Of a DNA stretch of 64,000 nt, positions 1 through 64,000 are shown piece after piece. This DNA is from Jannaschia donghaensis (GTDB lineage: Bacteria; Pseudomonadota; Alphaproteobacteria; Rhodobacterales; Rhodobacteraceae): assembly GCF_001403795.1 (NCBI RefSeq), contig NZ_CXSU01000011.1, positions 622,247 to 686,246 of the forward strand, written 5' to 3'. How positions within the stretch are numbered: the stretch's first letter is position 1; each line of letters begins with the position of its first letter. The notes below the pieces were generated by a model. The model had not been told where the DNA came from. It did not search any database and was given only the letters and a program-made list of their open reading frames with translations. A program made the translations under genes and the position numbers.

Positions 1-801
1 CGGCGGCATGACGCCGAAGCGCGCGTTGCGGATGGTGTATTCGACCGACGCCTCGTCCCCGCCATACAGCCAGATCGCATCCGTCAGGTTGGGCGCGCCC
101 TGTTCGCGGTCGCCCAGACCCGCATCGCCGTGGCACGACGCGCAATTGTCGGCGTAAAGCAGCGCGCCATCGGCGTCCGGCTGGGCCAACTCGCTCAGGC
201 TGCGGACGTGTGCGGTCAGTGCGGCGATCTCCTCGTCCGACAGGACCTCGTCGAAGGCGGGCATCTGGGACCAACGCGCGTCGGGATCGTCTTCGTTGCG
301 GATACCATGGCGGACGGTCGTCGCGATTTCTTCCAGCGTGCCCCCCCAAAGCCAATCGTCGTCAAGAAGGTTCGGATAGCCCGCCGCCTGAACACCCGCC
401 GCCCCGCGCCCGTGACATTGGGAGCAATTGTTGGCGAAGACGGAGGATCCGGCGGACACAGCGAAGCGGTGCAACTCTTCGTTGGCGGGCAGCACGGCCA
501 GGTCGGTGGCGACCAGGCTGTCGATCAGATCGGCGTTCGAAAGTGCAACGCGGTCGATGTCGGCGGCGACTTCGGCGCGTGTCGACCAACCGAGGATTCC
601 TGTGGTCGCCCCGGACACGAGCGGCCAAGCGGGGAACAGGACGACATAGACCAGCCCCCAGACGATCGTCGCGTAAAAGGTCCACAGCCACCAGCGCGGC
701 AGCGGCGTGTTCAACTCCTCGATCCCATCCCAGCTGTGACCGGTGGTTTCGGTCCCCGTTTCTTCGTCGATGCGCCGACCTTTGGTATCCCTGTCGGTCA
801 T
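1..801 (-). CDS. ccoP: cbb3-type cytochrome c oxidase subunit III, di-heme CcoP (3' end outside window)
   Basis: Membrane-anchored di-heme cytochrome c that passes electrons to the CcoO/CcoN core of the high-affinity cbb3 terminal oxidase. 267 residues are visible and the C-terminus runs off the window. An N-terminal soluble stretch is followed by one membrane helix (about residues 37-58), then two heme c sites: CSQCH at 126-130 and CASCH at 220-224. The ATG overlaps the ccoQ stop by 4 bp (ATGA), so it is the last of four translationally linked genes ccoN-O-Q-P. The identification rests on the two CxxCH motifs, the single anchor and the operon order; it is not in doubt. Confidence 0.95.
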   Translation of the reverse strand, partial: MTDRDTKGRRIDEETGTETTGHSWDGIEELNTPLPRWWLWTFYATIVWGLVYVVLFPAWPLVSGATTGILGWSTRAEVAADIDRVALSNADLIDSLVATDLAVLPANEELHRFAVSAGSSVFANNCSQCHGRGAAGVQAAGYPNLLDDDWLWGGTLEEIATTVRHGIRNEDDPDARWSQMPAFDEVLSDEEIAALTAHVRSLSELAQPDADGALLYADNCASCHGDAGLGDREQGAPNLTDAIWLYGGDEASVEYTIRNARFGVMPP

Positions 802-1040
802 TTGGAATTCCTTTGGCCGCGGTCGGATGCACCGTGGTCGCAGGTGCAATCCGGGCAGGCATTCGCGCAGGCCGCCGGCGGTGGGGCGTGGTCGTCGTTG
901 AACGCCAATTGCGCCGCCTCGTCGTGCAGGGCGCGCGATCCGGGGCGGAAGACCCAGATCGCCATGCCGACGAAGAAGGTGAAGAACGCCAGAAGGCCCC
1001 AGCTGTCGGCGATTTCGCGCAGGAGTGAATAGAGATCCAT
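798..1040 (-). CDS. ccoQ: cbb3-type cytochrome oxidase subunit CcoQ with Cys-rich tail
   Basis: Small non-catalytic subunit of the cbb3 oxidase, in other bacteria linked to stability or assembly of the complex. 80 residues: one membrane helix at about 15-31, then a polar tail. The size, single helix and position between ccoO and ccoP are diagnostic. The tail is odd: it carries four cysteines (C58, C62, C65, C67) in a C-x3-C-x2-C-x-C arrangement followed by His69. As I know the family, CcoQ proteins are usually shorter and lack such a cluster, so it may bind metal or be redox sensitive; that is inference. It overlaps the ccoP start by 4 bp. Confidence 0.88.
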   Translation of the reverse strand: MDLYSLLREIADSWGLLAFFTFFVGMAIWVFRPGSRALHDEAAQLAFNDDHAPPPAACANACPDCTCDHGASDRGQRNSK

Positions 1041-1050
1041 GATGTGTTCC

Positions 1051-1887
1051 TCAGCGGCTGGCGTCGGGTTCGAAGGTGGAGAAATCCACCAGCGTGCCGA
1101 GCATCTGCAGATAGGCGATCAACGCGTCCATTTCGGTCAGCGCGGGCAGCCCGTCGAAGTTGCGGACCTGCGCCTTGGGATAGCGTTCCAGCAGGCCGTC
1201 GATATCCCCGAAGGGGTCCACCTGAACGCGGATGTCCGCATCGGCGGCGGCGATCATGTCATCGGTATAGGGAACGCCGACGAAGGCATGGGTCGCCACC
1301 AGCGCGCGGGTCTGATCGGTATTCAGCCTGGTATCGGCCAGGAAGGCGTATTGCGGCATGATCGATTCCGGCACCACGCTTTGCGGGTCCATCAGGTGAT
1401 CGACGTGCCATTCGTCCGAATACCGCCCCCCGACGCGGGCCAGGTCCGGCCCGGTGCGTTTTGACCCCCATTGGAACGGGTGGTCGTACATCGACTCGGC
1501 GGCCAGGGAATAATGGCCGTAGCGTTCGACCTCGTCGCGCATCGGCCGGATCATCTGGCTGTGGCAGACATAGCAGCCCTCGCGCACGTAGATGTCGCGC
1601 CCGGCCAGCTCCAGCGGGGAATAGGGGCGCATGCCCTCCACCTCCTCGATGGTGTTCTCCAGCCAGAAAAGCGGCGCGATCTCCACGATGCCGCCGACCG
1701 ACACCACCAAGAGCGATCCGACCAGAAGCAGCGTCGCGTTGCGCTCGAACCGCTGGTGGAAGGTGATGTTGGCCGTCACCTCGGGGGTCTCATTGGGCAC
1801 CTCGCCTTCCGTCAAACCCTCGGTGGCGGTCACCACCTTGGGGTCGTCGGCGGGGTCGTAGTTCGGGTCGCGGGGATTCTTGGACAT
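1051..1887 (-). CDS. ccoO: cbb3-type cytochrome c oxidase subunit II, mono-heme CcoO
   Basis: Membrane-anchored mono-heme cytochrome c of the cbb3 oxidase that relays electrons from CcoP to the CcoN active site. 278 residues: a membrane helix at about 53-75 and one heme c motif, CYVCH at 105-109. A likely axial methionine lies in the stretch SIMPQY further on. The first ~40 residues are an acidic, Pro-rich cytoplasmic extension before the conserved FERN-type start of the family, so the chosen ATG gives a longer N-terminus than usual. It starts only 4 bp after the ccoN stop and precedes ccoQ. Confidence 0.95.
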
Positions 1888-1891
1888 GATC

Positions 1892-3487
1892 TCACTCCGC
1901 CGGGGTTGCGATTGCGGCCGTCTGGGGCGCGCGGATGGTCATCCACATGTTCCAGACCATCACCAGCGCACCCGAGAGGTAGAGAACGCCCCCCAGGCCG
2001 CGCACGACATACATCGGGAACTTGGCCTCGACGGTGTCGGCGAAGGAGTTCACGAGGAAGCCATTGGCATCCACCTCGCGCCACATCAGGCCTTCCATGA
2101 TTCCGGTCACCCACATCGAGGCCGCGTAGAGGACGATGCCCACCGTCGCCAACCAGAAGTGCAGGTTGATCGCCGGCATCGAATGCATCTGCGCCCGGTT
2201 CCATAGCTTCGGGGTCAGGAAATAGATGGCGGCGAAGGTGATCAGCCCGTTCCAGCCCAGCGCGCCGGAATGGACGTGCCCGATGGTCCAGTCGGTGTAA
2301 TGGGACAGCGAATTGACCGCCCGGATCGACATCATTGGGCCTTCGAAGGTGGACATGCCGTAGAAGGCGAGGCTGGCGACCATCATGCGGATGATCGGGT
2401 CGGTGCGGATCTTGTCCCACGCCCCTTCCAGCGTCATCAGACCGTTGATCATGCCGCCCCAGCTGGGCATCCACAGCACGATCGAAAACACCATGCCCAG
2501 GGTAGAGGCCCAGTCGGGCAGTGCGGTGTAATGCAGGTGGTGCGGACCGGCCCAGATGTAGAGAAAAATAAGCGCCCAGAAGTGGATGATACTCAGCTTA
2601 TAGCTGTAAACCGGGCGCCCCGCCTGCTTCGGTACGAAGTAATACATCATCCCAAGGAAACCGGCGGTAAGGAAGAAGCCGACTGCGTTATGGCCGTACC
2701 ACCACTGCGTCATCGCGTCCTGCACGCCGGCAAAGACCTGCACCGACTTGGAGCCCCAGATCGAGACCGGGATCGACAGGTTGTTGACGATGTGCAGCAT
2801 CGCGACCGTCACGATGAAGGCCAGGAAGAACCAGTTGGCGACGTAGATATGCTTCTCGCGCCGCTTGATGATCGTGCCCAGAAACACGGCCAGATAGGCG
2901 ACCCAGACGATGGTCAGCCAGATGTCGACGTACCATTCCGGCTCGGCGTATTCCTTGGATTGCGTGGACCCCAGAAGATAGCCGGTGGCCGCCAGCACGA
3001 TGAACAGATTGTAGCCCCAGAACACGAACCACGCGAGGTTGCCGCCCCAGAGCCGGGCCGACGACGTGCGCTGAACGATATAGAAGGATGTCGCGATCAG
3101 GGCGTTGCCGCCGAATGCGAAAATCACCGCCGACGTGTGCAGCGGGCGCAACCGGCCGAAATTCGTGAAGGGCTGGCCCCAGTCGAAGTTGAGCGCCGGA
3201 AACGCCAGTTGGAACGCGATGAACGTGCCCGCCAGCATCCCGATGACGCCCCAGCCCGCGGTGGCGATCACGCCGAACCGGACGGGGCCATCCATGTATC
3301 CGGTGGGGGCGGCATACCCGGTCGGAACAGGCTCCTCCATGCCGCGGATCGTGTAGAAGAACAGCCCTGCGGCCACCACCATGATGATGAGGGCGTGAAC
3401 CATATAGGCCGCGTCCTGCGCGAAATTCGCAGCCATCGCGGCCACGAGCGCGATCAGCGCCAGTATCGTGATCTTGAGATAGTCCAT
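1892..3487 (-). CDS. ccoN: cbb3-type cytochrome c oxidase subunit I, catalytic CcoN
   Basis: Catalytic heme-copper subunit of the cbb3 oxidase; it reduces O2 to water at low oxygen and pumps protons. 531 residues with about 12 membrane helices. Conserved stretches include [10 protein letters not shown], with a metal-site His, and the [19 protein letters not shown] region that carries heme and copper ligands. The first residues form a membrane helix. First gene of ccoNOQP. Its upstream region carries a near-consensus FNR site about 75 bp before the ATG, which predicts induction by FnrL when oxygen falls. Confidence 0.97.
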
Positions 3488-3564
3488 GGGCGTCCCTTCC
3501 GTCCGGGGGCCGCCATCACGGACCCTCTTGCCCCGACGGCTAGGTGAGTCGCGCGCGGGCGGCC

Positions 3565-3578
3565 TTGATCTGGGTCAA
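3565..3578. promoter_or_regulatory. FNR/FnrL-type operator upstream of ccoN
   Basis: TTGAT-CTGG-GTCAA matches the FNR dyad TTGAT-N4-ATCAA with one mismatch. It lies in the intergenic region between divergent ccoN and the universal stress protein gene, about 78 bp from the ccoN ATG. FnrL activation of ccoNOQP is well established in Rhodobacter-type bacteria, and fnrL lies less than 1 kb away. Confidence 0.8.
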
Positions 3579-3626
3579 GCGGGGGCCGATCGCGGCGCAT
3601 CCTTTCGGTCGGGGGGTGTCGGCGGA

Positions 3627-3640
3627 TTGATCCATGTCAT
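3627..3640. promoter_or_regulatory. Second, weaker FNR-like site facing the usp gene
   Basis: TTGAT-CCAT-GTCAT keeps one perfect half-site and three of five bases of the other (two mismatches to the dyad). It lies 56 bp before the universal stress protein ATG and 49 bp from the stronger site. It could serve the usp promoter; the second half-site is degenerate, so this is a candidate only. Confidence 0.45.
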
Positions 3641-3695
3641 TGCGACCGGCGGACAGACGGTCGATCGTCGAGGCTCACCCTTGGAGGACGGCCCG

Positions 3696-4127
3696 ATGTT
3701 CAAGAAGATCCTGGCGACGTTCGACGGCTCCGACCATGCCGAAAAGGCGCTGCGCGTGGCCGCCGACATGGCCGAGAAATACGGCGGCACGCTTGAGATC
3801 GTCTATGTTCCGGAGGTGCCGACGACGGCGATCGCGATGGGGGCCTCCGCAATCGAAATGCCGGTGCGCGGCCCCGACTTCGAAGCCCACAACAAAGCGG
3901 TGCTGGACCGGGCAGAGGCCATCGCCGCCGACGCCGGTCTTTCCGCATCGGCGCAGACGTTGGACGGCAGCCCGGCCGAAGCCATCCTGGGCTACGCGAC
4001 CGCCACCGATGCCGATCTGATCGTTGCCGGACGCCGTGGGTTGGGCACGTTGAAGGGTCTGGTCATGGGCAGCGTGTCGCAAAAGCTGACGGCCCATGCG
4101 AAATGCCCGATCCTGACGATCCAGTAG
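3696..4127 (+). CDS. Universal stress protein (UspA family)
   Basis: Small cytoplasmic alpha/beta nucleotide-binding protein of the Usp family; members often accompany FNR-controlled genes and respond to oxygen limitation or other stress. 143 residues covering one complete Usp domain. The C-terminal ATP-binding signature G-x2-G-x9-G-S is intact (G112, G115, G125, S126), so an ATP-binding type is likely. The start was chosen at the ATG preceded by GGAGG at about 3684-3688; the frame stays open upstream but that stretch holds the FNR sites. It is divergent from ccoN and convergent with fnrL. Confidence 0.93.
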   Translation: MFKKILATFDGSDHAEKALRVAADMAEKYGGTLEIVYVPEVPTTAIAMGASAIEMPVRGPDFEAHNKAVLDRAEAIAADAGLSASAQTLDGSPAEAILGYATATDADLIVAGRRGLGTLKGLVMGSVSQKLTAHAKCPILTIQ

Positions 4128-4183
4128 GACTAGGGCCAGTAGAATTCAGGCCAGTAAGTTCGGACGGGTCGTCGAACCGATGC

Positions 4184-4915
4184 TCAGTCTACGAGGCCGC
4201 CATCCTCGTCGTCTCCGGCTTCGGTCATCAGGACGGAAAGATCGTCGCACAGAACGCCCCGCTTGCCGTCCAGGCGGATAACGCCGTCTTTTTTCAACGC
4301 ACTGATCTGGCGGCTGACGGTTTCGATCGTCAGACCCAGATAGGTGGCCATCGCCTCGCGCGTCAGCGGCAGATCGGCGCGCAGCGGGCGCGCAGCGGTG
4401 GAGGCGCGACGCAGCACGATGGCCAGCAAAGTCGCCACTTTTTCCCGCGCTGTCTTGCGCCCGAGGACGAGCATCCAGTCGCGCGCCGCGTCCAATTCGT
4501 CGAGCGACATTTCCAGCAGCCGACCTGCGACATGGGGGGTTTCGGCCATCATCGTCTCGAATGCGGGGCGGTCGAACATGCACATGGTAACGTCGGTGGC
4601 CGCGACGACTTCGTAGGGGGCCGCGGCGCGACCGGGCCGGCCGACGAAATCCGACGGCAACAACAGACCGACCATCTGCATCCGACCATCCTCCATCGAA
4701 CGGGTCAGCGTGGCGCAACCGATGACGATGGATGCGACGAAGGGCAGAGCATCGCCTTCCAGCACGATCGTTTCCCCGGCCTTCCACGACCGGTACGACT
4801 TCATCGAAGCCAGCCGGTCGAGTTCGGGGCCGTCGCAACTGGCGCAGACGGCGCGGTGCCGGATCGGGCACTGATTGCAATCCGACTTGGCAAGCTGAAG
4901 GTCGATGCGGGTCAT
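4184..4915 (-). CDS. fnrL: FnrL, oxygen-sensing Crp/Fnr transcription regulator
   Basis: Global anaerobic/microaerobic regulator. It has an N-terminal cyclic-nucleotide-type beta barrel and a C-terminal helix-turn-helix. An oxygen-labile 4Fe-4S cluster is expected on C13, C16, C24 and C112, which match the FnrL ligand pattern; C27 is extra. The recognition helix (about 186-208) contains E198, S201 and R202, the E-x2-S-R residues that read TTGAT half-sites. 243 residues, normal length. It is divergent from hemN with a perfect FNR box between them, suggesting autoregulation. Confidence 0.96.
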   Translation of the reverse strand: MTRIDLQLAKSDCNQCPIRHRAVCASCDGPELDRLASMKSYRSWKAGETIVLEGDALPFVASIVIGCATLTRSMEDGRMQMVGLLLPSDFVGRPGRAAAPYEVVAATDVTMCMFDRPAFETMMAETPHVAGRLLEMSLDELDAARDWMLVLGRKTAREKVATLLAIVLRRASTAARPLRADLPLTREAMATYLGLTIETVSRQISALKKDGVIRLDGKRGVLCDDLSVLMTEAGDDEDGGLVD

Positions 4916-4935
4916 GACCCTTCATTCCACGCGGT

Positions 4936-4949
4936 TTGATGCACATCAA
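4936..4949. promoter_or_regulatory. Perfect FNR box between fnrL and hemN
   Basis: TTGAT-GCAC-ATCAA is an exact match to the FNR dyad. It lies 21 bp upstream of the fnrL ATG and 37 bp upstream of the chosen hemN ATG. It is placed to control hemN (activation) and fnrL (autoregulation, probably repression because it is so close to the start). Its position also argues against a hemN start further upstream. Confidence 0.9.
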
Positions 4950-4985
4950 GGCGGACGCCGGAACGTCACGGCAAGTCTGGGTTCC

Positions 4986-6329
4986 ATGACAGATGACATC
5001 GCACCGTCCACCGCCCGTGCCCTGGCTGGCCGCGCGCCCCGTTATACCAGTTATCCGCCGGCGACGCAGTTCACCGCGTCCGTGGGGCCGGATCAGGCAC
5101 TGGCCTGGCTTGGCCGGGTCGACCCGTCCGAGCCTGTGTCCATCTACGTTCATATTCCGTTTTGCCGTCGGCTCTGCTGGTTCTGCGCGTGCCGTACGCA
5201 GGGGGCGAAGACGGTCGCGCCGCTGGCACCCTATCTCGATGCGTTGGAGCGGGAGATCGCGCTGGTCGCGACGGCGTTGCCGCCCGGCCTCCGGGTCGGA
5301 CATCTTCACCTTGGGGGTGGCACACCGACGTTTCTGCCCCCCCGCCTGATGGCGCGGCTGTTCGCGATGCTGGACCGCGCGTTTCCCCGCACCCCGGGCG
5401 TCGAGATTTCGGTGGAGGTGGACCCGACCGAACTGGACGATGCCCGGCTGGACGCGCTTGCCGCCGGCGGCGTCACGCGGGCGAGCCTTGGCGTGCAGGA
5501 TTTCGAGCCGAAGGTTCAGGCCGCCATCGGGCGCCCGCAGGGTTTTGCCCAGACGCAGGCGGCCGTCGATGGGTTGCGGGCGCGGGACATCGCGGCGATC
5601 AATCTGGACCTGCTCTATGGTCTGCCCCATCAGACCGGCGAGACGCTGGCGCGAACGATCGAGCTTGCCCTTTCGCTGACCCCCGATCGACTGGCGCTTT
5701 ATGGCTATGCCCATGTTCCCTGGGCGTCCAAACGTCAGATCATGATCCGGGAGGCGGATTTGCCCGGTCCGGCCATGCGTCTGAACCTGACGCGCCTTGC
5801 CGCCGGTCGTTTTCGCGATGCGGGGTACCGCCGTGTCGGCATCGACCATTTTGCACGGCCCGACGATCCGATGACCCGCGCCGCACAGGACGGAACGCTG
5901 CGGCGCAATTTCCAGGGCTACACCGTCGATTCCGCGTCGACCCTGATCGGGCTTGGGGCGTCCGCAATCTCCTGCCTGCCGCAGGGCTTCGTTCAGAATG
6001 CCAGCCGAACCGCCGATTGGAAGGCGCGCTTGGTGCAGGGGCGGCTTGCGACGGTGCGGGGACATGCGCTCAAACCATCGGACCGGCTGGAGGGCGCGGT
6101 GATCGAGCGGCTGCTTTGCGATTTCACGGTCGATCCGGCCCGGTTCCACGACCCGGTCGCGGTGCGTCGGATGATCGGCCGCGCGGCGCAGGCCTGGCCC
6201 GACGCCGCCCGGATCGGGGGCGACGGCATTCTGCGTCTCAGGCGGGACGCGCGGCACATCGCGCGCATGATCGCCATGGAAATGGACGCTTACGCCGCCC
6301 CCGAAGGCAGGCACAGCGTCGCGGTTTGA
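4986..6329 (+). CDS. hemN: Oxygen-independent coproporphyrinogen III oxidase (radical SAM)
   Basis: Converts coproporphyrinogen III to protoporphyrinogen IX without oxygen, supplying heme (and possibly bacteriochlorophyll precursors) under low O2. The radical SAM cluster motif C-x3-C-x2-C is at C60, C64, C67, with the typical extra C69. A SAM-binding GGGTPTFL stretch follows. 447 residues, matching the ~450 of true HemN rather than shorter HemW-type proteins. The ATG at 4986 was preferred to a possible upstream start because the latter would place the FNR box inside the gene. Convergent with the GcvT-family flavoprotein gene. Confidence 0.94.
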   Translation: MTDDIAPSTARALAGRAPRYTSYPPATQFTASVGPDQALAWLGRVDPSEPVSIYVHIPFCRRLCWFCACRTQGAKTVAPLAPYLDALEREIALVATALPPGLRVGHLHLGGGTPTFLPPRLMARLFAMLDRAFPRTPGVEISVEVDPTELDDARLDALAAGGVTRASLGVQDFEPKVQAAIGRPQGFAQTQAAVDGLRARDIAAINLDLLYGLPHQTGETLARTIELALSLTPDRLALYGYAHVPWASKRQIMIREADLPGPAMRLNLTRLAAGRFRDAGYRRVGIDHFARPDDPMTRAAQDGTLRRNFQGYTVDSASTLIGLGASAISCLPQGFVQNASRTADWKARLVQGRLATVRGHALKPSDRLEGAVIERLLCDFTVDPARFHDPVAVRRMIGRAAQAWPDAARIGGDGILRLRRDARHIARMIAMEMDAYAAPEGRHSVAV

Positions 6330-6358
6330 CGTCGTGCGGGTCGCTGTGCAGAGGGCTG

Positions 6359-8794
6359 TCAGGATCGCATTCGGTCGAATCCCGGGTCGTAGGGTGACGG
6401 TGCGATGATCTTCGCGGGCACGGGGTCGCCGACGATATCGACGTGCAGCGCCGTTCCCGGTTCGGCAAGGTCGGGGTCCACGAAGGCATAGGCCAGGTTC
6501 AATCTGGTCCGGTGCCCCCAATCGCCGGACGTGACGGTGCCCACGATCCGCCCGTCGCGACGGACCGACGCACCCCCAAGGCCCGGCGCGTGATCGCAGT
6601 CGATCGCCAGCGTGACGCGTGTTTTCCGGTGGCCCGCGGCCGCGCGTGTCACCAGCGCGTCCTTGCCCACGAAGTCCGGCTTCTCCAGCTTCACGAAGCG
6701 GTCCAGACCGGTTTCGAACGGATCGAATTCGGTCAAGATGTCCGCCTTCCAGTGCAGAAACCCTTTCTCCATCCGCATCGACTCCACGGCCCGTGACCCG
6801 AACAGCCGCAGGTCGTGCGCGGCCCCCGCCTTGCGCAATGCCGCGTAGGCGGCCTGCAGGTTCTGGTTGGGGATGTGCAACTCGTAGGCCAATTCGCCCG
6901 AGAAACTGACACCCAGAACGGTCGCGGGCGCGATCCCGATGTGCGTCTCGCGTGCCGAAAGCCAAGGGAATGCTTCCCTGGACCAATCGCCCCGCGCCAC
7001 CGCCGACAGCACGTCGCGGGCACGCGGGCCCGCCAGAACCAGGATGGTCTGAGCATTGGTCAACGACCGGATCGTGACGTCCTCGCTGGGGCGCAGATGC
7101 GACGTCAGCCAATCCATGTCGTGAAATTCCGACGCCGCGGCCGATCCGTACCAGACGCGCTCCGGGCCACGGTCGGATGCGGGTAGGTTGATCAGCGTCG
7201 CTTCTGCCTTGAGCATACCGTGATGGTTGAGCAGGTACCCAAGGCCCACGCGCCCCGGCCTGCGCGGGACTGTCCCGCAGACCATCCGGTCGAGAAAGGC
7301 ATGGGTGTCAGTGCCGGTCAATTCGAAGCGGTTGAAGCCGGACACTTCGGTCAGGCCCACGCCGGTGGCGACGGCCTGCACCTCGGCGGCGACGAGGGCG
7401 TGAACCTCGTTGAAATGATAGCCGAGTGTTTCCGTGAAATCGGGTGCCGGTTTGATGTAATCGACCCGTTCCCAGCCATTCACGGTTCCCATTTCGGCCC
7501 CTTCGCCCAGCAGGAGCGGCGTCAGCGGCGTGGTCTTCATCGGCCGGCCCGCCGGGCGATGTTCGTGGGGGAAGTGGAACCGGAATTCGTTCTGGTAATC
7601 CTCGACGGCCTTCAATGCCGTCAACTCAACGGTCGCATGGCCCGTGAACCGCCGGGGATCGATGATCCAGGTGTCGTATTCCGCTTCGCCGTGCACGATC
7701 TGCTGGGCCAGAAGCCAGCCATGGCCGCCCCCTTCGCCCAGACCGGCGCGCAAACCGATGATGCAGAAGGCGTTCCGCTTGCCGGGGACCGGTCCGACCA
7801 GGGGCGCGCCGTCGATTGTATAGGTGATCGGTCCATTCACAACCTCCCGGATCCCCGTTTCCATCAGCGCGGGCATTCGTTCGAAGGCCCCTTCCAGCAC
7901 GTCGGTCACCCGGTCCAGATCATCGGGGCAGAGCGCGTTGGTGAAATGCGGATCGATCCCGTCCATGCCCCAGGTCCGGCAATCCTGTTCGTAGAACCCC
8001 AAAAGCAGCCCGCCTTTTTCCTGACGGCAGTAATAGTCGCTGATCGGGCAGCGCAGCAGCGGCATCCGATGCCCGGCGTCGGCGATGGCTGGGATATCTT
8101 CGGTCAGGAAATACTGATGTTCCATCGACGCAACGGGGTGGCTTACCCCCATCATCGCGCCGATCTCGTTGCAGCGGTATCCGCCCGCGTTGACCACGAC
8201 GTCGCATCGCACGTCGCCCTTGTCGGTATGAACGGTCCAAGTGGCGTCGGCGTGTTGCGTCAGCCCGGTGACCTGCGTGTGACGGTTGACCTCCGCCCCC
8301 GCCAGCCGCGCGCGGCGGGCCAGCGCCTGGCACAGCTGGGCGGGATCGATGTGCCCATCCGTCGGATCCCACAGCCCCCCCAGAAGGTTGTCGGTCGAGA
8401 TCAGAGGATGACGCCGGGCGCATTCGGCGGCGTCGATGACTTCGAACTCCACGTCCATCCCGGCGGCCATCGAAGTGAAGTGGCGGTAGCCATCCATCTG
8501 CGCCTGTGTGTTCGCCAACCGGATGCCGCCGTCGCCGAAGTTGTAGCCCACCGGATAGTCGGCATCGTCGCGCAGATCCTTGTAGAGCGAGATGGAATGA
8601 GACTTCAGCCCCACCATTGTCTGCGTCATGCCGAAGTTCGTGACTTGCGCGGCGGAATGCCAGGTCGTGCCGGACGTCAGCTCGTCCCGCTCGATCAACA
8701 TGACGTCGGTCCAGCCTTCCTGCGTCAGATGATAGAGCGCGGAGCATCCCGCGATTCCGCCGCCGATGACGACGACCCGTGCCTGATCCCGCAT
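6359..8794 (-). CDS. Dimethylglycine/sarcosine dehydrogenase-like flavoprotein (DAO + GcvT domains)
   Basis: Probable oxidative demethylase of an N-methylated glycine or related amine, passing the one-carbon unit to tetrahydrofolate. Residues about 1-380 form a FAD-binding DAO-type oxidoreductase with GGGIAG at 11-16, then a short FAO_M-like linker; about 430-800 are GcvT plus GcvT C-terminal domains. H46 in the stretch TSGTTWHSA sits where the covalently flavinylated histidine of dimethylglycine dehydrogenase is expected. 811 residues, normal for this fusion. Single gene downstream of znuB on the same strand, without obvious partners here. The exact substrate cannot be told from sequence. 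Confidence 0.85.
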   Translation of the reverse strand: MRDQARVVVIGGGIAGCSALYHLTQEGWTDVMLIERDELTSGTTWHSAAQVTNFGMTQTMVGLKSHSISLYKDLRDDADYPVGYNFGDGGIRLANTQAQMDGYRHFTSMAAGMDVEFEVIDAAECARRHPLISTDNLLGGLWDPTDGHIDPAQLCQALARRARLAGAEVNRHTQVTGLTQHADATWTVHTDKGDVRCDVVVNAGGYRCNEIGAMMGVSHPVASMEHQYFLTEDIPAIADAGHRMPLLRCPISDYYCRQEKGGLLLGFYEQDCRTWGMDGIDPHFTNALCPDDLDRVTDVLEGAFERMPALMETGIREVVNGPITYTIDGAPLVGPVPGKRNAFCIIGLRAGLGEGGGHGWLLAQQIVHGEAEYDTWIIDPRRFTGHATVELTALKAVEDYQNEFRFHFPHEHRPAGRPMKTTPLTPLLLGEGAEMGTVNGWERVDYIKPAPDFTETLGYHFNEVHALVAAEVQAVATGVGLTEVSGFNRFELTGTDTHAFLDRMVCGTVPRRPGRVGLGYLLNHHGMLKAEATLINLPASDRGPERVWYGSAAASEFHDMDWLTSHLRPSEDVTIRSLTNAQTILVLAGPRARDVLSAVARGDWSREAFPWLSARETHIGIAPATVLGVSFSGELAYELHIPNQNLQAAYAALRKAGAAHDLRLFGSRAVESMRMEKGFLHWKADILTEFDPFETGLDRFVKLEKPDFVGKDALVTRAAAGHRKTRVTLAIDCDHAPGLGGASVRRDGRIVGTVTSGDWGHRTRLNLAYAFVDPDLAEPGTALHVDIVGDPVPAKIIAPSPYDPGFDRMRS

Positions 8795-8901
8795 CTGGTC
8801 GGTATCCTTTCAGAAAACTTTGGCCTGTGTCCTTGATGGCCCGATGTCTGCGAAACGCAAGGATTTCGTGGCCGGCATCGCCGCCCATGTCGGTGGCAGA
8901 C

Positions 8902-9696
8902 CTAGCGAAGACGCGGCGACCAGAGGCGGGACAGCACGAAGAACCCGAATGCGATGCTGACGATGCTTGGGCCGACTGGCGTGTCGACGTAAAGCGAGCC
9001 GACCACGCCCAGGGCCGCGCAGACCATGCCGATTAATGCGGCAAGGCCCGCCATGCGTTCCGGTGTGCGGCAAAAGGGGCGCGCCGTCGCCGCCGGGATC
9101 AGCAGCAGGGCCCCGATCAAAAGCGCGCCGACGACCTTGATCCCGCAGGCGACCACCACGGCCAGCGCGATCGTCAGGAACAATTGCTCGCGCTTGGGGT
9201 CGATGCCCGCGGCCCGCGAAAGATCCGCGCCCAGCGTCGCCGTCAACAAGGCTGACCATCGCCATGTCAGCAACCCGGCCACGACAAGGGCGCCGATCCA
9301 CACGAGGGCAAGGTCGGCCTTCGTGACCGATAGGATGTCGCCGAACAGATAGCCCATCAAATCGATCCGCACGTTCGGCAGGAGGGAGGCTGTGACCAGG
9401 CCCAGGGCCAGCGCAGCATGGGCCGTGACCCCCAGGATCGTATCACTCGCCGTGCCGCGATCGGCCAGCGTCGAGACGGCCAGCGCCATCAAAAGCGCCA
9501 CGACCAGCGCCCCGCCGAACACCGGCGCGTCCACCGCGACGGCCAGTGCCACCCCGAGGATCGATGCATGCGCCGTCGCATCCGAGAAATAGGCCATGCG
9601 CCGCCAGACGACGAAACACCCCAAAGGGCCGGCCGCCAGCGCGACACCGAGGCCGGCCAGGGCCGCGCGGATCAGGAAACTGTCGAGAAGCATCAC
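8902..9696 (-). CDS. znuB: Zinc ABC transporter permease ZnuB
   Basis: Integral membrane permease of the ZnuABC high-affinity zinc importer (ABC-3 family). 264 residues with about eight hydrophobic helices; the N-terminal LGVALAAGPLGCFVVWRR and the following DATAHASILGVAL are typical of the family. It begins inside the last codons of znuC (4 bp ATGA overlap), so it is co-translated. The operon reads zur-znuC-znuB, opposite to znuA, and is expected to be Zur-repressed in zinc-replete cells. Confidence 0.93.
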   Translation of the reverse strand: MMLLDSFLIRAALAGLGVALAAGPLGCFVVWRRMAYFSDATAHASILGVALAVAVDAPVFGGALVVALLMALAVSTLADRGTASDTILGVTAHAALALGLVTASLLPNVRIDLMGYLFGDILSVTKADLALVWIGALVVAGLLTWRWSALLTATLGADLSRAAGIDPKREQLFLTIALAVVVACGIKVVGALLIGALLLIPAATARPFCRTPERMAGLAALIGMVCAALGVVGSLYVDTPVGPSIVSIAFGFFVLSRLWSPRLR

Positions 9697-10460
9697 GCGT
9701 GTTCATCATCCGTGTGCGAATGGTCGTGGTGATGGTCGTGACCATGTTCGTGGCGGTAGAGGGCCAGAGCCCCGCCGGTGCCAGTGCCGAACAGCGCGCG
9801 GTATTCCGGGGCCGAGGCCACATGCTCCGGGTGTCCTTCGCAGCAGACATGACCGTTCAGACAGATGACGCGGTCGGACGCGGCCATGACGACGTGCAAT
9901 TCGTGGCTGACCATCAGGACGGCGCATCCCGTTTCGGCGCGGATCGCCGCGATCTGCCGATAGAAGGCGGCGGAGCCCGGCTGGTCGAGCCCCTGCGTCG
10001 GCTCGTCCAGGATCAGCAGATGCGGATCGTGGAGCAACGCGCGCGCCAGAAGGATGCGTTGCCGCTGCCCCCCCGACAGGTCCGCCAATTGCTGGCGACC
10101 GGCGTGTGGCAATCCGGCGCGGTGCAGGGCCGCCTGCGCCTGCGTGTCGGTGATCGCATGCGGCAGGCCAAGGAAACGGCGCACCGTCATCGGCAGGTGC
10201 GGATCGGTGGACAGGGTTTGCGGGACGTATCCGATGCGAAGGTCCGGCGCGCGCACGACGCGCCCCGCGGATGGCGCGACGGCCCCGATCATCGCGCGCA
10301 GCAGCGTGGACTTGCCGGACCCGTTCGGCCCGACGAGCGTCACGATTTCGCCCGCGCGGATGCTCAGATCGATGCCATGCAGAACCAGGCGCCCACCTTG
10401 GCGAACGTCGAGGTTTTCAGTCCGGATCAGCGGCAGTGTCACGCGGGGGTCGCCTGGCAT
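9693..10460 (-). CDS. znuC: Zinc ABC transporter ATPase ZnuC
   Basis: ATPase driving zinc import with ZnuB and ZnuA. Walker A GPNGSGKST at 44-52, signature LSGGQRQR and Walker B LLILDEP are all present. 255 residues from the ATG used here, which overlaps the zur gene by 22 bp. A GTG six codons in (10442) would make a neat 4 bp GTGA overlap with the zur stop and is an equally good start. The C-terminus is a His/Asp-rich tail (about ten His in the last 22 residues), a common metal-binding decoration in zinc systems. Confidence 0.94.
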   Translation of the reverse strand: MPGDPRVTLPLIRTENLDVRQGGRLVLHGIDLSIRAGEIVTLVGPNGSGKSTLLRAMIGAVAPSAGRVVRAPDLRIGYVPQTLSTDPHLPMTVRRFLGLPHAITDTQAQAALHRAGLPHAGRQQLADLSGGQRQRILLARALLHDPHLLILDEPTQGLDQPGSAAFYRQIAAIRAETGCAVLMVSHELHVVMAASDRVICLNGHVCCEGHPEHVASAPEYRALFGTGTGGALALYRHEHGHDHHHDHSHTDDEHA

Positions 10461-10915
10461 CCGGGGCAGAGTCCCTCCGCCTCCAGCACGGCGCTTTCGA
10501 CGGTAAACCCTGTTCCGGCGGCGGCCTGGCCCAGTGCCGCGTCGCTGTCGGCCTGGGTTTCGGCCACGGCGGCGCAGTTGCGGCAGATCAGCAGAACCGG
10601 GGCATGACGCTTTTCGGGCGCGCTGCAGGCGACGAAGGCGTTCAAGCGCTCGACGCGGTGCGCGAAACCATGCGTAACAAGGAAGTCGAGCGCGCGGTAA
10701 GCCACCGGCGGTTGCGGCTTCAGCCCGTCGTCGCGCAGTACGTCGAGAATTTCGTAGGCCCCCATCGCGCGATGATTGCGCAGCAGAATCGCCAGCACCC
10801 GGCGACGGATCGGGGTCAACTGCAGCCCCTCGTCGGCGCAGCGGGCATCCGTCGCGGCCAGCGCGCTTTCGATACAGTCGGAATGATCGTGGGTTTCGAA
10901 CCCGATGGGTGTCAT
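10439..10915 (-). CDS. zur: Zur, zinc-responsive Fur-family repressor
   Basis: Zinc-dependent repressor of zinc uptake. 158 residues: an N-terminal winged helix (QLTPIRRRVLAILL and the PVAYRALDFL recognition region) and a C-terminal dimerisation domain. Two CxxC pairs, CRNC and CPGC, would hold the structural zinc typical of Zur. Location in the znu locus, divergent from znuA and first in zur-znuC-znuB, separates it from Fur or Mur. The A/T-rich palindrome just upstream is a likely autoregulatory operator. Confidence 0.93.
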   Translation of the reverse strand: MTPIGFETHDHSDCIESALAATDARCADEGLQLTPIRRRVLAILLRNHRAMGAYEILDVLRDDGLKPQPPVAYRALDFLVTHGFAHRVERLNAFVACSAPEKRHAPVLLICRNCAAVAETQADSDAALGQAAAGTGFTVESAVLEAEGLCPGCQATPA

Positions 10916-10922
10916 GGAGGGT

Positions 10923-10937
10923 TGATATATTATAACA
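10923..10937. promoter_or_regulatory. Zur operator between zur and znuA
   Basis: TGATATA-T-TATAACA is a 15-bp interrupted palindrome with a single asymmetric pair, strikingly A/T-rich in a GC-rich genome. It lies 8 bp from the zur ATG and 37 bp from the znuA ATG, positioned to repress both transcripts. Alphaproteobacterial Zur sites are A/T-rich palindromes of this kind. Confidence 0.75.
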
Positions 10938-10973
10938 TCACTTCTATCAAGCGACCGTCATTCGGAGAGCCCC

Positions 10974-11888
10974 ATGATCCCTCGCCTTGCGCCGCTTCTT
11001 GCCTGCCTGACCTTTCCGGCCGTCGCCGATGTGCCCGCCGTCGTCGCCGATATCGGTCCCGTGCATTCGATGGTCGCGCGCGTGATGGACGGTGTGGGGA
11101 ACCCCAGGTTGCTGATCCCGGCCGGTGTGTCGCCACACGGTCACGCGATGCGCCCGTCGGAAGCGGACGCTTTGGCGCGGGCGGACATTGTGTTTTGGGT
11201 GGGGACCGCCTTGGCCCCGTGGCTGGACCGCGCCGTGGACAGCCTGGCCTCCGATGCGATGTCCGTCGAATTGCTGGAAACCGCGGCGGGCGCGCCCGAG
11301 GGGGCCGAGGAAGATCATGACGACGACGTGGATAACGATGCGCATGACGATCACGATGGCCACGACCACGGGGACATCGATCCACATGCCTGGCTCGATC
11401 CCGTGACGGGCAAGCTGTGGCTGGACAGGATCGCGGACGTGCTGGCCGAGGCGGACCCCGAAAACGCGATCATCTATGCGGCCAATGCGGAGGCCGGGAA
11501 GGCCGAACTCGACACCCTTGTGGTGGAGGTTCGGGCGCAGCTGGAACCGGTGCGGGGGCGCGGCTACATCACGTTTCACGACGCTTACCACGGGTTCGAG
11601 ACGCGGTTCGACATGCCGTCGCTTGGCGCGATCTCGGTCAGCGATGCGGTTCCGCCGTCGGCCGGTCAGGTGGCCAGGTTGCGCGATGTCGTCACCACGG
11701 CCAAGGCCGTCTGCGTCTTTTCCGAACCGCAGTTCGACCCCGGCCTGGTCGAGACGTTGACCGAAGGGACAGAAGCGCGCGCCGGCGTTCTGGACCCGCT
11801 GGGGGCGACGCTGCAGCCCGGCATGACTCTTTATCCGACGCTGCTGCGTAGCATCGCCACGGCCCTGGAAGACTGTCTGTCCCGCTGA
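10974..11888 (+). CDS. znuA: Periplasmic zinc-binding protein ZnuA
   Basis: Captures Zn2+ in the periplasm and delivers it to ZnuBC. 304 residues with an N-terminal signal peptide (about 1-18). Metal-ligand regions are visible: IGPVHSMV, SPHGHAM, the DPHAWLDP box and ITFHDAYHGF. Between them is the acidic/His-rich flexible loop (about 108-138) typical of ZnuA and absent from manganese homologues. GGAGA lies about 8 bp before the ATG. Divergent from zur-znuCB. Confidence 0.95.
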   Translation: MIPRLAPLLACLTFPAVADVPAVVADIGPVHSMVARVMDGVGNPRLLIPAGVSPHGHAMRPSEADALARADIVFWVGTALAPWLDRAVDSLASDAMSVELLETAAGAPEGAEEDHDDDVDNDAHDDHDGHDHGDIDPHAWLDPVTGKLWLDRIADVLAEADPENAIIYAANAEAGKAELDTLVVEVRAQLEPVRGRGYITFHDAYHGFETRFDMPSLGAISVSDAVPPSAGQVARLRDVVTTAKAVCVFSEPQFDPGLVETLTEGTEARAGVLDPLGATLQPGMTLYPTLLRSIATALEDCLSR

Positions 11889-11963
11889 CGTTGTTCGGCG
11901 ATCTGACCCGCCGTCTTGGTTCGAGGATCAAGAAGGGGACTCGACAAGTGCGATTCAAAACTA

Positions 11964-11978
11964 GAACATAACAAGAAC
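11964..11978. promoter_or_regulatory. LexA (SOS) box of the imuA-imuB-dnaE2 locus
   Basis: GAAC-ATAACAA-GAAC is, on the other strand, the direct repeat GTTC-N7-GTTC, the alphaproteobacterial LexA site. It lies 28 bp upstream of the imuA ATG, consistent with repression by LexA and induction on DNA damage. No lexA gene is in the window. Confidence 0.88.
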
Positions 11979-12005
11979 ATTAAGCGATTCTCCGGTGCTG
12001 CCTCC

Positions 12006-12695
12006 ATGACGTCTTCCGCCTCGGACCCTGCGCCGCCTGCCTTTACCGAAACGTTCTGCAGCACGCGGGACGGGGCTGGGACGGGTCTGGTTCTGGCGCA
12101 GATGGATGCCGTTTTGGCCCGGATGCCCGGCGGGAAAGGCCCCGTCCTTTGGGTGCAGGAGGCGCGCGCCGCACAGGAAGGCGGCGTGCCCTGTCAGCGG
12201 GGGATCGCGGAACTCGGGTTGAACATGCCCATTCTGCGCATCGCGGCCCGATCGGCCGCCGATGCGCTCTGGGCGATGGAGGAGGGTCTGGAATGCGCCG
12301 CACTGTCCGCTGTCGTGGGCGAGATCTGGGGGAACCCCAAGGCTCTCGATTTTACGGCAACCAAACGTCTTGCCCTGCGCTCGCGCCAATCGGGCGTGCC
12401 CTTTTGGCTGCTGCGGCCCGACGGGGTGGCCGATCTGTCGGTCGCGCCCGACCGCTGGCGGGTGAGTGCGACGCGATCGTCCGACAATCCGTGGGACGCG
12501 CGCGCGCCGGGTCGGGCGCGTTGGCTCGCCGATCTGTTTCGCACGCGGCGCGGTGCCCCCGCCACCTGGGTGGCCGGACATGACCCGGCGGCGCATCGTG
12601 TCGATCTGGTTGCCGCGCTTCCCGATCGCGCGCTGGGAGAGGGTGACGACCGCGCAGCCCAGCCTGCCTTGCGCTCCGTGGGAGGAGGCGGCTGA
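12006..12695 (+). CDS. imuA: ImuA, RecA-like SOS mutagenesis accessory protein
   Basis: Accessory factor of the damage-induced translesion mutasome ImuA-ImuB-DnaE2. 229 residues; a RecA/SulA-like fold is indicated by stretches such as LWVQEARAA, LWAMEEGLECAALSAVVGEI and RLALRSRQSGVPFWLLRP. No Walker A motif is evident, as in other ImuA proteins. The ATG at 12006 was chosen because upstream candidates would put the LexA box within the gene. Its last 116 bp overlap imuB in another frame, so the C-terminal ~38 residues are encoded by shared DNA. Confidence 0.87.
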   Translation: MTSSASDPAPPAFTETFCSTRDGAGTGLVLAQMDAVLARMPGGKGPVLWVQEARAAQEGGVPCQRGIAELGLNMPILRIAARSAADALWAMEEGLECAALSAVVGEIWGNPKALDFTATKRLALRSRQSGVPFWLLRPDGVADLSVAPDRWRVSATRSSDNPWDARAPGRARWLADLFRTRRGAPATWVAGHDPAAHRVDLVAALPDRALGEGDDRAAQPALRSVGGGG

Positions 12696-14175
12696 CGGCC
12701 CCGATGCCGATGCCCCCCTGGTCCTGGCTGCGCCCGGCCCCCACGGCCCCGTCGTCCATGCCGCCAACCCGGCGGCCCTGACGGGGGGGACCAAGCGGGG
12801 CATGCGCCTGACCGATGCCCGCGCCCTGACGCCCGAACTGCAGGTGGTGGAGGCCGACCTGCGCGGTGACGCGGAAGCGCTGCGCCGCCTGACACTCTGG
12901 TCCCGGCGCTGGTGTCCGTGGTCCGCGTCCGACGGGGCGGACGGCCTGGTGCTCGACACGACGGGCTCCGACCATCTTTGGGGTGGGGAGGCGGCGATAC
13001 TGGCCGACATGGAAATGCGCCTGGCCGATCTGGGACAGGACGCGCGTCTTGCCGTGGCCCCCACCCACGGGGCCGCCTGGGCGCTGGCCCGCTACGGCGA
13101 TCTGCGTGAAAACTGCGGGCCGTCCGCATTGAAGGCGCGGTTGGCGATGCTGCCGGTCGCGGCCCTGCGGCTGGACGGGGCGACGCTTCTGACCCTGCGC
13201 CGCTTGGGCATCAAGCGCATCGGGGATTTGATGCTGATCCCGCGCGCCACTTTGGAGCGCCGCTTCGGCCGTGATGGGCGCGCGTTGATGACGCCGCTGC
13301 GCCGGCTGGACCAGATGACCGGCGACCTGCCCGAACCCATCGTCAGCCCCGCCCCGCCGCAGCGGTTTCGCGTCGTGCACCGCCTGGCCGAGCCTGTGAT
13401 GGACCCGCAGCCGCTGTTGCCGGAACCGCTGGGAATGCTCTGCGCCGAAATGGCGGATGCGGGGCAGGGGCTGCGCGGCATCCGGCTGGAGCTGTATCGC
13501 ACCGACGGCACCGCCAGCCGCTTCGAGACGGGATGTTCACAAGCCAGCCGCGACCCCGCGCATCTGCTCAACCTGATGGCGCGCCATTTCGAGAGTTTGG
13601 ACGCAGGCTTCGGCTTCGACACGCTGAGCCTTGAGGCACTGCGCCCCGAACCGCTGTCGGCCGCGCAGATCCGGCTGGACGGGGGCGTGCAATCGGATGT
13701 CGCGCTTGCCACGCTGATCGATCGTCTGGCGGTTCGGCTGGGCCCGCAGGCGGTGCAGCTGCCCGATCCGCGCGAAAGTCACCTGCCCGAACGCGCCGAT
13801 GCCTGGTCGCCGGCCGTCCGCCGTGCCGACCTGCTGGCCCCCGGCGGATTGGGCGGCGGCGGGATGATCGCCGCGTCCCGTGAACGGCCCGTCCGCCTGC
13901 TGCACGCGCCCGAACGTATCGAAGTGCTGTATGCCGTGCCCGAAGGGCCGCCCGTGCGGTTCAAATGGCGCCGTAAACCCTATGTCATCCGCCGCCACCA
14001 AGGCCCCGAACGCATCGCGCCCGAATGGTGGCGCGCGCGGCCCGGCACGCGGCTGCGCGACTACTACAAGGTGGAGGTGGAGGCGGGGGAACGCTACTGG
14101 CTGTTCCGCGAAGGTATCCTGGGGGACGGGCGTGGCGATACCCCGGATTGGTTCCTGCATGGTCTTTTCGCGTGA
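12580..14175 (+). CDS. imuB: ImuB, Y-family DNA polymerase-like protein
   Basis: Y-family polymerase homologue thought to be catalytically inactive and to bridge DnaE2 to the beta clamp during translesion synthesis. 531 residues: an N-terminal polymerase-like region from RRIVSIWLPRFP, palm/fingers including LVLDTTGSDHLWGG, a helix-hairpin-helix region (TLRRLGIKRIGDLMLI) and a long C-terminal part. The start lies inside imuA (116 bp overlap), because the conserved family N-terminus begins exactly there. It is followed by a 269 bp gap before dnaE2. Confidence 0.9.
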   Translation: MTRRRIVSIWLPRFPIARWERVTTAQPSLPCAPWEEAADGPDADAPLVLAAPGPHGPVVHAANPAALTGGTKRGMRLTDARALTPELQVVEADLRGDAEALRRLTLWSRRWCPWSASDGADGLVLDTTGSDHLWGGEAAILADMEMRLADLGQDARLAVAPTHGAAWALARYGDLRENCGPSALKARLAMLPVAALRLDGATLLTLRRLGIKRIGDLMLIPRATLERRFGRDGRALMTPLRRLDQMTGDLPEPIVSPAPPQRFRVVHRLAEPVMDPQPLLPEPLGMLCAEMADAGQGLRGIRLELYRTDGTASRFETGCSQASRDPAHLLNLMARHFESLDAGFGFDTLSLEALRPEPLSAAQIRLDGGVQSDVALATLIDRLAVRLGPQAVQLPDPRESHLPERADAWSPAVRRADLLAPGGLGGGGMIAASRERPVRLLHAPERIEVLYAVPEGPPVRFKWRRKPYVIRRHQGPERIAPEWWRARPGTRLRDYYKVEVEAGERYWLFREGILGDGRGDTPDWFLHGLFA

Positions 14176-14220
14176 GCCTGTGCTGCTGTTTCAAAATCTT
14201 GGCGCGTTGCCGATGTCGGA

Positions 14221-14250
14221 GCCTTCGGCGGAGGTATTTCCGGCCAGAAG
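14221..14250 (+). repeat. Dispersed intergenic repeat typical of Rhodobacteraceae
   Basis: The 30 bases from 14221, with the core CCTTCGGCGGAGGTATTT and then CCGGCCAGAAG, match from memory a short element that recurs downstream of genes in many Roseobacter-group genomes. The core contains a small inverted repeat (CCTTCG / CGGAGG). I found only this copy in the window, so the assignment rests on recall of related genomes. It sits in the 269 bp gap between imuB and dnaE2. Confidence 0.5.
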
Positions 14251-14444
14251 ACCGCAAGCTGATCCAGCCTGCCGCGCCCTGCATCAGCTTGGCGGCACGG
14301 GCAACGAAAAGCCTTTTCCTGACAAGGTCATCGGCTCCTCAGCCTGCGGCGCAGGCACACAATGGCGCGACGTCCTTAATGGCGCGTTACCTCTGTCTTC
14401 TTCTGACCGAAAATACCCATTTCACTCGTTCCCTGCGCTGACCC

Positions 14445-17400
14445 ATGCCTGATCAGCCCCTCACCCCCGATCGCCGCACCCTCGACCCCGAACAGGAGTT
14501 CACCGAGAATCGGCCCGCCCCCTTCGTGGAACTGGGGATGGCATCTTGTTTCTCGTTCCTGCACGGGGCGTCCGACGCCGTCGATCTGGCGCTGACCGCC
14601 TGGAAAATGGGATACCATCGGATTGGGATCGCGGATCGCAATTCCATGGCCGGCATCGTGCGGATGCATGTCGAAGTCGGCAAGACCCGGATGAAGCCCC
14701 TGATCGGCACGCGGATCGTGCTGGCCTGTGGCACCGAATTTCTGGCCTATCCCCGCGACCGCGACGCTTATGGCAACCTTTGCGCGCTGATTTCCAAGGG
14801 GCGAATGCGCGGTCTGGACGGGGAATGGCAGGCCAAGGGGCAATGCGATCTGAGCCTTGCGGATCTGGCCGCCCATCAGACGGGGACGATCTTGATCGTC
14901 CTGCCCCCCGACGATCTGGCCGCGTTCGAGGCGGATCTGCCGCGCCTGACGGCCAAGCTGCCGTCGCTGTCGCACATAGCCGCGACGCATCTCTATCGCG
15001 GGGACGATCATGCGCGCATCGAACGGCTGGACCGGCTGGCGCGCGGACACGGGCTTCGTCTTCTGGCGACGAACGACGTACAGTATCACACCCCCGAAAG
15101 GCGCCCGCTGCAGGACGTGATGACCTGCATCCGCGAGAAGGTGAAGCTGTCGGAGGCGGGGTTCCACCTGTCGCCCAATGCCGAGCGTCACCTCAAGTCG
15201 CCCGAGGAGATGATCCGCCTGTTCGCGCGCTGGCCCCACGCGATCCGGGAAAGCCTGCGGATCGCCGAACAGCTGGACTTCGACCTCGGACAACTGAGCT
15301 ATGAATATCCCGAAGATCACATTCCGGCGGGGCGCACCCCAGACGAACACCTGCGCATCCTGACCGAAGACGGGGCTGCGCGGCGATACCCGGACGGCAT
15401 CCCGCAGAAGGTGCGCGACGCCATCGAGATGGAGCTGACGTTCATCGCCGGACGCGATCTTGCGCGGTATTTCATCACCATCCAGGAAATCGTCTCCTTC
15501 GGCCGGGGTGCTGGCATCCTGTGTCAGGGGCGCGGGTCCGCTGCCAATTCCGCCGTCTGCTTCTGTCTGGAAATCACGTCCGTGGATCCCGCCCTCAACG
15601 AGGTGCTGTTCGAGCGGTTCCTGTCCGCCGACCGCAACGAGCCGCCCGACATCGACGTCGACTTCGAGCACGAGCGGCGCGAGGAGGTGATCCAGCATAT
15701 CTACGAACGCTACGGCCGCGAACATGCGGGCCTGTGCGCCACGGTCATCCACTACCGCCCCCGCATGGCGATCCGGGAGGTGGGCAAGGTGCTGGGCCTG
15801 TCCGAAGACGTGACAACCGCGCTGGCCAAGACCGTCTGGGGCAGTTGGGGTCGGTCGGTCGACGATATGCACCTGGAGGATTCGGGCGTGAACCTGACGG
15901 ATCCGAGGATCCGGCAGGCGATCCGGCTGACCGACATGCTGATCGGGATGCCGCGACATCTGGGACAGCACGTGGGCGGGTTCATCCTGACGCAGCATCC
16001 GCTGACCCGCACCGTGCCCATCGGCAACGGGGCGATGCCGGAGCGGACGTTCATCGAATGGGACAAGGACGACATCGACGCGCTGGGTATCTTCAAGATG
16101 GACGTTCTGGCGCTGGGAATGCTGACCTGCATCGCAAAATCCTTCGGCCTGCTGCGGGATCATCACGGCATCGAGATGGATCTGGCCACGGTGAAGGAGG
16201 GGGACACGGCGACCTATGACATGCTGTGTCGTGGCGATTCCCTGGGGGTGTTCCAGGTGGAAAGCCGGGCGCAGATGGCGATGCTGCCCAAGCTGAAGCC
16301 GCGGGTGTTCTACGATCTGGTGATCCAGGTCGCCATCGTCCGTCCCGGCCCGATCCAGGGCGATATGGTGCATCCCTACCTCAAGCGCCGGCGCGGGGCC
16401 GAAACTCCGGAATATCCGACACCTGGTCCCCGCTATGATCAGGACGAGTTGAAGAACATTCTTTCGCGAACCTTGGGTGTGCCCATCTTTCAGGAACAGG
16501 CGATGAAAATCGCTATCGTCGCCGCCGAGTTTTCGGGTGCCGAAGCCAACGGTCTGCGCCGAGCCATGGCCACCTTTCGGTCGAAGGAGGATATCACCCG
16601 GCACAAGGCACGGATGATCGACCGAATGGTGGATCGCGGGTACGAACGCGATTTCGCCGCCCGGTGCTTCAGCCAGATCGAGGGATTTGGGGAATACGGC
16701 TTCCCCGAAAGCCATGCCGCCAGTTTCGCGCATCTGGTCTATGTGTCCAGCTATCTCAAGTGCCACCATCCCGACGTCTTCGCCTGCGCGCTTCTGAACT
16801 CGCAGCCCATGGGGTTCTACGCGCCCGCGCAGATCGTCGATATGGCCCGGCGGGCGGGCGTGGAGATCCGCACGATCGACGTGAACTACTCGGCTTGGGA
16901 CAACACGCTGGAGCCCGTGTCGCCCGGTGTCTTCGCCCTGCGCCTGGGGCTGCGGCAGCTCTCGGGATTTCGGGAGGAGAATGCGGGGCGTCTGGTCGCG
17001 GCGCGCATGGCCCCGTTCGCCGGTGTCGATGATTTGCGGCGACGCACCCGGATCGACAAGCGCGGGATGGAAATCCTGGCCAATGCCGATGCTTTCCGTT
17101 CTTGCGGGCAGGATCGGCGCGCCGCGCTTTGGGACGCGAAGGCCATCCGCTCGGGGCCGGACCTGCCGCTGTTCACCCACGAGGATGCGCCGGACGTCGG
17201 GGCGGAGCCGGTGCATATTCTGCCCGACATGCCGATGCGCGAACAGGTGGTCGCCGACTACCAGACCGCGCGTCTGTCGCTGAAGGCGCATCCCGTCGGC
17301 TTCATGCGTCGCGCGATGGACCGGGGCGGATATACGGCGGCGGTCGATCTGCGCAGCTGCCGCTTCAATCAGAAGGTCTCGGTCGCAGGGCTGGTCCTGA

Positions 17401-17747
17401 TCCGCCAGAAACCGGGCAGTGCCAAGGGCGTCTGTTTCATCACCCTGGAGGACGAAACGGGCGTGGTGAACATCGTCGTCTGGCCCGACCTGTTCAAACG
17501 ATTCCGCAAGGCGATCATGTCCGCGCGGCTGATGGCGGTGCACGGACACGTGCAATACGACGGGGCCGTCCTGCACGTCGTGGCCCACGATATCTTGGAC
17601 CGCAACGATGCGTTGGCCAATCTTTCGGCGGACGAGCTTGGCCCGACTTTGGGCCGCGGGGACGAGGTGGCGCGGCCCGTGCCGCAGCACGGCGGCCGGC
17701 ACCCCCGCGACGTGCGCGTCATTCCGAAATCGCGCGATTTTCACTGA
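14445..17747 (+). CDS. dnaE2: Error-prone DNA polymerase DnaE2 (ImuC)
   Basis: C-family polymerase responsible for SOS mutagenesis with ImuA and ImuB. 1100 residues, shorter than replicative DnaE1, as expected. An N-terminal PHP domain (IADRNSMAGIVRMH region) precedes the polymerase core with catalytic Asp residues D402, D404 and D406 in PDIDVDF. Then come a helix-hairpin-helix region and a C-terminal OB fold (SVAGLVLIRQ and ITLEDETGVVNIVVWP). It is probably co-regulated with imuA-imuB, although the gap leaves room for its own promoter; I see no second LexA box there. Confidence 0.96.
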   Translation: MPDQPLTPDRRTLDPEQEFTENRPAPFVELGMASCFSFLHGASDAVDLALTAWKMGYHRIGIADRNSMAGIVRMHVEVGKTRMKPLIGTRIVLACGTEFLAYPRDRDAYGNLCALISKGRMRGLDGEWQAKGQCDLSLADLAAHQTGTILIVLPPDDLAAFEADLPRLTAKLPSLSHIAATHLYRGDDHARIERLDRLARGHGLRLLATNDVQYHTPERRPLQDVMTCIREKVKLSEAGFHLSPNAERHLKSPEEMIRLFARWPHAIRESLRIAEQLDFDLGQLSYEYPEDHIPAGRTPDEHLRILTEDGAARRYPDGIPQKVRDAIEMELTFIAGRDLARYFITIQEIVSFGRGAGILCQGRGSAANSAVCFCLEITSVDPALNEVLFERFLSADRNEPPDIDVDFEHERREEVIQHIYERYGREHAGLCATVIHYRPRMAIREVGKVLGLSEDVTTALAKTVWGSWGRSVDDMHLEDSGVNLTDPRIRQAIRLTDMLIGMPRHLGQHVGGFILTQHPLTRTVPIGNGAMPERTFIEWDKDDIDALGIFKMDVLALGMLTCIAKSFGLLRDHHGIEMDLATVKEGDTATYDMLCRGDSLGVFQVESRAQMAMLPKLKPRVFYDLVIQVAIVRPGPIQGDMVHPYLKRRRGAETPEYPTPGPRYDQDELKNILSRTLGVPIFQEQAMKIAIVAAEFSGAEANGLRRAMATFRSKEDITRHKARMIDRMVDRGYERDFAARCFSQIEGFGEYGFPESHAASFAHLVYVSSYLKCHHPDVFACALLNSQPMGFYAPAQIVDMARRAGVEIRTIDVNYSAWDNTLEPVSPGVFALRLGLRQLSGFREENAGRLVAARMAPFAGVDDLRRRTRIDKRGMEILANADAFRSCGQDRRAALWDAKAIRSGPDLPLFTHEDAPDVGAEPVHILPDMPMREQVVADYQTARLSLKAHPVGFMRRAMDRGGYTAAVDLRSCRFNQKVSVAGLVLIRQKPGSAKGVCFITLEDETGVVNIVVWPDLFKRFRKAIMSARLMAVHGHVQYDGAVLHVVAHDILDRNDALANLSADELGPTLGRGDEVARPVPQHGGRHPRDVRVIPKSRDFH

Positions 17748-17924
17748 TTTCATCGCGAAAACCTGCGGATATCGAGTCACACATCCAAGCGAAATGATGA
17801 CAACTCGACCCGTCCTATCGACGCGACGTCATTCAGCCTTCTAGGTTCGCGCCAAGGTCGCAGTCGCGAAAAGAACCATGCCTCCCGGGGGACTGCACCC
17901 GAAGGCGATCAAGCAGGTGGCGAC

Positions 17925-18833
17925 ATGCAGTACATACAGGACCTCTTCGTTCAATCCGCACAGAACGGGATGGAGGCGATCGCCAAACTGATATGGCCGG
18001 CGCTCGCCTTCCTGGCGATCGGGATGCTGACGAAGGGCCGACAGCTTTTCACCGACATGCGGCGCGCCGTTCCCGAAACGTCGCTGAACATTAAGCTGAT
18101 GATGTTCAACCTCCTCTTCGTCGCGCCGGGGCTCGTCCTGTTCTCGCAGTGGTCGCACAATCTGGTGGTCGGGAACGGCTATGCGATCTTCGTGCCGATG
18201 GACTGGTCCGTTCTGGACCCGCTGGTCATCATGCTGGTGGCGATCTTCATCGGGGATTTCACCGGATACTGGCGCCATCGGTTGGAGCATACTCCGATCC
18301 TCTGGCCCAGCCACGCGGTCCATCATTCGGACGAGGAGATGACCTGGCTTACGCTGCAGCGGTTTCACCCCGTCAATCGGCTGACGACCTTCGCCATCGA
18401 CTCCTCCGTTCTCCTCCTCCTCGGGTTTCCCGCCTTCGCCATCATCGCGAACTCCCTCGTGCGACACTACTATGGCTACCTGATCCACGCCGACCTGCCC
18501 TGGACCTACGGCCGGGCGAGCCATGTCTTCGTATCCCCGGCGATGCACCGCTGGCATCACAGCTTGGACGAACGGTTCTTCCAGACGAACTTCGCCACCG
18601 TGTTTTCGATCTTCGATCGGGCATTCGGCACCTACCGCGTTCCAGGCCCGTGCACCTCGCCGCTGGGCGTCACGGACGATATCGACCGGACCCTGCGCGC
18701 ACAGCTCGGGTACATGTTCACGCCGAGGGCCTATCGGAAGATCACATCCGGGGCCGCTTCGATCTTCAGCTGGAAGACCGCACCCAAAGAGGATGCGCCC
18801 GAAGCCATCACGGGGCAAGGCGACCCGACCTGA
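17925..18833 (+). CDS. Sterol desaturase / fatty acid hydroxylase family membrane protein
   Basis: Predicted membrane di-iron enzyme that hydroxylates or desaturates a lipid. 302 residues with about four to five hydrophobic segments and the three histidine clusters of the family: HRLEH at 118-122, HAVHH at 130-134 and HRWHH at 208-212. These sit on the cytoplasmic face and would bind two irons. The substrate is unknown; bacterial members act on carotenoids, hopanoids, ornithine lipids or sterols. No biosynthetic neighbour helps decide. It appears to be a single-gene unit after dnaE2. Confidence 0.85.
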   Translation: MQYIQDLFVQSAQNGMEAIAKLIWPALAFLAIGMLTKGRQLFTDMRRAVPETSLNIKLMMFNLLFVAPGLVLFSQWSHNLVVGNGYAIFVPMDWSVLDPLVIMLVAIFIGDFTGYWRHRLEHTPILWPSHAVHHSDEEMTWLTLQRFHPVNRLTTFAIDSSVLLLLGFPAFAIIANSLVRHYYGYLIHADLPWTYGRASHVFVSPAMHRWHHSLDERFFQTNFATVFSIFDRAFGTYRVPGPCTSPLGVTDDIDRTLRAQLGYMFTPRAYRKITSGAASIFSWKTAPKEDAPEAITGQGDPT

Positions 18834-18874
18834 CCGGCGAAAACCCGGCAATCCCCCCCCTCAACTGTCCTGCC

Positions 18875-18897
18875 TGACGCGCCAAAGCTGCGTCAGC
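18875..18897 (+). terminator. Hairpin downstream of the sterol desaturase-like gene
   Basis: Perfect 7-bp arms CTGACGC / GCGTCAG around a 9-base loop, 41 bp after the stop codon. No T-run follows, so it may be a transcript-stabilising or weak termination structure. Confidence 0.35.
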
Positions 18898-18987
18898 AGC
18901 CGCAGCGTGTCCGTGCGGTGTGCAATTCGGCCCAAATGCCGCCACATGAATCGGGCAAATAAGGCGAAAGTTTGTAAGGGATTTGTC

Positions 18988-19116
18988 ATGACCATACTGG
19001 AAGCCACAATTCTCGCCGCATCCTTCGGCATCCTCATGGCGATCGTCCGGTTCGCCGTCCTTGCCTGGGCACCTCGGTCCTTCGCGGCCCGCCTTCTTCG
19101 CAAGACCATCGTCTGA
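18988..19116 (+). CDS. Small hypothetical membrane protein, 42 residues
   Basis: A short frame starting at an ATG with a TAAGGGA ribosome site 8-14 bases upstream. It encodes one hydrophobic helix (about residues 4-27) followed by a basic tail (R, R, R, K in the last 13 residues), the layout of a single-span membrane peptide with a cytoplasmic basic end. I do not recognise a family. It lies between the sterol desaturase-like gene and a strong hairpin terminator that follows its stop codon by a few bases, which supports a real transcript. Confidence 0.5.
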   Translation: MTILEATILAASFGILMAIVRFAVLAWAPRSFAARLLRKTIV

Positions 19117-19120
19117 TCGG

Positions 19121-19143
19121 AGAGGCGGCCACCGGCCGCCTCT
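19121..19143. terminator. Bidirectional hairpin between small ORF and gyrB
   Basis: Perfect 10-bp arms AGAGGCGGCC / GGCCGCCTCT around a 3-base loop, filling the 33 bp between two converging genes. There is no long T-run on either side, but the position and stability make it the likely terminator for both. Confidence 0.65.
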
Positions 19144-19149
19144 GCCCAA

Positions 19150-21660
<2,511 letters not shown>

Positions 21661-22764
21661 TCAGACGTCGATTTCCGTGGTCTCGCTGGTTCCGCCGGCA
21701 TCGGCGACGTGAAGGTGCATCGCGGCCTCGCCCAATTCGGAAAACAGCTCCGACCCGGTGCCGGTCAGAAACGCCTGACCGCCCAGGTCCAGCAGTTCGG
21801 AATAGAGCGCCGCGCGCCGCTCGGCATCCAGATGCGCGGCCACTTCGTCCAGCAGCAGGATCGGGGCCACACCCGTTCCGGTCTTCAGCGCCCGTGCATT
21901 GGCAAGGATCAGCGAGATCAGCAGGGCCTTCTGTTCCCCGGTGGAACACAGCCGGGCGTCCATGTCCTTGGCGGCGTACCGGCCAAGCAAATCGGCGCGG
22001 TGCGGGCCCACGAGTGTCCGGCCCGCGGCCATGTCGCGGGGGCGGGACCGGGCGAAGGCATCGCGCAGCGCCGTTTCGGTCTGCGGCGCGACGTCTTCGG
22101 CGTGCGTCAGGGTCAACGTGGCGGCGGGGAAGGGCCCATCCTCGGTCTGAGCGGATTTGAGTCGCGTCAGGGCCTGCGCACGGCGGTCGTGGATGCCAGC
22201 CCCGTGCCGCGCCATCTGAACTTCCAGGGCATCGAACCAATGCGCATCCCGGACCCCGTCCTTGAGCAGTCGGTTCCGGTCGCGCATCGCCTTTTCGTAG
22301 GCCAGCACGCCCTCGCCGTGATCGGGCAGGAAGCTCAGGGTCATGCGGTCGAGAAACCGTCGCCGCCCCTCCGCCCCTTCCAGCCAGAGACGGTCCATCG
22401 ACGGCACCAGCCACAGCACCCGCGCCAGTTGGGCCAGCGCGATCTGCGGCGCGGCCTTGCCGTCGATCTGGGTTGTGCGTGGCGCACCGGGTTCGGCCCG
22501 CAGCTCCACTTCGTGCCCCGCCAGGTCCGCGGCGATGCGCCAGCCGATCGCCTCGGGCTTGCGGATAATCTCCTCGGCCTGCGCGCGGCGCATGCCGCGC
22601 CCCGGCGACAGCAAGGACACGGCTTCCAGAAGGTTGGTCTTGCCCGCTCCGTTCGGTCCGTGAACTGCGACGGGGCGTGCATCGAACGTCAGGCGGGTGC
22701 GCCGGTGCGAGCGGAAGTGCGACAGGGCCAGCGTCGTGACGCGGCCCGCGACCGTCTCAGACAC
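21661..22764 (-). CDS. recF: DNA replication/repair protein RecF
   Basis: SMC-like ATPase of the RecFOR pathway that helps load RecA at gaps and stalled forks. 367 residues. Walker A GPNGAGKT at 36-43; a C-terminal LLLDEVAAHLD Walker B/D-loop; and the STGEQKALL signature. Its start overlaps the dnaN stop by 8 bp, so translation is coupled. Gene order dnaN-recF-gyrB is the conserved replication cluster. Confidence 0.96.
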   Translation of the reverse strand: MSETVAGRVTTLALSHFRSHRRTRLTFDARPVAVHGPNGAGKTNLLEAVSLLSPGRGMRRAQAEEIIRKPEAIGWRIAADLAGHEVELRAEPGAPRTTQIDGKAAPQIALAQLARVLWLVPSMDRLWLEGAEGRRRFLDRMTLSFLPDHGEGVLAYEKAMRDRNRLLKDGVRDAHWFDALEVQMARHGAGIHDRRAQALTRLKSAQTEDGPFPAATLTLTHAEDVAPQTETALRDAFARSRPRDMAAGRTLVGPHRADLLGRYAAKDMDARLCSTGEQKALLISLILANARALKTGTGVAPILLLDEVAAHLDAERRAALYSELLDLGGQAFLTGTGSELFSELGEAAMHLHVADAGGTSETTEIDV

Positions 22765-23875
22765 GCATCGGCATGACGACGTAGATCGCCGACAGGTCGT
22801 CGCCTTCGCGCATCAGGGCCGGATCGCCCGCATTGTTGAACAGGAACGTCGCCATCTCCAGATCGACCTGCGCGGCGATTTCCTGAAGGTATTTCGCGTT
22901 GAAGCCGATCTCCAACTTCTCGTCGGCATAGGCGACCGCGATTTCTTCTTCGGCATTGCCCGAGTCGGGGGCGTTCACCGAAAGCGTCAGCCGGTCTTCG
23001 TCCAGCATCAACTTCACCGCGCGGGAGCGTTCGGAAGACACTGTGGCCACGCGGTCGACGGCCTTGGCGAAATCCTTGGCGTCGACTTTCAATTCGCGCG
23101 TGTTGCCCTGCGGGATGACGCGGGCATAATCCGGGAACGTACCGTCGATGACCTTGGAGGTCAGGGTGATGTCAGGCGTGGCGAAGCGGATCTTGGTTTC
23201 GGATACCGACACCGCGATCTGCGCATCATCGTCCGACAGCAATTTGCGCACCTGATCGACGGTTTTGCGGGGCACGATGACGCCTGGCATCTCCTCGGCC
23301 CCGTCGGGCAGGTCGGCATCGACGCGGGCCAGACGGTGTCCGTCGGTCGCCACGGCGCGGAATTTGCGGCCGCCGTCGGCCTCGGCTACGTGCATGTAGA
23401 CGCCGTTGAGGTAATACCGCGTCTCTTCAGTCGAGATGGCGAAGCGTGTCTTGTCGAACAGGCGGCGCAGCACGCTGGCCTTGCAACTGAAGTTCGCGGA
23501 ATAATCCGAAGACGCCATGACGGGAAAGTCTTCCTTCGCCAGCGTCGCCAGCGAAAAGTGCGACCGGCCGGCGGTGATGTCGAGCCGTCCCTGCGCCTGA
23601 TCCTCGGCCACCTGCACCAGCGCCCCATCGGGCAGCTTGCGCACGATCTCGTGGAACAGGACCGCCGAAACGGTCGTTCCGCCCGGACGTTCGACCTGCG
23701 CGACGGCCTTGTCGATCACCTCGATGTCGAGGTCGGTCGCCTTGAAGCTGACTCCATCGCCGTCGGCCTCCATCAGAACGTTGGCCAGGATCGGGATGGT
23801 GTTGCGTCGCTCGACGACGGCCTGCGCCTGGCTGACGGCATCAAGAAGCGCGGCGCGCTCGATGGAGAATTTCAT
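22757..23875 (-). CDS. dnaN: DNA polymerase III beta subunit (sliding clamp)
   Basis: Ring-shaped processivity clamp for the replicative polymerase and a docking site for DnaE2/ImuB. 372 residues, normal for three tandem clamp domains. The conserved N-terminus MKFSIERAALL starts at 23875; the frame is open 21 codons further but that part is unrelated to the family. The C-terminus ends in MPMRV, the usual MPMR-type end of beta clamps. Lies between dnaA and recF on the same strand. Confidence 0.97.
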   Translation of the reverse strand: MKFSIERAALLDAVSQAQAVVERRNTIPILANVLMEADGDGVSFKATDLDIEVIDKAVAQVERPGGTTVSAVLFHEIVRKLPDGALVQVAEDQAQGRLDITAGRSHFSLATLAKEDFPVMASSDYSANFSCKASVLRRLFDKTRFAISTEETRYYLNGVYMHVAEADGGRKFRAVATDGHRLARVDADLPDGAEEMPGVIVPRKTVDQVRKLLSDDDAQIAVSVSETKIRFATPDITLTSKVIDGTFPDYARVIPQGNTRELKVDAKDFAKAVDRVATVSSERSRAVKLMLDEDRLTLSVNAPDSGNAEEEIAVAYADEKLEIGFNAKYLQEIAAQVDLEMATFLFNNAGDPALMREGDDLSAIYVVMPMRV

Positions 23876-23950
23876 GGCTCGAACCTCGGTAATCGGAGCG
23901 GCAGAATAGCGCCGCCCCCCGCCGTTGCAACCGACCATTCGCGGGGGCGG

Positions 23951-25303
23951 TCAGCCTTCCAACTTGCGTTGAAGAAGCTGTGCGTCTTCGGCCAGTTGCA
24001 CGTCGGCGGCCATCAACTCCTCGATCTTTCGAACGGCATAAAGCACCGTTGTGTGATCGCGTCCGCCGAACTTGCGGCCGATTTCGGGGTAGGAGCGGGG
24101 CGTCAACTTCTTGGCCAGATACATCGCCATCTGCCGAGGCCGCGCGATCATCCGCGACCGGCGGGCCGACGTCATGTCGGACATGCGCAACGAGTAGTGT
24201 TCGCAGGTCGCCTTCATGATCTCGTCAATGGTCACCTTGCGTTCCGAAGCACGCAGCAGATCGGCCAAGACATCCTGCGCCTGCTCCAACGTCACGTCCT
24301 GCTTGATCAGATCGGCATAGGCGAACAGGCGCATGACCGCACCTTCCAGCACGCGGATCGACGCCGTGATTCGACTGGCCAGGAATTCCACGACACCATC
24401 TTCCATCTGAAAGCTGGGATGTTTGGCGGAGAATGTGTCGACCCGGTGCTGCAATACGCCCAGGCGCAATTCATAGTCCGCCGGATGCAGATCGACGACC
24501 AGTCCCGATTGCAGGCGGGAGGTGATCCGCTCCTCCAGGTCTGAGATTTCGGCCGGGCTGCGGTCGGCGGAAATAACCACCTGTTTGCCCTGATCGACCA
24601 ACGCGTTGAAGGTGTGGAAGAACTCTTCCTGCGTGCTTTCCTTGCCGGCGATGAATTGCACGTCATCCACCAGAAGGACATCCACGTTGCGGAACAAGGC
24701 CTTGAAATCCATCGTGGATTTTTCGCGCAGGGCCTGCACGAAGCGGTACATGAACTGCTCGGCCGACAGATACATCACGCGTTTTTCGGGGTTCGCGTCC
24801 TGCATTTCCCAGGCGATCGCCTGCATCAGGTGCGTCTTGCCCAGACCGACGCGACCGTGAAGGAACAGCGGATTGAAGCTGACCGGCCCGCCGGTGGCGA
24901 CGCGGCGGGCGGCGGCATGGGCCAATTCGTTCGACTTGCCCACGATGAACCCGTCGAAGGTGAACCGCCGATCGAGCGAATTTTCCTGCCGGGCGCGCGA
25001 CCGCGGCGTCGATTCGTCGGGCGTCTTGCGCGGGGCAGGTGCGTCCCCTGCAGAGGCGCAGGGTCCACCGGCCCCGCAGGTCAGCCGGGCGACGTCGTGA
25101 CCGGTGGCGGCGACGTGGCGAAGGATCACGTCCTGAAAGTTCTGCATGACCCATTTGCCGATGAAATCGGTCGGGGAGGCGAGGCTGAGCGTGCCTGCGT
25201 CCAGCGACCGGAACGCCAACGGCTCGATCCATGTCTGGTAATTGTGCGCACCAATGTCCTGTCGGATACCGCTTTTTGCGGAAGCCCAAGCATCATTCAT
25301 CAT
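23951..25303 (-). CDS. dnaA: Chromosomal replication initiator protein DnaA
   Basis: AAA+ initiator that binds DnaA boxes and opens oriC. 450 residues. Walker A GRVGLGKT at 150-157, Walker B VLLVDDV at 209-215, and the C-terminal DnaA signature GGRDHTTVLYAVRKI for box recognition. Two adjacent ATGs begin the frame; the first has GAGG upstream. It starts only 31 bp after the rhodanese gene on the same strand, so it may share a transcript with it or use a promoter inside it. Confidence 0.97.
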   Translation of the reverse strand: MMNDAWASAKSGIRQDIGAHNYQTWIEPLAFRSLDAGTLSLASPTDFIGKWVMQNFQDVILRHVAATGHDVARLTCGAGGPCASAGDAPAPRKTPDESTPRSRARQENSLDRRFTFDGFIVGKSNELAHAAARRVATGGPVSFNPLFLHGRVGLGKTHLMQAIAWEMQDANPEKRVMYLSAEQFMYRFVQALREKSTMDFKALFRNVDVLLVDDVQFIAGKESTQEEFFHTFNALVDQGKQVVISADRSPAEISDLEERITSRLQSGLVVDLHPADYELRLGVLQHRVDTFSAKHPSFQMEDGVVEFLASRITASIRVLEGAVMRLFAYADLIKQDVTLEQAQDVLADLLRASERKVTIDEIMKATCEHYSLRMSDMTSARRSRMIARPRQMAMYLAKKLTPRSYPEIGRKFGGRDHTTVLYAVRKIEELMAADVQLAEDAQLLQRKLEG

Positions 25304-25334
25304 TTGTCGGCCTCAATCGCCCATACGTGTTACG

Positions 25335-25781
25335 TTAGGACTGGCACCAAGCCAGCCCGTGGGCCTTCCATCCGTTCAGGCCCCCCCGGTGTGCGAGTGT
25401 GTCCAGATCCCCTTCGAACCCTTCGGCCACGTTGATGCAGGGCACCGATTCTCCCCTGGCAGAGAGAGCATCGGCCACGGCCTGAGCCGCGTGCATCGAG
25501 CGTGCGCCGGAGCGGCAGATGAACAGGAAGCGGGATGGCATTTCGCCCACTTCGTTCAACAGCGCCCCGACGAAAGCCGGGTTCGGAGACATGCCGGGCC
25601 AGGATTTCCATTCAAGCCGAATGGTATCCTTCTTCAGGTCCGACAGGTCGGCCCACCCCACGAATGTCCACTCGGGCGCGGTCCTGACATCGACGAGCAC
25701 GGATCCCTTGTCTTCCGACAATATTTTCCACGCTTCCCGAGGCCCAACCTCCGGGATTTGCGGATTGCGATCCGTCGTCAT
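25335..25781 (-). CDS. Rhodanese-like sulfurtransferase domain protein
   Basis: Single-domain rhodanese; such proteins carry sulfane sulfur as a persulfide on an active-site cysteine. 148 residues. C89 in FICRSGARS forms the CxxxxR active loop, and DVRTAPEW is the usual substrate-side motif. The ATG at 25781 is preceded by GAGGGG; an upstream in-frame ATG lacks this. It stands between rpsT and dnaA, an unusual guest in the replication cluster. The physiological acceptor is unknown. Confidence 0.88.
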   Translation of the reverse strand: MTTDRNPQIPEVGPREAWKILSEDKGSVLVDVRTAPEWTFVGWADLSDLKKDTIRLEWKSWPGMSPNPAFVGALLNEVGEMPSRFLFICRSGARSMHAAQAVADALSARGESVPCINVAEGFEGDLDTLAHRGGLNGWKAHGLAWCQS

Positions 25782-25924
25782 CGATTTCCCCTCAAAGCGA
25801 TCTGACTCGCTGGGAAGATGGATACCTGTGCGGGTCAGACGGCTCAACGACTCTTCTGTGTTGACTCAATCGAAGGCCGGCAAGAATCTGTCATATTTCA
25901 GTTAAGAGACTGACCGCATTGCAC

Positions 25925-25950
25925 AAAAAAGCCCGCCGAGTGGCGGGCTT
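25925..25950 (-). terminator. Rho-independent terminator of rpsT
   Basis: Read on the minus strand: a stem AAGCCCGCC / GGCGGGCTT with a 4-base loop followed by a run of six T. It lies about 77 bp past the rpsT stop and separates rpsT from the rhodanese-dnaA unit. Confidence 0.9.
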
Positions 25951-26027
25951 CCGAATCTCTTGACCTGTTGCGGTGTTATTTTGCAGCAACGGTTTCCCGG
26001 TCTGACTCGCAAGCCGGGACTTCCCGT

Positions 26028-26294
26028 TCAGGCCCCCATCGCCTTCACGCGCGACGACAGACGCGACATTTTCCGGGCGGCGGTATTCTTGTGGAAGACG
26101 CCCTTGGTAACGCCGCGCATCAGCTCGGGCTGGGTTTCCTTGAGGGCGGCGGCGGCGGCGGTCTGGTCGCCGGAGGCGATGGCCTCCTCGACCTTGCGAA
26201 GGTAGGTGCGGATGCGCGAACGGCGCGCCTTATTGACGGCGAATCGTGCCTCGTTCTGACGGGCGCGTTTTTTTGCTTGGGGCGAATTGGCCAT
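26028..26294 (-). CDS. rpsT: 30S ribosomal protein S20
   Basis: Primary 16S rRNA-binding protein of the small subunit. 88 residues, Lys/Arg/Ala-rich and mostly helical. The N-terminal [15 protein letters not shown] and the C-terminal [16 protein letters not shown] are family signatures. Monocistronic, with its own terminator. rpsT next to dnaA is common in alphaproteobacteria. Confidence 0.97.
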
Positions 26295-26452
26295 GGTATG
26301 GTCCTGTCTGTTCAGTTCAAATCTCGACTGCGAGCAAGGACCGGGCCGACGGAAATCCGTCGCGGCACAATTCCGGCCAAAGCGGGCCTCACACGCATGA
26401 TTGCGCCGACCTAGTCCTGGATGCAGACGGGGTCAAGCCGTCGGCGCGCGCG

Positions 26453-27229
26453 TCACCTGTCGCGGAACTGCGGTTCGCGCTTCTCGACGAAGGCCTTCAT
26501 GCCCTCGGTCTGGTCTTCGGTTGCGAACAGGGCGTGGAACATCCGCTTCTCGAATAGCAACCCTTCGGTCAGGCCGACTTCCTGGCTGCGGTTCACGGCT
26601 TCCTTCACGGCGACGGCGGTGACCATCGACTTCTCGGCGATCTTGCCGGCTGCCGACAGCGCTTCGTCCATCAGCTTCTTGGCGGGCACGACGCGGCTGA
26701 CCAGGCCGGACAGCTCCGCTTCCTTTGCGTCCATGAACCGGCCCGTCAGATGCATGTCCATCGACTTGGCCTTGCCGACGGCACGAGTCAGACGCTGGGT
26801 GCCGCCGATGCCGGCGACGACGCCGAGGTTGATCTCCGGTTGACCGAACTTGGCCGTGTCGGCGGCAATTATGAAGTCGCACATCATCGCAAGCTCGCAC
26901 CCGCCGCCCAGCGCATAGCCGGCGACGGCGGCGATGATCGGCTTGCGTACTTTCAGGATCGCGTCGACTTCGGCCCCGAACAGATCGCCCATGAAGACGT
27001 CGATGAAGCTCTTTTCGCTCATCTCCGAAATATCGGCCCCGGCGGCAAAGGCCTTCTCGGAGCCGGTCAGGACGATGCAGCGGACCTTTTCGTTATCCTG
27101 CGCGGATTTCAGGGCCCGGGCCAATTCGCTCAGCAGGGCCGAGTTCAACGCGTTCAGCGCATCGGGCCGATCCAGCTTGATCACCGCCACATGGTTGCTG
27201 ACGTCGAGGTTCAGTGTCTCGTAGCCCAT
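26453..27229 (-). CDS. Enoyl-CoA hydratase (crotonase family)
   Basis: Hydrates trans-2-enoyl-CoA to 3-hydroxyacyl-CoA in fatty acid or related acyl-CoA breakdown. 258 residues. The oxyanion-hole region [11 protein letters not shown] and both catalytic glutamates are present (E112 in [12 protein letters not shown]132 in QPEINLG), as in true enoyl-CoA hydratases such as mitochondrial ECHS1-type enzymes. GGAGCG precedes the ATG. Single gene between rpsT and mutM; both flanking genes read the same way. Confidence 0.92.
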
Positions 27230-27288
27230 AAGGTCGCTCCGCAGGTTTCCGGCCCTCAGGCCTGCCCCGTCAGTAGTTGAGGTTCAAG

Positions 27289-28137
27289 TCATCTCTGGCA
27301 AGTCGGACAATGGAACGTGGACCGCCCCGATTGCACGATCCGCCGGATTCCGCCGGTGCATCCAGACGTGGGGCAGGGCGCGCCTTCCCGGTCGTAGACG
27401 CGGAAGCTGTGTTGAAAATATCCCAGTTCGCCATCGGTTTGCCGGTGATCCTGCAGGCTGGATCCGCCTGCCGCGATCGCCTCGCCCAGGACATCGCGGA
27501 TGATCGGAACAAGCGTCGCCACCCGTGGCGCGGCGATTCGCCCCGCCTTGCGGGTCGGGGAGATGCCCGCCCTGTGCAGCGCCTCGTTGACATAGATATT
27601 GCCCAGCCCCGCAATGATGCGCTGATCCAGCAGGGCCGATTTCACCGGCGTATTGCGACCCCGGAAGGCCGCAATCAGGTGATCCTCGTGAAAATCGTTG
27701 CCCAGCGGTTCGGGCCCCAGCTTGGCGATCAGCCAGTGAGCCTCCAGCGCATCGGTCGCCGCCAGATCCATGGCACCGAAGCGGCGCGCATCGTTGAACG
27801 TGACCCTGTGGGTGGCCGTATGGAACACCACATGGTCATGCTGCGGCAGCCATCCCGCGTCGCGGTGAAAGATGCCCGGTTGCAAATCATCGACGACCAT
27901 CCGACCGGACATGCCCAGATGCATGATCAGCGTCTCGCCGGTGTCGAGGTGCAGCAGCAGGTATTTCGACCGCCGCCCCAGCGCGCGAATGGTCGCACCG
28001 GTCAGACGCTCCGCCATGCGTTCGGGGAACGGCCAGCGCAAATCGGGGCGGTTCACGTCCACGCGGGCAAGGCGCGCGCCTTGCAGCGCGGGCGTCAGTC
28101 CACGCCGGACGGTTTCGACTTCGGGCAGTTCGGGCAT
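27289..28137 (-). CDS. mutM: Formamidopyrimidine-DNA glycosylase
   Basis: Removes 8-oxoguanine and FaPy lesions from DNA and cleaves the abasic site. 282 residues. The N-terminus [14 protein letters not shown] supplies the catalytic Pro2/Glu3 after Met removal. The C-terminal zinc finger is complete: two cysteines in CPTSGC and two in CPTC near the end. Divergent from ubiE, a very common alphaproteobacterial arrangement. Confidence 0.97.
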
Positions 28138-28207
28138 CGACGACCTTCATTGCAGGCAGGCGCGCACGCCCTATACATCAGGTCCGATAGATGAGGACCC
28201 TGGCCCC

Positions 28208-28972
28208 ATGACGCAAGACACGCCGCCCGACACCGGACGCACCACTCATTTCGGTTTCCAGACCGTACCCGAGGACGAGAAGGCTGGCCGCGTCCACGGC
28301 GTCTTCACCAATGTGGCCTCGAAATACGACGTGATGAATGATGCTATGTCGCTGGGCATCCACCGCGTCTGGAAGGATGCGATGCTCGATTGGCTGGCAC
28401 CGCGCCCCGGTCAGCGGCTTCTGGACGTGGCCGGCGGCACCGGCGATGTTGCGTTCCGCTTCCTAGACCGCGCACCCGAGGCCCATGCCACCGTCTGCGA
28501 CATGACAGAAGGGATGCTTCTCGCCGGGCGCACGCGGGCCGAGGCCGAGAATATGGCCGACCGTCTGGATTGGGTGGCGGGCGACGCGATGGCCCTTCCG
28601 TTCGAGAGCGGGACGTTCGATGCCTACACCATCAGCTTCGGCATTCGGAACGTCACCCGCATCGGTGACGCCCTGTCGGAGGCATACCGTGTGCTGCGCC
28701 CCGGCGGCCGGCTGATGGTTCTGGAATTCAGCCAGCTGCCGAACCCGATGATGCAGAAGGCATACGACCTCTATTCGTTCAATGTGATCCCCCGCATGGG
28801 CCAGATCATCGCCGGAGATCGCGAGAGCTATCAATACCTTGTCGAGTCGATCCGCCAGTTCCCCGATCAGGATCGCTTCGCCGCGATGATCGCCGATGCG
28901 GGATTTGACAACGTGAAATACCGCAACCTGTCCATGGGGATCGCGGCGCTTCATTCGGGTTGGAAAATCTGA
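28208..28972 (+). CDS. ubiE: Ubiquinone/menaquinone C-methyltransferase UbiE
   Basis: SAM-dependent methyltransferase of ubiquinone synthesis. 254 residues. SAM motif [16 protein letters not shown] and the signature [14 protein letters not shown] are visible, with GIRNVTR further on. The ATG at 28208 has GAGG about 11 bp upstream; the frame is open before it only because it runs into mutM. It is followed after 1 bp by ubiB, which starts with GTG. Confidence 0.96.
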
Positions 28973-28973
28973 G

Positions 28974-30503
28974 GTGAGAGGTCCGCACAACATCTGGCGT
29001 CTGATCCGTACGGGTGCCACCTTCGAGAAGACGGGCGCGATGGAAGTCGTGCTCGAACAGATGGAGGCCCCGCGGTCGTTGCGCGTGGCGGCCCGCATCC
29101 TGGGCTGGCCGTTCAAATGGCTGGGTTACAGTGGCGACCCGACATTGCCGCCCGTGACCCGGGCGCTGACGGCCCTGGGCCCTAGTTATATCAAACTGGG
29201 TCAGATTCTGTCGACGCGCCCCGACTTCGTGGGCTCCGACCTGGCACTGCAACTGCGGGTGCTGCAGGACAAGCTGCCACCATTTCCCACAGCCCAAGCG
29301 CGCGAAATGGTCGAGCGGGATCTGGGCATGCCGGTCGACGCAATCTTTTCGGAATTTTCCGAACCCGTCGCGGCCGCCTCCATCGCGCAGGTTCATCAGG
29401 CCCGCCTTGTCGGGGATGCGCGCAAGGTCGCGGTAAAGGTTTTGCGACCGGGCATCGCGCGCGCCTTCGCCCGCGACATCGATGCATTCTATCTGGCCGC
29501 CCGGATGATCGAACTGCTGTCCCCGTCGGCCCGCCGGTTGCGCCCGATGGATGTCATCGCGCATTTTGACGCCACCGTTCAACAGGAACTCGACCTGCGC
29601 ACCGAAGCGGCGGCGGCTGGGGAATTCGCCGCGACGACCGCCCGCGACGATGGCTTCACCGTGCCGCAAGTGGATTGGAACCTGTCGGGCCGCGCCGTAA
29701 TGACGATGGAGTGGGCCGAGGGGATTCAGATGGCCGACATCGATGCGATCGACGCGGCGGGTCACGATCGCGTCGTTCTGGCCGACCGGGTCCTGCAGGT
29801 GTTTCTGCGCCACGCGTTGCGCGATGGATATTTCCACGCCGACATGCACCAGGGAAACCTGAAGGTCGCGCCGTCGGGCGATATCATCGCGCTCGATTTC
29901 GGGATCATGGGGCGGCTCGATGAATACACGCGCCGGGTTTATGCCGAGATTTTGATGGGTTTCATCCGCAAGGACTACCGCCGCGTCGCCGAGGTGCATT
30001 TCGAAGCCGGATATGTCCCCGCTGACCGCGATATCGACCAGTTTGCGCAGGCCCTTCGCGCCGTGGGGGAGCCGATCTTCGGCATGGATGCGTCCCGCAT
30101 ATCCATGGGGCGTCTGCTGGCTTATCTGTTCGAAGTGACGGAACGCTTCGGCATGGAAACGCGGACGGAGCTGATCCTGCTGCAGCGCACGATGGTCGTG
30201 GTCGAAGGCGTCGCGCGCACCCTGAACCCGCATATGAACATTTGGCAGGCTGCCGGGCCCGAGGTCGAACGCTATATCCGCGAAAACCTCGGACCGCGGG
30301 CCTTTGCGCGCGATCTGGCGAAAACGGCACGGGTTCTGGCACGGTTCGGACCGCATCTGCCGCGCGCGGTCGAAGATGCGCTGCGCCTGTCGGACCGCAC
30401 ACGCGGAGATTCCGGACGGACGGCTCCGCGTCACCCTGTCCAATGGATGATCGCCGGGGGCCTCGTCGTCGGTGTGGCTTGGGCGCTTGTCTCTACGCTC
30501 TAG
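28974..30503 (+). CDS. ubiB: UbiB, ABC1/ADCK-type protein kinase-like ubiquinone factor
   Basis: Atypical kinase-fold ATPase required for ubiquinone synthesis, membrane-associated. 509 residues. The KxGQ motif (YIKLGQILSTRPDF) and the Ala-rich loop AAASIAQVH are diagnostic of the ABC1 family. The catalytic region continues with MHQGNLKV and LDFGIMGRL. One or two hydrophobic segments at the C-terminus (MIAGGLVVGVAWALVSTL) are likely membrane anchors. GTG start, one base after the ubiE stop; its stop overlaps the flgD stop from the other strand by 4 bp. Confidence 0.95.
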   Translation: MRGPHNIWRLIRTGATFEKTGAMEVVLEQMEAPRSLRVAARILGWPFKWLGYSGDPTLPPVTRALTALGPSYIKLGQILSTRPDFVGSDLALQLRVLQDKLPPFPTAQAREMVERDLGMPVDAIFSEFSEPVAAASIAQVHQARLVGDARKVAVKVLRPGIARAFARDIDAFYLAARMIELLSPSARRLRPMDVIAHFDATVQQELDLRTEAAAAGEFAATTARDDGFTVPQVDWNLSGRAVMTMEWAEGIQMADIDAIDAAGHDRVVLADRVLQVFLRHALRDGYFHADMHQGNLKVAPSGDIIALDFGIMGRLDEYTRRVYAEILMGFIRKDYRRVAEVHFEAGYVPADRDIDQFAQALRAVGEPIFGMDASRISMGRLLAYLFEVTERFGMETRTELILLQRTMVVVEGVARTLNPHMNIWQAAGPEVERYIRENLGPRAFARDLAKTARVLARFGPHLPRAVEDALRLSDRTRGDSGRTAPRHPVQWMIAGGLVVGVAWALVSTL

Positions 30504-31165
30504 GCAGCGGGACGGCGGATCGATTGCAACGCGTCCGTCGGCAGGCGCACGATCCCGTCCAGGATCAGCTCCGCACCGCCGGTGCCCAGCACCACTTCGG
30601 TGACGCCTGCGTAGTGTTCGACGGCCGTGGGCGTCAGCACCTGATCGCCCGCCCAGCTTTGCACCTCCAGAAGATAGCCCCCGTCTGCATAATCCGCGAC
30701 CTGCCCGGACGGTGGCCAGCTTGCGACTTCGCCGTCCGGATCGACAGCGTGACGTCCCACCTCCGTTCCCGCCAGATCATAGACGACCAGTTCCGCACGG
30801 TCGGCGCGCGGATTGATGTTCGGATAGACCTGCTGCGACGTGCCATCATGGGCGATCGGGCCGGAATGACGCACCTCCATCCCGATCCAGTTCGAGGCAT
30901 TGCTGATCTGCTGTGTGTCCAGCCGCGCGATCATCGACGTCAGAAGGTCGTTGGTTTTCACGGCCTGCTCCACGTTCGAGAATGTCGCCAGCTGAGAAGT
31001 GTATTCGGTGGAATCCGCCGGCTCCAATGGGTCCTGATTGCGGATCTGCGCGGTCAGAAGGGTTAGGAACGTGTCGAAATCCGACGTCGGCGACACGTCG
31101 CCCTGCGCCGTCGCAGTCGATGTGGAAGGGGTGTTCGGGGTCAGGGTCGGTGCGATGACGTCCAT
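30500..31165 (-). CDS. flgD: Flagellar hook assembly (scaffolding) protein FlgD
   Basis: Cap/scaffold needed to polymerise the flagellar hook. 221 residues. The conserved N-terminal box is clear at about 28-66: DFDTFLTLLTAQIRNQDPLE, then TEYTSQLATFSNVEQ. The remainder resembles the FlgD tudor/FnIII-like half. It is 10 bp downstream of the fliK-like gene on the same strand, with overlapping stops against ubiB. No other hook genes are nearby, so this is a detached flagellar islet. Confidence 0.9.
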   Translation of the reverse strand: MDVIAPTLTPNTPSTSTATAQGDVSPTSDFDTFLTLLTAQIRNQDPLEPADSTEYTSQLATFSNVEQAVKTNDLLTSMIARLDTQQISNASNWIGMEVRHSGPIAHDGTSQQVYPNINPRADRAELVVYDLAGTEVGRHAVDPDGEVASWPPSGQVADYADGGYLLEVQSWAGDQVLTPTAVEHYAGVTEVVLGTGGAELILDGIVRLPTDALQSIRRPAA

Positions 31166-31175
31166 GAAAGATCTC

Positions 31176-32768
31176 CTAGAAACTGAGGTCGAGACGGCCG
31201 TCGCGCGCTTGGGCGCGGCCGGAGGTCACGGGGGGAGGGTTGCGTGGGTCATCCGCATCGGCGCCTTTGACGGAATCACTATCGTTTTCCTTCGGTGAAC
31301 TGTCCGAGGCGTAATCCGATCCGGATGATCGATCGCGACCCGTGCCGATGTCGAGCCCGTCAAGCGTCACGCCTTCGGCCAGAAGCGACCGGTGCAGACC
31401 GTCGAGATGACGACGCACTACCTCTACCATTTCCGGGCGCTCAACCGAAACGGCCAGGTGCAACCCCCTCTCACCGGTTTGCAGGATCAGTCGGATCTTG
31501 CCCAACTCGGCCGGAGCCAGTTCGATCTCCGCGGTCCGTGGTCCAAGGGGTTGCGCACGCGGGCCGGCATCACTTTGTGCCTGCTGCATCATCTGAGCGG
31601 CGCGTTCGGCGACGGTCGCCTGAACCTGCGGCAGGGGGATGGGCCGGTCGACCCGGTCCCGGCCCGAAGCGGGTTGTTCGACCGACGGTGTGGTTTCGGG
31701 TGTGCCGACGTCGAATTCGCGGTGGAAAGATAACCCATTCTTCTGAACGGGGATCGCGACATCACGCTCTGCCCTTAACGACGGCCCGAATTTCGCTTCG
31801 ATGGAGGCCCCGTCGGAGATGGGCTGCATATCCCGCGTCGACGTCGTGCCCCGGTTGGTCCCTGCTGTAAGGCCCGGGCGTGACCTGGGCGGGACGGCCT
31901 GCGTGTCGCCTTTCGGTGCCTGAAGTATAGCATCGTCGAACGTGCCGGGCTTAACGATGGTGCCCTGCGGACCACCTTCAGCAGCAGACAATCGCAGTGT
32001 TTTTCTGTCCCCGGCCATGACGATAGATTCTGCAGCCACCTGTTGCGCCTGCATCAGGTCCGGTCCAGGCAGCGTCGGTCCCAAAGGAGACGGCCCGATT
32101 GGTTGAAGAGGGGCGGTTTGTTTCGATGCCTCAATACTCGCGGCCGATACCGACGTCGGATCACGATCCCCGGTTCGTTCCGCCGTCGATACAAGATCGA
32201 TCGAAGGGTGCAGGGCACCCGGGACAACGGTTTGGACCGGGGCCGACCCTGATGCGGCGACGGGACGCTCGGGACCAGTCCCAATCGTACCGGCTGTTTC
32301 GGTTCGCACCGCATCCGAAGGCATTGCCGAACGAATATCCGGGGGAAGGGCAGTGATTTGAAGCAGTACGGTCTGATCCGCCGGCGAAACTTCGACAGGC
32401 ACGGGCGGCGTCGAGGCGTTGGTCTGTGCCGCCATCAGCCCATCCGCTTCTGCCAAGGCTTGCGTCAGCCAAGCTGTCACGCCGAAGATATTCTGCATTT
32501 CCATTTCATCTGGGCTGGAAAGGTCCGCAGGCTCATAGTCCGCGACCGGCGTACCGCCGATGGTTTTTTGCTCGTCGGTGTCGCCTTGGGTTCCTTCGGT
32601 CTGTTCAGGAACGAACTTCTGCATCATGGCCAACCAATCCTCGAGCGTAGAACGGGTCTGCGTGGCTGGTGCCGCGTCTATGAACGAAGTACGGGCAGAG
32701 GTCGCCGATGCGCCAGCCGACAGAGAGGCCGGGGGGGCGAGTGCAGGCAGATGGGGCGACGAGGGCAT
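31176..32768 (-). CDS. fliK: Flagellar hook-length control protein, FliK-like
   Basis: Molecular-ruler type protein that sets hook length and switches export specificity. 530 residues. Most of the chain is low-complexity, Pro/Ser/Thr/Ala-rich and poorly conserved, as in FliK. The C-terminal FliK/Flg_hook domain is recognisable around residues 405-475: ELAPAELGKIRLILQ, LHLAVSVERPEMVEVVRRHL, LAEGVTLDGLDIG. It precedes flgD with a 10 bp gap and is divergent from a rod-binding gene. The symbol rests on the C-terminal domain and neighbours. Confidence 0.8.
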   Translation of the reverse strand: MPSSPHLPALAPPASLSAGASATSARTSFIDAAPATQTRSTLEDWLAMMQKFVPEQTEGTQGDTDEQKTIGGTPVADYEPADLSSPDEMEMQNIFGVTAWLTQALAEADGLMAAQTNASTPPVPVEVSPADQTVLLQITALPPDIRSAMPSDAVRTETAGTIGTGPERPVAASGSAPVQTVVPGALHPSIDLVSTAERTGDRDPTSVSAASIEASKQTAPLQPIGPSPLGPTLPGPDLMQAQQVAAESIVMAGDRKTLRLSAAEGGPQGTIVKPGTFDDAILQAPKGDTQAVPPRSRPGLTAGTNRGTTSTRDMQPISDGASIEAKFGPSLRAERDVAIPVQKNGLSFHREFDVGTPETTPSVEQPASGRDRVDRPIPLPQVQATVAERAAQMMQQAQSDAGPRAQPLGPRTAEIELAPAELGKIRLILQTGERGLHLAVSVERPEMVEVVRRHLDGLHRSLLAEGVTLDGLDIGTGRDRSSGSDYASDSSPKENDSDSVKGADADDPRNPPPVTSGRAQARDGRLDLSF

Positions 32769-32884
32769 GGCAGCTCCGCAGACGGGAATCGTCCGGTCAC
32801 AGCCGTCCTAGCCGTCGCGCGTTACGAAATCCTTTACCCGGCCATGATTTGAAAGCCTCGCACCATCTACCGTAAGGAGGCCCC

Positions 32885-33166
32885 ATGGACGTGATCGATA
32901 CCACATTGCAGGCGCGAATGCCCGGATCCGCGCAGCGCCACGACGCGCTTCGCGAGCAGGCGCAGGCTTTGGAGGCGTTCCTGTTCGCGGAAATGTTGCG
33001 CGCATCGGGCACGGCTACGCCATCGCCGACCGGCCCGTCCGAATCGCAGTTCGACAGTTTTCTGCGACAGGCCCAATCGGAGGCCGTGGCAGCCAGCGGC
33101 CAGACCGGGCTGGCCGAGGCGATCTATCGCTCAATGCTGGGCCGCGCGGGCCTCAGCGGCAACTGA
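32885..33166 (+). CDS. Rod-binding protein (FlgJ N-terminal domain type)
   Basis: Small protein matching the rod-binding half of FlgJ, which helps assemble the flagellar rod. 93 residues; stretches AQALEAFLFAEMLRASG, SQFDSFLRQAQSEAVA and GLAEAIYRSML are typical. The muramidase half of enteric FlgJ is missing, as usual in alphaproteobacteria, where a separate transglycosylase supplies it. A strong TAAGGAGG lies a few bases before the ATG. Its end overlaps the converging lytic transglycosylase gene by 14 bp. Confidence 0.82.
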   Translation: MDVIDTTLQARMPGSAQRHDALREQAQALEAFLFAEMLRASGTATPSPTGPSESQFDSFLRQAQSEAVAASGQTGLAEAIYRSMLGRAGLSGN

Positions 33167-33740
33167 CCAACTGCTGCTGGTACATCGCCGCCCGGGCTTC
33201 GATTTCGCCCGAAATGCGCACGAGCCAGGGTTTTGCGCGGTAGGTTCCGCGGCGAAAACCGCTGCGCCCGTCGTGATAGGCAAGATACTGATTGCGCGCG
33301 TCCGACAAGGATATGCCAAGCGACCGGTTGGTTTCGGCCATATACCAGCCCATGAAATCCGTGGCGTCACGGATATCGTCGCGTTTGCTTCGACGTCCGC
33401 CTTCCTGCTGCTGATATTCCTTCCATGTCGCATCCAGTGCCTGGGAATACCCGAAGGCGCTGCTTTGCCGCCCGATCGGAATTACGCCCAGGGAATAGCG
33501 CAGCGGCGTGCGCGCATCGGCGATGAATTTCGATTCCTGATAGATCGTCGCCATCTGCACATGCACCGGGACGCCCCATTTCCGTTCCGCCGCGCGAAAT
33601 GCCCTCAGGTAGCCCGAGCGTTGCGACAGAATGGAACAGGCGTTGTCCAGGTTGCTGGGCGCACGTCCCGAGATCGCACCACTCCCCCCGCCGCACGCGG
33701 CCAGAAGGAGCAGACAGCCAATCTGCAATAGTTTTTTCAT
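33153..33740 (-). CDS. Lytic transglycosylase (SLT-type) lipoprotein
   Basis: Predicted outer-membrane-anchored muramidase. 195 residues: a signal peptide with lipobox LLAAC (lipidated C16), then an SLT domain from about residue 43. The likely catalytic glutamate is E69 in YQESKF, followed by the SAFGYSQ and YMAETNR parts of the fold. Convergent with the rod-binding gene, so the two halves of a FlgJ function sit side by side; a role in rod passage through peptidoglycan is plausible but inferred. It could equally be a housekeeping wall enzyme. Confidence 0.82.
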   Translation of the reverse strand: MKKLLQIGCLLLLAACGGGSGAISGRAPSNLDNACSILSQRSGYLRAFRAAERKWGVPVHVQMATIYQESKFIADARTPLRYSLGVIPIGRQSSAFGYSQALDATWKEYQQQEGGRRSKRDDIRDATDFMGWYMAETNRSLGISLSDARNQYLAYHDGRSGFRRGTYRAKPWLVRISGEIEARAAMYQQQLVSCR

Positions 33741-33811
33741 GTTTACTGCCCGGTTTGTTTTTACCGATTTTTTCTACCCTTACCAGATTCGTACCGGTCG
33801 TGCCAATCACA

Positions 33812-34693
33812 TCAGACGAAGAAAGCCAGGATCAGGGGCAAGCTGCCCACCGCCATCAGAGTCGACACGACGACGAGTCCCGCAACGGGCGGCGCATCGG
33901 CCCCGTATTTGACGGCCAGAAGATACGAGGTGACCGCCACCGGCGTCGCCAGTTGCACGACGAGGACGCCCAGCGTGATCCGGTCGAGTCCGAAGGCCGT
34001 GCCGACGGCCAACGCGACGGCGCCGCAGACCGCCAGTTTGAGCAGTGACAGACCGGCGACGCGCAGCAATCCCTGCGGCTGCAGGCGCGCGACGGCGACG
34101 CCCAAGGTGATGAGCATCAACGGGATGGCCATCTGTCCGATCAGGTCCAGCGTGTTGAGCGCGACGGCCGGGACCCGCCATTCCTGCCATAGAAACAGCC
34201 CGCCCAGCAGGGTCGCCGCCACCATCGGTTCCCGCAGTGCCCGCAGGGGGTTCACCGTGCCTGCGACGATCATGATGCCCAGCGTGAACTGGACCATGGC
34301 GCCGACCGAGAAGACCACGACAGCAAAGCCCAGCCCCAATTCGCCGAAGGCAAACAGCGCGAGTGGCAGACCCAGGTTCCCGGTGTTGCCGAACGACAAC
34401 GGGGCCCAATATGTGCGCAACCCCAGCCTCATCACTCGGCAGATTGCCCAGATCGCCGCCAGCACCGCCAGATAGGAGACCAGCGCCGCCAGCGCCAGCG
34501 TTCCGGCTGCGCCGGGATCGATGTCGCCGCGGGCCAGCGCCACGAAGATCAACGCGGGCACCGCCAGCGTCATGGCCAACCGGGTGACGAAGGCCGTGTC
34601 GTAATCGATACCAAGTTTGACCCAGGCAAACCCGATCGCCGCCAGCAGGAAGACGGGCGTCACGATCTGCAGGACTGTCAAGATCAGAGTCAC
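33812..34693 (-). CDS. AEC-family transporter (auxin efflux carrier-like permease)
   Basis: Membrane permease of the AEC family, members of which export or import carboxylates and similar metabolites. 293 residues with about ten hydrophobic helices in two five-helix halves; family stretches include WAPLSFGNTGNLGLPLALFAFG and LGVLVVQLATPVAVTSYLLA. Substrate unknown. It stands alone and is divergent from hspQ. Confidence 0.85.
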   Translation of the reverse strand: MTLILTVLQIVTPVFLLAAIGFAWVKLGIDYDTAFVTRLAMTLAVPALIFVALARGDIDPGAAGTLALAALVSYLAVLAAIWAICRVMRLGLRTYWAPLSFGNTGNLGLPLALFAFGELGLGFAVVVFSVGAMVQFTLGIMIVAGTVNPLRALREPMVAATLLGGLFLWQEWRVPAVALNTLDLIGQMAIPLMLITLGVAVARLQPQGLLRVAGLSLLKLAVCGAVALAVGTAFGLDRITLGVLVVQLATPVAVTSYLLAVKYGADAPPVAGLVVVSTLMAVGSLPLILAFFV

Positions 34694-34777
34694 ACTGTGT
34701 TTCCACCGATTCGCGCCTGCGCCGATTTACAAGCCAAGGGGCCAAGCGTTAGAAACGGGTCGATGGAAGGGCAAGCC

Positions 34778-35104
34778 ATGTTGAAGACACAGAGCAAATA
34801 CGCACTCGGCGAAGTGGTTCGCCACAAGAAGCACCCGTTTCGCGGTGTGATCTTCGACGTGGATGCCGTCTTCTCGAATTCGGAGGAGTGGTACGACGCC
34901 ATTCCCAAGGACAGCCGCCCAAGCAGGGATCAGCCGTTCTACCATCTGCTCGCCGAAAACGACGAAAGCTACTATGTGGCCTATGTGTCCGAGCAGAATC
35001 TGATGCTCGACCGCTCCGGCGAGCCGGTGAGCCATCCCGATATCGGCGATCTGTTCGGGGCTTTCGACGGACGCCAGTACCCCCTGCATTTCGATCTGAA
35101 CTGA
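34778..35104 (+). CDS. hspQ: HspQ, heat-shock/hemimethylated DNA-binding-type protein
   Basis: Small YccV/HspQ-family protein. In E. coli HspQ is an adaptor/enhancer of Lon proteolysis and affects DnaA stability. 108 residues: KYALGEVVRHKKHPFRGVIF at the start, then the W/Y-rich core EEWYDAIP, PFYHLLAENDESYYVAYVSE and NLM. The ATG at 34778 was chosen for its fit to the family start and a GGAAGGG site; an ATG five codons earlier overlaps that site. Confidence 0.92.
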   Translation: MLKTQSKYALGEVVRHKKHPFRGVIFDVDAVFSNSEEWYDAIPKDSRPSRDQPFYHLLAENDESYYVAYVSEQNLMLDRSGEPVSHPDIGDLFGAFDGRQYPLHFDLN

Positions 35105-35200
35105 CGGTATCGTCCCGCTTTGGGTTAACAGGATCTTCACTTCACCCTGCCAAACCCGGTTCGTAGCCCGCGTGGGCCAATGGCGGAGTGATGGGCGGGC

Positions 35201-37267
35201 ATGGACGGATCGGTTCCCGATACACGCTATCTGGAGGAACGGCGGCGTCGATTGGCGGCCGAACGGCGACTGGACCATTCCCAGCGGGAGTTGGCGCGGG
35301 CGCATTCGGCCCTTGTCGCCAACGCCGACCGCCTGTCGCATAGGTATCTGGCGCAGCGCGAACAGAACCTCAAACTTTCCGCTCGTCAGGACGCCGTTTT
35401 GAAACAGCGCAAGGAAGCCGCGGATCAGGCGGATCGGGCGCGCCGCCGTTTGTGGCACGCGCTGGAGGCGATGCGCGACGGCTTCGCCGTGTTCGATGGC
35501 CAGGGGCATCTGGTCGCCGCCAATCATGTCTATCTCGACCTGTTCGACGCCGCCTCCGAATTGGCCCCGGGGTGCCACGCGACCGAGATCTTCGGCCTTG
35601 CCGCCGAGGAAGGCGCCTTCGACATCGGCGATCTGAGCCCCGAAGAATGGGCAGCGGAACAGGTCGCGCGCTGGGACCTCGACGTGGTGCCGCCCCTTTT
35701 GTTGCATCATTACGACGGGCGCGTGGTGCGATTTCAGGACCGGCGCGGGCCTGACGGCGATGTCGTTTCCCTCGCTCTCGACGTGACGGAGCAGCGTGAC
35801 CGCGAAATCGCCCTGAGCACAGCGCGTGACGAAGCGGAGCAGATGGCACGCGCCAAGACTGAATTCCTGGCCCGGATGAGCCATGAGATACGGACGCCCA
35901 TGAACGGTGTCATCGGCCTGTCGCAGATGCTGGTCGAGCAGTCGGACGATCCGGAGATGACATTGTATGCCCGCACGATCCGCGACTCGGCCGAGGCGCT
36001 TCTGCTGATCGTGAACGACACGCTCGACGTTTCGCGGCTGGAGGCGGGCAAGGTCGACTTGCGCCTGGCACCCATGGATATGGAGGCGCTGCTGATCGAC
36101 TGTATCCGGCTCGCCGCGGCCACGCGTCACCCGAACGTCCAAGTCGGCCTGTCTTATCCATTGGATGCGCGCACGCGGTTCATCGGGGACGAGGGGCGCA
36201 TCCGCCAGATTGCCATGAACCTGCTGGGCAATGCGCTCAAATTTACCGAAAAGGGCCACGTCATTCTTCGCGTGTCGCTGACCGATGCGGGACTGGACCG
36301 CACGGTCGCCATCATGACGGTGGAAGATACGGGGCCCGGTATTCCCGCGGCAAAGGCCGAAAGCATCTTTGAGGCCTTTAGTCAGGTCGACGACCCGTCG
36401 AAACCCACGCGGGAAGGGACGGGCTTGGGTCTGACCATTTCCCGCGGATTGGCCGAACGCATGGGCGGCACTTTGGTCCTGAAGCAAGAACAGCGGGCCT
36501 CGGGCGGCGCAACGTTCGAATTGACCCTGCCGCTGGCACAGGATGGTGCCGCCCCGATACGCCCGGCTCTACCACCGCAGGTCACGGTGCCGGAAGGGCT
36601 TGGCCCGCGCGGTGATCTGGCCGCAGAGCGCCTTGTCGCGGCGGGCACGCGGGTCGTGCGCACGGTATCGTCGGATGCGGCGGTGGTTATCGTGCCTCTG
36701 ACGCTGCCACCTGACGCGCAGCCCGGTCTGCTGAACGCGATCGGCCCGGATGCCCGCGTGATCCTGTTAGGTCGTCGCGAGGAGGCCTGTCCTGCCTTGC
36801 TGGTCCGCGCTGCCGCCGTTCTGCCGGTCCCCGTCGCGGGGTCGGATCTGATCGCCGCGCTGGCGCCACCCCCCGTGTCGAAGGCGTCACCGCCCCAGCC
36901 GCGCCTTCTGGTGGCTGACGATAATGCCACGAACCGTTTCCTGGTTGACCGGATCCTGCGGGATCAGCCCTTCGCCGTGACCATGGTCGACGACGGGGCC
37001 CAGGCGGTCGCGGCCTTTGCCGACGCGCCGCCGGACGCGGTGATCTTGGATATCTCGATGCCAAACGTTGACGGGTTCGAGGCGGCGGCCGCAATCCGGC
37101 GGATCGAGGCGGAACGCGGGCTGCGTCCCGTCCCGCTTCTTGCCCTAACGGCCCATCTCGGCGACGAAATGGCCCCGCGGCTGAAGAACGCAGGCTTCGC
37201 TGCTTTCCTGACCAAACCCCTGCGCAAGGACGTGTTGCTGATGGCCCTGGCCGAAGCCCTGACCTAG
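35201..37267 (+). CDS. Hybrid sensor histidine kinase (coiled coil-PAS-HisKA-HATPase-REC)
   Basis: Cytoplasmic hybrid kinase; no membrane segment. 688 residues: an N-terminal Arg/Gln-rich coiled coil (about 8-85), a PAS-like domain (about 88-205), HisKA with phospho-His H228 in MSHEIRTPMNG, and a HATPase with N-box N344 and DTGPGIP and GTGLGL boxes. A degenerate receiver-like stretch (about 460-560) lacks a clear phospho-Asp. A complete C-terminal receiver follows with acidic pair D573/D574, phospho-acceptor D617 and K672. No partner response regulator lies next to it. Target pathway unknown. Confidence 0.9.
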   Translation: MDGSVPDTRYLEERRRRLAAERRLDHSQRELARAHSALVANADRLSHRYLAQREQNLKLSARQDAVLKQRKEAADQADRARRRLWHALEAMRDGFAVFDGQGHLVAANHVYLDLFDAASELAPGCHATEIFGLAAEEGAFDIGDLSPEEWAAEQVARWDLDVVPPLLLHHYDGRVVRFQDRRGPDGDVVSLALDVTEQRDREIALSTARDEAEQMARAKTEFLARMSHEIRTPMNGVIGLSQMLVEQSDDPEMTLYARTIRDSAEALLLIVNDTLDVSRLEAGKVDLRLAPMDMEALLIDCIRLAAATRHPNVQVGLSYPLDARTRFIGDEGRIRQIAMNLLGNALKFTEKGHVILRVSLTDAGLDRTVAIMTVEDTGPGIPAAKAESIFEAFSQVDDPSKPTREGTGLGLTISRGLAERMGGTLVLKQEQRASGGATFELTLPLAQDGAAPIRPALPPQVTVPEGLGPRGDLAAERLVAAGTRVVRTVSSDAAVVIVPLTLPPDAQPGLLNAIGPDARVILLGRREEACPALLVRAAAVLPVPVAGSDLIAALAPPPVSKASPPQPRLLVADDNATNRFLVDRILRDQPFAVTMVDDGAQAVAAFADAPPDAVILDISMPNVDGFEAAAAIRRIEAERGLRPVPLLALTAHLGDEMAPRLKNAGFAAFLTKPLRKDVLLMALAEALT

Positions 37268-38259
37268 TCCAATGTCACTTCGTAGTGGCCTGTCACCTTT
37301 GACCGGCAATTGGTGATGGGCCCGTGCATCAGGCGCTTTGCCACCGGTGCCTCCGCCGACAGAACGCCAAGTCGCACCAGCAGCGCGGCGATCGTCGCCT
37401 CCGCAGCCCGCGTTTCGCCGTCGACGATTTTGAGGGCGATGCCTCGGTCGAGTTCCGGAATGATGGCGACGAAGACAGCTTCGGCCCCCGTTTTCACCGC
37501 GACCTTGCCGTCCATCGCGCGCATCAAGTCGGTGCAGGCCCGTCCGTCACCGGCAACCAGCAGCGGCTCCGCCCCCATTGCCTGAGCCAGCTTCGCCATG
37601 GCGTCCTGCCGCGCCCCACGGCCCGCGCGCGCGGCAGCGAAAAGCCCCATCGCACGGCCCAAGCCGTCCAGCCGCGTGGCGAAGTTGGGGGCGGAGCAGC
37701 CATCGATGCCATAGCCGGGGCTTTCCATGCCGGTCACCTCCTCGAAGGCGCGGCGCACGGCGATCTGCACCGGATGGTCGGGTTCGACGTAGTCCGGCCC
37801 GCCGCCGAGATGTTGCGACAGGGTCAGGAACCCGGCGTGCTTGCCCGAGCAGTTGTTGTGCAGCTGACACGGACTTTCGTCTGTCTTGATCAGACCGTCT
37901 CGCGCCACCTCGGAATAGGGCATGTGCGCGCCGCACCGCAGATCGGCCTCGCCCAGCCCCAGATCCGAAAGCCAGGCCGCGACGGCGTCCGTATGCTCCG
38001 CCTGGCCCTGATGCGACGCGCAGGCCAGCGCCAGTTGCGCCGTGGTCAGGTCGCGCCCGGCCCCCGATTCCAGCAGCGGCAGGGCCTGCACCATCTTGCA
38101 CGACGACCGGGGATAGATCATCGCCGCCGGGTTGCCCCAGGCCTCCACCACCGCGCCCGTTCCGTCACAGATCACGGCGTGGCCCCGGTGCACCGACTCG
38201 ACCATGTCGCCCCGGATCGCCTGCACCAGATCGACGGCCCCCTCGTTCACCTGTGTCAT
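37264..38259 (-). CDS. L-asparaginase II (Rhizobium etli AnsA-type)
   Basis: Hydrolyses L-asparagine to aspartate and ammonia; belongs to the thermolabile R. etli class rather than the E. coli type. 331 residues. Family motifs are YPRSSCKMVQALPL, CASHQGQ, NNCSGKHAGFL and GYGIDGCSAPNF, which carry the Ser-Lys pairs and Cys/Lys residues of the active site. A cytoplasmic enzyme without signal peptide. Its stop overlaps the histidine kinase stop by 4 bp from the other strand; divergent from the IalB-like gene. Confidence 0.9.
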   Translation of the reverse strand: MTQVNEGAVDLVQAIRGDMVESVHRGHAVICDGTGAVVEAWGNPAAMIYPRSSCKMVQALPLLESGAGRDLTTAQLALACASHQGQAEHTDAVAAWLSDLGLGEADLRCGAHMPYSEVARDGLIKTDESPCQLHNNCSGKHAGFLTLSQHLGGGPDYVEPDHPVQIAVRRAFEEVTGMESPGYGIDGCSAPNFATRLDGLGRAMGLFAAARAGRGARQDAMAKLAQAMGAEPLLVAGDGRACTDLMRAMDGKVAVKTGAEAVFVAIIPELDRGIALKIVDGETRAAEATIAALLVRLGVLSAEAPVAKRLMHGPITNCRSKVTGHYEVTLD

Positions 38260-38424
38260 ATGCTGTCTCCGGTCCGTCAGATGCGCGAAATATTGCCCAC
38301 CGGGGTTTTCCAGCGGGCCATCGCTGCGCTATCATCCGGGTGCAGTTTATGGAACCGTGCGCCCGGGCTCCATAGTTCGGGATACACCGGGCATCCGGGC
38401 CGCCGACGAGAGGCAGAGACAAAG

Positions 38425-38958
38425 ATGAAATTCACCAAGATCGCGCACCTGCTGGCGTCGGCCACCCTGGCCGCGGCGCTGGCGGTTCCGGCCGCCGCGC
38501 AGGACAGCTCCAACCGGGTCAATACGGAGACCGATTGGTCCATTTTCGTCGAGGATAACCCGACCCAGTGCTGGATCGTGAGCGCGCCAAAGTCGATCCG
38601 GAACACCCGCGATGGTCAGGAAGTACCTGCGCGGCGCGGGGACATCCGCCTGTTCGTCAGCTATTGGCCGGGCAACGACAAGAAAGGGGAGGTGTCGGCG
38701 ACCGGCGGCTATCCCTATGCCGACGGATCCACCGTCACGATCGAGATCGGGTCCGACCGATACGAGATGTTTACCGACGGCGAACTGGCCTGGGCTGCAT
38801 CGCCGACCGACGATGCCCGCATCATCGCCTCGATGAAGCGCGGATCGCAGGCCGTCGTTTCGGGCCGGTCGGGTCGCGGGACCCAGACGCAGGACACCTT
38901 CAGCCTGCTGGGGTTCACCGCCGCCGTCTCCGATGCCGAAAGCCGCTGCGGCGGCTGA
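38425..38958 (+). CDS. Invasion-associated locus B (IalB)-like secreted protein
   Basis: Predicted periplasmic protein of the IalB family, widespread in alphaproteobacteria with no settled function. 177 residues: a signal peptide (about 1-26, cleavage after AAA) and a domain with two cysteines that could pair, one in PTQCWIVS and one near the end (SRCGG). Family features are [14 protein letters not shown] and [18 protein letters not shown] short hairpin terminator follows the stop. Confidence 0.82.
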
Positions 38959-38976
38959 GGCGCGGGGCCACGCGCC
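38959..38976 (+). terminator. Hairpin after the IalB-like gene
   Basis: GGCGCG / CGCGCC arms with a 6-base loop begin immediately after the stop codon; a short T-containing stretch (CATTTGTGATTT) follows. Plausible terminator without a strict T-run. Confidence 0.45.
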
Positions 38977-39053
38977 CCATTTGTGATTTCGCGCGGGCGT
39001 CCCTATATGGGGTGCCCGTTCCACGTTCACCGCTCGCCCCCGGAGGCCCGCAC

Positions 39054-40232
39054 ATGCAAGCGCCCGTCACGCAGGACGTCCACACGATCCCGCGCAAATT
39101 GCCCGAGGGCGGCAAGCCGAATCTGATCGGCCTGACGCGACCCGCTTTGCACGATGCGCTGATTGCCGTCGGGATCCCGGAAAAGCAGGCGAAGATGCGC
39201 GTGGGGCAGCTATGGCAATGGTTGTATCACTGGGGCGTGCGCGATTTCGCGGCCATGACCAACCTGTCCAAGGACATTCGCGCCACCTTGGCCGAAAACT
39301 TCGTGATCGACCTGCCGCAGGTCATGACCCGTCAGGTGTCCGAAGATGGCACCCGCAAGTACCTCGTCCGCATCGCTGGCGGGCACGAGGTGGAGGTCGT
39401 CTATATTCCCGAGGAAGGGCGCGGCACGCTGTGCGTGTCCTCCCAGGTGGGTTGCACGCTGACCTGTTCGTTCTGCCACACGGGCACGCAGAAACTGGTC
39501 CGAAACCTGACGGCGGCGGAAATCATCGGTCAGATCATGCTGGCCCGCGACGACCTTGACGAATGGCCGGCGCAGGGCACCGGGACGGGCGACAAGGGTC
39601 CACGCCTGTTGTCGAATATCGTCCTGATGGGCATGGGTGAGCCGCTCTATAATTTCGAAAATGTGCGCGACGCCATGAAGATCGCGATGGACGGCGAAGG
39701 CATCGCGCTGGGCCGTCGCCGCATCACGCTGTCGACCTCGGGCGTCGTGCCCGAAATCGCCCGCACGGCGCAGGAAATCGGCTGCCTGCTGGCCGTCAGT
39801 TTTCACGCCACCACCGACGCCGTGCGCGATGTGCTGGTCCCGATCAATAAGCGGTGGAACATCGAGGCGCTGCTTGAGGTTCTGCGCGAATATCCCAAGG
39901 TCTCCAATTCCGAGCGGATCACCTTCGAGTACGTCATGCTCGACGGCGTGAACGACAGCGACGACGATGCCCATCGTCTGGTCGCGCTGTTGCAGGGGAT
40001 TCCGGCCAAGGTGAACCTGATCCCGTTCAACGAATGGCCCGGCGCGCCCTATACCCGGTCGTCGAACAATCGCATCCGCGCCTTCGCCACGATCCTGATT
40101 GAGGCGGGCTATGCCTCGCCGATCCGCACGCCGCGCGGCGAGGATATCATGGCTGCCTGCGGTCAGCTGAAATCGGCGACCGAGCGCGCGCGCAAATCCC
40201 GCGCGCAGATCGCCGCCGAAGCCGGGCTCTAG
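39054..40232 (+). CDS. rlmN: Dual-specificity 23S rRNA/tRNA methyltransferase RlmN (radical SAM)
   Basis: Methylates C2 of A2503 in 23S rRNA and A37 in some tRNAs. 392 residues. Radical SAM motif C134-x3-C138-x2-C141 (CTLTCSFC). C-terminal catalytic Cys in MAACGQL, and the RlmN box [15 protein letters not shown] precedes the ATG at about 39042. Convergent with serB across 17 bp. Confidence 0.96.
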
Positions 40233-40249
40233 CGGACCAACCGGACGCT

Positions 40250-41128
40250 CTAGACCGGTGTGAATTCTTCGCGGTGGTAGCCCTGCAGGTACAGCAGAGC
40301 CGTTAGATCGCCGTGGTTCACGCGCAGATCGGCCTGCGCCTGCACCGCAGGCTTCGCGTGCAAAGCCACGCCCATTCCCGCGCGCGTCAACATGCCAAGG
40401 TCGTTCGCCCCGTCGCCTACGGCGATCACGTCCGCAGCCGCGATGCCCATCTCAGCGGAGAAGTCCTTCAATGCGTCGACCTTGGCCTGCTTGCCCAGGA
40501 TCGGGTCGCCGGGTTTTCCCGTCAGCTTGCCATCCTTGACCAATAGCGTGTTCGCCCGGTTCCAATCGAAACCCAGCCGGTCTGCGATCGCCGAGGTGAA
40601 GGCCGTGAACCCGCCGGATACAAGCGCGGCGCGCGCCCCGTTCGCCTTCATCGTGGTCAGCAGGACAGGCCCGCCGGGCATGAGAGTGATCCGTTCGGCC
40701 AACACCTGGGCGATGACGTCGGCGTCCAGCCCGGCCAGCAGGCCGACCCGTTCCTTCAAGGCGCCCTCGAAATCGATTTCCCCGTTCATCGCGCGCGCTG
40801 TGATTGCGGCGACGCGGGTGCCGACCCCGGCCGCATCGGCCAATTCATCGATGCATTCCTGCTCGATCATCGTCGAATCCATGTCCGCGATCAGCAGCCG
40901 TTTGCGGCGCCCCTGCGCTGGCACGACATTCAGGTCTATACCCATCGCATCCATCTCGGCGCGCGTCGCGTTCAGCGTGTCGGGCAGGACGGCCAGGTCG
41001 AATTCCGCCGCGACGGCCCGGTCCAGCCAACGCGCGTCGCCCCCGCCCCAGCCATTGCGCAACGCTTCCACCAGCGGCAGTTCGATGATCGGGGCGGTGG
41101 ACGATGCGGACAACACGGCGGTGAACAT
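40250..41128 (-). CDS. serB: Phosphoserine phosphatase SerB
   Basis: Last step of serine synthesis: phosphoserine to serine. 292 residues: an N-terminal ACT-like region then a HAD domain with the phospho-aspartate motif [21 protein letters not shown] is HAD motif IV. The frame is open far upstream of 41128 but only as a shadow of the serC leader; the chosen ATG fits the family. Divergent from serC-serA, completing the pathway locally. Confidence 0.95.
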
Positions 41129-41174
41129 CTGGTTTCCTTTCGGCAACGTCGCCGCGCCGGGCGCGACACTTTCA

Positions 41175-41260
41175 CGCCGATTAGCTCCATTATGCGCCTT
41201 GCGCGACCCCAAGCCGCCGAATAGCCACTGCGTCGGGACACCCATCCCCAACGATGGGCA
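41175..41260 (+). ncRNA. Candidate serC leader RNA (serC motif)
   Basis: The serC 5' region contains two stem-loops: GCGC-CTT-GCGC (41194-41204) and CCCATC-CCCAAC-GATGGG (41241-41258), the second ending 21 bp before the ATG. A structured leader called the serC motif is known upstream of serC in alphaproteobacteria, and the hairpin layout and the intervening AAGCCGCCGAATAGCC text fit my memory of it. No alignment was run. Boundaries are approximate. Confidence 0.5.
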
Positions 41261-41279
41261 TTTATCTGCAAGGATAGTC

Positions 41280-42413
41280 ATGACCGACTTGACCAAACCG
41301 GCTGCGCGGCCGGACAATCCGCGTTTTTCGTCCGGCCCCTGCGCCAAGCATCCGGGCTTCTCCCTGACAGATTTGTCCGACGCGCCGCTGGGCCGATCCC
41401 ACCGGGCCGCCCCGGGCAAGGCCAAGCTCAAGGCCGCGATCGACCGCACGCGCGCCGTTTTGGGCGTGCCCGACGACTACCGCATCGGCATCGTGCCCGC
41501 CTCCGACACCGGTGCCTATGAAATGGCGATGTGGACGATGCTGGGTGCACGCGCCGTCACGATGCTGGCTTGGGAATCCTTTGGGGCCGGCTGGGTCACC
41601 GATGTGGTCAAGCAATTGAAATTGGACGCCGACGTGCGCACCGCCGACTACGGCGCACTGCCCGATCTGACCATCGCGCCCGACCGCGACATCTGTTTCA
41701 CCTGGAACGGCACAACCTCGGGCGTGCGTGTGCCGAATGCCGACTGGATTTCCGACGATCGCACCGGCCTGACGCTCTGCGACGCGACCTCCGCCGCGTT
41801 CGCGATGGATTTGCCGTGGCCAAAGCTCGATGTGACGACATTCAGCTGGCAGAAGGTGCTGGGCGGGGAAGGCGCGCACGGCGTCCTTATCCTGTCGCCC
41901 CGCGCGGTCGAACGGCTCGAATCCTACACGCCGGCCTGGCCTCTGCCCAAGATTTTTCGCCTGACCAAGGGCGGGAAACTTATCGATGGGATATTCAAGG
42001 GCGAGACGATCAACACACCATCGATGATGGCGGTCGAGGATTACCTCGTGGCCCTGGACTGGGCCGAAGGTTTGGGCTTGTCCGGCCTTGTGGCCCGCGC
42101 CGACGAAAGCGCGCGCCATGTCTGGGACTTCGTTGAGACCCGCGACTGGATCGCGAATCTGGCCGACGACCCCGCGACACGGTCGACCACGTCCGTCTGC
42201 CTGAAGTTCACCGATGCGGATTTGCCCGACGATTTCGCCAAGCGTGTCGCAAAACGTCTGGATGCGGAAGGCGTGGCTTTAGACATTGCTAGCTACCGGG
42301 ACGCGCCGGCGGGCCTGCGCATCTGGTGTGGCTCCACGGTGGAGCCGTCGGACGTCGCAGCACTGCTGCCCTGGATCGAATGGGCGTACCACGCCGAACG
42401 CGCCGCCGCCTGA
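41280..42413 (+). CDS. serC: Phosphoserine aminotransferase SerC
   Basis: PLP enzyme converting 3-phosphohydroxypyruvate to phosphoserine (also used in pyridoxal phosphate synthesis). 377 residues, the longer alphaproteobacterial form. N-terminal [14 protein letters not shown] and the likely PLP lysine in [19 protein letters not shown] precedes the ATG. First gene of serC-serA, with a structured leader upstream. Confidence 0.95.
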
Positions 42414-42480
42414 CCCCACAGATATCGCTCGGCGGGGTTGCTCCGCCGTCCCAGACCATTTTTCACGAAGGAGCCTGAGC

Positions 42481-44073
42481 ATGGCCCCCAAAGTCCTGAT
42501 TTCCGACAAACTCTCCGACGCCGCCGTCCAGATCTTCCGTGATCGCGGCATCGACGTCACGTTCGAACCCGCCCTGGGCAAAGACAAGGACGCCCTGCTG
42601 GCCCGTATCGGCGAGTTCGACGGCCTCGCCATCCGGTCCGCGACGAAAGTCACCGAAAAGCTGTTGGAAGCGGCCCCCAATCTCAAGGTTATCGGTCGCG
42701 CCGGCATCGGCACCGACAATGTCGACAAGGATGCCGCGTCGAAGAAGGGCGTGATCGTGATGAACACGCCCTACGGCAACATGATCACGACGGCCGAACA
42801 CGCCATCGCGATGATGTTCGCCGTGGCCCGCCAGATTCCTGAGGCGAACGCCTCCACCCATGAAGGAAAATGGGAGAAATCCCGTTTTATGGGCGTCGAA
42901 CTTTCGGGCAAGACGCTTGGCGTGATCGGGGCCGGCAATATCGGCGGCATCGTCTGCGACCGTGCGCGGGGCCTCAAGATGAAGGTCGTCGCCTATGACC
43001 CCTTCCTGTCGGAAGAGCGGGCGATCAAACTGGGCATCGAGAAGGTAGAGTTGGACGACCTGCTGGCGCGCGCCGATTTCATCACCCTGCACGTCCCCTT
43101 TACCGATCAGACCAAGAATATCCTGTCGCGCGACAACATCGCCAAGACGAAGACAGGCGTCCGAATCGTGAACTGCGCCCGCGGGGGGCTGGTCGATGAA
43201 GACGCGTTGGCCGATGCGCTGAAATCCGGTCACGTCGCTGGCGCAGCCTTTGACGTTTTCGCGGTGGAGCCGGCGACGGAAAGCCCGCTGTTCAACCTGC
43301 CAAATGTCGTCGTAACGCCTCACCTTGGGGCCGCCACGACGGAAGCGCAGGAAAACGTCGCCCTGCAGGTCGCCGAACAGATGTCGGATTACCTGCTGAC
43401 CGGGGCTGTGACCAACGCGCTCAACATGCCGTCTGTCACGGCGGAGGAGGCCAAGGTGATGGGCCCCTGGATCAAGGTCGCCGAACATCTGGGGGCCTTC
43501 GTCGGCCAGATGACCGACGAGCCGATCAAGACGATCGAGATCATCTACAACGGCTCCGTCGCGTCCATGAACCTCGAGGCGCTCAACTGTTCTGCCATCG
43601 CCGGCGTGATGAAGGCGACGAACCCGGACGTGAACATGGTGTCGGCCCCGGTCGTGGCGCGCGAACGCGGGGTGGAAATCTCGACCACCCAGCAGGACAA
43701 GACGGGTGCCTTCGACGGCTACATCAAGCTGGTCGTAAAGACCGCAAAACGTGAACGTTCCGTCGCGGGCACGGTCTTCACCGACGGCAAACCGCGGTTC
43801 ATCCAGATCAAGGGCATCAACATCGACGCCGAGGTGGGTGCGCATATGCTCTACACCACCAACGAGGACGTACCGGGCATCATCGGAACGCTGGGAAACA
43901 CGATGGGCGAGAACGGCGTGAACATCGCCAACTTCACCTTGGGCCGGTCCGACCGGGGCAAGGATGCCATCGCGCTGCTTTATCTCGACGATCAACCCCC
44001 TGCGCCCGTTCTCGACAAACTGCGCGCGACGGGGATGTTCCAGAACGTCTCGCCCTTGCGGTTCAACGTCTGA
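42481..44073 (+). CDS. serA: D-3-phosphoglycerate dehydrogenase SerA
   Basis: First committed step of serine synthesis, oxidising 3-phosphoglycerate with NAD+. 530 residues: a long form with the catalytic/NAD-binding region ([16 protein letters not shown] as the NAD motif; [14 protein letters not shown] and [10 protein letters not shown] for the active site), an intervening domain (about 320-450) and a C-terminal ACT domain ([20 protein letters not shown]) for serine feedback. AAGGAGC lies about 8 bp before the ATG; the frame upstream is an overlap with serC. Followed by a terminator. Confidence 0.96.
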
Positions 44074-44079
44074 GCGACT

Positions 44080-44112
44080 GGGGAAGCGCCGCGACGTCGG
44101 CCTTCCCCTTTT
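44080..44112 (+). terminator. Rho-independent terminator of serC-serA
   Basis: Stem GGGGAAG-C-GCCG paired with CGGC-CTTCCCC (one bulged C) and a 6-base loop, followed directly by TTTT. It starts 7 bp after the serA stop. Confidence 0.85.
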
Positions 44113-44193
44113 ACGCGTTTGCCCGGTAGCATCCTGCAAAGGGGGTCCGGGGGCCGGCCCCGGTTTCATCCGCCCCCGCAAACGGGGTCATCC

Positions 44194-45369
44194 ATGTCCG
44201 ACATCGTCATCCTTTCCGGTACGCGCACAGCCATCGGCACCTTCGGCGGACGTCTCGCGTCAATTCCGCCGATCGATCTTGCGGCGACGGTCGCGACGGC
44301 GGCGATCGAGCGGGCCGGCATCGACCCCGCGCAGATCGGCCACACAGTCTTCGGCAATGTGATCAATACGGAACCCCGCGATATGTACCTGTCGCGCGTC
44401 GCCGCGATAGATGCGGGGGTGCCGGAAACGGTGCCGGCGATGAACGTCAATCGGCTTTGCGGCTCGGGCGTTCAGGCAATCGTGTCAGGCACGCAGGCGC
44501 TGGCGCTGGGCGACGCGGATTTCGCATTGGTCGGCGGTGCCGAGAACATGTCGCGGTCCCCCTATATCCTGCCCGATGCGCGCTGGGGCTCGAAGATGGG
44601 CGATGCGCGCGGCCTCGACATGATGCTGGGCGCGCTCAACTGCCCCTTCGGGACCGGCCATATGGGCGTCACGGCCGAGAATGTCGCGGCCGAGCATGGG
44701 ATCACCCGCGCGGATCAGGATGCCTTTGCCCTGTCGTCGCAGGAACGGGCGGCGGCAGCCATCGCCGACGGACGCTTCGCCGCGCAGATCACGCCGATCA
44801 TGGTTCGGCAGAAACGCGATATGGTCGAATTCGCCACCGACGAGCATCCCAAGGCCACCACGGCCGAGGCGCTGGCCGGGTTGCGCACCGTGTTCCAGAA
44901 GGACGGTACTGTCACCGCCGGCAATGCGTCGGGCATCAATGACGGGGCGGCGGCGCTGGTTCTTGCCCGCGCCGATGCCGCCGAAAAGGCCGGCCTGACG
45001 CCCCGCGCGCGGATCCTGGGCTATGCCCATGCGGGCGTGCGGCCCGAGGTCATGGGGATCGGCCCCGTTCCAGCTGTGCGTGCCTTGTTGAAGCGGACGG
45101 GGCTGTCCATCGACGATTTCGACGTGACCGAATCGAACGAGGCCTTCGCGTCACAGGCCCTTGCTGTCACGCAGGACCTGGGCCTCGACCCCGCGCGGGT
45201 GAACCCGAACGGCGGGGCCATCGCGCTGGGTCACCCGGTGGGTGCCACAGGTGCGATCATCACGGTCAAAGCCCTTTACGAGCTGGAGCGGACGGGCGGA
45301 AAACGCGCCTTGATCACCATGTGCATCGGCGGTGGCCAAGGCATCGCCCTGGCGATCGAGCGGATCTGA
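44194..45369 (+). CDS. Acetyl-CoA acyltransferase (thiolase)
   Basis: Thiolase superfamily enzyme, probably degradative 3-ketoacyl-CoA thiolase. 391 residues. Nucleophile C89 in NRLCGSGVQA, catalytic His in GHPVGATGA and second Cys in TMCIGGGQG are all present. It begins with MSDIVILSGTRTAIGTFGG; the frame is open 25 codons upstream without conservation. A second thiolase gene lies 2.8 kb away, and this one converges with a gamma-glutamyltransferase-like gene. Confidence 0.92.
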   Translation: MSDIVILSGTRTAIGTFGGRLASIPPIDLAATVATAAIERAGIDPAQIGHTVFGNVINTEPRDMYLSRVAAIDAGVPETVPAMNVNRLCGSGVQAIVSGTQALALGDADFALVGGAENMSRSPYILPDARWGSKMGDARGLDMMLGALNCPFGTGHMGVTAENVAAEHGITRADQDAFALSSQERAAAAIADGRFAAQITPIMVRQKRDMVEFATDEHPKATTAEALAGLRTVFQKDGTVTAGNASGINDGAAALVLARADAAEKAGLTPRARILGYAHAGVRPEVMGIGPVPAVRALLKRTGLSIDDFDVTESNEAFASQALAVTQDLGLDPARVNPNGGAIALGHPVGATGAIITVKALYELERTGGKRALITMCIGGGQGIALAIERI

Positions 45370-45373
45370 CCGC

Positions 45374-46951
45374 TCAATACCCCAGGGCGCATCCGTCCTT
45401 TCGCGGGTCGGATGCGCCTTCGAGGTAGCCGCTTTCGTCGATGCGGATCGCCTGTGCGCCGCCGATGGCAGTGTCCGGTGTTCGTACGTCGTGGCCCATG
45501 GCATAAAGCTCCGCGCGCACGGTATCGGAATAGCCGCGCTCGACGTTCAGGACGCTGCCGTCGGCAAAACTGCGCGGCGCGTCGATGGCGGTTTGCGCAT
45601 CCATCCCGAAATCGACCATGTTCGACAGAAACCGCGAGTGACCGTTTGGTTGATAGGCACCGCCCATGACGCCGAAGGGCATCGTCACGCGTCCATCCTT
45701 GCGCAGCATTCCGGGGATGATCGTGTGCATCGGGCGTTTACCCGGCCCCATTTCGTTCGGGTGCCACCGGTCCAGGGTAAATCCGGCCCCGCGGTTTTGC
45801 ATCAGGATGCCGAATTTGTCGGATGCCATGCCGGACCCGAAACTGTGGAAAATCGAATAAATCAGCGAGACGGCCATACGGTCGCGGTCGACGACGGTGA
45901 TATAGATCGTGTCCTTGTGGATCGCTTCGGTCAGGGGGGCGGCTGCGGCCATGGCGCGCTTGGGATTGATCAGGGCGGCCAGCCGCCGCGCTGTTTCCAT
46001 GTCGAGCATATGGGCCAGGCGCGCGGTGTGGTCGGGGTCGGCCAGCAATCGGTTGCGTGCATCATAGGCCAGCTTCGCGGCCTCTGCTTCGATATGCGCG
46101 CGCTTCGCGCCCATGGGGTCCAGTCCGGCGATATCGAACTGGGCCAAAATGTTGTTCATCAGGATGGCCGTCGCGCCCTGACCGTTGGGCGGATGCTCGA
46201 CCAGTTCGACGCCCTTGTAGAGGCCGCTGATCGGATCGGTCCAATCGCTGGCGGTGAACGCAAAGTCCTCTTGCGTGTGAACTCCGCCGGCGGCGCGCAG
46301 CGTGGCAACCATGTCAGCGGCGACTTCGCCTTCATAGAACCCGGCGCGCCCGTCCTTTGCGATGCGGCGCAGTACCTCTGCCTGACCTGGCAGAGCCAGC
46401 CTGTGACCAACCTGCGGTGGCTTTCCATCGACCAGATACAGATCGCGCGCCGACCCCTGCAGCGTGTCCGCCGCCAGCGCCCAGTCCGATGCGACACGGG
46501 GGGCCACCGGTACGCCATCGTCGAAATAGGCGATTACGGGGGCGAGCGTATCCGCGATCCCTAATTTTCCGTGGGCGTCGGACAACGTGCAGAACGTATC
46601 GACGGCACCGGGAACGGTGACGGCGTGGGGCGAGGTCTCGGGGACGGTTTTCAGGCCCTGCGCCCGCAGTTTCTGCGCCGACGCCCCGGCCGGGGCGCGA
46701 CCCGACCCATTCAGCGCCAAGACATCCTCCGATCCGGCGGGTTTGAGCAAGACGAAGGCGTCGCCGCCAAGGCCGGTCATCTGCGGTTCGCATAGACCAA
46801 GGACCACCGCGCCTGCGATCGCCGCATCGACGGCGTTTCCGCCGCGTGCAAGCGTGTCGATCGCGATCTTTGCGCCTAGTGGATGCGACGTCGCGCACAT
46901 GCCGTTCGTGGACAGGACCGGGGACCGGCCGGGAAAGTGAAAGTCGCGCAT
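45374..46951 (-). CDS. Gamma-glutamyltransferase family protein
   Basis: Ntn-hydrolase of the gamma-glutamyltranspeptidase family. 525 residues, synthesised as a proenzyme; T348 in KDTIYITVVDRD is the expected autocleavage and catalytic threonine. GSGMASDKFGILMQN and MPFGVMGGAYQPNGHSR are conserved in this subgroup. There is no signal peptide, so it is likely cytoplasmic and may act on other gamma-glutamyl or acyl amides rather than on periplasmic glutathione. Ends 4 bp from the converging thiolase stop. Confidence 0.88.
   Translation of the reverse strand: MRDFHFPGRSPVLSTNGMCATSHPLGAKIAIDTLARGGNAVDAAIAGAVVLGLCEPQMTGLGGDAFVLLKPAGSEDVLALNGSGRAPAGASAQKLRAQGLKTVPETSPHAVTVPGAVDTFCTLSDAHGKLGIADTLAPVIAYFDDGVPVAPRVASDWALAADTLQGSARDLYLVDGKPPQVGHRLALPGQAEVLRRIAKDGRAGFYEGEVAADMVATLRAAGGVHTQEDFAFTASDWTDPISGLYKGVELVEHPPNGQGATAILMNNILAQFDIAGLDPMGAKRAHIEAEAAKLAYDARNRLLADPDHTARLAHMLDMETARRLAALINPKRAMAAAAPLTEAIHKDTIYITVVDRDRMAVSLIYSIFHSFGSGMASDKFGILMQNRGAGFTLDRWHPNEMGPGKRPMHTIIPGMLRKDGRVTMPFGVMGGAYQPNGHSRFLSNMVDFGMDAQTAIDAPRSFADGSVLNVERGYSDTVRAELYAMGHDVRTPDTAIGGAQAIRIDESGYLEGASDPRKDGCALGY
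45386..45418 (+). terminator. Hairpin just past the thiolase stop, inside the GGT gene end
   Basis: Perfect 10-bp arms GGCGCATCCG / CGGATGCGCC around a 13-base loop, 16 bp after the thiolase stop. It lies within the last codons of the converging gamma-glutamyltransferase gene, so it may terminate the thiolase message while coding on the other strand. No T-run follows. Confidence 0.4.
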
Positions 46952-47286
46952 TGATGTCCTCGGGCTTGGGTCGTGGCGGTCAGCCTAGGCCCCGATGGTT
47001 GTCGCGACAACGCGATTCGAATTGCCTGGACCGCCATGTGAACGGGATTTCAACGGGATGAAGGGTTCCGAAGGTGACGCGTCGAAGGTGAGGACAGGCG
47101 CAATCGCGTTTGAAAGTCTTCGAATTCGCTCAACGGAGAGAGCGCGCGCGGCGGCAAAACGAGTGCTGACACAGGCGACCAAGGACTAACTTCCCCATTG
47201 GAATGACATCGGATCGGTACAGGCACGATGGCCATCCTACCGGTCTTGCACGCTGTTGCACTGCAGTCGGCTGAATCGCTGATGTG
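46952..47286. other. 335-bp region without a clear gene
   Basis: Between the divergent-facing start of the gamma-glutamyltransferase gene and the end of the RsbW-like gene I see no convincing gene. It holds a perfect 14-bp palindrome, GTTGTCGCGACAAC (46998-47011), 47 bp upstream of the gamma-glutamyltransferase ATG, which could be a regulator site. A weak frame on the plus strand from about 47058 to 47189 (43 codons) has a poor ribosome site and no recognisable features. Confidence 0.6.
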
Positions 47287-47739
47287 TCAGGCGGTGGCGA
47301 GTGAAAAGCTGAGACGGTTCATCCCGCCGTCGCGTTCGTAAACCATATCGTCGACCAGCGTGTGAATGATGAACCAGCCGAAACCGCCTTCCGGCAGATC
47401 GTCGACCGTCTGCCCCATGTCCGGCAAGTTCGCCGCGCCAAGCAAGCCGGTGGGAAGCGCGCGGCCGCCATCTTCGGTCAGGATGTGCAGTCGGCCCCTG
47501 TCTGAGCTGACCACCAGCAGGATTTCCCCGTCGTGTTCAGGGACAGCATGTTCGGCGATGTTGTTGAGAATTTCGGCAAGGACCAGGCGGACGGTATCGC
47601 GCAATCCGTCGTCCAGGCCGTGTGTGGCGAATACGCCGTGCAGGGTGCTGAGTTGTTCGCTTATTTCGTCCGGACACGCCGGGAAGGACGTGTGGACGAT
47701 GCCGCCCGGGTCGTCCGCCTGGGGATCCGGGTATATCAT
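47287..47739 (-). CDS. RsbW/SpoIIAB-type serine kinase-like ATPase (anti-sigma factor type)
   Basis: Single HATPase_c_2 domain of the RsbW class, which in partner-switching systems phosphorylates an antagonist or sequesters a target. 150 residues. N-box EILNNIAEHA and the glycine-rich lid LPEGGFGWFIIHTLVDDM are present. The ATG overlaps the STAS gene stop by 4 bp, so the pair is co-translated. No phosphatase (RsbU) or sigma factor is beside it. The target is unknown and could be a sigma factor or an enzyme. Confidence 0.83.
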   Translation of the reverse strand: MIYPDPQADDPGGIVHTSFPACPDEISEQLSTLHGVFATHGLDDGLRDTVRLVLAEILNNIAEHAVPEHDGEILLVVSSDRGRLHILTEDGGRALPTGLLGAANLPDMGQTVDDLPEGGFGWFIIHTLVDDMVYERDGGMNRLSFSLATA

Positions 47740-48080
47740 GCCGCGTCTTGTCCTGCCCGGTCATCCGCGTCGGTCGGGGGATGGACGATGAACACACTGT
47801 CCATCCGCGTAAGCGCCAGCACTTTTCGGACCGCCCCGCCACAGTTGAGAAGCTCCAACTTACGGCCGCCGTCGAGCATTTTCATGATCGCGACGAGGGT
47901 GCCCAGACCGCTGCTGTCGAGGAATTCGACTTGGTGGAGATCGAGCAGGACACGACCGGATTCGTCTTGCACCAATTGCCGGGCGCGTTCCTTGAATGCC
48001 ATGGCCGAAGCCGCGTCTATGCGGGAGGCATCGACGGTGAGCACGACGGTTCCGTCATTCGGGTGGTGCGATGTGATCAT
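47736..48080 (-). CDS. STAS-domain anti-sigma factor antagonist
   Basis: 114-residue STAS domain of the SpoIIAA/RsbV class. The phospho-acceptor serine is expected in the motif EFLDSSGLGTLV. The ATG opens 131 bp from a divergent thiolase gene; its stop overlaps the RsbW-like gene by 4 bp. Together they form a minimal partner-switching pair in which unphosphorylated STAS would bind the kinase and free its target. Confidence 0.87.
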   Translation of the reverse strand: MITSHHPNDGTVVLTVDASRIDAASAMAFKERARQLVQDESGRVLLDLHQVEFLDSSGLGTLVAIMKMLDGGRKLELLNCGGAVRKVLALTRMDSVFIVHPPTDADDRAGQDAA

Positions 48081-48211
48081 GCGGCGTCCCTTGTCGTTTG
48101 GCAGGTTGCGATCCTTGCCGACCCGGTTGGCTGGCGTCCGGCTGTCCCGAATGGCAGGTTAGCGCTCTAGGTGTTACCGAACCGTAAATCTCAGCCCGTT
48201 GGAGAAATGCC

Positions 48212-49390
48212 ATGCAGACAGTCGTGATCGCCGGAGCCAGGCGCACCCCCATGGGAGGGTTTCAGGGCGCGTTGTCGGCGGCCACCGCGGCGCAGCTTGG
48301 GGGGGCCGCGATGGCGGCTGCCGTGGCGGATGCGGGCATTGCGTTGGACCGCGTGGACGAGGTGTTGATGGGTTGCGTTCTGCCAGCGGGGCAGGGACAG
48401 GCCCCCGCGCGTCAGGCGGGGTTCGCGGCCGGATTGCCCAAGGAGGTGCCGGCAACGACCCTCAACAAGATGTGCGGATCGGGGATGAAAGCGGCGATGA
48501 TGGCGCACGATCAGATCGCGCTGGGCCATGCGGACGTGATGATCGCGGGCGGCATGGAATCGATGACCAACGCCCCCTATCTGATCCCGTCGATGCGCGG
48601 CGGCGCGCGGCTGGGGCATGGGCAGGCAATCGACCATATGTTCCTGGACGGGCTTGAAGATGCTTATGAAAAGGGCCGCCTGATGGGGACTTTCGCGGAA
48701 GACTGCGCCGAGGCCTATAAATTCACGCGCGAGGCGCAGGACGAATATGCCCTGCGATCGCTCAGCCGGGCGCAGGCGGCGATTTCGTCGGGCGGGTTCG
48801 ACCGGGAAGTGGCCCCTTATCGTCTTGTGACCCGCAAGGGCGAGATAACCGTCGCCCAGGACGAGCAGCCGGGGACGGCGCGGCCGGACAAGATACCGAC
48901 GCTGAAGCCCGCGTTTCGGGAGGGGGGCACGGTGACGGCGGCGAATTCGTCCTCGATCTCGGACGGGGCGGCGGCGCTGGTGCTGGCATCGCAAGCGGTT
49001 GCGGACACGGAAGGCCTTCCGGTTCGCGCACGGATCGTGGGCCATGCGTCCCACGCGCAGGAGCCGGGCTTGTTCACAACTGCCCCGGTGCCGGCGGCGC
49101 GCAAGTTGTTGAAACGACTGAATTGGTCGGTGGGCGACGTGGATCTGTGGGAGGTGAACGAAGCCTTCGCCGTGGTGCCCATGGCGTTCATGCACGAACT
49201 GTCGCTAAGCCCTGATATCGTTAACGTAAATGGCGGGGCCTGCGCGTTGGGACATCCCATCGGGGCATCGGGTGCGCGGATCATGGTGACCCTGCTCGGC
49301 GCGATGGAAGCGCGCGATGTGAAGCGCGGGATCGCCGCGATTTGCATCGGCGGGGGGGAGGGCACGGCCATCGCGCTGGAGCGGGATTGA
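48212..49390 (+). CDS. Acetyl-CoA acetyltransferase (thiolase)
   Basis: Thiolase that either condenses two acetyl-CoA or cleaves acetoacetyl-CoA. 392 residues. Nucleophile C88 in LNKMCGSGMKA, His in GHPIGASGARI and a second Cys in ICIGGGEG. The MGGFQGALS start and overall length resemble PhaA/AtoB-type enzymes. TTGGAGAA ribosome site before the ATG. No phaB or other butanoate gene is adjacent, so the pathway role is not fixed. Divergent from the STAS gene. Confidence 0.92.
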   Translation: MQTVVIAGARRTPMGGFQGALSAATAAQLGGAAMAAAVADAGIALDRVDEVLMGCVLPAGQGQAPARQAGFAAGLPKEVPATTLNKMCGSGMKAAMMAHDQIALGHADVMIAGGMESMTNAPYLIPSMRGGARLGHGQAIDHMFLDGLEDAYEKGRLMGTFAEDCAEAYKFTREAQDEYALRSLSRAQAAISSGGFDREVAPYRLVTRKGEITVAQDEQPGTARPDKIPTLKPAFREGGTVTAANSSSISDGAAALVLASQAVADTEGLPVRARIVGHASHAQEPGLFTTAPVPAARKLLKRLNWSVGDVDLWEVNEAFAVVPMAFMHELSLSPDIVNVNGGACALGHPIGASGARIMVTLLGAMEARDVKRGIAAICIGGGEGTAIALERD

Positions 49391-49467
49391 AAGGCGAAAT
49401 CCATGGGTGATCTACGGGTGATCTACGTCGGATATACGTCCGACACGATTTGGGATGGACAGGCGCG

Positions 49468-49917
49468 ATGATCGACTATCCGACCCTGCACAAAACGATT
49501 CAAAGCCTGACAGAGGGCGAGAACGATCCCGTCGCCCTGATGGCGACGGTCACTTGCGAAGTGCATCACGCCGACGACCGTTTCGACTGGACGGGTTTCT
49601 ACCGCGTGACGGCACCGGGACTGCTCAAGATCGGGCCGTATCAGGGTTGGCACGGATGCCTGTCGATCCCGTTCGACCGGGGCGTCTGCGGCGCGGCGGC
49701 GACGACCGGAAAGGTGCAGCTGGTGCCGGATGTCGATGCCTTTCCCGGTCACATCGCCTGTGCATCCTCGACCCGGTCGGAGATCGTGTTGCCGGTGTTC
49801 GGACCGGACGGTGCGCTGATTGCGGTCTTCGACATCGATAGCGACCGACCGGGGGCGTTCACGTCGGAAGATGCGCGCGAATTGGCGGCGATGCTGCACG
49901 CGGTGTTCGCCCTTTGA
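49468..49917 (+). CDS. msrC: Free methionine-R-sulfoxide reductase (fRMsr, GAF fold)
   Basis: GAF-domain enzyme that reduces free methionine-(R)-sulfoxide. 149 residues. The three conserved cysteines are C64, C74 and C98, with spacing 10 and 24 identical to the known enzymes; FDWTGFYR and GPYQGWHGCLSIP are also typical. An ATG start is used; a TTG 6 codons upstream is possible. The stop overlaps the next gene (TTGA), so it is co-translated with a MOSC protein. Confidence 0.9.
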   Translation: MIDYPTLHKTIQSLTEGENDPVALMATVTCEVHHADDRFDWTGFYRVTAPGLLKIGPYQGWHGCLSIPFDRGVCGAAATTGKVQLVPDVDAFPGHIACASSTRSEIVLPVFGPDGALIAVFDIDSDRPGAFTSEDARELAAMLHAVFAL

Positions 49918-50381
49918 GAAACCTTCGGGAGCTGATGGAAACCCATGCGCGCCCGGGCCGCGTCGACTGGATCGGTGTGCGCCCGGCGCGACGTGCCCCG
50001 ATGACGCGGCTGGACCGGGTCGCGGTGACGGAGGCGGGGTTGGCGGGCGACCATGGCCGTGCCGGCAAGCGGGCTGTCACGCTGATCCAGGCCGAACATC
50101 TACCGGCGATTGCCGCATTGTGCGACGGCGCGGTCACGCCGCAGGCGCTTCGACGGAACATTCTGGTGTCCGGCATCAACCTGGCGGCGTTGCGCGGGCG
50201 GGACGTGTCGATCGGGTCGGTCATCGTGCACATCACCGGCCCTTGCGCGCCTTGCAGCCGGATGGAGGAGACGCTGGGGCCGGGCGGATATTCGGCGGTC
50301 CGTCATCACGGGGGCTGGTGCGCGCAGGTGATCCGGGGCGGAGAGATCCTGCTGGGAGATTCGGCGGCGATTTCGACTTAA
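49914..50381 (+). CDS. MOSC domain-containing protein
   Basis: Member of the MOSC family, predicted to handle a sulfur or molybdenum-cofactor-related ligand through a conserved cysteine. 155 residues from a TTG whose last two bases begin the preceding stop; an ATG seven codons later (49935) is the alternative. The motif GPCAPCSRMEE supplies the likely active cysteine and LRRNILVSGINL is typical of the fold. YiiM-like proteins of this type are implicated in detoxifying N-hydroxylated or sulfur compounds; the role here is unproven. Confidence 0.8.
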   Translation: MRNLRELMETHARPGRVDWIGVRPARRAPMTRLDRVAVTEAGLAGDHGRAGKRAVTLIQAEHLPAIAALCDGAVTPQALRRNILVSGINLAALRGRDVSIGSVIVHITGPCAPCSRMEETLGPGGYSAVRHHGGWCAQVIRGGEILLGDSAAIST

Positions 50382-50508
50382 TCCGGAGTGTTATCGCATA
50401 TCCAGAGGCGTTATGCCTTCTGCGAGGGGATGTTTTTCGTCTGTATCGCAGGCAGGAGGCATCCACCGGGCAACTGCAAACGTCCGACACCTTGGAGATG
50501 CGACACCG

Positions 50509-51009
50509 ATGATCCGACAGGCAACCCCTGGCGACCGGGAGGCGATCAGTGCCCTGCACCTCGCCTCTTGGCAGGACAGCTACGGCGCGGAGTTGACCGC
50601 GGCCTACATGACCGATGAGCTTCCTGCCGCCATGCGCAAGAAATGGGCCGCGCGCACCTTCCGCGCGCCAGAATTGATCATCGTGGCCGAGACGGACGGC
50701 GTGTTGCAGGGGTTCGTCTGCGCCATCGCGCACGAGCCGATGCCCCTGATCGACAACCTGCACATCCGCCCGGACCTGCGGGGGCAGGGTCTGGGCACCA
50801 AGCTGCTGCGCGTGGTTCGCGATGCGCTGTGGGTCGAAGGGCATGACCGGGCCTATCTGACGGTGCTGGAGTCGAACCCCGATGCGCTGGCCTTCTATCT
50901 GGCCAACGGCGGCCACGACGAGGGGGCGGTCGACGACATGCTGGTGGGGCGCCCGGTGCGCGCACGGCGTATCGGCTTCGACCTTCAAACCCGGCGCGCG
51001 ATGGGGTAG
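50509..51009 (+). CDS. GNAT-family N-acetyltransferase
   Basis: Acetyl-CoA-dependent acetyltransferase fold. 166 residues. The acetyl-CoA motif RPDLRGQGLGTKLL (R/Q-x2-G-x-G/A) and the following AYLTVLESNPDALAFYLANGG are intact. Substrate unknown; the sequence does not match RimI or another named class that I can recognise. ATG with weak GGAGATG upstream. Separated by 30 bp from pheT, so possibly co-transcribed. Confidence 0.82.
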   Translation: MIRQATPGDREAISALHLASWQDSYGAELTAAYMTDELPAAMRKKWAARTFRAPELIIVAETDGVLQGFVCAIAHEPMPLIDNLHIRPDLRGQGLGTKLLRVVRDALWVEGHDRAYLTVLESNPDALAFYLANGGHDEGAVDDMLVGRPVRARRIGFDLQTRRAMG

Positions 51010-51039
51010 TCGGGCGCAAACATTGCTGAGGCGCATCCC

Positions 51040-53433
51040 ATGAAATTCACCCTCTCCTGGCTGAAACATCACCTCGACACCGAGGCCCCGGTCGATGAGA
51101 TCGCCGAGACGCTGACCGACCTGGGCCTGGAGGTCGAAGGAATCGAGAATCCGGCCGCGCGGCTGGCCGATTTCACGCTGGGCTATGTCAAATCGGCCGA
51201 GAAGCACCCCGATGCCGATCGCCTTCGCGTTTGCCAGGTGGAGACCGACGAGGGCGTGCAGCAGATCATTTGCGGCGCGCCGAACGCGCGGGCCGGCATC
51301 ACGGTCGTGATCGCCAAGCCCGGCGTGTACGTGCCCGGTATCGACACCACGATCGGGGTCGGCAAGATCCGCGGGATCGAGAGTTTCGGGATGATGGCTT
51401 CCGAAAAAGAGCTGGAGCTGTCGGACGAGCACGACGGGATCATCGAACTGGCCGAAGGCGTGGTCGGCCAGCGGTTCAGTGACTGGCTGGCCGAACATGA
51501 GCCGGCCAAGGTCGACCCGGTGATCGAGATCGCGATCACGCCGAACCGTCCCGACGCGCTGGGCGTGCGGGGTGTCGCGCGCGATCTGGCGGCGCGGGGC
51601 CTGGGCGTGTTACGCGACCTGCCCGATGCCGAAGTCACCGGCGGGTTCGACAGCCCCGTCTCGGTGCGGATCGACGCGGATACGACCGACGGCTGCCCGG
51701 TGTTCGCGATGCGGATGATTCGGGGCGTCAAAAACGGGCCGAGCCCCGCGTGGTTGCAGGATCAGCTGCGCGCGATCGGGTTGCGCCCCATCAGCTTTCT
51801 TGTGGATGTGACCAATTGGTTCACCTACGATCTGAACCGTCCGCTGCACGTGTTCGACGCCGATAAGGTGACGGGCGATCTGCGCGTGCACCGGGCCCGG
51901 GGCGGCGAAGAGATCGTGGCGCTGGACGACAAGACCTATGTCCTGCCGCAAGGTGCGATGGTGATTTCCGACGACACCGGCGTCGAAAGCATCGCGGGCA
52001 TCATGGGCGGGGCCGCGACCGGCGTGACCGACGATACGGTGAATATCCTGGTGGAATCCGCGTTCTGGGACCACGTGCAGATCGCGCTGGCCGGACGGGC
52101 GATGAAGATCAATTCCGACGCGCGCTTCCGGTTCGAGCGTGGGGTGGACCCGGCGTTCACGCCCGAAGGGCTGGACCGGGCGTGCCGGATGATCGTCGAC
52201 CATGCCGGTGGCGAGGTGTCGAATGTCGTCATCGCCGGTGCGGTGCCGGACACGGCCCGCGCCTACCGACTGGACACCGACCGCTGTGCGTCGCTGGTCG
52301 GGATGGACATCCCGGCCGAGACGCAGCGCGCGACCCTGACCGCGCTGGGCTTCGTCATGGACGGCGACATGGCGCAGGTGCCGACCTGGCGGCCCGACGT
52401 TCAAGGCGAGGCCGATCTGATGGAGGAAGTCGCGCGGATCGCATCGCTGACCCGGCTGGAAGGGCGCCCGATGGTGCGCGCGCCCGGCATCCTGCGGCCC
52501 GTTCTGACGCGGACCCAGCAACGCGAGCGGATGGCCCGGCGCACGGCGGCGGCGCTGGGGTACGACGAATGCGTGACCTATTCGTTCATCGACGGCGCGT
52601 CGGCGGCGCTGTTCGGCGGTGGCACCGAAGCGACGCGGCTGGAAAACCCCATTTCGTCGGACATGAGCCACATGCGCCCCGCGCTCCTGCCCGGTCTGCT
52701 GCAGGCGGCGGCGCGCAATCAGGCGCGGGGGCAGGGCGATCTGGCGCTGTTCGAGCTTGGAACGGCGTTTCATGGCGGGGAGCCGGGGGAGCAGCATCAG
52801 CAGATTTCCGGCCTGCTGACGGGGTACACGGGGCCGAAGTCGGTCCACGGGGATCGCCGCGCGGTCGACGTCTTCGACGCCAAGGCGGATGCGGAGGCGG
52901 TGCTGGCCGCGCTGGGTGCGCCCGCGTCGGCGCAGGTGATGCGCGGGGTCGCCGATTGGTGGCATCCGGGCCGGTCGGGCAAGATTTGCCTTGGGCCGAA
53001 GAAGGTTCTGGCCGTGTTCGGGGAAATCCACCCGAAGGTTCTGCGTGAAATGGGCGTGAAAGGTCCGGCGGTCGGCTTCACGATCTGGCCGGGTGACGTT
53101 CCGGCGGGCCGCGCGCAGGGCACATCGCGCGGGGCGCTGACCCTGTCGGACCTGCAAGCGGTGGAGCGGGACTTCGCCTTCGTGGTGGACGCCGAAACGG
53201 AAGTGCAGACATTGGTGAACGCCGCGCAGGGGGCCGACAAGGCGCTGATTTCGGATGTTCGGGTATTCGATGAATTCATCGGCGGTAGTCTGGGTGAAGG
53301 CCGCAAGTCGCTGGCCCTGACCGTGCGACTGCAACCGACCGACAAGACGTTGACCGACAAGGACATCGAGGCGGTGTCGGCGAAGATCGTCGAGAAGGTG
53401 ACGAAAGCGACGGGTGGTGTGCTGCGGGGGTAG
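51040..53433 (+). CDS. pheT: Phenylalanyl-tRNA synthetase beta subunit
   Basis: Beta chain of the (alphabeta)2 phenylalanyl-tRNA synthetase. 797 residues, the full bacterial length. An N-terminal OB tRNA-binding domain (LGYVKSAEKHPDADRLRVCQ), then B3/B4 editing, B5 (DTDRCASLVGM region), the catalytic-like core and a C-terminal FDX-ACB anticodon domain (SDLQAVERDFAFVVDAE onward). pheS is not in the window, so the pair is split by the GNAT gene or lies elsewhere. Confidence 0.97.
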   Translation: MKFTLSWLKHHLDTEAPVDEIAETLTDLGLEVEGIENPAARLADFTLGYVKSAEKHPDADRLRVCQVETDEGVQQIICGAPNARAGITVVIAKPGVYVPGIDTTIGVGKIRGIESFGMMASEKELELSDEHDGIIELAEGVVGQRFSDWLAEHEPAKVDPVIEIAITPNRPDALGVRGVARDLAARGLGVLRDLPDAEVTGGFDSPVSVRIDADTTDGCPVFAMRMIRGVKNGPSPAWLQDQLRAIGLRPISFLVDVTNWFTYDLNRPLHVFDADKVTGDLRVHRARGGEEIVALDDKTYVLPQGAMVISDDTGVESIAGIMGGAATGVTDDTVNILVESAFWDHVQIALAGRAMKINSDARFRFERGVDPAFTPEGLDRACRMIVDHAGGEVSNVVIAGAVPDTARAYRLDTDRCASLVGMDIPAETQRATLTALGFVMDGDMAQVPTWRPDVQGEADLMEEVARIASLTRLEGRPMVRAPGILRPVLTRTQQRERMARRTAAALGYDECVTYSFIDGASAALFGGGTEATRLENPISSDMSHMRPALLPGLLQAAARNQARGQGDLALFELGTAFHGGEPGEQHQQISGLLTGYTGPKSVHGDRRAVDVFDAKADAEAVLAALGAPASAQVMRGVADWWHPGRSGKICLGPKKVLAVFGEIHPKVLREMGVKGPAVGFTIWPGDVPAGRAQGTSRGALTLSDLQAVERDFAFVVDAETEVQTLVNAAQGADKALISDVRVFDEFIGGSLGEGRKSLALTVRLQPTDKTLTDKDIEAVSAKIVEKVTKATGGVLRG

Positions 53434-53586
53434 GGTGCCCTGAGCGATGAGCCAGCCCGTCGCCGGAGGCGCGTCGTCGTCGGGTTGGGGTCGAAGGGAT
53501 CGCGTGTTGAGCCGAAACGCCTGTTGGCCTGAAACGGGCCCGTGATTTCGGTTGACCCACCCGCCATCCGAAAGGACCCTTGGGGC

Positions 53587-54003
53587 ATGATTGCCTATGT
53601 CACAGTCGGTGCGGATGACATCGCCCGCGCCAAACGCTTCTATTCTGCGGTCCTGCCGGCCCTTGGCTACGGCTTGGAGGAGGGGCCCGCGGGCCTGAGT
53701 TACGCGCTGCCCCTGGAACCGGGCCAGGTTCCCCGTCTGCCGGACTTTTACGTCAAGCCAACCTTCGACGGGCGTCCGGCCTCGGGCGGAAATGGTGCGA
53801 TGGTCGCATTCGAGGCGCGCAACCAACAGCAGGTCCGTGACCTTCATGCGGCCGCCTGTCGTGCTGGCGGGTCCGACGAGGGGCAGCCGGGCTTCCGCGC
53901 GTCTTACGGGCCGTCCTTCTATGTCGGCTATCTTCGCGACCCTCAGGGCAACAAGATCGCGCTTTTCTCCAACGATCCGACTGAACCGGGGAGAGATGGA
54001 TAA
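53587..54003 (+). CDS. VOC/glyoxalase-superfamily protein
   Basis: Single-domain vicinal-oxygen-chelate protein of unknown reaction. 138 residues: MIAYVTVGADDIARAKRFYS at the start and YLRDPQGNKIALFS at the end are typical of these glyoxalase/bleomycin-resistance-fold proteins. AAAGGA lies 11 bp before the ATG; a GTG 15 codons upstream is less likely. Convergent with the zinc deacylase-like gene. Confidence 0.82.
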   Translation: MIAYVTVGADDIARAKRFYSAVLPALGYGLEEGPAGLSYALPLEPGQVPRLPDFYVKPTFDGRPASGGNGAMVAFEARNQQQVRDLHAAACRAGGSDEGQPGFRASYGPSFYVGYLRDPQGNKIALFSNDPTEPGRDG

Positions 54004-54067
54004 AAGCGGGCATCAAACGTCGATTGCGGGATGGAAGAAAACCGGAAGGATCGGCCCAACGCGCGTG

Positions 54068-54095
54068 ATCTGCGATGTTCTAAAATGTCGCAGAT
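54068..54095. terminator. Inverted repeat between the VOC and zinc-deacylase genes
   Basis: Perfect 8-bp arms ATCTGCGA / TCGCAGAT with a 12-base loop, in the 99 bp between two converging stop codons. Loose match to a terminator; no T-run. Confidence 0.3.
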
Positions 54096-54102
54096 TGATC
54101 CG

Positions 54103-55146
54103 TCAGATGATCTCGTCTTCGTCGAACAGCGGGTCGTCGGCCATCTGCGCGGTCACGTCGTCCATCGTCGTTTCGGCGCGGGCGACGTTCGCCACACGGG
54201 CAAGGTGGAAGACAGCGTCGCCTTCGTTGACGACGGGCATGACCGCGCGGCCGACGATGATACCGTCGAAGGGGGCCGTGATTTCCTGTTCCTCGCGCCC
54301 GAAGGGATCGGAGACGGCGGCGAGGACCGCGCCCGCCTCCACCACGTCGCCGTCGGCGCGGTAGGTGCGCAGCAGGCCGCCCGCCGGCGCGCGCAGCCAT
54401 TTGGACGAGGTGCAGGTCTGCGGCGCCCCCTTGGCCGCCGCGATGCCGCGCCCGCCGATCATCCCCTTGTAGCGCAAGATGCGCAGGATGCCGGCCACGC
54501 CAACGCGCACCGAATATTCGTCGAAGCGCAGCCCCTCGCCCGCCTCGAACAGCAGGATGTCTTTGCCCATGGCCTTGGCCGCGCCGCGCAGGCTGCCGTC
54601 GCGCAGGGGCGATTGCAGGATGACCGGCGCGCCGAAGACCTGTGCCAGATCGGCGGTGACCGGATTATCGGGCGAGATACGGATTTGCGGCAGGTTGGTG
54701 CGGTGGACCGCCGCCGAATGCAGGTCGATGCCCAGATCGCAGCGCGCCACGATCTCGGTCAGGAACAGATGGGCCAGGCGGGACGCGAGCGATCCGCCCG
54801 GCGTGCCCGGAAAGCAGCGGTTGAGGTCGCGCCGGTCCGGCAGATAGCGCGAGTGGTTCATGAAGCCGAAGGCATTCACGATCGGGATGACGATCAGCGT
54901 GCCCCGGACAGACCGAAGGTTCGCCGTGCGCAGAAGGCGGCGCACGATCTCGACGCCGATCACCTCGTCCCCGTGGATGCCCGCGCTGACGAAGATGGTG
55001 GGGCCGTCGGTCTTGCCGTGGAAAACCTTGACCGACATCGACACAGGCGTGTGATCCGACAGATGGCTGACGGGCAGGTCGACGGTAGCAGAGGTGCCCG
55101 CGGGAATGGCCGTCCCGCCGATTTCAAAGGCGGAACGGCGGACCAT
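54103..55146 (-). CDS. Succinylglutamate desuccinylase/aspartoacylase-family zinc hydrolase
   Basis: M14-like zinc enzyme of the AstE/aspartoacylase family, which hydrolyses N-acyl amino acids or C-terminal residues. 347 residues. Zinc ligands H58 and E61 (GIHGDE) and H143 (DLHSA) are present, with R110 in DLNRCFPG as the substrate-carboxylate arginine. A biotinyl-lipoyl-like C-terminal half contains DGDVVEAGAVLA and APFDGIIVGR. Its ATG shares one base with the rimK stop (TGATG), so translation is coupled to the ATP-grasp ligase. Confidence 0.88.
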   Translation of the reverse strand: MVRRSAFEIGGTAIPAGTSATVDLPVSHLSDHTPVSMSVKVFHGKTDGPTIFVSAGIHGDEVIGVEIVRRLLRTANLRSVRGTLIVIPIVNAFGFMNHSRYLPDRRDLNRCFPGTPGGSLASRLAHLFLTEIVARCDLGIDLHSAAVHRTNLPQIRISPDNPVTADLAQVFGAPVILQSPLRDGSLRGAAKAMGKDILLFEAGEGLRFDEYSVRVGVAGILRILRYKGMIGGRGIAAAKGAPQTCTSSKWLRAPAGGLLRTYRADGDVVEAGAVLAAVSDPFGREEQEITAPFDGIIVGRAVMPVVNEGDAVFHLARVANVARAETTMDDVTAQMADDPLFDEDEII

Positions 55147-56051
55147 CAGCCCTTGCCCTTGGTCTTGGTGGCATTCGGCTTGGCGACTTTTTCGAGGTGT
55201 TCGATGATCTTGCCTGCAATGTCGATCCCGGTGGCCTTTTCCACGCCTTCAAGGCCGGGTGAGGAATTGACCTCCATCACGACGGCCCCGTGGTTGGCGC
55301 GCAGCATGTCGACGCCGCAAACCTCCAACCCCATGGATTTGGCGGAACGGACGGCTGTGGAGCGTTCTTCGGGCGTAAGTTTGATAACCTGCGCACTGCC
55401 GCCGCGGTGCAGGTTGGAGCGGAATTCGCCTTCGGCCCCGGTGCGCTTCATCGCGGCCACGACCTTGCCGCCGACCACAAGGGCGCGGATGTCGGTGCCG
55501 CCAGCTTCCTTAATGAATTCCTGGATCAGGATGTTGGTGTTGGTGGCGCGGAACGCCTCGATCACGGATTTGGCGGATCGGTCGGTGTCGGCCAGGACGA
55601 CGCCCAGGCCTTGCGTGCCTTCCAGCAGCTTGATGACGAGGGGAGCGCCGCCGGCGAGCTTAAGGACTTCCTCCGTCTGCTTTGGGTCGTGGGCGAAGGT
55701 GGTCACGGGCAGGCCGATACCGTCGCGGGCCAGAAGCTGCATGGAGCGCAGCTTGTCGCGCGACCGCCCGATGGCGACGGATTCGTTGAGGGGGAAAACA
55801 CCCATCATCTCGAACTGGCGCAGGACGGCGAGACCGTAGAACGTGACGGAGGCGCCGATGCGGGGGATGACGGCGTCGAAGCCTTCGAGTTTCTCGCCGT
55901 TGTAGAAGATCTCGGGGCGGCGCGACGCGATGTTCATGTAGCAGCGCAGCGTGTTGATGATGTGCAGCTCGTGGCCGCGCGCCTCGGCGGCTTCCTTGAG
56001 GCGTTTGTGAGAGTAGAGGTTCGGATTGCGGGCCATCATCGCGATTTTCAT
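55146..56051 (-). CDS. rimK: RimK-type ATP-grasp amino-acid ligase
   Basis: ATP-grasp enzyme related to RimK, which adds glutamates to the C-terminus of ribosomal protein S6. 301 residues, matching E. coli RimK in length. ATP-grasp signatures: [36 protein letters not shown] and [14 protein letters not shown] with metal-binding residues. The C-terminus is a Lys-rich tail. Coupled to a retropepsin-like gene (4 bp overlap) and a zinc deacylase (1 bp). Peptide-adding or small-molecule ligase alternatives cannot be excluded. Confidence 0.88.
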
Positions 56052-56557
56052 AAGACTGCCTTTCCACGCCGCACGGGCGCGATTGGCCGGGCTTCGCGCC
56101 CGGCGATGTTCACGCGACGGGTATGCACCGCGACGTTATGGGCCGAGAGGGCCGTGCGCCCGACGATCATCGCCAGACGCATGTTGCTTCGGTCGGTCAG
56201 CGACAGGTCGATGCGCCATTTCCGGCCGGCGATCAGCAGGTTGGTCCGGATGATGACCCGGTCCTGCGGCACGCCCGAGGTATTTTTGATCGACCGGACG
56301 TCATGAACCGGGCATTCCGCCTGAATACGGTCCTGGGTCGCTTCGTGGCGGACGCGAAACCGCACCCAGGGCGTGCCGTCGCGGTCGAATTGTTCAATCC
56401 GGCTGGCGTGAAGGGCGGATGTGCGTGCGCCGGTGTCGATCTTGGCCTTGAGGTCGGACAGGCCCAGGTCGGGCAGAGAGACGGTTTCCGTCCAGCCGAC
56501 GATGAGCAGGTTCTTCGGCTGCATTCGGGTGTTCCGATTGTTGAATCGCGCCGACAA
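56048..56557 (-). CDS. Retropepsin-like aspartic protease (RimB/DUF785 type)
   Basis: Small pepsin-like fold protein of the RimB/ATP-dependent-zinc-protease group that accompanies RimK genes. 169 residues. The catalytic motif is [13 protein letters not shown] (D41-T42-G43), with a flap region ([17 protein letters not shown]) and a second conserved stretch [12 protein letters not shown]. The start could also be the ATG at residue 12. A role in trimming peptides made by RimK is established in Pseudomonas; here it is inference from neighbours. Confidence 0.85.
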
Positions 56558-56596
56558 TGCGCGCGGGACCGGTGAAAGGGAAGGGTGCGTCGCGCG

Positions 56597-57784
56597 TCAG
56601 TCGTAGACGCGCTGGTCGTCGATGACCTTGCCGTCGTTGGGTAATGTGTCGACGCGTTCGACCCGGCCCTTGAGCTTGAGGACTTCGGCGACGGAGGCGG
56701 ACCAGGCCGCCTCGTCCCCGCCATCGGCCTCCACCGCGACGTGCATCGCATCCATTTCTCCGTCGCGGGTGACGGTAACGCGGGCGGCGCGGATTTCCGG
56801 GTGGCGGGCGACCAGATCGGCCACCTGTTCGGGGCGCACGAACATACCCTTGATCTTGGCGGTCTGGTCGGCGCGGCCCATCCAGCCCTTGATGCGCATG
56901 TTTGTGCGCCCGCAGGGCGAGGTGCCGGGGAGGAGCGCGCTGAGGTCGCCGGTGGCGAAGCGGATCAGCGGGTAATCGGGGTTGAGGGTGGTGACGACGA
57001 CTTCGCCCACCTCGCCCGGGGCGACCGGGTCGCCGGTGCCGGGGCGCACGATTTCGAGGATGACGCCTTCGTCGACGATCATGCCTTCCATCGCGTCGCT
57101 TTCGTAGGCGATGTTGCCCAGATCGGCGGTGGCGTAGCATTGCAGCGTCGCGATGCCCCGATCGGCGTATTCCGTGCGAAGGGACGGGAACAGGGCCCCG
57201 CCGCCGACGGCCGCACGGGTGAAGGCCAGCGTTTCGCCCATGTCATCGGCGCGGTCGAGAATGACCTTCAGATAGTCGGGCGTGCCGGCATAGGCGGTGC
57301 AGCCGATGTCGCGGGCGGCGCGGACCTGCAGGTCGGTCTGGCCGGTGCCGGCGGGCAGCACGCGGGCCCCGACGGCGCGCGCGCCACTCTCGAAGATCAT
57401 GCCGGCGGGGGTGAGGTGATAGCCGAAGCAATTCTGCACCGTATCCGATTTGCCGATGCCGCAAGCGTGCAGGAAGCGGCCCATGCGCCACCAGTCGTGC
57501 GTGATGCCGCCGGGTTCATAGATCGGGCCGGGCGACTGGAAGACATGGGCGATGTCGCCGATGGGAACCCCGCCGAAGGGCGGCGTCCTGGCTTGCCATT
57601 CCGACAGCTGCGATTTGCGTAGAACGGGAAGTTTGGCCAGATCGGAGAGGTCGTTCAGCCCGGCGTCCGGCAAGCAATTGTCCGCCCCTGTTCGGACGAG
57701 GGCGAGCTGGCTGCGCAGCGCCGCCAGCTGTGCCGCAGCACGTTCGTCATCGGACCGGGTTTCCAGGTCGTCGTAATGCGTCAT
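56597..57784 (-). CDS. Phenylacetate-CoA ligase-family AMP-forming enzyme
   Basis: Adenylate-forming ligase of the PaaK/coenzyme F390 synthetase group. 395 residues, shorter than phenylacetate-CoA ligase (~430). Adenylation motifs YPLIRFATGDLS and GRADQTAKIKGMFVRP are clear, with a C-terminal lysine in LPNDGKVIDDQR. The N-terminal glycine-rich nucleotide loop of typical PaaK is not obvious (QSPGPIYEPGG region instead). Starts with a 4 bp overlap to the App1-like gene, downstream of a Liv transporter. Substrate unknown. Confidence 0.82.
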   Translation of the reverse strand: MTHYDDLETRSDDERAAAQLAALRSQLALVRTGADNCLPDAGLNDLSDLAKLPVLRKSQLSEWQARTPPFGGVPIGDIAHVFQSPGPIYEPGGITHDWWRMGRFLHACGIGKSDTVQNCFGYHLTPAGMIFESGARAVGARVLPAGTGQTDLQVRAARDIGCTAYAGTPDYLKVILDRADDMGETLAFTRAAVGGGALFPSLRTEYADRGIATLQCYATADLGNIAYESDAMEGMIVDEGVILEIVRPGTGDPVAPGEVGEVVVTTLNPDYPLIRFATGDLSALLPGTSPCGRTNMRIKGWMGRADQTAKIKGMFVRPEQVADLVARHPEIRAARVTVTRDGEMDAMHVAVEADGGDEAAWSASVAEVLKLKGRVERVDTLPNDGKVIDDQRVYD

Positions 57785-58767
57785 TCAAATCCCCAATGTC
57801 GTCTGGCCCCATCGAAATCGGGACCGTGATAGCATGGCACGCCCATCGCCTCGATTTCCGCGATCGCGGCGGCATCGTCGGCCCCCACACCGGGCGCGGG
57901 TTCGCGCAGGGCGACGCCTTTGATGCGGCCCGGATTGCGCTGAACGGTATCGCGGTAGACGACGGCGTCCTTTTGCCCCGAGTCGCCCATCAGATAGGCG
58001 GGCAGGTTCGGGTTCACCGCAAGCAGCGTGTCGATGGCCGCGCCCTTATGGGTGCCGTGGCTGGCACCCACGCCCTCTTCGGTGAGGCCCAGATCGCGCA
58101 GGAACATCGGCCCGCGCGGCACGCCTTCGGCGGCGAACAGATCTTCGAGGAAATCGTGCAGGTTCCATGGCGAGGAGGAGACGTAGAACACCGGATTGCG
58201 TCCGCCCGCGACCATCGCCTCCATCAACGCGGTGGCGTCGTCGTGGGCCTGCCGGGTCAGGGCGGAGCCCGTGAATGTGGTCCAGAGGTTGCGCGCCAGC
58301 GAATGCGCACCGGTTTGGATCATCGTGTCGTCGATGTCCGAGATGATCATGTGGTTGGCCGACGGGTCGGGGATGCGGGCGTGAAACGGCTCCGGCTCCT
58401 GCCCGTCGATCTTCAGGCGGATCGTGGTCCAGCCGGGATCGAAGTCGCCGGGCACCATCAGGCGGATATAGCCTTCGGCATCCGACAGGCCGGTGACGGA
58501 CCCGTCTTCGGTGGTGACGGTGACGCCCTGAACTTCGTCGGTGACGAAGAGGTTCACCATCTGACGCAGGTTCATCCACTTGGATTGCTCCGCGTCCGGC
58601 TGGACCCGGCGCAGATGCGACAGGACGCGCCCGCGCAGCAGGACGCCGTCGGGGGTGGCGTAACCGAGGTATGAATCGAGGACCGGTTTGTCGTCTTCGG
58701 AATCCCCGATCCGTTCCAGACCTGATTCGACAAGACGCGCTGCGCGCAGGGCAAGAGGCTTCAGCAT
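57781..58767 (-). CDS. App1-type HAD phosphatase (DUF2183 family)
   Basis: HAD-type phosphatase related to yeast App1 phosphatidate phosphatase. 328 residues. Phospho-aspartate motif D144-I-D146-D-T148, then FYVSSSPWNLHDFL and GDSGQKDAVVY, which complete the HAD core. The N-terminal ~130 residues include a beta-sandwich-like domain (RGRVLSHLRR, VTVTTEDGSVTGLSDAEGYI). The start was set at MLKPLALRAA; upstream frame is low-complexity Arg-rich shadow. Overlaps the CoA-ligase gene by 4 bp. Lipid substrate is inferred only. Confidence 0.85.
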   Translation of the reverse strand: MLKPLALRAARLVESGLERIGDSEDDKPVLDSYLGYATPDGVLLRGRVLSHLRRVQPDAEQSKWMNLRQMVNLFVTDEVQGVTVTTEDGSVTGLSDAEGYIRLMVPGDFDPGWTTIRLKIDGQEPEPFHARIPDPSANHMIISDIDDTMIQTGAHSLARNLWTTFTGSALTRQAHDDATALMEAMVAGGRNPVFYVSSSPWNLHDFLEDLFAAEGVPRGPMFLRDLGLTEEGVGASHGTHKGAAIDTLLAVNPNLPAYLMGDSGQKDAVVYRDTVQRNPGRIKGVALREPAPGVGADDAAAIAEIEAMGVPCYHGPDFDGARRHWGFE

Positions 58768-58825
58768 GATGATCTCCGGGTTGGGTCGGGGATCAACGGG
58801 CGAGGCGGAATCTGGTTGCGTTGGG

Positions 58826-59371
58826 TCAAAGCGCGGGCTCCCGCAGGGGATAGCTGGCGAGCACGTCGTAGATCGGGCCCTGCGGCGTAAGGACCGAGGA
58901 CCAGAGCGCGCAGAGGCGCGCGGTTTCGGACGCCAGATCCGGCGGGCCGAGACGTTCGAGCGCGGGGCCGATCCCGTCGCCTGCCGCATCACCGCGGGTA
59001 AAGCGGCGCAAGGTGACATGCGGGCGGAAGCGATCGCGGGGCAGGGCGATGCCCGATGTCCTGGCGGCCGAACGGATGGCCGTGTGGAGCGCGGTCAGGC
59101 CGGGTGTGGCGTCGAGGTCGAGGGCGAACATCCGGGGCGGCGTGCCGATGGCGGAATAGCTGCGTGGGGCAAGGGCGGCGGCAGGCAGGGGCTTGGCCTC
59201 CAACGCCTCGTGCAGGGCGTCCAGCCGATCTTCGGGTTGATCGTCGAGAAAGGCGAGGGTGACATGGAGGTCGTCGGCGTCCACCGGTCGCCCGCCGCGC
59301 ACAGCCGATTGTGCCCGCATCAGCGGGGTGATCCACGGCTCGGGCAGGGGAAGGGCGACGAAGGTTCTCAT
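58826..59371 (-). CDS. thpR: RNA 2',3'-cyclic phosphodiesterase (LigT/ThpR)
   Basis: 2H-superfamily phosphodiesterase, able to open 2',3'-cyclic phosphates. 181 residues. The two signature HxT motifs are H36-V-T38 and H118-V-T120, and the N-terminus MRTFVALPLPE is typical. Isolated between livF and the App1-like gene on the same strand. Physiological substrate in bacteria is unknown. Confidence 0.9.
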   Translation of the reverse strand: MRTFVALPLPEPWITPLMRAQSAVRGGRPVDADDLHVTLAFLDDQPEDRLDALHEALEAKPLPAAALAPRSYSAIGTPPRMFALDLDATPGLTALHTAIRSAARTSGIALPRDRFRPHVTLRRFTRGDAAGDGIGPALERLGPPDLASETARLCALWSSVLTPQGPIYDVLASYPLREPAL

Positions 59372-59464
59372 GACGGTATCATGTGACCGTACCTTGGGGG
59401 GCGGCGGGCGGGGTGAGACGGAGGGTGGTCCATGCGGCCACCGGACAACGGGTCGTGGTGCCGT

Positions 59465-60307
59465 TCAAGACAGCCACCGCTTGCGTCGGCGATAGCTGCG
59501 CGTGTCTCGGAAGCTCTTGCGGCCCTCATCGCTCATCCCGAGGTAGAATTCCTTCACATCCGGATTTTCGCGCAGTTCGGCGGCGGGGCCATCCATGACG
59601 ATGCGCCCCGACTCGAGGATATAGCCGTAGTGCGCGAAACGCAGGGCGACGTTGGTGTTTTGCTCGGCCAGCAAAAAGGTCACGCCCTGCTCCTCGTTCA
59701 GGCGTTTGACGATGCCGAAGATCTGTTCGACCAGTTGCGGGGCCAGGCCCATCGAAGGCTCGTCCAGCAGGATCATCTCGGGGCGGGCCATCATCGCGCG
59801 ACCGATGGCGCACATCTGCTGTTCCCCGCCCGAGGTATAGCCGGCCTGCGACGTGCGGCGTTCGCGCAGGCGGGGGAAGTACTCGTAGACCATTTCCAGG
59901 TCGTCCTTGATGGCGCGATTGCCTTCCTTGCGGGTGTAGGCGCCCGTCAGAAGGTTTTCCTCGACCGTCAGGTGTTCGAAACAATGCCGCCCCTCCATCA
60001 CCTGAATGACGCCGCGTGCCACCAGATCGGCGGGCGTCAGATCCTGGATGCGGTCACCCTGATAGGTGATCGACCCTTTGGTGACATCGCCCCGTTCGGA
60101 GCGCAGCAGGTTCGAGATGGCCTTGAGCGTCGTCGTCTTGCCCGCGCCGTTGCCGCCCAGCAATGCGGTGATCCCGCCCTTGGGCACCGACAGGCTGACG
60201 CCCTTGAGGACGAGGATGACGTGATTGTAGATCACCTCGATGTTGTTCACCTCCAGCAGGGTGTCCTGCGCGGCGGCGGTCGTGGTCTCGGGCTTGGTGT
60301 CGAGCAT
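59465..60307 (-). CDS. livF: Branched-chain amino acid-type ABC transporter ATPase (LivF)
   Basis: ATPase of a Liv-type importer. 280 residues. Walker A GGNGAGKTT, signature YTSGGEQQM and Walker B MILLDEPSMGLAPQ are present, with a C-terminal Arg/Lys tail. ATG 60307 fits; an upstream start is a shadow. livG is not in the window and should lie beyond livH. Downstream of the binding-protein gene with a stem-loop between. Confidence 0.93.
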   Translation of the reverse strand: MLDTKPETTTAAAQDTLLEVNNIEVIYNHVILVLKGVSLSVPKGGITALLGGNGAGKTTTLKAISNLLRSERGDVTKGSITYQGDRIQDLTPADLVARGVIQVMEGRHCFEHLTVEENLLTGAYTRKEGNRAIKDDLEMVYEYFPRLRERRTSQAGYTSGGEQQMCAIGRAMMARPEMILLDEPSMGLAPQLVEQIFGIVKRLNEEQGVTFLLAEQNTNVALRFAHYGYILESGRIVMDGPAAELRENPDVKEFYLGMSDEGRKSFRDTRSYRRRKRWLS

Positions 60308-60365
60308 GGCGCGTCTCCCTCGGCTTGACGGTGACGCGACGGGCGGCACGGCAAAGGCGATGGTG

Positions 60366-60392
60366 CCCCGGCCCGCATGACGCGGACCGGGG
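60366..60392 (-). other. Intercistronic hairpin between binding-protein gene and livF
   Basis: Arms CCCCGGCCCGC / GCGGACCGGGG with one mismatch and a 5-base loop, beginning about 10 bp after the binding-protein stop in the direction of transcription. There is no T-run, so rather than terminating fully it could protect the 3' end of the binding-protein message or attenuate livF, as is common for transporter operons. Confidence 0.65.
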
Positions 60393-60401
60393 TGTTTCAG
60401 A

Positions 60402-61685
60402 TCACTCGGCGCAGGCCGGTGTGATGTTGTTTTCGGCGGCGTAGGCCAGGCTGTCTTCCTGAACCAGCGGCTCGATGATCGAGGCGTCGGGGGTGATGAA
60501 CCCGGTCAGCGGCTCGAACGCGCCGGCCGACGCGTTCCACCGTTGCACCAGGCCTTCGCCCGATCCGCCGTGGTTCTGGCAGGAAACGGCGAAGACCGGG
60601 CCGATGTTCGGGGCCCCCAGCTCCTTCATGCGGGTTTCGGTCATCTCCAGCGCGGCCATCCCGTCACGCATCTGCGCGGGGGTGATGTCGGTCACGCCGT
60701 GAATTTCCTGTGCCTTGGCAATCGCCTCGGCCGCCAGCATCGCCGCGTACATGCCGCGGGTGTAGAGCACTTTGCCCACGTTGGAGCCGTCGCCCGCGCC
60801 CATGCCCGGTTCGATCACCTGTGCCCGGATTTCCTCGAACACCGGATAATCGGGGTTGATGGTGTTCATGTTGAGCGACAGATAGCCGTCGGCCGCATCG
60901 CCCGCGGGCGTCACGTCATGTTCGGCCCCGGCCCACCAGTTGCCGATGAACTGATCCATCGGATAGCGGACGTTGGCGGCTTCCTGGATGGCGACCTGGT
61001 TCATCACGCCCCAGCCCCACATCAGGACATAATCGGGCCGTTCCCGGCGGATCTGCAGCCACTGGGATTTCTGCTCCTGACCGGGATGGTCCACGGCGAT
61101 CTCGGTCAATTCGAACCCATGCTTTTCGCCCAGGGCGTTCAGCGTGCGGATCGGCTCCTTGCCGTAGGCGGAGTTGTGATAGACCAGCGCGATGGTCTTG
61201 CCGTCGAGCGAACCGTCGTTCTGCTCCAGCAGGTAGTTCACGGCGACCGATGCCGCATCCCAGTAGTTGGCCGGGTAGTTGAAGACGTTGTTGAAGACTT
61301 CGCCGTTCACCGCCGACGTGCGGCCGTAACCCATCGTGTGGATCGGAATGCCGTCGGCCTCGGCCTTGGGGATCAGCTGATAGGTGATGCCGGTCGACAG
61401 CGGCTGATAGACGAGCGCGCCTTCACCCTTGGTCGATTCGTAGCATTCGACGCCTTTTTCGGTGTTGTAGCCCGTCTCGCATTCGATGACGCGGATCGGC
61501 TCACCGCCGATGCCGCCATCGCGTTCGTTCAGAAGGGTGAAATAATCCTGATACCCGTCGGAGAACGGGATGCCGCCGGCGGCATAGGGGCCGGTGCGGT
61601 AGCTGAGGTCGGGAATGACCAGTTCGGCCATGGCCGGGGCGGCCGCGCACAGGGCAGCGACCGTGAGGGTTCCGAGTTTCTTCAT
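60402..61685 (-). CDS. Periplasmic substrate-binding protein of Liv-type ABC transporter
   Basis: Type-1 periplasmic binding protein (Peripla_BP_6) feeding the LivHM permease. 427 residues with a signal peptide (about 1-20, ending AMA). The mature start ELVIPDLSYRTGPYAAGG and the two-lobe features (GYQDYFTLLNE, VYHNSAYGKEPIRTL) fit. Named LivJ/K-like by context, but its ligand is not decidable; adjacency to a PaaK-like ligase hints at an aromatic or carboxylic acid. The start was set at MKKLGTLTV. Confidence 0.92.
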   Translation of the reverse strand: MKKLGTLTVAALCAAAPAMAELVIPDLSYRTGPYAAGGIPFSDGYQDYFTLLNERDGGIGGEPIRVIECETGYNTEKGVECYESTKGEGALVYQPLSTGITYQLIPKAEADGIPIHTMGYGRTSAVNGEVFNNVFNYPANYWDAASVAVNYLLEQNDGSLDGKTIALVYHNSAYGKEPIRTLNALGEKHGFELTEIAVDHPGQEQKSQWLQIRRERPDYVLMWGWGVMNQVAIQEAANVRYPMDQFIGNWWAGAEHDVTPAGDAADGYLSLNMNTINPDYPVFEEIRAQVIEPGMGAGDGSNVGKVLYTRGMYAAMLAAEAIAKAQEIHGVTDITPAQMRDGMAALEMTETRMKELGAPNIGPVFAVSCQNHGGSGEGLVQRWNASAGAFEPLTGFITPDASIIEPLVQEDSLAYAAENNITPACAE

Positions 61686-61773
61686 GCGTATATCCTCCCT
61701 GGATATGTTGCGCCGGTTGTCCGGCTTTGTCCGCGCCCGCCTCCTCCGACGGGCGCGCATCGCTGACCGTTCC

Positions 61774-62850
61774 CTAATGCGGGAAGGGCCACAATCTGAG
61801 TTTTTCCTTCGTCAGGCGCCACAATTGCGCCAGGCCGTGCGGCTCCACGATAAGAAAGAAGATGATCAATCCGCCGACGATCACAAGGTTCAGGTGCGCC
61901 ACGATGTCCGTGGGCATGCCAAGCATATCGACGCCCACCACCTTGAGCACGACCGGCAGCAGCACAAGGAACGCGGCCCCCGCGAAGGACCCGAAGATCG
62001 ACCCCAAACCGCCAATGATCACCATGAAGAGGACGAGGAACGATTTCTGAATGCCGAAGACTTCGCCGACTTCGACCGCGCCCAGATAGACCGTGAAGAA
62101 GAGCCCGCCCGCGATGCCGATGAAGAAGGAGCTGACGGCGAAGGCCGACAGTTTGGCGCGCAGTGGGTTCACACCGATGATCTCGGCCGCGATGTCCATG
62201 TCGCGGATCGCCATCCATTTGCGCCCCACAGTGCCGCGCGTCAGGTTGCGCGCGACCCAGGCCAAGACGACCACGAAGATCAGGCAGAAGAGGTATTGCG
62301 CCCACGCCGCGGTGTTCGGCCCGGTGACAAGGATGCCGAACACGGAGCGTTCGGGCGCGGAAATCTGGCCCGAGGCGGAGTAGTTGTAGAACCACGACAC
62401 CTTGTTGAAGAGCCAGACGAGGAAGAACTGCGCCGCCAGTGTCGCCACGGCGAGATAGAAGCCCTTGATCCGCAGGCTGGGCAGGCCGAAGGCCGCGCCG
62501 ACGATGGCGGTGATGACGCCCGAGAGGATCGTGACGGAGAACATGTCCATCCAGGGGAAAGCCGTCATCAGCTTGTAGGAACTGTACGCCCCCACGGCCA
62601 TGAACCCGCCGGTGCCGAGCGACACCTGCCCGCAATAGCCCACGAGGATGTTCAACCCGAGGGCGGCGATGGCGTAGATAAGGAACGGCACGAGGAGCGA
62701 CGACGCCCAGTAATCGTTGACCATGAACGGCACGACGACGGCGGCGGCGATCAGGATGACCCAGTAGCCGGTCCGGTCGAACTTGATCGGGAAGGTCTGA
62801 TTGTCCTTGGCGTAGGAGGTTTTGAAGTCTCCGGCTTCACGGTAGAGCAT
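61774..62850 (-). CDS. livM: Branched-chain amino acid-type ABC permease (LivM)
   Basis: Second permease of the Liv-type importer. 358 residues with about 10 hydrophobic helices; the conserved cytoplasmic loop RDMDIAAEIIGVNPLRAKLSAF is the EAA-like coupling helix. The start ATG shares one base with the stop of the preceding small Cys-motif gene (TGATG), so translation is coupled. Followed by the binding-protein gene. Confidence 0.93.
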   Translation of the reverse strand: MLYREAGDFKTSYAKDNQTFPIKFDRTGYWVILIAAAVVVPFMVNDYWASSLLVPFLIYAIAALGLNILVGYCGQVSLGTGGFMAVGAYSSYKLMTAFPWMDMFSVTILSGVITAIVGAAFGLPSLRIKGFYLAVATLAAQFFLVWLFNKVSWFYNYSASGQISAPERSVFGILVTGPNTAAWAQYLFCLIFVVVLAWVARNLTRGTVGRKWMAIRDMDIAAEIIGVNPLRAKLSAFAVSSFFIGIAGGLFFTVYLGAVEVGEVFGIQKSFLVLFMVIIGGLGSIFGSFAGAAFLVLLPVVLKVVGVDMLGMPTDIVAHLNLVIVGGLIIFFLIVEPHGLAQLWRLTKEKLRLWPFPH

Positions 62851-63149
62851 CAGGCGGCCTCCCTTTCGTCTCTCGTTGCATCAATCGTCAGCCCGGAGCG
62901 AAACACCTGTGTTTTACAACTCGGGCAGATTTGATTTGTGATTGCTGGAAGGAATCGATCCTCCCAAGTCACTTTGGCTTCGGCATGCGAATTGCTTCTG
63001 ATCGCCTCCAGAAGCCAACCCTCCCAGCCACAGGTCTCATCGGGACACACGGCATGAGCAATGATCACACTCGCCGGGGCGTTCGTTTTGGAGCGGGCCA
63101 CCGCCCGGTCAACGCGAGCAAGGAACGCGGGGTCGTCAAACCCGCTCAA
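62850..63149 (-). CDS. Small hypothetical protein with two Cys pairs, in the liv operon
   Basis: 99 residues starting from TTG, with a GGAGA site 6 bases upstream (minus-strand 63160-63156); the 14-bp overlap with the livH end is typical of coupled genes. The four cysteines in CPDETCGWEGWLLEA (Cys-x4-Cys) and CPSCKTQV (Cys-x2-Cys) suggest a zinc-binding or redox fold. The rest is soluble and mildly basic. I recognise no family. A longer frame upstream would run antisense-free inside livH in another frame and is not supported. It sits between livH and livM, where no such gene is usual. Confidence 0.65.
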   Translation of the reverse strand: MSGFDDPAFLARVDRAVARSKTNAPASVIIAHAVCPDETCGWEGWLLEAIRSNSHAEAKVTWEDRFLPAITNQICPSCKTQVFRSGLTIDATRDEREAA

Positions 63150-64000
63150 TGATCTTCTCCCCGAACAGGCCCTGCGGGCGGAACACCAGGAAAATAAGCG
63201 CCAGGACATAGGCGAACCAGTTCTCGGTGGCACCGCCCAGATACGGCGCGCCGATGGCGAACTCGAAGAGCTTCTCGCCCACCCCGATGATGAGACCGCC
63301 GATGATGGCACCAGGGATCGACGTGAACCCGCCCAGCATCAGAACCGGCAGCGCCTTGAGCGCGATGAGCGAGAGCGAGAACTGCACGCCCGACTTGGCC
63401 CCCCACATGATGCCCGCGACCAGCGCCACGAAGCCCGCGATGGACCAGACCAGCACCCAGATGAAGTTGAGCGAAATGCCCACCGACAGCGCCGCCTGGT
63501 GGTCGTCCGCCACGGCGCGCAGCGCACGTCCCTGCTTGGTGTATTGCGAGAACAGGATCAGCCCCAGCACCAGAAGCGCGGCGATGATCGTCGCCACGAT
63601 GTCGAGGTTGTCGATGAAGAAGCCATAGCCTACCGCGTCGAACGTCGTCGTCTCTAGCCAGTCGTTGATGCCCTGGGGCAGGCCGACGTCCAGCGTCTTG
63701 ATCTCCGACCCCCACATCAGGTCGGCCACGCCCTCCAGGAAATACGCCAGACCGATGGTCGCCATGAACAGGATGATCGGTTCCTGATTGACCAGATGGC
63801 TGAACACGAATTTGTTCACCAGCCAGGCGAAGATCGCCATCACGACGACGGTCAGCAGGATCGCGGCCAAGGCAGGGACGGTCCAGCCGAAGTTATGGAT
63901 GTCCGTGCCCAGCGTCGCGTTGATGAGGTGGGCGAAGGGAACCTGCCCGTTCTGGATGCCCACCAGCGTCATTGCGGCAAACAGCGCCATGACGCCTTGC
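63136..64000 (-). CDS. livH: Branched-chain amino acid-type ABC permease (LivH), 5' end outside window
   Basis: First permease of the Liv-type importer. About 288 residues are visible, beginning in mid-protein: the codons before the first Met in the window (Q-G-V) continue the family stretch NFAQGVMALFAA, so the true start lies beyond the window end. Around eight hydrophobic helices; the coupling loop QYTKQGRALRAVADDHQAAL is intact. Its stop lies inside the next gene (14 bp overlap). Confidence 0.92.
   Translation of the reverse strand, partial: QGVMALFAAMTLVGIQNGQVPFAHLINATLGTDIHNFGWTVPALAAILLTVVVMAIFAWLVNKFVFSHLVNQEPIILFMATIGLAYFLEGVADLMWGSEIKTLDVGLPQGINDWLETTTFDAVGYGFFIDNLDIVATIIAALLVLGLILFSQYTKQGRALRAVADDHQAALSVGISLNFIWVLVWSIAGFVALVAGIMWGAKSGVQFSLSLIALKALPVLMLGGFTSIPGAIIGGLIIGVGEKLFEFAIGAPYLGGATENWFAYVLALIFLVFRPQGLFGEKIIERV

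Follow-up and report, generated by a model that had tools for sequence, protein, structure and literature searches.

We describe a conserved three-gene operon, here called RimBKE, in which genes for a RimB-type protease and the ligase RimK are joined by a third gene for an AstE/aspartoacylase-fold zinc hydrolase (E). The operon lies in a window of 64,000 nucleotides from the genome of Jannaschia donghaensis (contig NZ_CXSU01000011.1, positions 622,247 to 686,246), and the same trio recurs in several bacterial families and phyla. We propose, with a probability of roughly 45%, that RimBKE is a module for the reversible formation of alpha-linked glutamate chains, likely in the service of ionic or osmotic adjustment. 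RimK is named for the glutamylation of ribosomal protein S6, yet most of the E-bearing genomes that we examined encode an S6 with a non-acidic end. The conserved third enzyme, together with the ion-transport and channel genes that recur as neighbours in some carriers, offers a handle on the role of RimK outside Escherichia and Pseudomonas.

RimBK is already known; the RimBKE trio appears to be a new variant of it. Among the matches listed by our searches of the open-access literature, no paper on the trio was found, and none that names 'RimK' together with 'succinylglutamate desuccinylase'; papers naming 'RimK' and 'aspartoacylase' were, by title, all concerned with animal tissue, cells, human disease, metabolic-flux methods or the human genome. 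Most subscription papers lie outside this scope and an earlier prediction is possible; the 2009 amidoligase survey by Iyer and colleagues reportedly might mention such neighbourhoods.

Organization of the RimBKE operon

The three genes lie on the minus strand (Table 1) and their products carry Pfam domains above cut-off. The preliminary description of this DNA had read them as a retropepsin-like protease, a RimK ligase and an AstE-like zinc hydrolase, with overlaps of 4 bp and 1 bp, and both the assignments and the overlaps are confirmed. The 1-bp overlap between RimK and E is also seen at other loci, for example L004 and L006. The span of 54103-56557 given earlier needs one correction, at the start of the protease: position 56557 is a TTG lying 11 codons upstream of the ATG at 56524. 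In an alignment of ten sequences, whose N-termini vary, the conserved region of the protease starts 8-10 residues past the ATG, and the TTG extension is not called for. A promoter scan gave 0 sites.

Table 1. Features of the RimBKE locus, in window coordinates
Feature	Position	Strand	Remarks
RimB-type retropepsin-like aspartic protease	56048..56524	(-)	158 aa from ATG; TTG alternative start at 56557
RimK, alpha-L-glutamate ligase (ATP-grasp)	55146..56051	(-)	301 aa
AstE/aspartoacylase-fold zinc hydrolase (E)	54103..55146	(-)	347 aa; set apart by curated models from AstE, AspA and DoeB
Protease/RimK stop/start overlap, 4 bp, ATGA	56048..56051	(-)	read in sequence
RimK/E overlap, 1 bp, TGATG	55146..55146	(-)	read in sequence

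Identity of the three proteins

By sequence, the ligase is RimK. It scores 230 bits on PF08443 and 154 bits on PF18030, both over cut-off, passes the NCBIfam equivalog PRK10446/NF007764 (444 bits against a cut-off of 331), and matches the solved RimK-type ligases 7qyr, 7qys, 5zct and 4iwx over nearly its whole length. A CphA-type ligase was considered and rejected, the cyanophycin synthetase models giving 70-73 bits against cut-offs of 850-877. In a RimK tree of 67 rows, with long branches and unsure details, sequences linked to E, unlinked from E and from E-free genomes show partial clustering without falling into one clade (12 label changes, against a shuffled mean of 21.1); one E-free row (L170) falls below the RimK cut-off, and L288 was omitted as a copy of the J. 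donghaensis sequence.

The protease scores 108 bits on PF05618, over cut-off, and its KIDTGART block is invariant or nearly so in the ten-sequence alignment, which includes this protein. The best folds for its AlphaFold model (pLDDT 86) are 2pma (DUF785) and RloA (9g58/9g59), followed by HIV protease (E about 5e-4). Because it reaches 111.9 bits on the NCBIfam RimB equivalog NF052261, below the cut-off of 200, we name it RimB-type only. Judged by eye, its N-terminus shows no signal peptide.

E scores 142.8 bits on PF24827, against a cut-off of 25. In an alignment of 17 sequences that includes E, residues H58, E61, H143 and E201 (HxxE and DxH) and a DLNR motif are invariant, and these we take to be the metal-site and catalytic residues of the AstE/aspartoacylase family. 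AstE, aspartoacylase and DoeB share the fold and metal-binding motif of E, but it was rejected as AstE, AspA or DoeB proper by the NCBIfam models (26 bits against a cut-off of 306, 33 against 180 and 96 against 403, respectively), and no ast or doe genes occur among the seven neighbouring genes scanned.

The model of E (pLDDT 89.6) is closest in fold to the uncharacterised 3cdx (Z 35.0) and to DoeB (6twm, Z 34.2). The cyanophycin dipeptide hydrolase CphZ (8eip) ranks behind these two, with Z 28.3 over 298 residues at an rmsd of 3.2. True AstE (Z 17.5-18.7), rat aspartoacylase (17.2) and carboxypeptidases including CCP5 (17.8, 217 residues) stand well below this group (28-35). Because 3cdx and the deacetylase DoeB are closer folds than CphZ, an acyl-amino-acid substrate would fit the predicted hydrolase at least as well by structure.

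Conservation and spread of the trio

We searched a class sample of 144 genomes, accepting as an E orthologue any match at an E-value of 1e-50 or better. E is present in 19 of them, with an identity of at least 40% in 18 and 32% in one (G130); beyond these, identity is about 30% apart from short pieces. RimK above its curated cut-off occurs in 18 of the 19 E genomes but in just 9 of the 125 others (27 of 144 in total; Fisher P 2e-15), and the PF05618 protease, found in 31 of 144 genomes, is present in all 18 that have both E and RimK. The sole E genome without RimK in the class sample is G130. Protease, RimK and E are all adjacent in 13 of the 18 genomes (J. donghaensis and 12 others), and in five E lies away from RimK. 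One genome without RimK and protease (G067) holds just two pieces of E, residues 2-46 and 144-185, and the first zinc motif is therefore missing. As an internal control, we looked at 11 AstE-like loci that are more distant (L021-L031): RimK and the protease are both absent from the roughly 1.5 kb on each side.

The trio also extends well beyond this class. Among the best 80 loci of a larger list from a wider scan of genome contigs, 39 have the trio together (36 in the order protease-RimK-E), eight more have RimK with E, and 33 have E alone, several of these being ended by contig ends. Record titles place the trio loci in the alpha- and gammaproteobacteria, Campylobacterota, Nitrospirota and Desulfobacterota, with possible mislabelling of those that are metagenome bins, and a plasmid of the cyanobacterium Acaryochloris also carries the trio. 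RimK above cut-off is present in all 50 named E genomes searched; these were taken from the 80 loci, leaving out 25 (mostly bins or short contigs) and five roseobacters.

These counts show that E goes with RimK even when the two are unlinked, and that RimK can lack E (9 of 27 genomes). Because G130 has E without RimK, and nine genomes have RimK without E, E is an accessory. It is very unlikely that the three genes are chance neighbours, since the trio is conserved across families and phyla, and we set this explanation aside on the adjacency of the genes and their co-occurrence in the class genomes. The earlier view that these genes amount to more than an ordinary rimBK pair is supported; the conservation outside close relatives for which it advised looking is found in several families and phyla, and the contrary outcome, a neighbourhood confined to close relatives, is not what we observe.

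Two further groups of matches were set aside. Only 6 of 50,697 phage records match E, none over 32% identity, and E does not appear to travel with phages. E copies on haloarchaeal plasmids, with an identity of about 28-34%, were not accepted as orthologues; the single such locus that was inspected, in Haloferax larsenii, has no adjoining RimK or protease.

S6 tails in E-bearing genomes

The S6 protein of this genome ends in -RRERR and has no acidic acceptor C-terminus. Replacement of the penultimate acidic residue of RpsF by lysine (D139K) is reported to stop in vitro glutamylation by the RimK of both Pseudomonas and E. coli (PMC4741518). Because of the -RRERR end, and because known RimKs no longer modify S6 once a lysine is placed close to its end, S6 is probably not the target here, and we do not claim S6 ligation for this RimK. 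The tail thus speaks against S6 as the obvious target, and weakens the case for S6, which the preliminary description had put forward for assay.

The same pattern is seen in relatives. S6 ends in -RR in 16 of the 17 named Rhodobacterales E genomes (G166 ends in -RRSRD), and in -KKAN or similar in four Campylobacterota E genomes. We took S6 tails from open frames found by phmmer and counted them in 49 of the 50 named and 60 of 61 class genomes, leaving out G171 and G006, which have no stop in the S6 piece. A terminal Glu is present in 6/18 class genomes with E and RimK, in 2/9 with RimK and without E, and in 8/33 without RimK, the last group being drawn from 34 of 117 genomes and including one, G022, whose S6 frame has 33 consecutive masked residues and without which the count is 8/32; among the named E genomes the figure is 7/49. 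When Asp and Glu are counted together, the S6 end is acidic in 8/18 E class genomes and 12/49 named E genomes, and non-acidic in 10/18 and 37/49. As the frequencies of terminal Glu are similar across groups, S6 tails follow neither RimK nor E in this sample. Some bacteria are described as having an S6 without C-terminal Glu, and it has been suggested that RimK may have other functions (PMC11957791).

Ion-transport and osmotic neighbours

The neighbourhoods of RimK in the 50 named genomes are enriched for three gene families, which were chosen once they had been noticed, the counting being done on those very genomes: CorA (6 within 3 kb, against 0.11 expected), MgtE (4 within 3 kb, against 0.16 expected) and MscS (at least 7 within 5 kb, against 0.81 expected). 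Expectations are Poisson estimates from whole-genome counts that allow each genome one or two RimK genes, and another estimate for CorA, based on somewhat different counts and a larger distance, agrees. The signal is carried by 10 of the 50 genomes, and CorA and MscS often travel paired. Weak cases include a CorA with an internal stop (G173), a short partial CorA match (G170), and an MgtE that lies by a second RimK and not by the E-adjacent one (G186). Given this enrichment at related loci, we consider that the neighbourhood suggests ionic or osmotic adaptation. A Pfam scan of seven neighbours in the J. donghaensis window found no osmotic or Mg2+ genes.

Plasmid-borne loci show similar company; Phaeobacter inhibens is among the organisms with the trio on a plasmid. 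Ten such loci were inspected, of which eight have the trio, one is without annotation, and one, haloarchaeal, has no RimK or protease beside E; a Pfam search of five of the eight trio loci confirmed the protease in each. Seven of the eight lie near MscS, magnesium transporter, CorA/ZntB or ectoine-pathway genes, with MscS in six (four of them closely related Salinivibrio), a magnesium transporter in five, a CorA-family gene in one and ZntB in one. On the Vibrio nigripulchritudo trio plasmid, ectoine synthase and aspartate kinase are encoded a few genes off.

A pattern reported for aquatic genomes bears on this setting; in what follows we take K05844 to be rimK and K03284 to be corA. A glutamate-modification KO set that includes K05844, the Mg2+ uptake KO K03284 and a mechanosensitive channel are commoner in brackish than in marine relatives (PMC10219603), which fits an ionic or osmotic setting.

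A proposed cycle of glutamate chains

Pseudomonas RimK makes poly-alpha-glutamate, and RimB both stimulates RimK and cleaves polyglutamate, according to the published account (PMC11957791); RloA is reported to cut polyglutamate substrates in vitro (PMC12239564). In the cyanophycin cycle, a polymer produced by CphA is broken down by CphB into dipeptides, which CphZ then splits (PMC12661447). Poly-alpha-glutamate chemistry of the RimBK kind, combined with an AstE-fold hydrolase, has this same three-step logic, and we therefore propose that RimBKE may make and unmake alpha-glutamate chains. In this scheme, whose product, E substrate and osmotic role we infer, RimK would build oligo- or poly-alpha-glutamate, as a free chain or attached to some acceptor that is not the S6 tail. 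These chains would be cut by the RimB-type protease, which by analogy with Pseudomonas may also stimulate RimK, while E would hydrolyse what is left, either short peptides of glutamate or the final residues, to free glutamate. The likely physiological setting would be ionic or osmotic adjustment.

A build-and-trim cycle had been put forward in the preliminary description, with the zinc hydrolase releasing an acyl or amino-acid end. Its logic fits the enzyme classes and is retained here; S6 as a possible target has lost ground. Processing of a glutamate tail by a retropepsin has experimental precedents in RimB of Pseudomonas and the RimBK fusion of Desulfotalea (PMC11957791), and in RloA (PMC12239564). 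As for the third step, we suggest that E acting as an oligoglutamate hydrolase is at least as likely as its releasing an acyl end.

A more far-reaching version, which we regard as rather doubtful, is that in most carriers RimBKE is an intracellular poly-alpha-glutamate buffer and not a ribosome-modifying system. RimK would polymerise glutamate, a main counter-ion osmolyte, when osmolarity or ion load shifts, and the protease and E would release it again, alongside the Mg2+ transporters and mechanosensitive channels encoded nearby in some carriers. If true, bacteria would have in RimBKE a second polymer cycle of the cyanophycin kind.

Alternative functions

The alternative that survives best, although we think it unlikely, is that RimK makes an N-acyl- or acyl-amino-acid-glutamate metabolite, that E deacylates the precursor or the product, and that the protease cuts the amide. 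Animal relatives of RimK make N-acetyl-aspartyl-glutamate (NAAG) or beta-citryl-glutamate, and aspartoacylase handles N-acetyl-aspartate. Such a role is consistent with the aspartoacylase/DoeB fold of E, in which the metal-site motif is intact and DoeB is closer than CphZ, and with S6 being an unlikely acceptor here. However, the score of this RimK places it with the bacterial S6 ligases, it matches 7qyr and 7qys end to end, and the characterised proteases of this family considered here (RimB, RimBK and RloA) are reported to cut polyglutamate (PMC11957791, PMC12239564).

Next in order, and in our judgement improbable, is a cycle on a protein tail, that of S6 or of another protein, in which RimK would add C-terminal glutamates, the RimB-type protease would cut the tail, and E would be a carboxypeptidase-like deglutamylase that takes off the final residues. 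CCP5 is a deglutamylase, and cytosolic carboxypeptidases act in the tubulin glutamylation cycle. E shares a carboxypeptidase-type fold with CCP5, whose Z of 17.8 is level with AstE and rat aspartoacylase but well below the 3cdx, DoeB and CphZ group. This RimK is a full S6-ligase equivalog by score, some E genomes have acidic S6 tails, and Pseudomonas RimK and RimB are reported to act in this way on RpsF (PMC11957791, PMC4741518); against this stand the -RR ends of S6 in 16 of the 17 named Rhodobacterales and the -KKAN or similar ends in the four Campylobacterota.

A bystander role for E, as a deacylase of amino-acid catabolism that shares the RimBK transcript without functional reason, is highly improbable: E and RimK are indeed separated in 5 of the 18 class genomes, 33 of 80 loci have no RimK or protease in the DNA examined (some end at contig ends) and nine RimK genomes have no E orthologue, but co-occurrence is almost strict in one direction even when the genes are unlinked (50/50), distant AstE-like genes show no link to RimK or protease (0/11), and G067, without RimK and protease, keeps E in pieces only.

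Relation to known systems

Among the closest known systems are the rimABK/rimBK systems of Pseudomonas, which serve S6 polyglutamylation and poly-alpha-glutamate synthesis and have the same RimK type and protease family encoded by adjacent genes. The J. donghaensis locus differs in having E as an extra gene, in a protease that reaches 112 bits where the RimB cut-off is 200, and in the lack of a RimA-like EAL gene among the seven neighbouring genes scanned by Pfam; in addition, S6 of this genome has a basic tail.

The cyanophycin cycle offers an analogous series of ATP-grasp synthesis, peptidase and AstE-fold dipeptide hydrolase, with CphZ matching E. However, its ligase and peptidase belong to other families, and the product of RimBKE would be polyglutamate and not an Asp-Arg polymer; the likeness is one of analogy only. 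In the Rlo system (RloA protease, RloB and the ATP-grasp protein RloC), a protease of the same superfamily is likewise encoded next to an ATP-grasp protein, with a reported link to osmotic stress (PMC12239564). Here, a true RimK replaces RloC, no RloB-like transglutaminase-like membrane protein occurs among the seven neighbours, and the protease has no signal peptide that can be seen by eye.

A fusion of the first two activities, RimBK, has been described in Rhodobacterales and Flavobacteriales (PMC11957791), and it occurs among E carriers as well. In 12 of the 50 named E genomes the RimK match lies inside an open frame of 463-519 aa; at the two loci inspected (L289 and L290), one ORF matches both the protease and RimK, as expected of a RimBK fusion. 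Equal open frames for the protease and RimK matches are found in G131 and G042, and in G111 both fall in a shared 497-aa frame adjoining E. E-bearing roseobacters can therefore carry the fusion, with the same two predicted activities as here, whereas in J. donghaensis the protease and RimK are separate genes, coupled to E.

Genes upstream of the trio and C-terminal tails

The trio, consisting of a RimB-type PF05618 protease, a RimK ligase and the AstE/aspartoacylase-fold zinc hydrolase (E), may share a common transcript with the same-strand genes upstream of it. These genes include an APP1-type phosphatase domain and a LigT-like phosphoesterase, as well as a weak AMP-binding match that fell below the cut-off. 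Alignment of 17 E sequences (A1) also revealed that several relatives bear a conserved acidic C-terminal tail (DEDEII or similar), which is of low confidence in the predicted structure model. The basic C-terminal tail of RimK (TKTKGKG) is close to the ARTKGKG of the solved ligase 7qyr.

Neighbours of homologous loci

GGDEF or GGDEF-EAL genes occur in the vicinity of the trio at homologous loci L258, L265, L279, L281, L292, L294, L297 and L299, identified by Pfam for L279 and by similarity or record annotation for the remainder. By analogy with Pseudomonas, where the EAL phosphodiesterase RimA exerts control through c-di-GMP, these neighbours may play a comparable part.

CorA/ZntB and MscS cassettes, sometimes with MgtE, adjoin or lie within the rim loci L282, L253, L257, L275 and L292. 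The order at L282 is RimK-CorA-MscS-protease, with E at a separate genome site. Additionally, a Vibrio nigripulchritudo plasmid typed as conjugative (L296) carries a RimK-E-protease-MscS run with ectoine synthase and aspartate kinase genes nearby.

In roseobacter loci L003, L035, L036, L040, L042 and L057, an anthranilate synthase (TrpE)-like gene, assigned by eye, lies directly upstream of E. RimK was found elsewhere, in a long fusion-sized frame, in all four genomes searched among these six. At one locus, L074, a second PF05618-like gene directly follows E, at the position where L277 also carries its second protease gene.

Positions of features in the window and at homologous loci
Feature	Location	Remark
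Same-strand genes upstream of trio	window 56597-59371	overlap one another
C-terminal tail of E, acidic in several relatives	window 54103-54122	
Basic tail of RimK	window 55146-55170	
Second PF05618-like gene	L074 4055-4771	opposite strand
L292	Vibrio europaeus plasmid	among loci with CorA/ZntB, MscS and sometimes MgtE cassettes
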